Shown here: positions 1 to 42,231 of the stretch, one piece after another
Layout of the letters: every line of letters starts with the position of its first letter
Position numbering within the stretch: the first letter of the stretch is position 1
Source: Gammaproteobacteria bacterium
Lineage (GTDB): Bacteria > Pseudomonadota > Gammaproteobacteria > GCA-2400775
Length of the DNA: 42,231 nt
NCBI GenBank assembly: GCA_015492075.1
Contig: WGFU01000022.1
Span: 1 to 42,231 of the forward strand
Direction of reading: 5' to 3'
The notes under the pieces: model-generated
The model's input: only the letters and a program-made list of their open reading frames with translations
What the model was told of the DNA's origin: nothing
The model's database searches: none
Position numbers and translations under genes: made by a program

Positions 1-319
1 AGGAACTGGCTATTTCATAGGCGGATTGCGCCTGAAATCTGCCAAATGGGCAGAAAACGTTGAGCAGTCAGAGCAGAATTGCTTGTTTTTAGCTGTTTTC
101 TCAAAATTTAGGGCTTGTTCAGAGGTTCCTTTGCTCAATATTCAATATTGAAGGTTCTTTGTTTTCTTAGGAGAGTATACCCTTCTAATTAACATCAGGG
201 GTCGGGTTTTGAAAGGTAGTAAACGCGAAATTATTTCGTATCGCGAAGATATACATTATCGCTAATGTTACTATAGAGCAGTTCGTAAAATATCGTTTGT
301 TATTATCTGTCGCGGGCAA
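1..319. other. Intergenic stretch, no gene recognised
   Basis: This A/T-rich stretch lies downstream of the pilA terminator. I see no reading frame with coding character, no tRNA and no clear repeat. It may hold the 3' flank of a gene beyond the window edge, but nothing in it can be named. Confidence 0.5.
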
Positions 320-347
320 TAAAAAGCCCCCGTAAACGGGGGGCTTA
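320..347 (-). terminator. Rho-independent terminator of pilA
   Basis: Read on the minus strand, a G+C-rich stem (AAGCCCCCCG / CGGGGGCTT with one bulged base, 4-nt loop) is followed by a run of five T. It lies about 25 bp after the pilA stop codon, so pilA is probably a single-gene transcript. Confidence 0.85.
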
Positions 348-370
348 GTGTTTGCGCTAGCTAAACTTTT

Positions 371-838
371 TTAGCGGCAGTTGGCAGGACGGAATTTGTC
401 GTCCAGATTCCCACCCGTACAATCTGTTGTCAAACCTGTAGGGCCTCCAGTGAATACAATATTGAGAGTGTCACCATTTGCATCGGCAGTTAAACCACCA
501 AGTGTCAAAACCCAAGTTCCAACAGTGTCGCTAGTTCGAGTATAAGCCGCGTTTGTGATGAAGGCAGACGCTTCAAAGACTGCGTCTTGGTCAGTTATTA
601 CTGAGTCAGCGGCAGCAGGCATATCACCATCTGAAGCATAGTCCTCATATATGGATACTTTAGAGCCACTGACCAAACCCATGATTTCGGAGACCTTAGC
701 TCTCACTGTATAGTCTTGGTAGGATGGAATCGCGATGGCGGCAAGAATACCGATAATCGCGACGACAATCATCAGTTCGATGAGGGTAAAACCTTTTTGT
801 ACCCTGCGGGCAAGTGGTGATTTTTGTGTACGTTTCAT
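371..838 (-). CDS. pilA: Type IV major pilin PilA
   Basis: The protein has the class III signal typical of type IVa pilins: a basic leader ending in QKG, then mature [23 protein letters not shown] with Glu at mature position 5. PilD would cleave after Gly16 and N-methylate Phe. The hydrophobic N-terminal helix builds the filament core. The last 20 residues hold a Cys pair (TDC...ANCR), the usual disulfide-bonded D-region. The leader of 16 residues is longer than the usual 6-7, and no alternative start lies closer to the cleavage site. A good Shine-Dalgarno (AGGAG) precedes the ATG. A sigma-54 site upstream and pilR/pilS next door point to PilR-dependent expression. Mature length is 139 residues, normal for a major pilin. 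It could be a second pilin rather than the main one, since pilBCD are not next to it. Confidence 0.9.
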
Positions 839-925
839 GGTGTACTCCTGATTAAATAAATTCTATAAAGTGGCCGGTGGCGCTGCTTTGCGTATTCTAC
901 AACGTAGCCGTCTGCGAATGTATTT

Positions 926-941
926 AGCACAGCCTATGCCA
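926..941 (-). promoter_or_regulatory. Sigma-54 (-24/-12) promoter of pilA
   Basis: On the minus strand the sequence TGGCATAGGCTGTGCT matches the RpoN consensus TGGCAC-N5-TTGCW, with GG and GC at the correct spacing. Transcription would start near 915, leaving a leader of about 75 nt before the pilA ATG. The neighbouring gene encodes PilR, the known activator of pilA promoters of this class. Confidence 0.75.
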
Positions 942-1112
942 GTTTTGCTGTAGTAGTGTGAATAATTGAAAATTTTAAGCAATTCATACTGTTAGCTATT
1001 GTCTCGCTAAAATGTCTATCGGTGATAAGGGGTTTGTTCTTTAATTTTTTGATTCAAGAGTGTTGATTTTCAACACCTAGCTGTTCAGATTAAACAGTTT
1101 GTGATGTCCCTG

Positions 1113-2423
1113 TCAGTTTATTTCCAGCTTGCGTAGACGGTAGCGCAGGGCGTTGAACGAGATGCCCAATATTTTTGCAGCCTGGGTTTTATTGTGTCCG
1201 GTTTGTTCGAGTGCTTTGAGAATGCTGGCTTTTTCGGTGCAATCGAGTTGGCTATCCAGATTGGGTGCTGTGTCGCTTATGTCTGTCTTGGGCAGGTTAA
1301 GGTCATGGGCATCGATGCTGTTGCCATCGCACAGCGTCATCGCGCGTTCCAGAATATTTTCCAGTTCGCGCACGTTGCCTGGGAAATGATAGCTTTGTAA
1401 GGCGCGAATGGCTTCGTCCCGGATGTCGGGCGCTGTGACTTCATGTGCGTCGGCAAGTCGGGTAAGCAAGTGTGTTGCCAGTTCCGGGATATCGCCACGA
1501 CGGTCCCGCAGGCTGGGCATGGCCAGTTCGATGACGTTAATGCGGTAAAACAGGTCTTGTCTGAAATGGCCATTTTGCACGAGCTCAGCGAGATTTTTAT
1601 GTGTAGCGCTGAGTATGCGCACATTTACTGGTATCTCTTCGCTGGCGCCCACTGGGCGTATGGCTTTTTCCTGAATGGCGCGCAACAGTTTGACCTGCAT
1701 GGCGAGTGGCAGGTCGGCGACTTCATCAAGAAACAGGGTACCGCCGTTAGCACTTTGAAACAGCCCCGGGTTGTCTATGTGCGCCCCGGTAAAACTGCCT
1801 TTTTTATGACCAAAGAATTCGCTTTCCATTAATTCACTGGGGATGGCGCCGCAATTGACCGCGACAAAGGCAGCATCGCAACGTGCGCCATGATCGTGAA
1901 TCATACGTGCGGCGAGTTCCTTGCCGGTGCCGGATTCTCCACTGATGTAAACAGGTGCCTGACTGCGCGCCAATTTGTTGATGGTGGCCCGTGTTGTTGC
2001 CATCACACTGGAGCTGCCCAACAATTTTAACTGCTTCTTGGTGGTGGGTTTGGTTTGAGACAGACGTAGGGCGGTGTCGACGAGGTTGCGCAGATTATTC
2101 AGGTTAACGGGTTTTGACACAAAATCGTAGGCACCGGCTTTGAGCGCGGTAATGGCGGCTTCCATATTGCCGTGTGCGGTAATCATGGCGACCGGGGTGT
2201 TGGGGTGGTGTTGCTGGATGTATTTGATCAGGTCGATACCATCACCGTCGGGTAAGCGCATATCGGTGAGGCACAAATCAAACGCTTGCTCGGCGAGCAG
2301 GTGTTTTCCTTCACTGATGTTTGCCGCAGCATGTGTGACTATATCCATGCGCGCAAGGGTGATTTCCAATAGTTCTCGAATATCCGGTTCGTCATCAACG
2401 ATCAGTGCAGTGGCGCAATTCAT
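1113..2423 (-). CDS. pilR: Sigma-54-dependent response regulator PilR
   Basis: This NtrC-family activator has three domains in order. The receiver domain (about 1-120) has the acidic pair Asp10/Asp11, phospho-acceptor Asp54 (LTDMRLPDGDG) and Lys104. The AAA+ domain has Walker A GESGTGKE at 162-169, the sigma-54 contact loop GSFTGA at 209-214 and Walker B FLDE at 231-234. A Fis-type helix-turn-helix forms the C-terminus (KTQAAKILGISFNALRYRLRK). It lies 11 nt after pilS and would be co-transcribed with it. PilR phosphorylated by PilS activates sigma-54 transcription of pilA, and a matching promoter is present at 926-941. Length 436 is normal for PilR (about 445). The loop reads GSFTGA instead of GAFTGA, a conservative difference. 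Confidence 0.95.
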   Translation of the reverse strand: MNCATALIVDDEPDIRELLEITLARMDIVTHAAANISEGKHLLAEQAFDLCLTDMRLPDGDGIDLIKYIQQHHPNTPVAMITAHGNMEAAITALKAGAYDFVSKPVNLNNLRNLVDTALRLSQTKPTTKKQLKLLGSSSVMATTRATINKLARSQAPVYISGESGTGKELAARMIHDHGARCDAAFVAVNCGAIPSELMESEFFGHKKGSFTGAHIDNPGLFQSANGGTLFLDEVADLPLAMQVKLLRAIQEKAIRPVGASEEIPVNVRILSATHKNLAELVQNGHFRQDLFYRINVIELAMPSLRDRRGDIPELATHLLTRLADAHEVTAPDIRDEAIRALQSYHFPGNVRELENILERAMTLCDGNSIDAHDLNLPKTDISDTAPNLDSQLDCTEKASILKALEQTGHNKTQAAKILGISFNALRYRLRKLEIN

Positions 2424-2434
2424 ACGAAGGTCTC

Positions 2435-4120
2435 TTAAGCTGCCTGGTGTTGGCGGCGGGTGTCGGCAAAACTGATACGGAAACAGGCACCGCCATTCTT
2501 GCTCTGCACACCAGAGGCAGCGGGTAAATAGTGCAAGCGCGCCTGATTATTGGCACACAGTTCACGTGCGATATACAGACCGAGTCCAGTCCCTGAACTA
2601 TTCGTGGTAAAGAACGGTTCGAAAATCTTGTCGAGCATTGGTTTGTCTATGCCGGGGCCTTGATCAGTGACGTCCAGTACAGGAAGGTAATCCCTGCCGT
2701 CGTGATGAAGGCTTAAGCCTATGCTTACCTTGTCTGAGTCAGCTTGTCCGTGACGTAGGGCGTTGGTGCAAAGGTTCCACACAACCTGATGCAGGTGGCT
2801 AGGGTCGAAATTGGCAATACACGGTGTCTTATCATTCGTGACCAGAATACTGCTTTCTACCAGGTTCATATTTTGGCAGAACTCGATTTTGAATTGTTGA
2901 ACCCATGTCACAAGATCGATAATTTCGCTATGTGTAGCCTTGCGTTGGCTCAGTTGCATAACATTATCGACGATCTTATCCAGGCGTTTAGATTGTTGGC
3001 TGATGATTTCCGTGAGACGCTGGTCATTATTATGAATGTCCGCCGACTCGGCCAGCAGCTGGCCAGCGTGACTGATAGCGCCTAGGGGGTTTCTGATTTC
3101 ATGCGCAATACTGGCCGTCAGTCGCCCAAGTGAGGCAAGTTTAAGCTGCTGTGCCTGTTGCACAAGTGCTGTGTTGTCCTCAAGGAAAATGAGCGTGCCG
3201 GCCTTTTCTTCCTTTCTGCCCAGGTGAGCAAAACGCAGAGTCAATTCGCACGAGCCTTGTTGAACCTGTATCGAGCTTGGCTGGTACTGCCTGTCTTGTT
3301 GCCAGCGCAGCAATTCCCGTTTCAGGTCAGGATGCATATCAATACATTGCACGGCACTATTTTCGTCTAGCGATAACAGCTCCCTCGTTGCCTGATTGAC
3401 CAGTTGTGGTTGATTATTGCTATCAAGCACCAGCACACCGGTTTGCATGCGTTGTATCACGTAACGAGTGAGCTGTTCCATTGTCAGTAAATCACTGCCG
3501 CGCTGCTCCGCCAGGCGTTCACTATTACGAATGCGTTGCGCAAGATAGGTGGCGAGCATGGCTGCGGCAAAAAAGGTAATACCTAGAATGCCAGCATGTG
3601 TATAGCTGACCGTAGGGGAATAAAAAGTGTCTAAAAGCACGGCAAAGCTGGCTAAAGCGGCAAAAAACAACGCGTTACGCCCCGTGCTAAGTACACTACC
3701 GCCAGCGACCGCAACCGCGAGCAATACAGCAATATCGTTGCCGAAGTCACCAGCAAAATGTGCGAGTAAGGTAATGGCGATAATGTCAGTGACAATGTGG
3801 AGGCTAACCTGCCGACTAAAGCGTGGTTTTTTGTATTTAATTGTGATGACATAACACAAACTGCACAGAAGGTAACCAAAGCTGATGACAACTAGGGGCG
3901 CTGGATTGATGCCGTTGAAGAGACTGTGATAGCTTTCGGCGAAAAACAGTGCGCTTAAGCCGCCGCTGATCAGCAAGCGGTAAAGGTTTAATAGTTGTAG
4001 TGGTCGCCAGGTATTGTTGCTACTGTCTTGTCCGCCGCGCGACTGGGCGTGACGGCGGTCGGGGCCACTATAATCAATAGGCGAGTCAATGCATGGCCAA
4101 TGATTGCCGTTGGTACTCAT
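2435..4120 (-). CDS. pilS: Sensor histidine kinase PilS
   Basis: The N-terminal half (about 45-195) holds six hydrophobic segments in the inner membrane, as in Pseudomonas PilS. A PAS-like linker follows (about 220-320). The kinase core has the H-box AHEIRNPLGA with phospho-acceptor His340, the N-box NLCTNALRHG (449-458), DQGPG (486-490) and GTGLGLY (510-516). PilS senses the membrane level of pilin and sets the phosphorylation state of PilR. The gene lies 11 nt upstream of pilR. Length 561 is slightly longer than the usual 530, because of an extra hydrophilic N-terminal segment of about 40 residues that includes a GPDRR motif. Confidence 0.94.
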   Translation of the reverse strand: MSTNGNHWPCIDSPIDYSGPDRRHAQSRGGQDSSNNTWRPLQLLNLYRLLISGGLSALFFAESYHSLFNGINPAPLVVISFGYLLCSLCYVITIKYKKPRFSRQVSLHIVTDIIAITLLAHFAGDFGNDIAVLLAVAVAGGSVLSTGRNALFFAALASFAVLLDTFYSPTVSYTHAGILGITFFAAAMLATYLAQRIRNSERLAEQRGSDLLTMEQLTRYVIQRMQTGVLVLDSNNQPQLVNQATRELLSLDENSAVQCIDMHPDLKRELLRWQQDRQYQPSSIQVQQGSCELTLRFAHLGRKEEKAGTLIFLEDNTALVQQAQQLKLASLGRLTASIAHEIRNPLGAISHAGQLLAESADIHNNDQRLTEIISQQSKRLDKIVDNVMQLSQRKATHSEIIDLVTWVQQFKIEFCQNMNLVESSILVTNDKTPCIANFDPSHLHQVVWNLCTNALRHGQADSDKVSIGLSLHHDGRDYLPVLDVTDQGPGIDKPMLDKIFEPFFTTNSSGTGLGLYIARELCANNQARLHYLPAASGVQSKNGGACFRISFADTRRQHQAA

Positions 4121-4170
4121 GGCTATATGGATCGGCCGCCACTGGCAAAGCCTTAGCGATAAGCGCGTTG

Positions 4171-4398
4171 CTAGTGGTTGCAGTCGCTATTTTCAGGTGG
4201 GCAATAAAAGAGACCATTTTCCGTGATGGCAGTTTCTTTAGGCAGATGGACGCCGCAGGCATTGCACTGTACCAGGTTGCCACGGATCTGTTTGGTCGCG
4301 GCCGGCGTTTTCATGGTGTGTCGGCGCTGGATAATCCGATAGACACGAAAGCCAAGCCAGATCAGTAGCCCCAGAATAATGAGTTTGGTAATGCCCAT
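4171..4398 (-). CDS. PP0621-family small membrane/zinc-ribbon protein
   Basis: This 75-residue protein starts with one membrane helix (about 3-21, ITKLIILGLLIWLGFRVYR). A short cytoplasmic part follows with a CNAC...C zinc-ribbon-like pattern (VQCNACGVHLPKETA...GLFYCPPENSDC). Proteins of this kind, called the PP0621 family after a Pseudomonas putida locus, are commonly found just upstream of pilS, as here. Function is unknown; a link to pilus regulation is suggested only by position. A GGAG Shine-Dalgarno precedes the ATG. The gap to pilS is 50 nt, so the genes are probably one transcript. Confidence 0.8.
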   Translation of the reverse strand: MGITKLIILGLLIWLGFRVYRIIQRRHTMKTPAATKQIRGNLVQCNACGVHLPKETAITENGLFYCPPENSDCNH

Positions 4399-4451
4399 GG
4401 TGTGCTCCGCCTATTACCCGAGTTGCTTCATTAAATTAATTGTTACTGGTT

Positions 4452-4497
4452 TTGGTCGGGGTGAGAGGATTTGAACCTCCGGCCCCTGCCTCCCGAA
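4452..4497. repeat. attL: 46-bp repeat of tRNA-Pro 3' end
   Basis: These 46 bases are identical to 26280-26325. They contain the encoded CCA, the acceptor 3' strand, the T arm, the variable loop and the anticodon stem 3' strand. Identity ends at the 5' edge of the anticodon loop (TTCGGGA), a usual crossover place for tRNA-targeting tyrosine recombinases. This copy cannot make a tRNA because the 5' half is missing. Confidence 0.95.
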
Positions 4498-4501
4498 CAC
4501 G

Positions 4502-4624
4502 AAATCACACTCATTCTTTTCAAGAAGTTACAGCATAACACGAGCGATAACAGTCACGTAGTGTGTTGGGGTGTGTCGCCAAATCACACTGAATCTTGTT
4601 CGTAGTGTGACAAAATTGTGACAA
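4502..4624. promoter_or_regulatory. Left-end recombinase-type binding sites (AGTGTGA motifs)
   Basis: Within 130 bp of attL the heptamer AGTGTGA occurs on both strands. The inverted copies AAATCACACT are at 4502-4511 and 4581-4590, and a direct tandem AGTGTGACAA-N3-TGTGACAA is at 4604-4624. The same tandem, differing only in its middle 3 bases, lies beside the integrase start at 26193-26213. Arm-type integrase or excisionase sites are the likely role; this is inference from position and repetition. Confidence 0.6.
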
Positions 4625-4773
4625 GAATTTCGTTGGAAAAAGTATTCGATGTGTCCGTTCATTTTTGGAAAAACTACAACAATACTTGAAAGGATTTAAC
4701 GTCGCTTCCATGTGAAACCGAGTGTCTCATTGTACCTTTGAAATGACCGCAAGGCTTGCAAAGGAGGCGCGAC

Positions 4774-5058
4774 GTGAGCACAGAGTATTCGATGGAACAA
4801 GGGAAGTATTACACTGATACCGATATCGCCGGGTTGCTGGGTATATCGCTTGGGCGATTGCGCAACAAGTTGAGCGCCGGAAATCCGCTGCCGCCGCGTA
4901 TACAGCCACCGGGTTGCCGCGGCCGACTGTGGCCTTGCAACGCCGTGCACGAATGGCTGGACCAGTTCATCGTAACGGTTGTCGATCCGGTAGCGCACGA
5001 TCCGCAACCCAGGCGTCGCGGGCGTCCGACCAAGCAGGAGGCTCGGGCGAGGCGGTGA
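4774..5058 (+). CDS. AlpA-like small DNA-binding protein
   Basis: The GTG at 4774 is chosen because AAGGAGG (4761-4767) precedes it by 6 nt; the frame is open further upstream but lacks such a site. The 94-residue protein has a winged-helix/HTH_17-like segment (YYTDTDIAGLLGISLGRLRNK), then a pattern ending in the AlpA/excisionase-type phrase AVHEWLDQFI. The tail is basic (RRRGRPTKQEARARR) and resembles an AT-hook. Small proteins of this kind at the end of an island often act as excisionase or as regulators of the integrase. It overlaps the next gene by 4 nt (GTGA), so the two are translationally coupled. The recombination role is inferred. Confidence 0.7.
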   Translation: MSTEYSMEQGKYYTDTDIAGLLGISLGRLRNKLSAGNPLPPRIQPPGCRGRLWPCNAVHEWLDQFIVTVVDPVAHDPQPRRRGRPTKQEARARR

Positions 5059-5891
5059 GTATTGCGGCAATGAACTGGGCCTGGCAGCAAAAGCTATCGC
5101 CCACCCCGAAACTGATCCTGATGGCACTGGCCGATGCCGCCAATGACTTCGGTGTTTGCTGGCCCAGCGTGTCGACGGTGGCAACCAAGTGTTGTGTTTC
5201 CATTCGTACTGTTCGGCGGGTCTTGCAACAGCTTGTTGACCGCAGACTGTTGCTCTCCGAGCAACGCTATCGCAAGGATGGTTCCTGTTCCTCAAACTGT
5301 TATCGGTTGCGGCTGGAAGGGGGTGACAGATTGTCACCGGCCCCTGATCCCTGTGACACCACCCCCCGTCAGTGGTGCGAGGATCCCCCTGTCACAGGTG
5401 ACATACCAGGAACCACCATAGGAACCCAAAAGGAACCACTACAACCACAGGAAGCGGCAACCGGGGCGGTCGATTCCAAATCCGCGAAAAGTGGTAGCGG
5501 GGAATTATCTGAACTGGAATACCCCAAGGCCATGTCAGCGGCAGAACAGGAAGAAGCCAGGAAAAAACTCGCCGGCATTCCTGCGGATCTGTCGCAGCAA
5601 CTCCTCGATGAACTGGCTGCAAGCATCGGGGCGAATGTCATCCAGTCAACGCCGTTGGCTTATCTGCGTGGCCTGATCACGCGAGCACGTTCCGGTACGT
5701 TCACGCCGGAGGGTGCCTTGCAGGTTGCAGAACATCGCAAGCGCAGGGCAGAGGTCGACACCGCAATAAGGTGTAATGAAGACAGGGGCAGTTACTATCC
5801 GCTTGCCGCAGTCGATACCGAGAATCCGTTGATCAAGAAGCTGCTCGGTATTCAGCGAAGGGTGCAAGAGAAGGATCGAGAGTCAGATTAA
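5055..5891 (+). CDS. Phage-replication-like helix-turn-helix protein
   Basis: The start may be the GTG at 5055, overlapping the previous stop, or the ATG at 5070 that yields MNWAWQQKLSPTPKLILMALADAAND. That opening is the usual one of phage and island winged-helix proteins related to replication initiators. The HTH core continues as WPSVSTVATKCCVSIRTVRRVLQQLVDRRLL (about 30-65). A polar linker follows, then a C-terminal segment (about 170-275) of helical character with no recognised motif. Such proteins bind origins or act as replisome organisers in phages; here this is inferred from the N-terminal domain only. No helicase or primase follows it, so any replication role would rely on host proteins. 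Confidence 0.65.
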   Translation: MSIAAMNWAWQQKLSPTPKLILMALADAANDFGVCWPSVSTVATKCCVSIRTVRRVLQQLVDRRLLLSEQRYRKDGSCSSNCYRLRLEGGDRLSPAPDPCDTTPRQWCEDPPVTGDIPGTTIGTQKEPLQPQEAATGAVDSKSAKSGSGELSELEYPKAMSAAEQEEARKKLAGIPADLSQQLLDELAASIGANVIQSTPLAYLRGLITRARSGTFTPEGALQVAEHRKRRAEVDTAIRCNEDRGSYYPLAAVDTENPLIKKLLGIQRRVQEKDRESD

Positions 5892-5946
5892 TGCCAGAGC
5901 AAATTTCTGGAACTCAATGAGTTACATTCCAAACTTAATAACAGCG

Positions 5947-6236
5947 GGTGGTACCCAGGGTACCACCTGGCCCTGGGTAGGTTCGGCAACGGCGCACCGA
6001 GTTCGAATTTCGACAACTGCTACCCCGGGTAGCACCCCATCGACTTAAAATTGCGCTGTAATTAATTGAATGTCTGTCCGTCTGCCCGTATTCGGTGGAA
6101 TGAGCGAAACGCGATTTATACTCTAAACCGACTATTGACATTAAGATCATAATGTAACTGATTGAATATCAGTGACAGCGCACCATGACCAAAATTTGGT
6201 CATGGTGATCACACATACCGATTCACCCGGTGAATC
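5947..6236. repeat. Cluster of four perfect odd-centred palindromes
   Basis: Each palindrome has two perfect arms around a single central base: 5947-5967 (10-bp arms, GGTGGTACCC), 6019-6033 (7-bp arms, GCTACCC), 6181-6207 (13-bp arms, CACCATGACCAAA) and 6220-6236 (8-bp arms, GATTCACC). The first two share the core TACCC-N-GGGTA with centres 69 bp apart. The one-base centre speaks against RNA hairpins and fits binding sites for dimeric proteins or iteron-like origin elements. Confidence 0.7.
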
Positions 6237-6441
6237 CACTATTGGCTTTAAGGCAGTGATGTAACCGCCTGAAAGTCAGTGGTAGCCGCGGGTATTCGCT
6301 GTTTGAGTATCGAGTCCGGATTATGACAGGCTGATTTCAGTGGCATCACTTCGGGTTTGTACGAAGGCGTTCCGAGCCGTCGTATGCAGCTGATGTGACA
6401 GGCGAATACCTGGCGCATGGCTTGCCTGACCCGGAGGCGCA

Positions 6442-6476
6442 CTCGTCACTAGTAAGCGAAGCGGGGTAGTGACGAG
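6442..6476. repeat. Hairpin with 10-bp perfect stem
   Basis: CTCGTCACTA and TAGTGACGAG form a perfect 10-bp stem around a 15-nt loop. No T-run follows on either strand, so it is not an ordinary terminator. It may be a structured site of the element. Confidence 0.5.
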
Positions 6477-7030
6477 GGCGGCAAGTCCATTAACGGCGCG
6501 GGCTTGCGATTGGATTTTTCGATTACAGCCGGGTTTTGTGTTCTTATACTGCTGCCCTCGATCGCCAAGATCTAATTGATTCAACCGTGGCCACTGCGTG
6601 TACTAGTGGCAATTGAGCGTATTCGGATCCTGTGACGCGCAACGGCTGTCAGCCGTGGATCCATCTTCCAAACCGAACCGATCTAATCCGATTAGGGGAT
6701 CGGCTCATTCTCGCAGGTATCTGCCTGCCATTACTCGACGAGCAGAGACGTCCGCCCCAGGCGGTGCCGTTGATGTTCATTTTCCAACAACCGCGGACAT
6801 GTTCCGCATATTTGAAAGGAGGTGTTTTATGAAACCACCCTGAAAGAAGGCCCGTCAGGGTCAAGTTGGCCAGCGCTGGGCCATTACCCAAAAGGGAAAA
6901 ACAGTGTTGCCTGAGATCAGGCATATTCAGGTCGTATGGGAGTGGTGTCCCCCGGTCGTACCGCACACGCGGGCCTCGGTAGCTTTGGTTGCCAGGTGAC
7001 CACTAACACTTACCAACTGGAGATAACACC

Positions 7031-7407
7031 GTGAGAGACCTGAAATACCAACTCAAACTACTTTGCCATCGCAATCGGGATGGCAGTTATGCAATAAAAG
7101 CCAAGCGGATGCTGTTTGACCGGGGCGATTCACCAAAACACATCGAATCGCAACTACGTTCACCAGATGCGCGTCTATGAGGGCGACACCCTGCGCGCCG
7201 GACTCTCCCACATGCACGGGCTGCGCTATGCCTACGCCCAGAACCGCTACGAGGAACTGACCGGCTGGAATTGCCCGGCCGTCGGTGGGCCAGATCGCAA
7301 GTCCCTGACTCCGGAACAGCGCGAGGCAGACCGAGAAGCACGGCTCACCATCAGTCAGGAATTAGGGCATGAGAGGGAAACCGTGGTCAGCCTATCTTGG
7401 TCGGTGA
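7031..7407 (+). pseudogene. Decayed tyrosine integrase (internal deletion plus frameshift)
   Basis: The GTG start with GGAG 8 nt upstream gives RDLKYQLKLLCHRNRDGSYA, which matches the N-terminus of a family of about 300-residue island integrases (MxDLNYQLKxLCxRNRDGSYATQ). The frame stops at 7180. From about 7146 the next frame gives the C-terminal catalytic part: QMRVYEGDTLRAGLSHMHGL, RYAYAQNRYEELTGW and ISQELGHERE. It holds HGLR of the HxxR box and the LGHE box. The terminal YLGR-stop with the catalytic Tyr is present at 7393-7407 but one base out of frame. The middle (about 200 residues, including the first catalytic Arg) is deleted. The product cannot be active. It shows that a second recombinase once resided here, so the island is composite. 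Family identity is by memory of its conserved ends. Confidence 0.8.
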
Positions 7408-7517
7408 CATCGTACTCGTTGCTCACGTCGCAATATCCTGTTTGAGAGGTTTTAACCCGCATTTCTCACCCCAAAAATACCAAGCGTACTGATGATTTGT
7501 TGGTGTAAGGTTAGACA

Positions 7518-8261
7518 ATGAAACTCCATATCCTGAATGATCTGCATATCGAATTCGGTGCATTCGAACCACCGCCTACCGACACCGATGTTGTGGTGCT
7601 GGCGGGTGACATCGGCGTGGGCCCAGAAGGCTTGCACTGGGCAAGGTTTTGTTTTGCAGACAAGCCCGTCATCTATGTGCCCGGTAATCACGAGTTCTAT
7701 CATAACGACATCGCTTTGGTTGAAGAGTTCAAGGCCTGCACACCGGACCACATCCATGTGCTTAACGACGACGAGGTCGAAATCGACGGCGTGCGGTTTC
7801 TTGGCTGCGTATTGTGGACCGACTTCGCCTTGTTTGGTGAGGCGGACACGTATTTCTCCATGCAACGGGCACGACAGGGAATGAATGACTTTGCGATCAT
7901 TCAGAATAACGGCCGGCGCTTCACCCCTGAAGATGCCATACAGCTGCACGCAGCCAGCCGGGACTGGCTGACGAACAGGCTGGCGGAACCCTTTGCCGGC
8001 AAGACAGTCGTTGTCACTCACTACTGTCCCTCATCAAGATCGGTACCCCCACGCTTTGCCAATGACCTTCTTAGCCCGGCCTTCGCCAGCAATCTTGAGG
8101 GATTGATGGGTGGCAACCGGGTGGCGCTGTGGATCCACGGCCATACCCACGATCCATTCGATTATGAGGTGGACGGCACCCGGGTGGTGTGTAACCCGCG
8201 TGGCTATGCGCCCCATGCTCTGACGCCGGGATTCAGGCCGGACTTCGTCGTGGATATCTGA
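7518..8261 (+). CDS. Metallophosphoesterase
   Basis: This calcineurin-like phosphoesterase has the family's metal-binding motifs in order: DLHIEF (D-x-H, residues 8-10 region), LAGDIG, VPGNHEFY (GNHE) and the C-terminal IHGHTHDPFDYE (GHTH). The 247-residue length is normal for a single-domain enzyme with two metals. Substrate is not visible from sequence; relatives cleave phosphomonoesters, phosphodiesters or nucleotides. The closest pattern is that of stand-alone cytoplasmic metallophosphoesterases found on islands and phages. No signal peptide is present. It stands alone, with its own start preceded by GTAAGG. A role in the island is unknown. Confidence 0.88.
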   Translation: MKLHILNDLHIEFGAFEPPPTDTDVVVLAGDIGVGPEGLHWARFCFADKPVIYVPGNHEFYHNDIALVEEFKACTPDHIHVLNDDEVEIDGVRFLGCVLWTDFALFGEADTYFSMQRARQGMNDFAIIQNNGRRFTPEDAIQLHAASRDWLTNRLAEPFAGKTVVVTHYCPSSRSVPPRFANDLLSPAFASNLEGLMGGNRVALWIHGHTHDPFDYEVDGTRVVCNPRGYAPHALTPGFRPDFVVDI

Positions 8262-8499
8262 GTTAAGACGTGGATCCTTGCCAGTCTACGGGTGGGGTAC
8301 TGAATACGGTATTTTTCGATATTAAACCAAATTCTGTTATTTAATTCGACAATAGTGAGTGTTTTTCGACATGCTGGCCAGATACATCTATATTCCGACT
8401 ATAGCAACAGGACACGCGGCGTCGCCGCGCTTTACAAGGGAAAAATACCCCATCCCGTAAAGTATGAAAACCAGTCCACAATGGGTATAGGAGGCTGAA

Positions 8500-8976
8500 A
8501 TGAAACCGGTATCCTTACAGGCCGTCGCCGACGAAATGGATGTAATGAGCGATGAAATGACGGCCTACATCAATAAGCGAACGGGAGAGCTGTTTACTGT
8601 CGGTGGTGAGGAGGCAAGCATCATTGAGGAGGGAGGTGAAGACGGAGAGTTCATTCCGGACTGGCAAAAGGAAATTCTGCCCAAGGTCAGGGAAGTACTG
8701 GATTCCGGCAACTTTGTGGCCCTGCCGGACAAATTCGAGGTCCACGAATATTCAATTATGGAATATTTCAGTTGTTCCGTGGAGAACGCAGAGCTGCAGG
8801 AAGAGTTGCTGATTGCCATTCGTGGCGGTGGCGCTTTCCACCGTTTCAAAGAGATCATTCACCGCAGAGAGATTCAGGACGATTGGTATAGCTATCGCAA
8901 TGACGCCTTGAAAAGGATTGCGGCTGATTTCCTGGAGGCAGAAGAGATAGCCTTTGTGGATGATGGCAGCACCTGA
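8500..8976 (+). CDS. UPF0158 family protein
   Basis: The 158-residue acidic protein follows the UPF0158 pattern. The N-terminus has VADEMDVMSDEMTAYINKRTGEL, the middle has WQKEILPKVREVLDSGNFVALPDKFEVHEYSIMEYF, and the C-terminus has GGGAFHRFKEIIHR, DDWYSYRNDALKRIAADFLE. The conserved aromatic/charged phrase GAFHRFK...DDWY identifies the family, whose function is unknown. An AGGAGG site lies 6 nt before the ATG. It has no close partner: 240 bp upstream and 235 bp downstream are without genes. A regulatory or toxin-neutralising role has no support in the sequence. Confidence 0.8.
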   Translation: MKPVSLQAVADEMDVMSDEMTAYINKRTGELFTVGGEEASIIEEGGEDGEFIPDWQKEILPKVREVLDSGNFVALPDKFEVHEYSIMEYFSCSVENAELQEELLIAIRGGGAFHRFKEIIHRREIQDDWYSYRNDALKRIAADFLEAEEIAFVDDGST

Positions 8977-9059
8977 GTTACTTACCGACACCAGAATTCA
9001 GGCAGGCCAGGCCTGGTCGTGGAGATCTGAACACTGGCCTAAACCTCGGGTTGAATCAC

Positions 9060-9109
9060 ATGTGTATAACTATCGACAGATAAGGATAAATGTCGCTGTT
9101 TATACACAT
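9060..9109. promoter_or_regulatory. Inverted pair of DnaA-box-like sites before an A/T-rich stretch
   Basis: TTATACACA at 9100-9108 and its reverse complement at 9061-9069 both fit the relaxed DnaA-box consensus TTATNCACA. They form the outer arms of a 10-bp inverted repeat, with an inner CGACA/TGTCG pair. A strongly A/T-rich stretch of about 60 bp follows (9139-9195), then the AAA ATPase gene. It may be an origin-like site or simply an operator of the ATPase gene. Confidence 0.4.
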
Positions 9110-9212
9110 TGATCGTATGACGTGAGGGGAATTCTAGTAATTTATAACGATTTATAGTGGTTTTATGCTATAAATATGTATAAATTATTAGAAACACAGT
9201 AAAGGTAAGTTT

Positions 9213-10403
9213 ATGGACCCTATCAAAAACCCGTTTTCGCCCGGTGCCGGGGCGCCCCCGCCTGAACTCGCAGGAAGAGAGGAAGTTCTCGAGCAAACCC
9301 GCATCCTGCTGGGCCGGGTCAAACAAAAGCGGCCGGAGAAAAGCATTCTGCTGACAGGGCTTCGTGGCGTCGGCAAAACCGTCCTGCTCAACGAAATGGA
9401 GCGCATTGCCGAGGCGGACGGCTACCGCACCATCCTGATTGAAGCCCACGAAAATAAGTCTTTGGCCGTTCTATTGGCGCCTCACTTGCGCCGACTGTTG
9501 TATGAACTGGATCGGGTAGCCGGCGCCGGGGACAAGGTGCGCCGGAGCCTGGCCGTGCTGAAAAGTTTCGTCGGGGCCATCAAGGTAAATGTAGGAGACA
9601 TTGAGCTCGGGATTGATATCGAGCCGGAACAAGGGGCAGCCGACAGTGGTGATCTCGAAATTGACTTGCCCAGTCTTTTTACAGCCGTGGCGGAAGCGGC
9701 AGAAGAGCGCGGGGCCAGCGTCGCCATACTGATCGATGAGATCCAGTACTTTAAGAAAAAAGAACTCAGCGCGCTCATCATGGCCATGCATAGGATGCAG
9801 CAACGCCAACTACCCCTGGTGCTATTGGGAGCCGGCCTCCCCATTCTCCCGGGTTTGGCGGGAGAATCCAAGTCCTATGCCGAACGGCTGTTCAGCTTTC
9901 CCGACATCGGGGCGCTATCCGAGCCCGATGCGATCAAAGCCCTGCAAGATCCCGTGCAGACATCCGGGGTTACCTTTGAACAGGCCGCAATCCAGGAAAT
10001 ATTCCGATTGACGCAGGGCTATCCCTACTTCCTGCAGGAATGGGGCTATCAGGCCTGGAACCGTGCAGAGGCCTCGCCGATTGATCTTGCGGTTATTCAA
10101 AACGCTTCCGAAACCGTCGTCCATCGTCTCGATGAAAATTTCTTTCGGGTGCGTTTTGATCGACTGACCCCGACCGAGAAAACCTTTCTGCGCACAATGG
10201 CAGAGCAGGGCCCCGGCCCGTATCGAACTGCAGATATTGCCGATATGCTCGGTGTGAAAATCCACAGCCTGGGACCGGCCCGCGCCAAGTTAATCAGCAA
10301 AGGCATGATCTACAGCCCCTCTCACGGCAACATGGCCTTTACCGTTCCACTGTTTGATGAATTTATGCGGCGTGCCATGCCGGAGTTTGAACCGAATGAA
10401 TAG
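9213..10403 (+). CDS. AAA+ ATPase with C-terminal winged helix
   Basis: The 396-residue protein opens with NPF.PG.GAPPPELAGREE, typical of STAND/ORC-like AAA ATPases. It has Walker A GLRGVGKT at 49-56 and Walker B VAILIDEIQYF with Asp175-Glu176. A sensor-type segment (LVLLGAGLPILPGLAGESKSYA) follows, then a lid with LTQGYPYFLQEWGYQAW. The last 90 residues look like a winged helix (RTADIADMLGVKIHSLGPARAKLISKGMIY). Such proteins act as ATP-dependent regulators or DNA-binding switches. It lies directly upstream of hsdR on the same strand with a 96-nt gap, so it may be co-transcribed with the restriction system. ORC-like replication or a defence-regulator role are both possible. Confidence 0.82.
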   Translation: MDPIKNPFSPGAGAPPPELAGREEVLEQTRILLGRVKQKRPEKSILLTGLRGVGKTVLLNEMERIAEADGYRTILIEAHENKSLAVLLAPHLRRLLYELDRVAGAGDKVRRSLAVLKSFVGAIKVNVGDIELGIDIEPEQGAADSGDLEIDLPSLFTAVAEAAEERGASVAILIDEIQYFKKKELSALIMAMHRMQQRQLPLVLLGAGLPILPGLAGESKSYAERLFSFPDIGALSEPDAIKALQDPVQTSGVTFEQAAIQEIFRLTQGYPYFLQEWGYQAWNRAEASPIDLAVIQNASETVVHRLDENFFRVRFDRLTPTEKTFLRTMAEQGPGPYRTADIADMLGVKIHSLGPARAKLISKGMIYSPSHGNMAFTVPLFDEFMRRAMPEFEPNE

Positions 10404-10497
10404 ATCTAACACGACAGAGATATTCGAAGAGCAGGAAGCGAATGAAACCGAGGCTATGTCGCAGATTCAAGATCAAAAGAGAAACAAAAGGGGATAG
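10396..10497 (+). CDS. Possible 33-residue coupled peptide
   Basis: A small frame starts at an ATG overlapping the last 8 nt of the ATPase gene and ends 2 nt before the hsdR start. The peptide is polar and charged (MNRSNTTEIFEEQEANETEAM...). The 8-nt overlap copies the coupling seen later at SIR2/935-residue gene. It may only be a ribosome bridge or chance; no family is recognised. Confidence 0.25.
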   Translation: MNRSNTTEIFEEQEANETEAMSQIQDQKRNKRG

Positions 10498-10499
10498 CT

Positions 10500-12638
10500 G
10501 TGACGCCACCTACTGGACAAAAAGAAGCCTTCTCTCGCGTCGTAATCGACGCGCAGCTCAAGGATGTCGGCTGGAATCTCACCGATGGCCAGAGTGTGCG
10601 TTACGAGTATCAGTTACCGGACGGCACCTTCGCCGATTATGTGCTGAGTGATCGCCACGGCCGTGCAATGGCGGTGGTGGAGGCCAAGCGTGCCGCGATC
10701 AATCTCCAGGAAGCTGCCGAACAGGGACGGGCCTATGCTGAACAACTGGACGACGTCCCGTATGTCTTTCTTGCCAACGGCGAGGAAATTCTGTTCTGGG
10801 ACTATCGCAATGAGGCCTACCCTCATCCTGTCAGTACCTTTTTTAAACAGGAGGATCTTGAACGCCGCCTGGCCAAGCGTAAGGTGCGTGTCGATCCCCT
10901 GACCAAGCCGGTTGACCAGCGCATCGCCGGCCGGGACTACCAGAAGGACTGTATAGACATCCTCTGCCAGGAGATGAATGCTGGTCGGCGCAAGCTCCTG
11001 GTAGAGATGGCCACCGGCACCGGCAAGACGCGTACGGCGGCGGCGCTCATCAAACGCTTGTTCGAGGCTAGTGCCGTCACCCGCGTCCTGTTCCTGGTGG
11101 ATCGCATCACTCTGGCCAAACAGACAGAAGATGCCTTCAACGAGCACTTGCCGGACTTGCCCTGTTATGTGCTGCGTGCCGGTCGCCGCTTTCAGGACGA
11201 GAAACGCATTACCATCACCACCCTGCAGAGCATGATCAATACCTACCGCGACTACTCGGCTGGGTATTTCGATTTGGTCATCACCGATGAATGCCACCGA
11301 AGCATCTATGGCAAATGGAGCGGCATTCTAAAATACTTTGACGGCACCCAGATTGGGCTCACGGCCACACCGTTCACCAGCGAGGTTGAGACCGGCGACG
11401 ATGAAGACCAGGAATTCGTCAAGGACACCCTGCGCTTCTTTGAAGTCGATAAACCTACGTTCCGCTATGCCTTGCGCGAGGCGGTTAGTGAAGGCTATCT
11501 GGTGCCTTATCAGATCTACAAGGCAAAAACCATAAAGACAGCCGAGGAGAGCGGCTTCGAGGTCAAGAAAAGCGAACTCGATTGGACCGCCATGTCACCC
11601 AAGGTCAAGGAAGAGTTTGAGCAGCTTTTTGCCAATGGTGACACCATCAAGGTCGATCCCAATGCCCTGGAGCGCAAATTCACTATTCCGGAACGCAATC
11701 GCGCCCTCGTGCGCGAGTTCAAGCAGGTCATGGAAAACGGCTATAGGGATCACAATGGGCGACTGCGCAAACCACTGATTGGCAAAACCATTGTGTTCGC
11801 CGTCACCAAGCGTCACGCCGAGACGCTGGCCCAAATGTTCGACGAGGCCTTCGCTCATGAAAAACCATCACCGGATGTGCGCTATGCGGACTTCGTCGTC
11901 TCCGGTTGCGGCCGGGAGGATACCGTCGATGGACCCACCAAGATCAAGCGGTTCAAGAAAGAAGAATTCCCCAAGATCCTGGTCTCCGTGAACATGCTGG
12001 ATACCGGTTTTGATGCGCCGGAAGTCGTCAACCTGGTCATGGCCCGTTTCACCCGCTCGGTCATTCTCTATCGGCAGATGCGAGGGCGTGGTACACGCAA
12101 GTCACCGGGTAAGTCGCTGTTTACACTGTTCGACTTTGTTGGTGTCACCGATTATCACGACGACGATGAAACCATACCGGAGGGTGGATTCATCAAGGAA
12201 ACCAAACCGCGCACCCGGCATGAACCGCGCACGCTGCTGACACTTGATATCGATGATCACATCGATCCCACCACGCGTGAGTGGGTAACCGTGGATGATA
12301 ATGGTAATTTCGTTTTCCTCGACGCCGACGAACTAAAGGCAGCTGAACTTGGCGCACGCTTTGAGGCATGGGTTAATAATCAACAGGATCTTCATTCAGA
12401 CAAGAAGCGTCTGCTGTTGACCATTGGTGAATATATCAAGGCCAATGCCGATGCGCTGGAGGAATTCACCATTGATCATTTTGTTGTACCGCCGTTCACT
12501 AATATCGGCGGTATGCAACGCGCTGTGCAAACCTTTGGCAGTGAAGAACAGTTAGAAAAAGTCCTTGCCAGCCTCAATCTTGCTGTATTCAGCGGGGAAG
12601 GTACGGCAATAAACACAGAACAACACCTAAAACCATAA
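10500..12638 (+). CDS. hsdR: Type I restriction enzyme R subunit (HsdR)
   Basis: This is the ATP-dependent translocating nuclease subunit of a type I restriction system. The N-terminal nuclease domain has the PD-(D/E)xK residues Asp46, Glu61 and Lys63 (FADYVL...VVEAKR). The SF2 motor has Walker A ATGTGKT (171-177), DECH (263-266) and later helicase motifs including LTATPF and YRQMRGRGTR. The C-terminal region (FTIDHFVVPPFTNIGGMQRAV...LNLAVF) resembles the EcoEI-type HsdR tail that contacts the methylase. At 712 residues it is shorter than EcoKI HsdR (about 1,170), as in the EcoEI-like subgroup. The GTG start follows AAAAGGGG. Gene order here is R-M-S, and hsdM starts 99 bp downstream. The subunit restricts DNA unmodified by HsdM/HsdS. 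Confidence 0.93.
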   Translation: MTPPTGQKEAFSRVVIDAQLKDVGWNLTDGQSVRYEYQLPDGTFADYVLSDRHGRAMAVVEAKRAAINLQEAAEQGRAYAEQLDDVPYVFLANGEEILFWDYRNEAYPHPVSTFFKQEDLERRLAKRKVRVDPLTKPVDQRIAGRDYQKDCIDILCQEMNAGRRKLLVEMATGTGKTRTAAALIKRLFEASAVTRVLFLVDRITLAKQTEDAFNEHLPDLPCYVLRAGRRFQDEKRITITTLQSMINTYRDYSAGYFDLVITDECHRSIYGKWSGILKYFDGTQIGLTATPFTSEVETGDDEDQEFVKDTLRFFEVDKPTFRYALREAVSEGYLVPYQIYKAKTIKTAEESGFEVKKSELDWTAMSPKVKEEFEQLFANGDTIKVDPNALERKFTIPERNRALVREFKQVMENGYRDHNGRLRKPLIGKTIVFAVTKRHAETLAQMFDEAFAHEKPSPDVRYADFVVSGCGREDTVDGPTKIKRFKKEEFPKILVSVNMLDTGFDAPEVVNLVMARFTRSVILYRQMRGRGTRKSPGKSLFTLFDFVGVTDYHDDDETIPEGGFIKETKPRTRHEPRTLLTLDIDDHIDPTTREWVTVDDNGNFVFLDADELKAAELGARFEAWVNNQQDLHSDKKRLLLTIGEYIKANADALEEFTIDHFVVPPFTNIGGMQRAVQTFGSEEQLEKVLASLNLAVFSGEGTAINTEQHLKP

Positions 12639-12645
12639 TACTGAC

Positions 12646-12705
12646 ATTCCCTCTCCCTCAGGGACTCTTTTCAGTACCCCCTTGAGGGGTAGAGGGTTAG
12701 GGAAT
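12646..12705. repeat. Degenerate palindromic repeat between hsdR and hsdM
   Basis: The region begins ATTCCCTCTCCCTCAGGGA and ends with AGAGGGTTAGGGAAT, giving complementary outer ends, and it has an inner 6-bp stem TACCCC/GGGGTA. It belongs to the same CCCTCTCCCT/AGGGAGAGGG repeat type as the copy inside hsdM at 14143. It may weaken read-through from hsdR into hsdM. Confidence 0.65.
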
Positions 12706-12737
12706 CAATAAATGACTTTTCAGCAGAAGAAAATACA

Positions 12738-14393
12738 ATGCCATTAACACCTGAAACAAGACGAAAAATCGACCAAATCCGCGACTACCTTTACGGCGGC
12801 GGTTACCCCGACCCCATGAACAACGCCGAGCAACTGGCGTTCCTGTTTTACTTCTACCTCAGCGAAGGCCAGGACCGAGAAAATATCAGCCGCGCCCGAA
12901 TCACCAAACAGAAATACATCAGCGCCTATGATGGCAAGTGGACCCTCAAGAACCCCCTCAATGCACCGAAGGAAGGGCAGAAGACCATTCTCAGGGAACA
13001 ACTGCGTTGGTCGGTGTGGGCCAAGGCCCTGAGCGGTGAGAACCTGGTGCGCTTCGTGCGCGATGAGGTGTTTGCATTCCACACGGAGGTGGCGGGGAAT
13101 GGCGCGGTGAATTTTATGGACGGCGCACGTCTGGGGATCGACGACCCCACCGTGCTGACCCAGGTGGTCAACCTCGTCGATGAACTGCGCCTCGACCAGG
13201 CCGATGCCGACACCAAGGGCGATCTGTTCGAGCATGTCCTGAAGCAGATCAGCCAGGCCGGTGAGCTGGGCCAGTTCCGCACCCCGCGCCACGTTATCCG
13301 CGCCATCGTGCAAATGATCGATCCGCAAATCGGCGAGACGGTCTACGACCCGGCCGCCGGCACGGCGGGCTTCCTCGTCGCTGCCTACGACCACATCCGT
13401 TTACAGAATTCCTCGCCCAATGCCATCGAAGAAGTTGAGCTGGACGGCAAGAAGATCAAACGCGGCCACGGTGACAAACTCTCCACCGCCAAGTGGGACA
13501 TCCTCGGTAGTCAGACTTTCTATGGTAACGACGTGGACCCCAAGATGGTCCACCTCGCTACCATGAACCTCACCCTGCGCGGTCTGCCCCACGTACGTAT
13601 CCGCCGCCGCAATGTGCTGACCACTACCCTGGATGCACAACAGAAAGACGAGCTTGGCCTGCCGCAAGAAGGTTATGCGGTAGTCCTCGCCAATCCGCCG
13701 TTCTCCGGCCGCCTCGACAAGGACCGCATTGTCGATGATGTGAAGGTCGGCACCACCACCGCCACTGAGATCCTGTTCCTGAAATATATGATGGACAGCC
13801 TCAAGCCCGGTGGCCGTTGTGGTGTCATCGTCCCCGAAGGCGTTTTGTTCGGCTCCACCGGCGCGCATAAGGAACTGCGGCGCCAACTGCTAGAAAACAA
13901 CACAGTGGAAGCAGTGATGTCACTGCCCGGCGGCGTGTTTCAGCCCTACTCAGGTGTGAAGACCTCCGTGCTGCTGTTCCACAAGGGCGGCAGTACTAAA
14001 CATGTAATGTTTCTGCATGCAGATAATGACGGTTACAAACTTGATGCCAAGCACGATACTCCCATTGACGACGACGATTTGCCCGGCCTGGTTGCCGCCT
14101 ACCAGGACCGTGAAGCCTGCTGGAAGAAATGGCGGAAGTACACCCTCTCCCTTGAGGGAGAGGGCAGGGGTGAGGGGGCATCAAAGGAGTGGGCCGAAAA
14201 CTGGTGGTTCGCCAGCGCTGAGGAAATCAAGGCCAACGACTACAACCTCTCTGCCGGCCGCTATCGGCCTTTGTCGCAGGCCCAGGTCGAACATCGTGAT
14301 CCGCGAGAACTGCTGGACGAACTGGCGGCGATTGAGTCTGAAATCATGGAAGAGATAGATAGATTGAAGCTCGTACTAGTTGGAAAAAAGTAA
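12738..14393 (+). CDS. hsdM: Type I DNA methyltransferase (HsdM)
   Basis: The N-6 adenine methyltransferase subunit has an N-terminal helical HsdM domain (about 1-150). Motif I DPAAGTAGFL (204-213) binds S-adenosylmethionine, and the catalytic motif IV NPPFSG starts at residue 319. The region GQFRTPRHV before motif I is typical of HsdM. Together with HsdS it methylates the target site and recruits HsdR. At about residues 469-481 the sequence TLSLEGEGRGEGA is an in-frame translation of a palindromic repeat (14143-14164 and following), inserted shortly before the conserved ENWWFA phrase. The insertion is short and in a linker, so activity may be kept. Length 551 is normal. The gene ends 2 nt before hsdS starts. 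Confidence 0.95.
   Translation: MPLTPETRRKIDQIRDYLYGGGYPDPMNNAEQLAFLFYFYLSEGQDRENISRARITKQKYISAYDGKWTLKNPLNAPKEGQKTILREQLRWSVWAKALSGENLVRFVRDEVFAFHTEVAGNGAVNFMDGARLGIDDPTVLTQVVNLVDELRLDQADADTKGDLFEHVLKQISQAGELGQFRTPRHVIRAIVQMIDPQIGETVYDPAAGTAGFLVAAYDHIRLQNSSPNAIEEVELDGKKIKRGHGDKLSTAKWDILGSQTFYGNDVDPKMVHLATMNLTLRGLPHVRIRRRNVLTTTLDAQQKDELGLPQEGYAVVLANPPFSGRLDKDRIVDDVKVGTTTATEILFLKYMMDSLKPGGRCGVIVPEGVLFGSTGAHKELRRQLLENNTVEAVMSLPGGVFQPYSGVKTSVLLFHKGGSTKHVMFLHADNDGYKLDAKHDTPIDDDDLPGLVAAYQDREACWKKWRKYTLSLEGEGRGEGASKEWAENWWFASAEEIKANDYNLSAGRYRPLSQAQVEHRDPRELLDELAAIESEIMEEIDRLKLVLVGKK
14143..14164. repeat. Palindromic repeat inside hsdM
   Basis: CCCTCTCCCT and AGGGAGAGGG form a perfect 10-bp stem with TG between. 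The following GCAGGGGTGAGGG is also part of the widespread proteobacterial repeat whose translations read LSLEGEGRGEG on one strand and PHPCPLPQGRG on the other. A degenerate relative lies at 12646-12705. Confidence 0.85.
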
Positions 14394-14395
14394 CT

Positions 14396-15562
14396 ATGCC
14401 ATCAACGATAAGTTTAGGTGAAGTACTGGACGTCCAGAATGGATTCGCGTTCAAATCTGAACTCTTTTCAGATGGCGACGCGGGCATGCCATTGATACGG
14501 ATACGCGACTTGAAGAAATCATGCACTGAAGTGCGATTTATTGGCGAATATAAGGAAGAATATGTTGTAAATACTGGTGACTACCTAATAGGCATGGATG
14601 GTGATTTCGAAATTCATCAATGGCAGGGTGAACCGGCGCTATTAAACCAGCGGGTATGTAGGCTTAAAGGATTTTCTAACAACATAGAGCCTGAGTATGT
14701 CTACTACGCTATTCAAGAAAAACTTAGAGAAATTCATGAGAATACGGCATTTGTTACTGTTAAACACCTTTCTTCGAAACAGATTAAGTCCATAAAGATA
14801 CCGTTTCATCCAATCGAAGAACAACGCCGCATCGTCGACATTCTCAAACGCGCTGACGGTATCCGCCGCCTGCGCAAACAAGCCCAAGACACCGCCCGCC
14901 AACTCATCCCGGCGCTGTTCATCGACATGTTCGGTGATGGCCGCGAGGCAAGAGTATTCAGTACTGCAACAATTCAAGAACTGGCTGAGCCGAGAAAGGG
15001 CTCTATTCGGACCGGTCCGTTTGGAAGTCAATTAAAGCATTCCGAATTCACAGATTCAGGGATACCTGTGCTCGGCATCGACAATGTTGTCACCAATCAA
15101 TTTCGGTGGACTACCGAAAGATATCTTCCGCCTGAGAAGTATCAGAAGTTTAAGCGATTTCGCGTTTTCCCCGGAGACATAATTGTAACCATCATGGGGA
15201 CAACAGGACGAATTGTGGTAACGCCTGACGATCTACCGGAGTCGATGAGCACGAAGCATCTATGTGTGGTGTCACTGCAAAAGGATGTGATACAACCCTG
15301 TTATGCATGGGCATCCATTCTTTTTGATCCATATGTGCGTAGTCAAATTGGTGTCTCTGGTCATGGAGCCATTATGGAAGGGTGGAATACATCTATTGTT
15401 AAGAATCTCCGGTTACGTCTGCCACCGATACAAACTCAGAATGAATTTGTGGCTCGGATAGAGAGCATTCAATCCATTTTAAGGCAGCAGGAAGTAGCGC
15501 AGAGTAGCGCAGAATCAAGTTTTCAGTCCCTCCTGCATCGAGCTTTCAACGGAGTGAGGTAA
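14396..15562 (+). CDS. hsdS: Type I specificity subunit (HsdS)
   Basis: The protein has two target-recognition domains separated by a conserved helical spacer. TRD1 covers about 1-140 and opens with LGEVLDVQNGFAFKSELF. The central conserved region is IPFHPIEEQRRIVDILKRADGIRRLRKQAQ at about 136-165. TRD2 is about 180-345 (RTGPFGSQLKHSEF...GIPVLGIDNV), followed by a second conserved helix (RLPPIQTQNEFVARIESIQ). Each TRD recognises one half of a bipartite DNA target; which bases cannot be read from sequence. Length 388 is normal. The A/T-richer codon use of the TRDs compared with the spacer suggests domain shuffling. The stop codon directly abuts the ATG of the SIR2 gene, so the restriction locus and the next genes share translation. 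Confidence 0.93.
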   Translation: MPSTISLGEVLDVQNGFAFKSELFSDGDAGMPLIRIRDLKKSCTEVRFIGEYKEEYVVNTGDYLIGMDGDFEIHQWQGEPALLNQRVCRLKGFSNNIEPEYVYYAIQEKLREIHENTAFVTVKHLSSKQIKSIKIPFHPIEEQRRIVDILKRADGIRRLRKQAQDTARQLIPALFIDMFGDGREARVFSTATIQELAEPRKGSIRTGPFGSQLKHSEFTDSGIPVLGIDNVVTNQFRWTTERYLPPEKYQKFKRFRVFPGDIIVTIMGTTGRIVVTPDDLPESMSTKHLCVVSLQKDVIQPCYAWASILFDPYVRSQIGVSGHGAIMEGWNTSIVKNLRLRLPPIQTQNEFVARIESIQSILRQQEVAQSSAESSFQSLLHRAFNGVR

Positions 15563-16513
15563 ATGAGCAAGACTTGGACGCCGCCACAAATACCGCCGAT
15601 CCCGATTGAAGTGAAGCAGGCGGCTAGTGAAGCAAATCTGGTTATTTTTGTAGGTGCCGGTGTGTCTAGGTTGATGGGATGCCCGTCATGGGATCAATTT
15701 GCAGACGCCGCGCTTCGGCAGTTGGCGGCACAGGACCTCATAACATTCGGGGATGTTCAGCAGTTGTCTCATTTGCCAGCAAAGCAGCGGTTGTCTATTT
15801 CGCTTCAGGTGTCTAACTCAGAATCAAGGCCATTGGATTATGCAACACTGATTCAGCCTAAGCGTCCTAGCGATTCCAGGGTGTACGAATATCTGAACGG
15901 CATCGGTTGTGCCTATGTTACTACAAACTACGACCGATTCCTGGATTCAATGCCTGGTAAGACTACGGTAGGCGAACCTGGTGCAGAAGGAGAAGCTGTT
16001 GGCAAAGACGAACCAGAGCTTATTTGTTGGCCACACCAACTCAAAGGCCTTCGGTTGCGGGAACCCGGCACAGTCATCCACTTGCATGGGAGCATTGACG
16101 AACCCGAGTCCGTGATTATGACCACACCGCAGTACCTGATTCACTATGACGACAAACGAGTGCAGGATTTTCTCGATGAGTTATTTGATCGGCATACCGT
16201 TTTGTTTCTTGGTTACGGGCTGGAAGAATGGGAGGTGCTTGAGCATGTTCTGCGCAAGGGGAGACGGCATCCTAGCAAGCAGCGAAAACGGTTTATGCTG
16301 TCCGGCTTTTATTCCCATCAGGAGAAGACTTTCTCCCACCTATATGATTACTACGAAAAGTCCTTTGGCGTCAGCTTGATTCACTTCAGTTTGGACTATA
16401 TGGAGTATGCCCAACTGGAAATGATCATGGAAGATTGGGCCGGTAATTTGGAAGTTGGTGATCCGCTACTGGCCGATGATCTGGAATATGTGCTCGAGGT
16501 AGCTGATGAGTAA
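15563..16513 (+). CDS. SIR2-domain protein, probable NADase effector
   Basis: The 316-residue protein is almost only a SIR2-like Rossmann domain. It has the NAD-binding start VIFVGAGVS (27-35), the catalytic-Asn phrase TTNYD (Asn122) and the catalytic-His phrase VIHLHGSID (His175). A later segment is VLFLGYGLEEWEV (213-225). These are the residues needed for NAD+ hydrolysis in defence SIR2 proteins such as ThsA and DSR2. There is no zinc ribbon of true deacetylases. Known defence SIR2 proteins usually carry a large C-terminal sensor in the same chain; here that part seems to be a separate gene, the next one, overlapping by 8 nt. The ATG follows the hsdS stop with no gap. NAD+ depletion on infection is the inferred role. 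Confidence 0.85.
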   Translation: MSKTWTPPQIPPIPIEVKQAASEANLVIFVGAGVSRLMGCPSWDQFADAALRQLAAQDLITFGDVQQLSHLPAKQRLSISLQVSNSESRPLDYATLIQPKRPSDSRVYEYLNGIGCAYVTTNYDRFLDSMPGKTTVGEPGAEGEAVGKDEPELICWPHQLKGLRLREPGTVIHLHGSIDEPESVIMTTPQYLIHYDDKRVQDFLDELFDRHTVLFLGYGLEEWEVLEHVLRKGRRHPSKQRKRFMLSGFYSHQEKTFSHLYDYYEKSFGVSLIHFSLDYMEYAQLEMIMEDWAGNLEVGDPLLADDLEYVLEVADE

Positions 16514-19313
16514 GCTTACTCCACGTCAGCAGGATGCTCTCGACAGGATTGAGCAAAAGCCTGCCTTACAGTCATTTTTCTTCAAGAAGTTGAAAGGCTT
16601 GAAGTGGTTTGATGAGTTGGAAAAGCGGGGGTTCTTCAATCCTGAGCTTAACCCTAGACCTGTGCAATCTGATCAGGAAGGGTACTTTAGTATACCGAGC
16701 TGGCCCATCTTGGATTATCTGGAACAAACGGCTCCCGAACTGCAACAGCCTGAGAATCTCGATTATGCAGAAAGGTTCCTGAAGGTCATGCGCGATGTTA
16801 CTAAAAGTGCCATGGAAGATGGTGTCAGCAACTACAGAACATGGTGGTACTTCGCGAAGATAATAAACTTCATCCCAATAGAAAAGATTACTCATGACGA
16901 CGTCGAACTATTAGAGTACTGGCTCAAAGATTCCTTTGATCGCATGCTGGTTGGAACTGAGCTAGGCAAACATCTCCTTCTGCGTTTGCTGGCCAGCGAT
17001 TCGGCTCATGCGCATGGCCTAGCGATTGGCTTGGTCAACGCCTTGACCGTACTAACCTGGAACCCAAAGCGGTGGGGAAAGTCTGAGGAGTTAGAGGCAA
17101 CTTTACCCGTCGAAGCGTATCATTCAAGAAAGATATTCAGCGTCCATGCGAGGGCTATAGGGGAGAAGTTAGAAGAGAGGGGTGTCAACATTTTTCGAGA
17201 TCGCTTGAGCGAGATATTTAGTAAAACGGATAAAGACAAATACTCGACTATCTGGCGTCCAGCTATCGAGGACCACGAACAGAATAAGGGTCGGGATGAC
17301 GCGGAAGACATTTTGATCAGCGCATTGCGCGATTCGCTTCTAGGTTATGTCGACAGACGTGCAGCTGCTGCAGCGGACTATGTTGGCGAGTTGCTTGCTA
17401 ATGAGACGGTACTTTTCCAGCGGGTAGCGATACACGTAGCTGACGTATACAACAGGCAGCTAGGTGATTTGGTTAAACAACTCGTCGAGCCGCAATACTT
17501 TGAATATCACTACCAGCATGAAATGTATCACCTGCTTCAGAATTGTTTTTCAGGGTTTGATGAAAAGGAGAAGCAAAAGGTGCTCGGAATTATTGGAAGT
17601 ATTGCAGAGCAGAGTAAAGATCCTGATCAGCCCAAGGATATACAGGAAAAACAACAGGCCTACACCTGGTTGAGATGGTTGTCTGCGATTAGAGGGAAGG
17701 GTTATCAACAGGCGGATGACTTATACACCGACAATCTGGCAATTACCAAAGCAGAACCCGAACATCCGGATTTCTCCAGTTATATGGAGGTTGGTTGGGT
17801 GGGTGGGTTTTCGCCGTATAGCGTAGAGGAATTGCTGAGCCGCGATTTCGAAGATTTGTTCAATATATTAAAGTCTTTCAAGGAAGAAGGCGGATGGAAA
17901 ACACCGACACGTCGAGGGCTGGCACAAACACTGAAAGAAGCCCTAAAGGCGAGGCCTGAGTTATTCAAGGGCCATCTAACGGAATTGATAGGCCTTGATT
18001 TTGACTATACATACCACTTGATCGAAGGCTATAAGGAGCTCTGGAAAGAAAAGCAATACGACAATTGGGCGGAGCTATTTGAATTTTGTTGGGCCTTGCT
18101 GCAATCGGAAGGTTTCTGGTTGAAAGACTCTGCTGAGCAGAGAGGGGGCATGGCTGCTTCGTCCCGTTGGATCGTGGGGGCAATTAGCGAGCTCATCAGG
18201 ACGGGAACTGCTGATGATAAGACAGCTTTTGATCCAGTCATGTTGCCAATGGCAGGTCGTATTATCGTTCATATCCTAGAGCATCAGGAAGGAGAGTCAT
18301 TCACAGAGGAACGAGATGCAGTATCAATTGCTATCAACAGCCCTCGTGGCAAGTGCGTTGAGGCGCTCATAAATTATGCCCTCCGGATTTGCAGGCTGAC
18401 TGATAAGAGCGAAAAGGGACATGATGAATTGTGGGTAAGGGAGTTGCAGCCCATATTCGACAAGCAGATAGACCTCGTTCAGAAGGGGAATTATGAGTTC
18501 GTAACATTGTTCACGAATTATCTGCCTAATCTTCTATATCTAAGCCGATCATGGACAATGAAACAGTTGCCGACAATATTTGAAAAGGAAAACCGCCTTA
18601 GATGGCTATGTGCAGTGCAGGGTTATATCTATGTTAACCAGATTTACGCGGAGGTCTACAAGTTTCTTCGTGAGAATAGTCATTTGCAGGATGCCCTGGA
18701 TGCTAAAGAACTTGAATCCAGAGGTAAGGATAAGATTATTCAAAATATTGTTATTGCCTATTATCAGGGTGATGAACAACTTGATGATGCGAATGGAGCA
18801 CTAAGTTGGTTAGTTGACCGGTGGAAGCTGGAAGAGCTTCAACAGTTGATATGGTTCATTTGGACTATTCGCGATAGTAAAGGAGATGCTGAAAAGAAAC
18901 TGATCCCGCTCTGGGCTGAAATTAGTAGGCGAGCGGATTCGAAACGCGAGGCTGATAAGCGCGTGTTGTCACGGTTGTGCATGTGGAGCGTGTTTGTTGA
19001 TGAGTTGAGTGAGCAGACAATGGATTTACTTTTGCGGTCTGCACCATATGCGGATCTGGAGCATGATGCTTATATATTGATAGAAGAATTAAAGCGCCTT
19101 GTCGAACAGTATCCGGACCAGGTCGCAGACATATTTATCCGCATGCTCGTCGGCTTTGCGCCCACATACCAGCAGGAAGATATCGAACATATAATTTCGA
19201 AACTTTACGATAGTGGTGGTGAGAATCGGCAGAAGGCTAATACAATCTGTGACAGGTACGTCGAATATGGAATCGGGTTTCCTGCCGAGATACGGGCAAA
19301 GTATTCGCACTAA
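16506..19313 (+). CDS. Large helical protein, probable partner or sensor of SIR2
   Basis: The 935-residue protein has no recognised enzyme motif: no Walker A, no nuclease signature and no membrane segment. It is rich in charged and aromatic residues and looks helical throughout, like HEAT-type repeats. One phrase, INSPRGKCVEALINYALRI from residue 610, is like the NSxRGxAxEAL phrases in the helical sensor regions of defence STAND and SIR2 proteins; this resemblance is from memory. Its ATG lies within the last codons of the SIR2 gene (8-nt overlap), so the two are made in a fixed ratio and probably form a complex. It could sense a phage component and switch on SIR2. It might also relate to the DUF4020-type regions fused to SIR2; this is not certain. 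Confidence 0.6.
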   Translation: MSKLTPRQQDALDRIEQKPALQSFFFKKLKGLKWFDELEKRGFFNPELNPRPVQSDQEGYFSIPSWPILDYLEQTAPELQQPENLDYAERFLKVMRDVTKSAMEDGVSNYRTWWYFAKIINFIPIEKITHDDVELLEYWLKDSFDRMLVGTELGKHLLLRLLASDSAHAHGLAIGLVNALTVLTWNPKRWGKSEELEATLPVEAYHSRKIFSVHARAIGEKLEERGVNIFRDRLSEIFSKTDKDKYSTIWRPAIEDHEQNKGRDDAEDILISALRDSLLGYVDRRAAAAADYVGELLANETVLFQRVAIHVADVYNRQLGDLVKQLVEPQYFEYHYQHEMYHLLQNCFSGFDEKEKQKVLGIIGSIAEQSKDPDQPKDIQEKQQAYTWLRWLSAIRGKGYQQADDLYTDNLAITKAEPEHPDFSSYMEVGWVGGFSPYSVEELLSRDFEDLFNILKSFKEEGGWKTPTRRGLAQTLKEALKARPELFKGHLTELIGLDFDYTYHLIEGYKELWKEKQYDNWAELFEFCWALLQSEGFWLKDSAEQRGGMAASSRWIVGAISELIRTGTADDKTAFDPVMLPMAGRIIVHILEHQEGESFTEERDAVSIAINSPRGKCVEALINYALRICRLTDKSEKGHDELWVRELQPIFDKQIDLVQKGNYEFVTLFTNYLPNLLYLSRSWTMKQLPTIFEKENRLRWLCAVQGYIYVNQIYAEVYKFLRENSHLQDALDAKELESRGKDKIIQNIVIAYYQGDEQLDDANGALSWLVDRWKLEELQQLIWFIWTIRDSKGDAEKKLIPLWAEISRRADSKREADKRVLSRLCMWSVFVDELSEQTMDLLLRSAPYADLEHDAYILIEELKRLVEQYPDQVADIFIRMLVGFAPTYQQEDIEHIISKLYDSGGENRQKANTICDRYVEYGIGFPAEIRAKYSH

Positions 19314-19330
19314 TAGTGTTGGGCATTCTA

Positions 19331-20941
19331 ATGGACGATGGCATATCTGATAAGTACTCCGAAACCACGTTAAATGAACTTCTTTCGGTAGAGAACATCA
19401 ATAGACTGGTTAACCAGACGGCTTTCGACCTCGTAGGGAAAATCATCGATCTCTCTGATTTTCATGACCGGCCCGAAGGCACCAGTCGGGGACTGGAACT
19501 GTGCGATGAAGTAGCCGAGAGGTCGCTCGATGACGAGGAGACGGTTTTACTCCACTACTTCCGGGCCAATGCCTGGGCCAGCAGACGGAAGACAAAGCAC
19601 AGAGACACCAAGGCCGCTTGGGCTTGGGAGCAGCCGGAAATCTTGCGTGAGTTGTTCCATCTGCGCAACGCGCTCCGACATTCAGGATTTAAGCAGCTCG
19701 ATAATATTCGACGTTGTCAGATCCTTACTAATGCTGCAAACCTGCTGAATACGCTGGGTCGGTGTACCGAGGCCATCGAGTACTGGAACCGAGTCTTGGA
19801 CATCATTCCCCGCTTTGGTATGGCTCTGGGCAACCGTGGTTATGGTTATATGTCCTATGCCCGAACTCTTTATGACCAGGGTAATGCCATTGCCATGATG
19901 AAATTTGCTCACGATGATCTCCGGCAGGCGACAGCATCCAGCGCGTTCTTCGAGTCGCCAGGGCATGATGAAGTCAAAGAGGCCATGGCTCGTGAAGCTG
20001 ATGATATCGCAGCGCATATCGACCTTGAAAAGGTGATCGGATCCCTGGAACTGGAAAATTACAGTCTGGGAAGCTCGAAGGGTGAGCGCGCGTACCGTAA
20101 TTGGTGCTTGGAACATCGACTATTCCTGACACCTCTGAATGACCTCGGGCCTTATCCCATTGCTGCACGTGACATTCTGACACTTCCGAACCTGGTTCTT
20201 GGGGTAGGAGAGCCACCTACATTAATAGCATTTTTCAATCAGCTCAAACAGGAATACGTAGCCGCCCGCTATCTGTACTATGGGGGGACACGACAGGGCA
20301 AAACCCATTTCGCAGACCGTGGTGTTCTACTCTATGACACCCTGGACTATCCGGCATATTCGCTGGCTGTAGAACAGATTAAAGCAGCGTACCGCATGGC
20401 CTATTCACTTTTCGACAAGCTTGCTTTCTTCATCAATGCCTATTGGCAATTATGTATGGAAGAGAGATCCATCAATTTTCGTTCAGTTTGGTATACAACA
20501 CTGAAAAAGGGGAAGCCCCGAGTTCTTCGAGATTGTTTCATAGGCTATGAAAACTGGCCTCTGCGTGGACTTTTCTGGTTGAGTAAGGACCTGCTGGATA
20601 GAGATACTGAGCTAGCGGATACCATGGAGCCGGATGCCGAGGCACTTAATGCCATTCGGAACCATCTGGAGCATAAATACCTGAAGGTCCATGACTGGCC
20701 GTGGACGTCCGAGTGTTATGCGGACGCCATTCACGATAGTCTTCGCGATTCAATGGCCTACTCTGTAACGCGAGGTGATCTGGAGGCGAAATCATTAAGG
20801 CTCATTAAGCTTGTTCGCGCTGGCTTGATCTACCTGTCGTTAGCGGTACATCGAGAGGAACAGTTACGGGCAAAACAACGAGGCGATGGCTTGGTGATGC
20901 CAATGGAACTCAATACTTGGCCGGATGATTGGAAACGATAA
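19331..20941 (+). CDS. LA2681-type HEPN protein with TPR-like N-terminal half
   Basis: The ATG at 19331 is preferred to a GTG 15 nt upstream. The N-terminal part (about 60-200) is helical with TPR-like spacing (LTNAANLLNTLGRCTEAIEYWNRVLDIIPRFGMALGNRGYGYM). The C-terminal part holds the HEPN signature RNHLEHKY with Arg443 and His448, the R-x4-H motif of HEPN ribonucleases. An upstream helix (YRMAYSLFDKLAFFINAYW) fits the LA2681 group of HEPN proteins. HEPN enzymes cut RNA as dimers and are common in defence and toxin systems. It lies 17 nt after the 935-residue gene, in the same operon. A substrate cannot be read. TPR-like repeats may bind a partner or trigger. Length is 536 residues. Confidence 0.75.
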   Translation: MDDGISDKYSETTLNELLSVENINRLVNQTAFDLVGKIIDLSDFHDRPEGTSRGLELCDEVAERSLDDEETVLLHYFRANAWASRRKTKHRDTKAAWAWEQPEILRELFHLRNALRHSGFKQLDNIRRCQILTNAANLLNTLGRCTEAIEYWNRVLDIIPRFGMALGNRGYGYMSYARTLYDQGNAIAMMKFAHDDLRQATASSAFFESPGHDEVKEAMAREADDIAAHIDLEKVIGSLELENYSLGSSKGERAYRNWCLEHRLFLTPLNDLGPYPIAARDILTLPNLVLGVGEPPTLIAFFNQLKQEYVAARYLYYGGTRQGKTHFADRGVLLYDTLDYPAYSLAVEQIKAAYRMAYSLFDKLAFFINAYWQLCMEERSINFRSVWYTTLKKGKPRVLRDCFIGYENWPLRGLFWLSKDLLDRDTELADTMEPDAEALNAIRNHLEHKYLKVHDWPWTSECYADAIHDSLRDSMAYSVTRGDLEAKSLRLIKLVRAGLIYLSLAVHREEQLRAKQRGDGLVMPMELNTWPDDWKR

Positions 20942-20984
20942 CATCCGGGAATGTGAAATAGTGGAAGACAATTACAGTTGAATC

Positions 20985-21731
20985 ATGACTGATGAAAAAG
21001 ATGAATTGATATTCGAGCACGATGGTCTCAGAACGCCAGAGCATCTCTGTGATCCTGATCCACGTACTCGCTACTTTGTGAGAGTCGATCCGGAAACGGG
21101 AGTAACTCAGCCTCTGACGAAGTCTGATCAATATGAGTCAGTAGCCACGTATACGCTATCTGAAGCCGTGCCGGTGGATGTGCGCATCGTGTTCGACACT
21201 GCGAGAAACCTGTATCTCTATGCCTGGTTTGTCTATCGCTTCTACAATGTTGCCGAACAGCAGGTGTTCGCCTGCCTGGAAATGGCACTGCGGGAGCGTT
21301 TGAAAGACGAAATGCCTCTGCCAGAAGAGTACTGGTCGAAAAATAAGAAAGATCAAACTCCATCATTAAAACCCATGCTCCGTTATGTGATTGATATAGG
21401 CTATATTCGAAACGAGAATTTTCAAACCTGGCGTGACAGGGGGATTATCAGATCACGACAGCGCTATGAGTTGGAAAAAACGCAAGAGATGCAGGATAAG
21501 GGACTTGATTCTATTGAGTTGGACTATTCGAAGGTGGTTGTGACAGATGAAGATCGAGGGGATTATGATTACCTGAATATCCTCTTAAAGCATATACCCA
21601 ATACCCGTAATGACTATGCACATGGCTCCGGTACGTTACATAACCAGGTGCTGCATAGCTTCGAGGTGGTGTCGGAGTTGGTCAATCAACTGTTTCCAGT
21701 GTCGGAGAAATGTGAAGACGAAATCAGCTAA
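20985..21731 (+). CDS. HEPN-domain protein, second in the cassette
   Basis: The 248-residue protein has an N-terminal part without known motif (1-60). A helical HEPN-like region follows: RIVFDTARNLYLYAWFVYRFYNVAEQQVFACLEMALRERL (67-105), then LLKHIPNTRNDYAHGS with Arg208 and His213 forming the R-x4-H active motif. The pattern is that of stand-alone HEPN ribonucleases that act with a partner. It begins 43 nt after the previous gene, so it is the last gene of the plus-strand defence operon; the next gene converges from the other strand. It may be the RNase of the system, or pair with the larger HEPN protein as a heterodimer. Both are inferred. Confidence 0.7.
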   Translation: MTDEKDELIFEHDGLRTPEHLCDPDPRTRYFVRVDPETGVTQPLTKSDQYESVATYTLSEAVPVDVRIVFDTARNLYLYAWFVYRFYNVAEQQVFACLEMALRERLKDEMPLPEEYWSKNKKDQTPSLKPMLRYVIDIGYIRNENFQTWRDRGIIRSRQRYELEKTQEMQDKGLDSIELDYSKVVVTDEDRGDYDYLNILLKHIPNTRNDYAHGSGTLHNQVLHSFEVVSELVNQLFPVSEKCEDEIS

Positions 21732-21756
21732 TGGTCTTCAGTATGTTACTGCCAAG

Positions 21757-22572
21757 CTAAACATCGACAGGCATCGCAGCTTTATCGGGGGCGCGGAAAC
21801 TGAGATAGCTGTAATCCCACTCAAGATATCCTTTCAGATCTTCAATGGTGATAGATGCAGTTGATTCGATACTTATATCATCCACTTTGATGCCGTCGCA
21901 TTCCCCAAGCTGATATTCGAGCTGTTTCTTGATATCGTTGCACAGTTCATATTGTTTGGTATCGTCGAATTTTTCCGCATCCATTACCAGCATGAGTTCC
22001 ATGCTGTATTCATCGCCATCCTCCAGCTTATCGAATGGGGTGACACGAACATACACATTACTGATATGTGGGTTCAGTCGTGAAAATTTTTTGCCTATTG
22101 GATCTTTCCTCGCGTCGATCCGGCTTACAAACGCATCGGGGAATGCTGTGCGTGTGTAGCGTCGTGACAACCACCCCAAGATCATTTTCAGTGTTTGTTC
22201 GTCATGCAAAAAAGAATCAGGCTGCCGGTCAAGAAGTAACTCACGATTTATGAGGTGCCGCTCATAAGGCAGCGCGTACCAGTGGCTGATACCGTCTCCT
22301 GCAATATCAAGGCTGAACTCGATCCTGCGGCTGTTTTTTCCGCCCAGGTATCCGCCATCGGGTTCCCGGTTCAGCGGATGGAGGCACAGTGTTTCGAAAT
22401 AGGGTTCACTTTCAAATGACCCCTGGACGAGGTCGCAGGTCTGGCTAACGATCAACAGGCGTGTATCATCAGGGATATTGTAATGTGCATTTTCTTTCAG
22501 GCGGTCATCGTCGGGACAAAGAAAAACACCTTGCTTCCACTCTGATTCAATGAGGCGCTCCCTGTTCGCCAT
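21757..22572 (-). CDS. Unknown protein with VSQTCDL motif
   Basis: I do not recognise a named family. The 271-residue acidic protein has an N-terminal WKQGVFLCPDD, then LLIVSQTCDLVQGSFESEPYFETLCLHPL, a pattern shared by small families of prokaryotic unknowns with xxVSQxCDL. It has no membrane segment and no known catalytic triad, but the conserved Cys-Asp is a candidate active or metal-binding site. It starts 15 nt after the preceding HTH gene, with GGGAG 9 nt upstream of the ATG, and is the last gene of a three-gene minus-strand operon. As the most downstream gene it could be the effector of that unit; this is a guess from layout. Confidence 0.55.
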   Translation of the reverse strand: MANRERLIESEWKQGVFLCPDDDRLKENAHYNIPDDTRLLIVSQTCDLVQGSFESEPYFETLCLHPLNREPDGGYLGGKNSRRIEFSLDIAGDGISHWYALPYERHLINRELLLDRQPDSFLHDEQTLKMILGWLSRRYTRTAFPDAFVSRIDARKDPIGKKFSRLNPHISNVYVRVTPFDKLEDGDEYSMELMLVMDAEKFDDTKQYELCNDIKKQLEYQLGECDGIKVDDISIESTASITIEDLKGYLEWDYSYLSFRAPDKAAMPVDV

Positions 22573-22587
22573 GTAGTATCGCTCCCA

Positions 22588-23325
22588 TTACTTGTCAGCA
22601 GAAACAGAACCCGTAAGCCGTTCTAACAACTCTTTATGGTTTTCAGAATCCGAAGGGGTTTTTGCTGAGCGTGCTTTTGCACGATCCATCATTTCGCGTT
22701 GTTTATTCATGAGTGCCAACAGACTTTTCATCCCCTCACGAATTTCATTTATGTCCGGTTCTTCGCGGCTGAGGCGTTCATGCATGCTGGCGCCATCGCC
22801 AAGTTTCTGTTTCATCAGCTTGCCAGGCCCATAATGGTAGGGGTTTGCCGCTTTCCACTCTTGTGCGATTTCATGCAGCTTTTCGATACGTTGAACAAAG
22901 CCTTCGCTCGGTGTCTCATTTTCAAACCAGTTATATACACTTGCGCGAGATGCCCTGATGATATCGGCTAATGCAGCCATACTTAGGCCAAAGGCATCCC
23001 GAATTTTGGTAAGCTTCTCAACAACAGTGGGGGCTTCTAAGGCTTTTTCAGCTTCTTCATCAGAATTAAGAAAAACCACTGTCCAATCGCCAGAAAAATA
23101 GTCACGAGTAACTCTTTCCTTAAGCTGAGAGAATGCAGCATCGCACCATGAGCCAGAGCCACAACTGGTAAAGAGGCCTTCTAGACGTTCTACTAGAAGC
23201 TCTCGTATGCCGGTACCGTCGCCTTTTTCCAGTGGCGCTGGCAAATAATTCATTGCCCAATGTGTATGGGCCAATGGATGCTTTGGCTCATTCTCTATCC
23301 ATCTGTTTGCAGCATGATTTTCCAT
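22588..23325 (-). CDS. XRE-type helix-turn-helix protein
   Basis: The ATG at 23325 is chosen because AAAGGAGG precedes it by 10 nt; it begins 2 nt after the previous stop. The HTH lies in the middle of the 245-residue protein: VVEKLTKIRDAFGLSMAALADIIRASRASVYNWFENETPSEGFVQRIEKL (about 100-150). The N-terminal part is of unknown fold, and a helical basic C-terminus (about 190-235) is rich in Met, Lys and Glu. It has the layout of a regulator carrying an extra sensing part. In the operon it is the middle gene, coupled to the TIGR04255-type gene. Autoregulation through direct repeats at 24238-24260 is possible. Confidence 0.65.
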   Translation of the reverse strand: MENHAANRWIENEPKHPLAHTHWAMNYLPAPLEKGDGTGIRELLVERLEGLFTSCGSGSWCDAAFSQLKERVTRDYFSGDWTVVFLNSDEEAEKALEAPTVVEKLTKIRDAFGLSMAALADIIRASRASVYNWFENETPSEGFVQRIEKLHEIAQEWKAANPYHYGPGKLMKQKLGDGASMHERLSREEPDINEIREGMKSLLALMNKQREMMDRAKARSAKTPSDSENHKELLERLTGSVSADK

Positions 23326-23327
23326 AA

Positions 23328-24134
23328 TCAGAGGACCTCCTTTTGCCATTCGGTAAACGCCTCTTCTGTCGTCGTTGCTTTGAATGCGGCTGAGGAAACG
23401 GTACGTAATTCATGAAAGCGCTCAACAATTGAACCAATTTCGAATGACTGTTCCTGTTTAATAAAGTGATCGTAGTCCAGTAAGCCCACAATCGTGTTTT
23501 CAGGTTGCTCACGCTTAAAGCGCGGTGCATGTTCCAGCTTGTTTGGGAAAATATCGGCTGGCAGTACGTCAGGAGTTGTGCTTTGGCGATGCCGGATAAC
23601 CATGGTGCCATCGATTGATGTCAGGTAGGATACGACCTGATCCATCCGCTGTGCTTCACCAATATCCGGTAGATTCGGCAAGCGTAATGCTTCTATGACT
23701 TGCTGATCAACAATCAAATCACCTTCGGGTAGCAATAGATCCACATAACGTAAACCCAATCGCGAAATAGATACGCCTTTTTCGGGTAGAATCGGCATGA
23801 AGGATTCCAGTACTTCCTTTAGATCGGAAAGAAAAACATCCGATGTCTTATAGTCAGTTGTGTGGAAAATCAACGTTTCAGCATCCAGAATGATGCCCGT
23901 AGTGCGGAGCTCGTTGCTTAGATGCCAGCGATTGACACTGTCACCAACAACAGGTTGGCCATCCTTGAAGCCAAATTGCTCGATCTTTTCAGGCACAGCT
24001 TTGGGAAAAAGTGCAAAAACGTTTTCGTGGAAATCTTCCCACCGTTTATCCATGCGTGGCACATGCGTGAAACGAATCTGGGCCAAGACATAGATCAGCG
24101 GGGCATTAGGCATTTGACCGAGTGCGTTTGCCAC
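23328..24134 (-). CDS. TIGR04255-type protein of unknown function
   Basis: The 268-residue protein matches the sporadic TIGR04255 pattern. The N-terminal phrase is APLIYVLAQIRFTHVPRM, and the middle holds VSISRLGLRYVDLLL, the usual RLGLRY signature. A C-terminal helical segment is GSIVERFHELRTVSSAAFKATTTEEAF. Members of this family occur irregularly in many bacteria and are often on islands; function is unknown. The start is GTG, with AAGGAG 5 nt upstream. It is the first gene of the minus-strand operon, and its promoter lies in 24135-24346. It abuts the XRE gene by 2 nt. Whether it is a toxin, sensor or repair protein cannot be decided. Confidence 0.7.
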   Translation of the reverse strand: MANALGQMPNAPLIYVLAQIRFTHVPRMDKRWEDFHENVFALFPKAVPEKIEQFGFKDGQPVVGDSVNRWHLSNELRTTGIILDAETLIFHTTDYKTSDVFLSDLKEVLESFMPILPEKGVSISRLGLRYVDLLLPEGDLIVDQQVIEALRLPNLPDIGEAQRMDQVVSYLTSIDGTMVIRHRQSTTPDVLPADIFPNKLEHAPRFKREQPENTIVGLLDYDHFIKQEQSFEIGSIVERFHELRTVSSAAFKATTTEEAFTEWQKEVL

Positions 24135-24237
24135 CTAATCTCCTTCTTTTGCTGGTAACGGGTCTATAAGGTATAGGGTTTATTGTCTGTGTGTACACTA
24201 ATTAGAATCGGCGTGTAATAATACTAACTTTAGCGTA

Positions 24238-24260
24238 TTTTGACACTTATTTTGACACTT
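24238..24260. promoter_or_regulatory. Tandem TTTTGACACTT repeats upstream of the three-gene operon
   Basis: TTTTGACACTT occurs twice in a row with one base between, 12 bp apart. It lies about 100 bp upstream of the TIGR04255-type start. The minus-strand -10-like TATTAT is about 20 bp downstream of it. A period near one helix turn suggests an operator bound by a protein, perhaps the XRE protein of this operon. Confidence 0.45.
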
Positions 24261-24349
24261 TGTCCAATGGTCTATCAATAGGGGGGAATTGTAAAACAAC
24301 CTATATCTGAACTGTAACGTTTATAACCTACTGAAAGAAATGAAAAATG

Positions 24350-25109
24350 ATGTTCCAGCGCTACATCGGTATCAACTACTCCGGCGCACAAACACCGGAA
24401 AGCCGTCTCAAAGCTCTGCAGGTCTATGTGGTGGCGTGTGATGGCGAGCCGGTAAAGGTCCGCCTACCGAAGGCGCGAAGAACTGGTCGCGGCTCGAGAT
24501 TGCACAATACTGTCTTAAGACGCTTGAATCCGACGAGCCTGTAATCATCGGCATCGATCATGGTTTCTCGTTCCCGCTGAGTTACATGCAGCGCTATGGG
24601 CTGACCAGTTGGATGGCTTTCTTCAGGACTTCATGCGGCACTGGCCAACAGTCGATCCCCATACCTACGTCGATTTTGTCCGTGATGACAATCCACGGAT
24701 GGGTGATCCATCCGAGTTGCGTCTTTGTGAACAATGGACAGCCACCGCGAAGAGTGTTTTTCTGTTCGATGTGCAGGGTTCGGTAGCGAAATCCACCCAT
24801 GCCGGTCTACCGTGGCTGTTGTGGTTACGAGAATCGCCAGCGTTGCGCGACAAGGTGCATTTCTGGCCATTTGATAGTTTCGATGTGCCGGAGGGCAAGT
24901 CGGTGATTGCAGAAGTCTATCCGGCCTTGTACAAGCGGCGTTTCCCCAGAGAAAACCGAACCTCTGATGAGCACGACGCGCTGGTCGGTTGCACCTGGCT
25001 GCGGGAGTCCGATCGCCGAGGAAGTCTCGACAGCTACTTTGCTCCGCCACTGACACTACCCGAACGGCGGCAGGCGGAATTGGAGGGGTGGATTCTCGGG
25101 GCGTGGTAG
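24350..25109 (+). pseudogene. Frameshifted RNase H-like (DUF429-like) gene
   Basis: Three frames together give one protein. From 24350: MFQRYIGINYSGAQTPESRL...VYVVACDG. A shift near 24460-24470 gives EGAKNWSRLEIAQYCLKTL...IIGIDHGFSFPLSYMQRYGL. A second shift near 24600 gives QLDGFLQDFMRHWPTV and onward to EGWILGAW. The two acidic phrases (YIGINYSGAQ and IGIDHGFSFP) and the late DEHDALVGCTWL phrase are like RNase H-fold DUF429-type proteins; this is a tentative link. Two frameshifts in 140 bp suggest decay of a gene about 250 residues long, or sequencing errors. It converges with the integrase gene. Confidence 0.6.
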
Positions 25110-25164
25110 CGACTCAATTTCTGCTGAAGGTAGTAACGTGTTCGCTACCTTGCGCCACGATCTT

Positions 25165-26166
25165 CTATCCCAGCTTCCTCGCCAAATCCTCCGCCTTTAG
25201 ATGCGTATATCTGCGCAGCATGCGCAGGTCTTTGTGACCGGTGATGCTGGCCACTTCCATAATATTGAGGCCTTTTTCGAACAGGCGGGTGGTGGCCTCG
25301 TGGCGCAGGTCGTGGAAGCGCAGATCCTTAATGTCAGTCCGGCGTACTGCGCGAGTGTAGGCGCGTTTGACGGCTTCGGTGGTGAGGCCGGGGAAGACTT
25401 GGCCATTGATACTGCGAGGAAGTGCGCGCAGAACTTTGATGGCAGTTGTTGAAAGTGGCACGGTGCGTGACTCGCCATTCTTGGTGTCCGGCAGGTGGGC
25501 GATGCAACGGTTGAGGTCTACATTTTCCCAGCGCAGGCTGATCAGTTCGCCCTGGCGCATGGCGGTCTCCAGGGCCAGCTGTACGATAGGAAGCAGGTGA
25601 GGATTGCGTGCCTCGCGGCAGGCCTTTAGCAGACGGGTTTCCTCGCTTTCCTCTCCATCTTCGCCTGGTTGCAGGCGGCGTTCGCGGGCTCTGGAGTGCG
25701 GGGGTAGTTTGATGTCCCGCACTGGGTTGTGGACGTGGATCCCCCATTCCTTGCGGGCCACCTCGAACAGGTGTGACAGGATTGTCAGGTCACGCTTTGC
25801 AGTGCCCGGGCAAACCTTGCGTAGGCGTTCATCCCGGTAGCGGGCGATGTCAACGCCACGAATACCGGCGACGAATCGCAGGGCGAGGGGTTGTTTCATG
25901 AAGGCTTGGATGCGGGCGGATTCGGGAGCAGCACCTTTTTTCAACGGCGTGACTTCTGCCAGGTAGCGTTCCAGCAGTTCCTTGAGGGTGGTGGATTCCG
26001 CCTCTGCTCTGGAGACGAACAGCCCCTGGTCCATTTCATACTCGATCGCCCGCGCCCAGATTTCCGCGGCTGCGCGTGTGTCAAAGGTCTTGGTCTGAAG
26101 AGGATGGCCCTTTTTCCGGACCTGGGCCTGCCATTGATAAAGACCGCGTTTTCTGAAAGTTGCCAT
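25165..26166 (-). CDS. int: Tyrosine recombinase (integrase) of the island
   Basis: The ATG at 26166 is preferred, with GGAG 8 nt upstream; the frame is open further upstream. The 333-residue enzyme has an N-terminal arm-binding part (MATFRKRGLYQWQAQVRKKG), a SAM-like core-binding domain (about 55-150) and a catalytic domain. Catalytic residues are visible in order: Arg204 (AMRQGEL), Lys229 (TKNGES), His285-x-x-Arg288 (HDLRHEATT), His311 (GHKDLR) and nucleophile Tyr320 (RRYTHL). All are intact, so activity is expected. The gene starts 114 bp from attR and reads into the island, a usual layout for tRNA-site elements. It would recombine attL and attR. Sites TCACACT (26169-26175) overlap its ribosome site, suggesting self-control. 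Confidence 0.95.
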   Translation of the reverse strand: MATFRKRGLYQWQAQVRKKGHPLQTKTFDTRAAAEIWARAIEYEMDQGLFVSRAEAESTTLKELLERYLAEVTPLKKGAAPESARIQAFMKQPLALRFVAGIRGVDIARYRDERLRKVCPGTAKRDLTILSHLFEVARKEWGIHVHNPVRDIKLPPHSRARERRLQPGEDGEESEETRLLKACREARNPHLLPIVQLALETAMRQGELISLRWENVDLNRCIAHLPDTKNGESRTVPLSTTAIKVLRALPRSINGQVFPGLTTEAVKRAYTRAVRRTDIKDLRFHDLRHEATTRLFEKGLNIMEVASITGHKDLRMLRRYTHLKAEDLARKLG

Positions 26167-26168
26167 TA

Positions 26169-26213
26169 TCACACTCCGCTCGTTCGCGAACGAGTGTGAC
26201 AACGCTGTGACAA
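26169..26213. promoter_or_regulatory. Right-end recombinase-type sites before int
   Basis: TCACACT (26169-26175) and the tandem AGTGTGACAA-N3-TGTGACAA (26193-26213) repeat the left-end pattern. The palindrome CGTTCGCGAACG lies between them (26181-26192). They fill the leader of int, so binding could both assemble the recombination complex and repress int. Confidence 0.6.
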
Positions 26214-26279
26214 ATAATCAGCTGGAAACCAAGTTCGGTAGTGGCGTGGTTCTTAACTGATTGAATGCAAGGGGTTTTA

Positions 26280-26325
26280 TTGGTCGGGGTGAGAGGATTT
26301 GAACCTCCGGCCCCTGCCTCCCGAA
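26280..26325. repeat. attR: 46-bp repeat within intact tRNA-Pro
   Basis: This copy is identical to attL (4452-4497) and is part of the complete tRNA-Pro(CGG) gene, so insertion kept the tRNA functional. Confidence 0.95.
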
Positions 26326-26357
26326 GGCAGTGCTCTACCAGGCTGAGCTACACCCCG
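26281..26357 (-). tRNA. tRNA-Pro (anticodon CGG)
   Basis: The minus strand gives a 77-nt cloverleaf with acceptor CGGGGTG/CACCCCG, D arm GCTCAGCCTGGTAGAGC, anticodon stem CTGCC/GGCAG around loop TTCGGGA (anticodon CGG) and T arm GGAGGTTCAAATCCTC. The 3' ACCA is encoded. It decodes CCG proline codons. The gene lies between ispB and the island and is the insertion target. Confidence 0.97.
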
Positions 26358-26415
26358 TTAACGAGGTAGTGTGAAAACCGTTCCGCATATAGCTCGTTAC
26401 GTTTATCCATAACCT

Positions 26416-27387
26416 CTAAAATGATCGTTGTACTGAAAATTTGGCCAGTGCCAGTAAGGCTTGTCGGTATGGTGTATCGGGAATATCCGCCAATGCCTGA
26501 CTGGCCTTGCTCGCCTCTTTGGCGGCGCAATCAGCAGTGTAGGTAATGGCGCCAGTCGATTCAATCGCCTTCATAATGGCAGGCAGTTTGTCGCGCCCAT
26601 TATTTTCGATCGCATCGCGAATAATGGCTGTTTGCTCTTTAGTGCCATGAGTCATGGCGCAGATCAGTGGCAGTGTGGGTTTGCCTTCAGCCAGGTCATC
26701 ACCGATATTCTTGCCAAGCTCTTTTGCCGAAGCACTGTAATCGAGCACATCATCAATCAGCTGGAAGGCGGTGCCCAGATGCATACCATAGTCAGCCATT
26801 GCTTGCTCGGTATCGGCATCTGAATCCGTCAGTACAGCGCCGAGCTGGGTCCCGGCCTGGAATAATTTTGCGGTTTTAGAACGAATCACCTCCAGGTAGC
26901 GTGCTTCGGTGGTGTCCGGGTCGTTACAGTTTAATAGTTGCAAAACCTCGCCTTCGGCAATGGTGTTGGTGGCATGGGCCAGGATTTCCATAATCCGCAT
27001 ATCGTCTGCCTCGACCATCATTTCAAACGCACGCGAATAGAGAAAATCCCCAACGAGCACGCTGGCTTCATTCCCCCAAAGGGCATTGGCAGTTTGTTGG
27101 CCGCGACGCATTTCGGACGCGTCAACGACATCGTCATGGAGCAGGGTGGCGGTATGAATGAACTCGATGATGGCAGCAATCAATTGGTGTTTTTGGCCTT
27201 GGTAGCCGAGTGCGCCGGCGGCCAGTAGCACTAGCTGCGGGCGTAGACGCTTACCGCCACTGTTGACGATATAGCCGCCAAGTTGGTTGATCAGTACTAC
27301 GTCTGAACTCAGGCGTTGGCCGATGAGTTGATCTACCGCCCGCATATCGTCTGCTATTAGGGCGAGCGTCTTGTCGAGTGCCGTCAT
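26416..27387 (-). CDS. ispB: Octaprenyl diphosphate synthase IspB
   Basis: The enzyme extends farnesyl diphosphate with isopentenyl diphosphate to a long all-trans chain, the side chain of ubiquinone. It has both Asp-rich motifs of prenyl synthases: DDVVDASEMRRG (85-89 for DDxxD) and DDVLD (212-216). It also has GGKRLRP (44-50) for substrate binding. Length 323 equals the E. coli enzyme. It is transcribed away from rplU, from the shared intergenic region of about 130 bp, as in other gammaproteobacteria. It is not essential to the island but marks the backbone at the right end. Confidence 0.95.
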   Translation of the reverse strand: MTALDKTLALIADDMRAVDQLIGQRLSSDVVLINQLGGYIVNSGGKRLRPQLVLLAAGALGYQGQKHQLIAAIIEFIHTATLLHDDVVDASEMRRGQQTANALWGNEASVLVGDFLYSRAFEMMVEADDMRIMEILAHATNTIAEGEVLQLLNCNDPDTTEARYLEVIRSKTAKLFQAGTQLGAVLTDSDADTEQAMADYGMHLGTAFQLIDDVLDYSASAKELGKNIGDDLAEGKPTLPLICAMTHGTKEQTAIIRDAIENNGRDKLPAIMKAIESTGAITYTADCAAKEASKASQALADIPDTPYRQALLALAKFSVQRSF

Positions 27388-27454
27388 GGTTGGGTGCTAC
27401 TGAGAAGTTGATGTCGTGTCACGGCTTAGCCGCGACATTTTTGCCACTAAGAAA

Positions 27455-27483
27455 TTGACGTGAAGAATACCACAAGATACAAT
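27455..27483 (+). promoter_or_regulatory. Sigma-70 promoter of rplU-rpmA
   Basis: TTGACG (27455-27460) and TACAAT (27478-27483) are separated by exactly 17 bp. This near-consensus promoter would start transcription near 27490, about 30 nt before the rplU GTG. Confidence 0.75.
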
Positions 27484-27519
27484 GCGCGGCTTAATTTTGA
27501 ATATATAGGGATCGATACT

Positions 27520-27834
27520 GTGTCATACGCGGTGATCAAGACGGGCGGTAAACAGTACCGTGTCGCTGAAGGCGATATCGTTGAAGTAGAAAAGATTGTA
27601 GCGAACGAGGGCGATAGCGTTGAGCTCGGCGATGTATTAATGGTTGTAGATGGTGACAATGTAACCGTCGGTGCGCCATTTATCGATGGTGCCAAAGTAA
27701 CCGCTAAAGTATGTACCCACGGTCGCGGTGAGAAGATTCGTATTATCAAATTCCGTCGGCGTAAGCATTATCGTCGGCAGGCGGGACATCGCCAGCATTT
27801 TACCCGATTAGAAGTAACAGGCATTAGCGCCTAG
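27520..27834 (+). CDS. rplU: Ribosomal protein bL21
   Basis: The GTG at 27520 gives the normal start [14 protein letters not shown], preceded by AGGG; the open frame upstream is not conserved. The 104-residue length is typical. The signature [21 protein letters not shown] near the end binds 23S rRNA. bL21 is part of the large subunit. It is followed by rpmA 30 nt later, in the standard rplU-rpmA-obgE order. Confidence 0.97.
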
Positions 27835-27864
27835 TTTTCCTGATAAGCGCTCGGAGAGAGAAGA

Positions 27865-28122
27865 ATGGCTCATAAAAAAGCAGGCGGCAGTACTCGTAAT
27901 GGTCGCGATTCAGAGTCCAAACGGCTTGGCGTCAAGCGTTATGGTGGTGAAGTGGTCAGTGCCGGTAATATTATCGTGCGCCAGCGTGGTACACGTGTTC
28001 ACGCCGGCACCAACGTTGGCTTAGGTCGTGATCACACTTTGTTTGCCAAGGTTGATGGTCGGGTCACCTTTGAAAGAAAGGGTCCGCAACACCGTCAATT
28101 TGTCAGTGTGGTCGCTGAATAG
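27865..28122 (+). CDS. rpmA: Ribosomal protein bL27
   Basis: The 85-residue protein has the classic start [27 protein letters not shown], whose N-terminal tail reaches the peptidyl transferase centre of the large subunit. [15 protein letters not shown] is the other family signature. GGAGAGA precedes the ATG. A terminator follows at 28156-28178. Confidence 0.98.
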
Positions 28123-28155
28123 GGCTCGGACATTTTAACGATATTGATAACAAAG

Positions 28156-28178
28156 CCCCGTCCCAGACGGGGTTTTTT
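28156..28178 (+). terminator. Rho-independent terminator after rpmA
   Basis: A 7-bp stem CCCCGTC/GACGGGG with a 3-nt loop is followed by six T. It separates the two ribosomal genes from obgE, which probably has partial read-through or its own promoter in 28179-28239. Confidence 0.92.
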
Positions 28179-28188
28179 GTTTGTGTAG

Positions 28189-30436
<2,248 letters not shown>

Positions 30437-30538
30437 GGCGGCTGATTTAAATGAATGAAACCCCGAAAGAGAACACTCAATAGCTTTTTACCACGCGGTG
30501 ACGGCGGCTAAGCCCGCGACCCGCGCAGCAACACAGGC

Positions 30539-30799
30539 TTATAATGCCCGAATATGGCTGTTTAAGCGGCTTTTATGACGGGCTGCCTTGTTTTTGTTGA
30601 TAATCCCTTTGCCAGCCATTTTGTCAATGGTTGGCACGGCAGCCTTGTAGGCAGCTTCGGCTTTATCCTTTTCGCCGGCATCAATGGCGTAAAGAACCTT
30701 TTTAATCGCAGTGCGTAGCGTTGAACGCTGAGCAGAGTTGTGGCTGCGGCGTTGTTCAGCTTGACGTGCGCGTTTTCTGGCTTGGGCAGAGTTGGCCAA
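30539..30799 (-). CDS. rpsT: Ribosomal protein bS20
   Basis: The start is a TTG at 30799, giving (M)[17 protein letters not shown]. This matches the family, whose E. coli gene also begins with UUG; GGAG lies 7 nt upstream. The product has 86 residues (E. coli 87), with the helical rRNA-binding core [12 protein letters not shown]...[15 protein letters not shown]. bS20 binds 16S rRNA in the small subunit. A rare start and translational self-repression are known for E. coli rpsT. It is convergent with proB and divergent from murJ, the usual backbone place. Confidence 0.95.
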
Positions 30800-30952
30800 G
30801 GTATTGCTCCAAAAACTGGTTTCGAGCCGAGCATTATCACTATCGATCGGGCATGTGTCAATCATTTTGCCAAGTTTAGTGCTAACAGCTGCGAAGATGC
30901 GGGTCACACGGTACACTTGCGTCATGACACATCAAGGGCTTACCGCCGTTTC

Positions 30953-32494
30953 GTGAGCAAAGGTTTACTCAAATCCTCCGTCAGTGTTAGTACTATGACG
31001 TTTTTGTCGCGCATTCTCGGCTTTGTTCGAGACGTTATTATTGCGCGAATCTTTGGCGCCAGTCTGGTTGCCGATGTATTTTTTGTCGCTTTCAAGATTC
31101 CCAATTTTCTTCGTCGTCTGTTTGCAGAAGGTGCCTTTTCACTGGCTTTTGTGCCGGTTTTTTCTGAGTACAAGGCGCAGCGCGAAGAGGCGGATATTAA
31201 GCGTCTAGCCGATGGGGTGGCGGCATCGCTTGGTTTGATTTTGCTGGCTGTGACCGTGATTGGGGTGATTGCTGCGCCGATACTGGTAACGATTTTTGCC
31301 CCGGGTTTTATTGGCGACGAAGGCAAGTTTGAGTTGGCGGTGGACATGTTGCGCATCACCTTCCCTTATATCTTTTTTATCTCTTTAACCGCCTTTGCCG
31401 GTGGCATCCTCAATAGTTATGGTCGCTTTGCAATACCCGCGTTTACCCCGGTGTTGCTGAATCTTTCCCTGATTTTCGCTGCCATCGTGTTAGCACCCTA
31501 TTTTGAGCAGCCGATTATGGCCTTGGCATGGGGCGTGTTTATTGCGGGGGCGGCGCAATTGGTTTTTCAATTGCCATTTCTGGCGCAAATCAAGATGTTG
31601 CCGCGGCCACGGCGCGGGGCCGATGTGGAGGGCGTCAGCCGTATCAAAAAATTGATGTTGCCAGCCATATTTGGTTCCTCTGTTGCGCAGGTTAATTTAT
31701 TGATCGATACCTTGATCGCCTCGTTTTTAGTGACGGGGAGTATTAGCTGGCTGTACTACTCAGATCGTTTGGTCGAATTTCCTTTGGGCGTTTTTGGCGT
31801 CGCCTTGGCGACGGTCATTTTGCCGAAACTATCACAACAACACACCCTGGCATCAGCGCAGCAATTTTCGCATACCTTGGATTGGGCGCTGCGTTGGGTG
31901 GTCGTGATAGCTGTGCCTTCTACACTGGGGCTGATGCTGATGGCACAACCGATGTTGGTGACGCTTTTTCAATATGGTGCATTTGATGGCCATGATGTCA
32001 CCATGGCGGGCAGGAGTTTGCTCGCCTATTCGCTGGGTTTGGCTGGTTTCATTATGGTGAAGATATTGGCGGCGGGGTTTTATTCGCGTCACGATATGAA
32101 GACACCGGTAAAGGTGGCGGTTATCGCTATGGTCGTCAATATGGTAATGAACGTGATTTTGGTTTTTCCTTTGGCTCACGCAGGCCTGGCGTTGGCGACT
32201 TCGTTATCGGCATGGTTGAATGCGGGATGGTTACTGATTTTGCTGCGGCGTAACGGTATCTATCAACCCGGTAGTGGCTGGACTTTGTTGCTGTTGCGTA
32301 CGTTTTTAGCAACATTAACCATGGCGCTGGTCTTGTATTTTCTGGTGCCGGCCGGATCAGAATGGATGCACAAATTATGGTATGAGCGCGGCATCAGTTT
32401 ATTACTGTGGCTATTGTTGGGCGCGGCGACCTATCTGGTTTCTTTGCTTGCGCTGGGTGTGCGCTGGCGCCATTTGAAGGTGCAGGGTGAATAG
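30953..32494 (+). CDS. murJ: Lipid II flippase MurJ
   Basis: The GTG at 30953 gives (V)SKGLLKSSVSVSTMTFLSR, matching E. coli MurJ (MNLLKSLAAVSSMTMFSR); the open frame further upstream overlaps rpsT and is not conserved. The protein is about 513 residues with 14 hydrophobic segments of the MOP superfamily. The conserved N-terminal phrase ARIFGASLVADVFFVAFKIPNFLRRLFAEGAF carries the Arg residues of the central cavity. It moves lipid II across the inner membrane for peptidoglycan synthesis. It lies 6 nt before ribF. The ribosome site (AAGGG, about 14 nt upstream) is distant, so the start is only likely. Confidence 0.93.
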   Translation: MSKGLLKSSVSVSTMTFLSRILGFVRDVIIARIFGASLVADVFFVAFKIPNFLRRLFAEGAFSLAFVPVFSEYKAQREEADIKRLADGVAASLGLILLAVTVIGVIAAPILVTIFAPGFIGDEGKFELAVDMLRITFPYIFFISLTAFAGGILNSYGRFAIPAFTPVLLNLSLIFAAIVLAPYFEQPIMALAWGVFIAGAAQLVFQLPFLAQIKMLPRPRRGADVEGVSRIKKLMLPAIFGSSVAQVNLLIDTLIASFLVTGSISWLYYSDRLVEFPLGVFGVALATVILPKLSQQHTLASAQQFSHTLDWALRWVVVIAVPSTLGLMLMAQPMLVTLFQYGAFDGHDVTMAGRSLLAYSLGLAGFIMVKILAAGFYSRHDMKTPVKVAVIAMVVNMVMNVILVFPLAHAGLALATSLSAWLNAGWLLILLRRNGIYQPGSGWTLLLLRTFLATLTMALVLYFLVPAGSEWMHKLWYERGISLLLWLLLGAATYLVSLLALGVRWRHLKVQGE

Positions 32495-32500
32495 CGAATT

Positions 32501-33448
32501 ATGAAGCTGATTCGTGGTTTGACGGGGCTGCACCGGTGGACTCATTCCAGCGCAGTCACTATTGGTAATTTCGATGGTATACATCTCGGCCATCAAAAAA
32601 TGCTGGCGCGTTTATGTGAAAAATCCAACGAGCTGGGGCTGTCGCCCGTTCTGGTGACCTTTGAACCCCTGCCGCATGAATTTTTCGCAAAAAATAAAGC
32701 TTGTGCTCGTTTGATGGGCTTGCGCGATAAACTGTTATATTTATCTGCGCATAGCGGACTCGAAGCTGTTGTATGCTTGCCTTTTAATCGTGCTTTTTCC
32801 GAGCTGCCGGCGCAGCGCTTTGTCAGTGATATCTTGCTAGACGGTTTATCAGCCAAGTATGTATTGCTGGGCGATGATTTTCGCTTTGGTCATCAGCGCG
32901 CAGGCGATCTGGCCTTGTTGCGGAAAATGGCTGCTAAGGCTGGTTTTGAAGTCGAAGCGATGCCCAGTGTCAGAGTAGGGGCTGAACGGGTTAGCAGCAC
33001 CTTGGTTAGAACCGCATTGGCAGCCGCTGATTTCGCCACCGTCAATCAGTTGCTTGATCGCCCCTATCGCTTGTCCGGTCGCGTGGTTAAGGGTGATCAA
33101 TTGGGCCGCACATTGGGCTATCCGACGGCAAATATTCATCTGCATCATCGGTCGTTGGCCTTGTCCGGCGTGTTTGCCGTATCGCTGCGGGGACTGAATG
33201 GCCAGGTTCATTACGGTATGGCCAATATTGGTCGGCGGCCGACAGTGGCTGGACGGGAGTTGCGTTTTGAGGTTCATTTGCTTGATTACGAGGGCGAGTT
33301 TTATGGTCGTTACGTTGGGGTCGATTTCTTCGCCAAGCTGCGCGATGAGCAGCGTTTCGATTCTCTCGACGCTTTAAAGGCACAGTTGGCCGCAGATGAA
33401 CGCGCGACACGGGATTATTTTGCCCATTCACGTAAATCTGGTGCCTGA
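32501..33448 (+). CDS. ribF: Riboflavin kinase / FMN adenylyltransferase
   Basis: This bifunctional enzyme makes FMN and then FAD. The N-terminal nucleotidyltransferase has SAVTIGNFDGIHLGHQ (17-32), and the C-terminal kinase domain has GRVVKGDQLGRTLGYPTANI (190-209) and VHYGMANIGRRPTV. Length 315 is normal (E. coli 313). It begins 6 nt after murJ and ends 78 bp before ileS, in the conserved murJ-ribF-ileS-lspA order. Confidence 0.97.
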   Translation: MKLIRGLTGLHRWTHSSAVTIGNFDGIHLGHQKMLARLCEKSNELGLSPVLVTFEPLPHEFFAKNKACARLMGLRDKLLYLSAHSGLEAVVCLPFNRAFSELPAQRFVSDILLDGLSAKYVLLGDDFRFGHQRAGDLALLRKMAAKAGFEVEAMPSVRVGAERVSSTLVRTALAAADFATVNQLLDRPYRLSGRVVKGDQLGRTLGYPTANIHLHHRSLALSGVFAVSLRGLNGQVHYGMANIGRRPTVAGRELRFEVHLLDYEGEFYGRYVGVDFFAKLRDEQRFDSLDALKAQLAADERATRDYFAHSRKSGA

Positions 33449-33526
33449 ACCCACGCAAATTACTGGCCGCAAGGCTCATTATCATCGATAATGGTCGGCT
33501 TTTGAAGCATCAAGCACCCGTCCACA

Positions 33527-36385
33527 ATGAGTGAATATAAAAACACCCTCAATCTTCCTAAAACCGCGTTCCCCATGAAGGCGAACCTGGCTCAGCGTGA
33601 GCCGCAACGGCTCAAATGCTGGCAGGAAAACGATCTCTATGCGCAAGTGCGCCAGGCTTGCAAGGGGCGGCCACGCTACGTTTTGCATGACGGGCCACCG
33701 TACGCCAATGGCGAGATTCATATTGGTCATGCCGTTAACAAAATTTTGAAAGACATCATCGTCAAGTCAAAAACCCTCAGTGGTTTTGATGCCGACTATG
33801 TGCCAGGTTGGGATTGTCACGGTCTCCCCATCGAGTTAATGGTGGAAAAGAAAATCGGCAAGGCAGGCCATAAGGTCGACGCCAAAACGTTTCGCCATGC
33901 CTGTCGCGACTACGCGGCCAAACAGATAGATAAACAGCGACAAGACTTTATTCGGCTAGGGGTGGTGGGCGATTGGCAGAATCCTTATCGCACCATGGAC
34001 TATAAGTTCGAAGCAAACATCGTTCGCAGCTTGGGCAAGATCATCAAGGCGGGCCATGTCAGCCAGGGTTTCAAACCGGTTTACTGGTGTACTGATTGTG
34101 CTTCGGCTCTAGCCGAGGCGGAGGTCGAATATCAGGACAAGCAATCCCCCGCCATCGATGTTAAATTTAATTTTATCGATGTTGATGCGTTTTGGCAGGC
34201 TTGCGCGCTGTCCAAGCCTGATCATGCCCCTGACAATAGCAGTGTGTCAGCGGTGATATGGACGACTACACCGTGGACCTTGCCGGCCAATCAGGCTGTT
34301 TGTCTGCACCCTGATGTCGATTATGCTGTTATCGCAATCACCGGTGGGCAGGGTGCAGAATATCTGTTATTGGCGCAAGCCTTGTTGCAGACTGCCATGC
34401 AACGTTACGGTATTGATGACTACAATGTGGTGGCGACAGTAAAAGGCCGGGCGTTGGAGGGTTTGCAACTGGCGCATCCGTTTTACGAGCGCCAGGTGCC
34501 TGTAGTGCTGGGTGATTATGTCACCACCGAATCCGGTACCGGTGCTGTGCATACTGCTCCCGGTCACGGCCAGGATGACTATAGCGTCGGTCTGAAATAT
34601 GCCTTGCCGGTTACCAATCCCGTTGCCGGCAATGGTGTCTTTGTTGAAGGTACTGAATATGTTGCGGGTCAGTATGTTCTGAAAGCCAATGCATCAGTGA
34701 TCGAGTTACTCAGCGAGCGTCAGGCACTGCTCCATCATGAGGCGATTCATCACAGCTACCCACATTGTTGGCGTCATAAGACACCATTGATTTTTAGGGC
34801 GACACCGCAGTGGTTTATCAGTATGTCCAAGAACGGTCTGCGTGATCGCGTTATGCAAAGTATTGATACGGTTGCGTGGCTGCCAAGTTGGGGCCGGTCG
34901 CGTATTAAATCGATGGTGGAAAATCGTCCGGATTGGTGTATTTCGCGTCAGCGTACCTGGGGTGTGCCGATTGCCTTGTTTATCGATAAAGAAAGCGGTG
35001 CCTTGCATCCTGATACCGAAGCCTTGATAGAGCAGGTGGCGCAACGAATTGAAGGCAACGGTATTGATGCCTGGTTTGATTTGGCACCGGCCGATCTTGG
35101 GGTGGATGAAAGCCGTTATGAAAAGGTTACCGATACTTTGGATGTTTGGTTTGATTCGGGTGTCACCCATCAGGCGGTTTTGGGGCAGCGCGAGAGTTTG
35201 CCGTTTCCTGCTGATTTATATTTAGAAGGCTCTGATCAACATCGTGGCTGGTTCCAGTCATCCTTATTAAGCTCGGTGGCGATTCACGGTGACACCGGTG
35301 CCGAGGCGTATTATGGCGCCCCGTACAAAACCGTATTGACGCATGGCTTTACCGTTGATGCCAAGGGCATAAAAATGTCGAAGTCCAGGGGCAATGTGGT
35401 GGCGCCACAAAAAGTGATGAACCAATTGGGCGCCGATGTCCTGCGCCTTTGGGTGGCGGCGACCGATTACAGTAGCGAGATGAGCGTCTCTGACGAGATT
35501 CTTAAACGTGCGGCGGACGCCTACCGGCGTATGCGCAATACTGCGCGCTATTTACTCTCCAATCTGGATGATTTTGACCCGGCCGAGCAAAGCGTGGCGA
35601 TCGACGATATGCTGGCGCTGGATCGTTGGGCGGTAGAGATGGCGCAGGCGGTGCAGGATGAAGTTATCGAGGCCTACCAGCATTTTGAGTTGCATCGTAT
35701 TTATCAGCGCGTGCATAATTTTTGCGCCAATGAGCTAGGCAGCCTCTATCTGGATATCACCAAGGATCGTCAATACACGACACAGGCCAACAGCCATGCA
35801 CGGCGCTCGTCGCAAACGGCGATGTTTCATATTGTCGAGGCCTTGTCGCGTTGGTTGGCGCCTATTTTGAGTTTTACTGCCGACGAATTATGGCAGTTTA
35901 TTCCTGGACAGCGGTCACAAACGGTGTTTACCGAAACCTGGTACGGCTTACCTAAAGCGACAACAGCGGCAGTAGTTTCCGATGTGCAGTGGCAGCAAAT
36001 TTTCTCGGTACGCGCGGCGGTTGCCAAGCGTCTTGAAGCGCTGCGTGTCGCGGGTGATATCGGTTCATCGCTGGATGCGGAGGTAGAGCTGTACTGCGGG
36101 AGTGAGCTGCACGCCTCCTTGTCTGTGCTTGACGATGAATTGCGCTTTGTCCTGATGACGTCTGACGCATCGGTTTCAGCGCTGGATGCGGCGCCCGCTG
36201 CTGCGGTCGAAGCGAGTATTGACAGCGTCCCACTAAAAATTCACGCGCTGGCGTCCAGGCATGATAAATGTGAGCGCTGTTGGCAGCGCCGTAGCGATAT
36301 TGGCAGCAGTGAGCAACATCCACGGCTGTGTCGGCGTTGTGTCGATAATATTGATGGCACCGGTGAATCGCGCCGGTTCGCTTAG
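33527..36385 (+). CDS. ileS: Isoleucyl-tRNA synthetase
   Basis: The class I synthetase has HIGH at 65-68 ([14 protein letters not shown]) and KMSKS at 616-620. The editing domain lies between them ([12 protein letters not shown]...[15 protein letters not shown]). A C-terminal zinc finger CERC...CRRC at about 911-938 marks the bacterial, non-eukaryote-like type. Length 952 is normal (E. coli 938). The TAG stop shares one base with the lspA GTG start. Confidence 0.98.
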
Positions 36386-36888
36386 TGACACACGCTATGA
36401 GATCCCCGTTCAAGCTCGGCATCGTTGTTGCTATGGTAGTGATAGTCTTAGATCAAATCACAAAGGTATGGGCTTTAAACGCCTTGAAGCTTTATGAACC
36501 GGTAACGGTTTTGCCTGGTTTGAATATGACCTTGGCCTATAACCCCGGCGTTGCCTTTAGCATGTTTGATGAATCAGGCGATGCGGGGCGTTGGTTGCTA
36601 TCCCTGTTTGCCATTGTTGTCAGTGTTTTCCTGATAGTGTGGTTGTGGCGTTTGTTGCAGCATGAAAAACTGCTCGCCACTGGTCTGGGTTTTGTCCTCG
36701 GCGGCGCGCTTGGCAACGTCATTGATCGTATGCGACTCGGCCATGTCGTTGATTTTGTGGATGTGTACTATCAAACGGCGCACTGGCCCGCTTTTAATGT
36801 TGCCGACTCTGCCATTACGCTTGGTGCTATTCTTCTGATTTGGGATACTTTGTTTGGCAAGCATGAATCCACTGATAAAAAAGATTAG
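36385..36888 (+). CDS. lspA: Lipoprotein signal peptidase LspA
   Basis: The aspartic protease of the inner membrane cuts prolipoprotein signal peptides. Four hydrophobic helices are seen. The two catalytic Asp lie in LGHVVDFVDVYY and FNVADSAI, and YNPGVAFSMF is conserved. The start can be the GTG at 36385, overlapping the ileS stop, or the ATG at 36397 (MRSPFKLG). Length 167 is normal. The gene normally following, fkpB, is absent; a MITE-like element is in its place. Confidence 0.95.
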   Translation: MTHAMRSPFKLGIVVAMVVIVLDQITKVWALNALKLYEPVTVLPGLNMTLAYNPGVAFSMFDESGDAGRWLLSLFAIVVSVFLIVWLWRLLQHEKLLATGLGFVLGGALGNVIDRMRLGHVVDFVDVYYQTAHWPAFNVADSAITLGAILLIWDTLFGKHESTDKKD

Positions 36889-36896
36889 CTTGATCA

Positions 36897-37182
36897 GGGC
36901 TTGTCAACACTATAAATATGATAGCGTTGCCGTGCCAAATCAGGCCAGGCGCGAACAGTAGGCGCTTTAGGCGAGGCGCGAGGAGAGAGATTTAGTGGTG
37001 CTAAATGAACGACGAGCAACGTTGCATGGCCTGATTTGGCAGGTAACCCGACGGGACGGAGCCATTTTTTCGCAGTACTGCGTTGCATCTCGCTTGTGGG
37101 CGCAAGTACACAGCGCTTACTGCGCCTTGCCCTGCAAAAAAATGGTTGCCGTCGCTGCCATGTTTATAGTGTTGACAGGCCC
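36897..37182. mobile_element. MITE-like element with terminal and nested inverted repeats
   Basis: The ends are inverted repeats: GGGCTTGTCAACACTATAAA (36897-36916) against TTTATAGTGTTGACAGGCCC (37163-37182), 19 of 20 bp, continuing imperfectly to about 35 bp. Inside are two further stems: a perfect 15-bp pair TGCCAAATCAGGCCA (36933-36947 / 37027-37041) and a 14-bp pair with one mismatch (37062-37075 / 37132-37145). The sequence GGCGCGAGGAG...GACGAGCAACG is like repeats seen in several gammaproteobacteria, from memory. No gene is inside. Folded, it makes a three-stem structure. It ends 9 bp before the ispH GTG. Confidence 0.8.
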
Positions 37183-37191
37183 GAAAGTAGA

Positions 37192-38145
37192 GTGAAAATT
37201 ATTCTTGCCAATCCACGTGGGTTTTGCGCCGGCGTCGATCGTGCCATCGATATCGTTGAGCGGGTGCTTGCCTTGTACGATGCACCTATCTACGTGCGTC
37301 ATGAGGTGGTGCATAATCGTTATGTAGTGGCAGGACTGCGTGAAAAAGGCGTTGTCTTTGTCGAAGAGCTCGATGAGGTGCCAGACGGCGCTACGGTTAT
37401 TTTTAGTGCGCACGGTGTCGCGACAGCGGTGCGTGAAGAGGCAAAGCGGCGTCATTTGCGAGTATTTGATGCCATTTGCCCTTTGGTTACAAAAGTTCAT
37501 ATCGAAGTGGCTCGCTATGAGAAGGAAGGGCGCGAGTGCATTTTGATCGGTCATGAAGGCCACCCCGAGGTGGTCGGTACCATGGGCCAGTATCGCCGTA
37601 CGGATACCGGTGGTATGTATTTGGTTGAAGCGGCAGATGATGTAAAAAACCTATCTGTAAAAAACCCTGATACCCTGGCATTTGTGACGCAGACCACCTT
37701 ATCGGTTGACGACACAGCCGATATTATCGATGCCCTGCGTCAGCGCTTCCCCCATATTACCGGTCCACGTAAAGACGATATTTGTTATGCCACGCAAAAC
37801 CGCCAGGACTCTGTTAAGGCGTTGGCGAAGAGCAGTGACCTGGTTCTGGTGGTGGGTTCAAAAAACAGTTCCAATTCCAACCGTCTTAAAGAAATGGCGA
37901 GTTTGGATAAAGTCGAAGCCTATTTAATTGATGGCCATGAAGATGTCAAACGAGAATGGCTGGAAGGCAAGCAAGTGGTTGGCATTACCGCTGGTGCTTC
38001 AGCCCCTGAAGTCCTGGTGCAGAATGTGGTTGCGCGTTTGCGGGAATGGGGCGCTGAGTCAGTTGAAAACCAGGATGGCCGTAAGGAAACCATCAGTTTC
38101 TCTTTGCCCAAGGTGCTGCAATCGGTACGTGTTGAAACGGCTTGA
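37192..38145 (+). CDS. ispH: 4-hydroxy-3-methylbut-2-enyl diphosphate reductase
   Basis: The last enzyme of the MEP pathway makes isopentenyl and dimethylallyl diphosphate using a [4Fe-4S] cluster. The GTG at 37192 gives (V)[18 protein letters not shown], the conserved start; upstream residues come from the MITE and are not native. Cluster cysteines are Cys12, Cys96 (ICPLVTK) and Cys198 ([11 protein letters not shown]). His41, His74, His124 and Glu126 complete the site (HEVVHNR, SAHGVA, GHEGHPE). Length is 317 residues, as in E. coli (316). No clear Shine-Dalgarno is seen (GAAAG 10 nt upstream), since the MITE end lies there. It converges with pilE, with 15 bp between them. Confidence 0.96.
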
Positions 38146-38160
38146 CGATGATTGTATGTA

Positions 38161-38598
38161 CTAGGGCCAGCCTTCGATGAAAGCGGCCGAGCCTTTGCGG
38201 TGCTGGCGGTTGCCACGGGAATCGAGGCGAAATTCGAAGTCTCCGGCCATTGGCCCATCGCTCTTGGGCTGGGCGGCAATTTGAAAATTAGCGGCTGTAG
38301 GGTCGCCGATTAAAAGAAGGTCATAATATTTTCGGTCGCCTTCCAGCGGCGCTTCATTAGGAAATATGGCATCGTCACCCGTCAGGCTTGCCCCAGCATA
38401 GCTAGGCGGTGATTGGTCGACATAGTATTCTTGCAATCTTGCGGCGAGTTCAACCAGCGCCGCTTGGGCGTCGGCGCGCCGTACTTTGTTCACCTGGTCG
38501 ACGTAGCTGGGATAAGCGATGGCCGCCAAAATCCCCACAATGGCGACGACAATTAACACTTCAATGAGGGTGAAGCCATTTCTCTTATCTGCACGCAT
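38161..38598 (-). CDS. pilE: Minor type IV pilin PilE
   Basis: The protein has a short leader MRADKRNG, cleaved before FTLIEVLIVVAIVGILAAIAYPSY, with Glu5 conserved. The globular part (about 55-145) has no Cys pair. Its place after pilY1 and next to ispH matches pilE of Pseudomonas, a minor pilin of the priming complex at the pilus tip. It follows pilY1 by 7 nt. Length is 145 residues. Confidence 0.9.
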   Translation of the reverse strand: MRADKRNGFTLIEVLIVVAIVGILAAIAYPSYVDQVNKVRRADAQAALVELAARLQEYYVDQSPPSYAGASLTGDDAIFPNEAPLEGDRKYYDLLLIGDPTAANFQIAAQPKSDGPMAGDFEFRLDSRGNRQHRKGSAAFIEGWP

Positions 38599-38605
38599 GT
38601 TCAGC

Positions 38606-41104
38606 TTATGGCTCCAGTTCTACCCAGGAACGGCGGCCCAAGGAAAAATTGGGTCCGAGGCTACGTATTCCTGATACGGCGATATCGTTGATATCGCGAT
38701 CCCCCCCCGCTTCACGCTGACGGCTATCTTCCTCCAGCGCATTGCGAAATTCGATAGCCTGTTCGCGTTGTTTTCTAAGATTGTTACGTTCTCGCCTAGT
38801 GTTATTTAAGTGGCGTTGGGTGCTGCTGATAGTTTGCGCCAGGGTATCAAGTTGTTGTTGTATACCGTCGATGCTGTTTTGATCCGGGTCTTGTTCGGCC
38901 AGCAAGGCCGCGAGTTGTTGATTCAGCGCTTGCTGCTCTCTACGCAGGTCGTCAAGCTCGGCTTGTAGCAGATTGATATTGGCATTGAGGCTGCCGATTT
39001 GGCGTCGTAATTCATCAAGACGGTCATTGATCTCATCGGTATTGGTGAATCGGCCCAGGCAAATATCCTGAAAACGTTGCGGACACTCGTTGAGCGCTGA
39101 GACGAACAGACCATTAATCAATGCGCTATCGACTTCAGCATTGATGACAACAATGGTTGGCCGCGAACGGATGCCTTGGCCCAATAACAAACCCATGGGA
39201 ATATCGCCCTGGGCATTGGTGATGGCCCCGTCACCATCACCATCAACATGATCATCGATGCCTAAACCGTCTCTACCATTGAGATCAAGAATGGTGTTGA
39301 CGGGTGCGCCGCCGGTATCAAATGCAGGTTGCGTCAACCAGTTTTCATTAGGGCTTATGACCGGGTTAAAGGTCAGTGCCTGCACGCGGCTGGCGCGAGT
39401 TTGCAGTTCCGTCAAAAAACGTTCGCCAGCGGGCTTGTTGACGCGCCAGGCACGGTTGGGATTGTCGCCAATGGGATTAAGTGGGTAGAAGGTGGATGTC
39501 CTAACGACTTGTAGCGGCACAGGAAACACCGACTCGGTGGTGGTCTGATCGATCGCGTTCAGCTCGCCTGGTGGTTGCAGATTATCAATGACACCGTAGA
39601 GGCTTTGTACATCCCGGTTATCGAGATCGGCGACCGTGAACGCACGGCCAGTGCCGACATAAACGAAGAATCCATCTATTGCATTATTCGGTACAACATC
39701 GGGTGGGATGATGATGGGCTGATCGTCACCCAAAGCCAAGAGAGGTTGGCCGTTGAATGCAACTTGCCATTGCCCGGCGACATCACTGCTAAGGTCAAAT
39801 TTCCACAGATTGCCATTGATATCGCCGGCGTAAGCGGCGTCGGCTGTACCGTCGCTGTTGGTATCTATAAGAGCAGGGCTTGATAATCCATTAGGACTAT
39901 TTTCATTGCCACTATTATCAGTCTCCAACTCGACTACATCACCATCCTCAATATCCACAATGAGCAGTTTGGCCTTACTGTTGACGCTGTTATAACCATT
40001 GCCCATCACAGCATACCAGCGGCCATCATTTAACCGGGCAATGGTGGGGCGGCTGTAGCTAAAACCGATGTCGTTATCACTGGCATCAAGCTCCCACAGC
40101 AAGCGGTTGCTGAGCGATGCCTCTGAGGCAACCTCGGCGTCGGTGATATCCAATGCGAAAAAACCACGCCCACCTGCGCCCAGGCCGCCGACTAGTACGG
40201 TATGCCATGCGCCATCAAAGAAAACGTCGCCAGTGGTGATTTGGCCATCGACGAAATAGGTGTGCGTATAAGGCAGACGGGTTAAATTTCCCAGTTTGGC
40301 AGTCACCATTGAGGGAATGTAGGCAAAAACCTCATCGCCTGTTGCGGCATCAAACGCATGCAGCATGCCGTCGTTGGCACCCACATAGACACGGGCAGGA
40401 CGGTTACGATGGGCGTTGGCAAAGCTCGAATAACCATCAAAGTTAAAGACCTGGTTCGGTGCAGCAACATATTTTGGTGGTGAGTGGATGATGTCACCGA
40501 GGATGTTCAAACGGCGTCGCAGTTCGCCGCTGGTGTTTTCGGGGGAGCGCTCATGACTACGGTCACCGCGAATAAAATTCACTATGCGTTCACCATCGCT
40601 GATTTGTGCATTACTGAGAATGGCCTGCTGTTGCGCGGCGCTCAATGCGTCAAAGCGAAACGGCACGGCATCGCGTCCGTTGCCTGTGCCGATAATAATT
40701 TTACGGCTCCCGTCTTGCCAGAAATCGGGGTTATTGGCGGCCACCTGATTGAAACGGATACGCGCCGACCAATTGCCGTCTGCAGTTGTTTCAGGGACGG
40801 TAGGGCCGAGGTCAACGGTCGAGCTGACCTCGCCGGTGGCATTGATATCGAGTTCGATGAGATCACCTTGCCAGGCGCCGTTTTCAAACCAGGGACGAAA
40901 GCCTTGCGCACCGCCATCAGGTCGCAGACCGGGAACGGGTCTTAAGTCATTATTGGACAGCGCGATAGGTGCAATCCAGGCTTGTGGCTCGTTAGCCGGG
41001 TCAAAGCGTGGTGCCGAATAAGCTAGCTGGGATAGCAGTACAGCGCTCACAGATACCAGTAACACACGGTATGCTGGGCAAGAGATAGACATGCGCGAAA
41101 GCAC
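38606..41104 (-). CDS. pilY1: PilY1/PilC-type pilus tip adhesin with coiled-coil insert
   Basis: The start is the GTG at 41104, overlapping the pilX stop by one base; an ATG at 41092 (MSISCPAYR) is the alternative. A signal peptide is seen (VLLVSVSAVLLSQLAYSA). The conserved PilC beta-propeller (about 210-680) contains VYVGANDGMLHAFDA, YTHTYFVDG and a calcium loop DTNSDGTADAAYAGD. Known PilY1 binds calcium there to control pilus extension and retraction. Two things are unusual. The protein is 832 residues, against about 1,160 in Pseudomonas, and lacks the N-terminal von Willebrand domain. Residues 687-797 form a long charged heptad-rich coiled coil (LDELRRQIGSL...ALNQQLAALLA) before the C-terminal GRRSWVELEP. 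It sits in the pilW-X-Y1-E operon. Confidence 0.9.
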   Translation of the reverse strand: MLSRMSISCPAYRVLLVSVSAVLLSQLAYSAPRFDPANEPQAWIAPIALSNNDLRPVPGLRPDGGAQGFRPWFENGAWQGDLIELDINATGEVSSTVDLGPTVPETTADGNWSARIRFNQVAANNPDFWQDGSRKIIIGTGNGRDAVPFRFDALSAAQQQAILSNAQISDGERIVNFIRGDRSHERSPENTSGELRRRLNILGDIIHSPPKYVAAPNQVFNFDGYSSFANAHRNRPARVYVGANDGMLHAFDAATGDEVFAYIPSMVTAKLGNLTRLPYTHTYFVDGQITTGDVFFDGAWHTVLVGGLGAGGRGFFALDITDAEVASEASLSNRLLWELDASDNDIGFSYSRPTIARLNDGRWYAVMGNGYNSVNSKAKLLIVDIEDGDVVELETDNSGNENSPNGLSSPALIDTNSDGTADAAYAGDINGNLWKFDLSSDVAGQWQVAFNGQPLLALGDDQPIIIPPDVVPNNAIDGFFVYVGTGRAFTVADLDNRDVQSLYGVIDNLQPPGELNAIDQTTTESVFPVPLQVVRTSTFYPLNPIGDNPNRAWRVNKPAGERFLTELQTRASRVQALTFNPVISPNENWLTQPAFDTGGAPVNTILDLNGRDGLGIDDHVDGDGDGAITNAQGDIPMGLLLGQGIRSRPTIVVINAEVDSALINGLFVSALNECPQRFQDICLGRFTNTDEINDRLDELRRQIGSLNANINLLQAELDDLRREQQALNQQLAALLAEQDPDQNSIDGIQQQLDTLAQTISSTQRHLNNTRRERNNLRKQREQAIEFRNALEEDSRQREAGGDRDINDIAVSGIRSLGPNFSLGRRSWVELEP

Positions 41105-41649
41105 TACGGTGCCTCGCCAGTGACAAAGAGAGACTGGACGAGGCGCCGGCTACCACCATCGTTATTGAAACTTAAGGCGGTATTACGAAACAAATGAATT
41201 TCACCGCCTGCGCGCGGGGTCTCACGACCAATAACAATGGATTCGCCCGGTATAACACGCGGCCCCAGGTATTCAACGATGTAACGTTGCGGTGGCGAGC
41301 TATTGAGCAGAATTTCAAAACCGCTGTTGGACTGGATTTGCGCTACCGGGTCAATATTGTTTGTCGGGTTACCACGATCAAAACGGTAAAAACCATCAGT
41401 ATTGTCATCAAAATCAAACACTGCGTTATCACTGACGATGTCATTGATGTTTTTTTCAGATTGACTGAGGGCGTTTTCTGCACCAGCCATTGAACTGGTT
41501 TGCAATTGCAAGTTGCCCGCCATCAATGTTTCTAGGCCGGACTGGCTCATGGCGGTGATGCCGATCAGGGTCATGACCGTTAAGATCAGCAGACTGATGA
41601 TCAGGGCGGCACCGCGCTGGGTTTTGGCACTGTAAACTTGATAATACAT
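41104..41649 (-). CDS. pilX: Minor pilin PilX
   Basis: The 181-residue protein starts with a polar leader and GAALIISLLILTVMTLIGITAMSQSGLETLMAGNLQ, the PilX N-terminal domain, which lacks the FTLIE form of other pilins. Its place between pilW and pilY1 is conserved. PilX helps prime pilus assembly and present PilY1. The start directly abuts the pilW stop, and the gene overlaps pilY1 by one base. Confidence 0.9.
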   Translation of the reverse strand: MYYQVYSAKTQRGAALIISLLILTVMTLIGITAMSQSGLETLMAGNLQLQTSSMAGAENALSQSEKNINDIVSDNAVFDFDDNTDGFYRFDRGNPTNNIDPVAQIQSNSGFEILLNSSPPQRYIVEYLGPRVIPGESIVIGRETPRAGGEIHLFRNTALSFNNDGGSRRLVQSLFVTGEAP

Positions 41650-42231
41650 TTAAATCGCCTCGTTATTACGTAACATTACAGTGGTGGTATAAAGGTGACG
41701 GCGAAAGTTATCATTTGGAGTAAAGCCCGGCGGGTTATTTTCCTCGCCAAAGTCGCCCATCACATAGGTGTTTTGGTTGACATAGCCGCTGCTTGGGCAT
41801 TCATCACGAAGCAATAGCCACAGGCGAACCGATTTAATCATTGTCCAGTCAGTGACGTCATCGGCATTCTTGTACTGATCGGGTGAGCCATTATTATTGC
41901 TGTCTTCACCGTATTGCACTTGCAGGTTCTCAACGCCACGCACCATCTCCTGCGCTCGAGGCGTACCGTTGGTGTCCAGTCCCAATCGGTAAAGTGTGGG
42001 AACTCCGATTGCATTGCCATTGCAGTCAGCTTGCTGAAACCCACTATAGTAGGTATAAGACTCTAGTTTGTTATAGGTGGCCGGTGTATCAGTCAGTGTA
42101 CCAAAAAATGAGTCGATGGCTACCGATGTGCTATTTACCAGTTCAATTTGACCATCCATTGGCGAGCTTTTTAAATAGTAACCGCGACTATTAACCGGGT
42201 CGGCGGAAATTAGACTGGTGGGTTTAGCGTA
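41650..42231 (-). CDS. pilW: Minor pilin PilW, 3' part (gene runs off the window)
   Basis: The frame is open to the window edge, giving 193 residues; the N-terminal pilin helix lies outside. The visible part holds EMVRGVENLQVQYGEDSNNNGSPDQY, a phrase typical of the PilW C-terminus, and VRLWLLLRDECPSSGY. It ends with HLYTTTVMLRN, also conserved. The Cys residues may form disulfides. It is the first seen gene of the pilW-X-Y1-E operon; pilV and fimT/fimU would lie further right. Confidence 0.9.
   Translation of the reverse strand, partial: YAKPTSLISADPVNSRGYYLKSSPMDGQIELVNSTSVAIDSFFGTLTDTPATYNKLESYTYYSGFQQADCNGNAIGVPTLYRLGLDTNGTPRAQEMVRGVENLQVQYGEDSNNNGSPDQYKNADDVTDWTMIKSVRLWLLLRDECPSSGYVNQNTYVMGDFGEENNPPGFTPNDNFRRHLYTTTVMLRNNEAI

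Follow-up and report, generated by a model that had tools for sequence, protein, structure and literature searches.

The closest described counterparts of the locus reported here are putative replication origins of large mobile elements. In PFGI-1, the region just upstream of PFL_4669 was described as a putative oriV holding four perfect 23-bp palindromes and four 46-bp repeats with an imperfect inverted repeat in them, and the same paper mentions a suggestion that pKLC102 replicates by strand displacement (PMC2647930). A putative oriV was assigned on like features to the replication module of a Haemophilus island, with pKLC102, SPI-7 and PAPI named as consistent (PMC2258188). Because these papers describe such putative origins, the feature is of an already known type. 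Partition sites provide another comparison: SGI1 carries copies of the IncC parS and is stabilised by IncC ParAB (PMC10954446), and the parS consensus of V. cholerae chromosome II is tabulated as NTTTACANTGTAAAN (PMC7022226).

We analysed a stretch of 42,231 bp, called the window throughout, from a gammaproteobacterial MAG. It contains an island of 21.9 kb (4452-26325) lying between perfect 46-bp repeats at a tRNA-Pro gene, whose features are collected in Table 1. The island is integrated and non-conjugative and has its own integrase and rep gene, as expected of an SGI1-like hijacking island; no transfer genes were found among the island proteins scanned. Its middle part carries a type I restriction-modification set together with a Dsr1-like system of two genes. 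The latter is a split Dsr1 (15563-19313) that adjoins the restriction-modification set; of its two overlapping genes, one matches the first 300 residues and the other the remaining 900. A gathering search of the window with Rfam reported only tRNA, and ARAGORN only the tRNA-Pro.

Table 1. Features of the island and of the palindrome region, with positions in the window.
Feature	Position	Strand	Remarks
Island left end, 46-bp perfect copy of the tRNA-Pro 3' part	4452-4497		
Small HTH_17-like (AlpA-like) gene 5' of rep	4756-5058	+	Below Pfam cut-off
rep gene, HTH_36 replication-type protein, 273 aa	5070-5891	+	HTH_36 8.4e-14
GGTGACAGATTGTCACC inside rep gene	5322-5338		7-3-7 in the window; perfect 8-1-8 at the corresponding position of L008 and L009
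Palindrome 1, GGTGGTACCC-A-GGGTACCACC	5947-5967		10-1-10, perfect
Flank motif GAGTTCGAATTTCGAC	5999-6014	+	Just 5' of palindrome 2; recurs beside palindromes in L008 (twice) and L046
Palindrome 2, TGCTACCC-C-GGGTAGCA	6018-6034		8-1-8, perfect; covaries with homologous units
21-bp box TGTAAcTgaTTGAAtatCaGT, three copies	6057-6077, 6153-6173, 6260-6280	+	Sequence repeat
Palindrome 3, CACCATGACCAAA-A-TTTGGTCATGGTG	6181-6207		13-1-13, perfect, 27 bp
Palindrome 4, GATTCACC-C-GGTGAATC	6220-6236		8-1-8, perfect
Conserved non-coding block, inverted repeat CGTCACTA...TAGTGACG	6430-7031	+	Common to ICEs; no intact gene behind it in the window
PF12834/PF12835 'integrase' remnant	7032-7445	+	N-terminal and C-terminal pieces (relative's residues 200-284), middle missing
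Island tyrosine integrase, full-length, beside tRNA-Pro	25165-26202	-	Pfam Phage_integrase 4.2e-32
Island right end, 46-bp repeat within tRNA-Pro (26281-26357, -)	26280-26325		

The C-terminal part of Rep resembles the replication proteins of STY4528-family ICEs (STY4528_fam, 5.8e-6, residues 132-212), a match that is confined to this part and scores 26.6 bits against a curated cut-off of 130. The predicted model of the protein has an N-terminal HTH region, a disordered linker (83-146) and a helical C-terminal part, with a mean pLDDT of 66.5; a fold search with the model gave weak matches only, many of them to small winged-helix regulators and none at E of 0.001 or below. Rep had no match among plasmids and no relative among viral contigs. 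Its gene and the HTH_17-like gene are kept as a pair in L008, L009 and L040. The block behind the palindromes, of about 600 bp, shows 73-80% identity to the window query among full-length matches from islands and ICEs. In SGI1, the gene for MpsA, an atypical relaxase of the tyrosine-recombinase family, adjoins a GC-rich oriT with inverted repeats (PMC6414798), and the block at 6430-7031 may be a transfer origin.

The first-pass annotation of this DNA had singled out four perfect palindromes, each with a one-base centre, in non-coding DNA after a replication-like HTH gene. All four are present at 5947-6236, and the setting is as it described: the HTH_36 gene ends at 5891, and between its stop codon and the conserved block at about 6430 we found no convincing gene. 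It had given arm lengths of 10, 7, 13 and 8; three of these stand, while the second arm is really 8. The shared TACCC-N-GGGTA that it pointed out belongs to sites 1 and 2. The window has seven palindromes with arms of at least 8 and a centre of 0 or 1 base, and four of the seven fall within these 290 bp. Chance was modelled by 5000 first-order Markov simulations of the palindrome region. The simulated region held on average 0.02 one-centre palindromes with arms of at least 7; three or more appeared in 0 of 5000 runs and an arm of 13 in none, which agrees with the earlier judgement that the 27-bp palindrome is improbable by chance.

The four sites are not copies of one another. Their start-to-start spacing is uneven (71, 163 and 39 bp), and their inner bases include GTACCC, CTACCC and TTCACC. 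Palindrome 1 has the outer GGTG...CACC of many ICE sites, a frame taken from the relatives. Palindrome 3 is of a type, ..CAAA-W-TTTG.., other than those of the remaining window sites, and the inner TTCACC-N-GGTGAA of palindrome 4 is also found in the second palindrome of L008. By eye, boxes like TGTAAcTgaTTGAAtatCaGT also precede the L008 palindromes.

We measured how regularly such palindromes follow rep genes in relatives. Genes of the STY4528 family are present in 19 of the 369 genomes of the class. The survey covered 30 rep loci: 20 from our coded genomes (with G336 and G250 contributing two each), five from named plasmid records and five from islands (the window, L008, L009, L040 and L122). 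Left out were two islands with a cut rep gene (L123 and L124), the sixth plasmid record (L202, from Burkholderia, its gene not annotated as STY4528-family), G059, whose Rep is the same as that of G019, and a third G250 copy. Within a span from -20 to +400 of the rep stop codon, 23 of the 30 loci have an odd-centred perfect palindrome with arms of at least 8, compared with 0.29 expected. The other seven, including ICEHin1056 and island L122, have no odd palindrome of arm 8 in this span; in L122, the rep gene and the conserved block are present without a palindrome between them. The first-pass annotation had guessed at operators or an origin of the element, which comes close to what the relatives show: palindromes stand behind rep in both ICEs and islands, and PFGI-1 has its putative oriV there (PMC2647930).

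With G129 and G226 lying outside it, 21 of the 23 loci share the frame GGTG....CA-S-TG....CACC, whose outer part is the better kept. Half-sites vary by lineage (AGTGGTTACA, GTGATTCCA, ATTATTACA, GTGATGGCA, GGTGTTGGCA, TGTTGCCA, GTGGCCACA, GCTGGCCACA, CTGTTGGGA, CTATCCCC and others), and between elements the inner bases differ on both arms jointly. Inside one element the same palindrome is usually repeated, 10 times in G288, 7 in G281, 4 in G126 and 2 in G245; the half-site TGTTGCCA has 10 copies at steps of about 48 bp. Behind the rep gene of a G250 ICE (L072:8150-8234) there are three identical copies of ATTATTACA-G-TGTAATAAT at 33-bp steps, where two sister ICE copies have one. Sites are also found away from rep: they extend over 4.2 kb in G281, one lies within parB of G025, and a Stutzerimonas plasmid has one near the start of its Arc-parB genes. 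The second type, ..CAAA-W-TTTG.., is located inside the rep genes of G025, G126 and G129 and just behind rep in L009.

The P. aeruginosa plasmid pKLC102 offers the longest series, and its original description reportedly listed sixteen 57-bp repeats. We found 16 units at 57-bp steps, of which 14 have perfect palindromes. The outer GTG...CAC and the third-from-centre C are invariant in 16 of 16 units, while four arm positions vary, both sides in step. The covariation between arms was 0.454, against 0.136 +- 0.041 for shuffled units (0 of 500 as high) and at most 0.092 for slid controls. A second set came from the flank motif GAGTTCGAATTTCGAC, which stands beside four palindromes in three genomes (the window, L008 twice, and L046); a fifth place, in G302, stops at the contig end. 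Four of the ten mirrored positions vary among these palindromes with pairing kept, giving 0.633 against 0.215 shuffled (0 of 500) and at most 0.119 for slid controls. Neither set of units was chosen for its palindrome. Compensatory arm change and conserved spacing, which the first-pass annotation had proposed to look for, are thus both seen: the arms vary jointly, not independently, in the pKLC102 and flank-motif units, and the spacing, regular in G288 as well, is a strict 57 bp in pKLC102. We also considered whether GTTCGAATTTCGAC might be a T-arm-like piece of a tRNA and rejected the idea: in the 10 genomes searched it occurs five times, each time at one of the palindrome places, and the tRNA-Pro is the sole tRNA that ARAGORN reports in the window. 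Two viral contigs with this motif have no adjoining palindrome.

The order of gene pair, palindromes and conserved block recurs in the MAG island L008, with a rep gene 70% identical to that of the window, and in L009 and G209 (L040). The palindromes themselves differ among these sister islands. Several types occur in L008, GGTGATTACA-G-TGTAATCACC among them, and the palindrome of G209 is a 16-1-16 around GGTGGTTACA-S-TGTAACCACC. At L080:10423-10455, behind the rep gene of a sister island, there is a 33-bp perfect palindrome (16-1-16), followed in the direction of the island by a terminator-like 14-4-14 inverted repeat with a T run.

Taken together, we consider 5947-6236 to be probably a replication/partition control region of a PFGI-1/pKLC102-type replicon, with each palindrome a candidate site for a dimeric replicon protein. 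Such a protein would read both arms of a palindrome alike, and a dyad-binding protein is the likely mechanism. As to which protein this might be, we lean towards a ParB-type partition protein, reading parS-like sites, over Rep. ParB is favoured because the TTACA-N-TGTAA core of ICE sites is that of the V. cholerae chromosome-II parS, because sites lie far from rep and in or near parB, as is expected of parS, and because SGI1 provides a precedent. A TIGR03764 (ICE-type) ParB was not found in the window genome (a MAG, 80% complete), nor an ICE-family ParB in six other genomes with such islands. Since no ICE-type ParB of its own was found, the island, once excised and circular, would borrow that of a helper ICE, as SGI1 does with the ParB of IncC. 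No helper element carrying the site types of the window was found among 203 loci. Palindrome 3, being of the second type, may belong to the origin, with Rep and not ParB as its reader.

A check on the reader is whether protein distance follows site distance. Site distance was computed from one hand-picked 8-base half-site per element, the commonest type being used for pKLC102. In 11 ICEs, ParB gave a rho of 0.85 and Rep one of 0.63. In a cleaner set of 13 elements, with near-duplicates dropped (G336a and G264) and four named plasmids added, rho was 0.30 (p 0.018) for ParB and 0.20 (p 0.066) for Rep; in 12 elements with AcaB, it was 0.39 for ParB, 0.32 for AcaB and 0.26 for Rep. Given ParB, the partial correlation for Rep was about zero (-0.13 in the 11 ICEs, -0.06 in the cleaner set). 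When ParB was reduced to its recognition-helix stretch, rho in the first set was 0.41, no better than with the whole protein. Excluded from these Mantel sets were G208, G288, G211 and G157, whose stretches contain no ParB, G129 for its mixed sites, G226 and G206 for want of a fitting site, and G336b and G250b as duplicates with a partial ParB. Because rho dropped from 0.85 to 0.30, we state the ParB link as a lean only and drop the claim of a strong coevolution of ParB and site. A comparison of the ICE ParB with PDB sequences gave no match. Moreover, several site types in one array, as in the window, L008 and pKLC102, are not predicted by a single sequence-specific reader.

The main competitor, to which we give a minority share of the probability, is that the palindromes are Rep iterons: the island's HTH_36 Rep would bind all of them as a dimer at an oriV proper, and no helper ParB would be involved. 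The rep gene precedes the sites in 23 of 23 loci with a site, islands included, no ICE-type ParB was found in the genomes of islands with sites, the N-terminal domain of Rep is of the HTH_36 kind, and the authors of PFGI-1 read the region as an oriV (PMC2647930). However, Rep follows site distance no better than ParB does, with a partial correlation near zero, and sites distant from rep and near or in parB would be odd for iterons. Island L040 and ICE G019 have the same 19-bp site, GTGGTTACA-S-TGTAACCAC, despite likely Rep recognition helices that are unlike (ISSRTVRRV and VSSTSTISRA). In island L039, the site is that of ICE G250 and stands behind an HTH_17-like gene, yet no rep gene was found nearby. 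That the palindromes form transcription terminators or hairpins in the RNA downstream of rep is very improbable: their location just behind the stop codon would fit, but as a rule no T run follows, the arrays reach 16 sites, the stems are weak in some elements, and some sites lie inside genes. It is scarcely more probable that structure and not sequence matters, with hairpins or cruciforms serving, for instance, as single-strand initiation sites in strand-displacement replication, where any self-complementary arm would do. Site types do vary within one array while remaining perfect, and replication of pKLC102 by strand displacement has been proposed (PMC2647930). Against this, part of the pKLC102 arm is fixed (the invariant outer bases and C in 16 of 16 units), so the arm sequence matters; one-base centres make poor hairpin loops, and several arms are A+T-rich (ATTATTACA).

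A pattern of a different kind concerns recombination, in which the palindromes would be attachment sites for cargo cassettes, perhaps through the neighbouring PF12835 tyrosine recombinase. The clustering of cargo and alignment ends at palindromes is real. Where L068 and L069 have a single palindrome, ICE L070 has 2.9 kb of cargo at exactly that site, flanked on each side by a palindrome, and the overlap of the two BLAST pieces is exactly the 20-bp palindrome. This cargo (L070:2804-5775, compared with L068:4426-4446) lies behind the ICE rep gene and contains four ORFs that by eye resemble a methyladenine glycosylase, YciI, a TetR regulator and a flavin oxidoreductase, none recombinase-like. Among ICE copies, 16 of 265 alignment ends fall within 12 bp of a palindrome, where 1.06 would be expected, the ends not being independent, and G250 has a toxin-antitoxin-like gene pair between two palindromes. 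But the L070 pattern could also have arisen if the other ICEs lost the DNA between two direct copies; short conserved motifs attract alignment ends, and arrays with a constant step of 48 or 57 bp are unlike attachment sites. A PF12835 gene was found in 32 of 369 genomes at E 1e-20, and nine palindrome genomes are not among them (G126, G129, G245, G288, G281, G088, G211, G157 and G153). Because rep loci in genomes without this gene also carry palindromes, we reject an integron-like recombination site as the main function and consider recombination an improbable reading of the sites.

The inner bases might form a compatibility code of a whole replicon family, one mirrored word per ICE lineage. 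Small islands would then collect several words, by which the partition or replication proteins of different helper ICEs could maintain them and by which they could also disturb those helpers; we offer this tentatively and think it rather unlikely to hold as a whole. The sites do evolve as perfectly mirrored, element-specific code words, and the palindrome array of an obscure island is linked to the putative origin of a large family of ICEs, pathogenicity islands among them. Were the sites parS-like, the SGI1-style exploitation of a helper's partition system would extend to another island family, and helper-island partnerships could be predicted from sequence.

As in the putative oriV of PFGI-1 and pKLC102, which lies between a STY4528-family rep gene and PFL_4669, the palindromes of the window follow directly on a STY4528/HTH_36-type rep gene and are of two types. 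The host, in contrast, is a small island whose rep gene is short and divergent and in which no ParB, AcaB or transfer genes were found, and its sites are unlike one another and unevenly spaced, with no regular direct repeats. Because PFL_4669/AcaB and ParB were not found flanking the region, the next conserved feature being the block at 6430, we class it as working like the PFGI-1/pKLC102 oriV and not as a full member. What is unusual in the window is that several site types stand side by side on a small island, in a genome where no ICE-type ParB was found. As in SGI1, palindromic sites stand beside the rep region of an island without its own ParAB; the SGI1 sites, however, belong to a single type with an even centre and have been shown to bind IncC ParB, whereas those of the window are of mixed types. 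The V. cholerae chromosome-II parS is odd-centred like the sites described here and its core TTACA-N-TGTAA is found in ICE sites (as TTACA-S-TGTAA), while the window palindromes have the other inner bases GTACCC, CTACCC and TTCACC.
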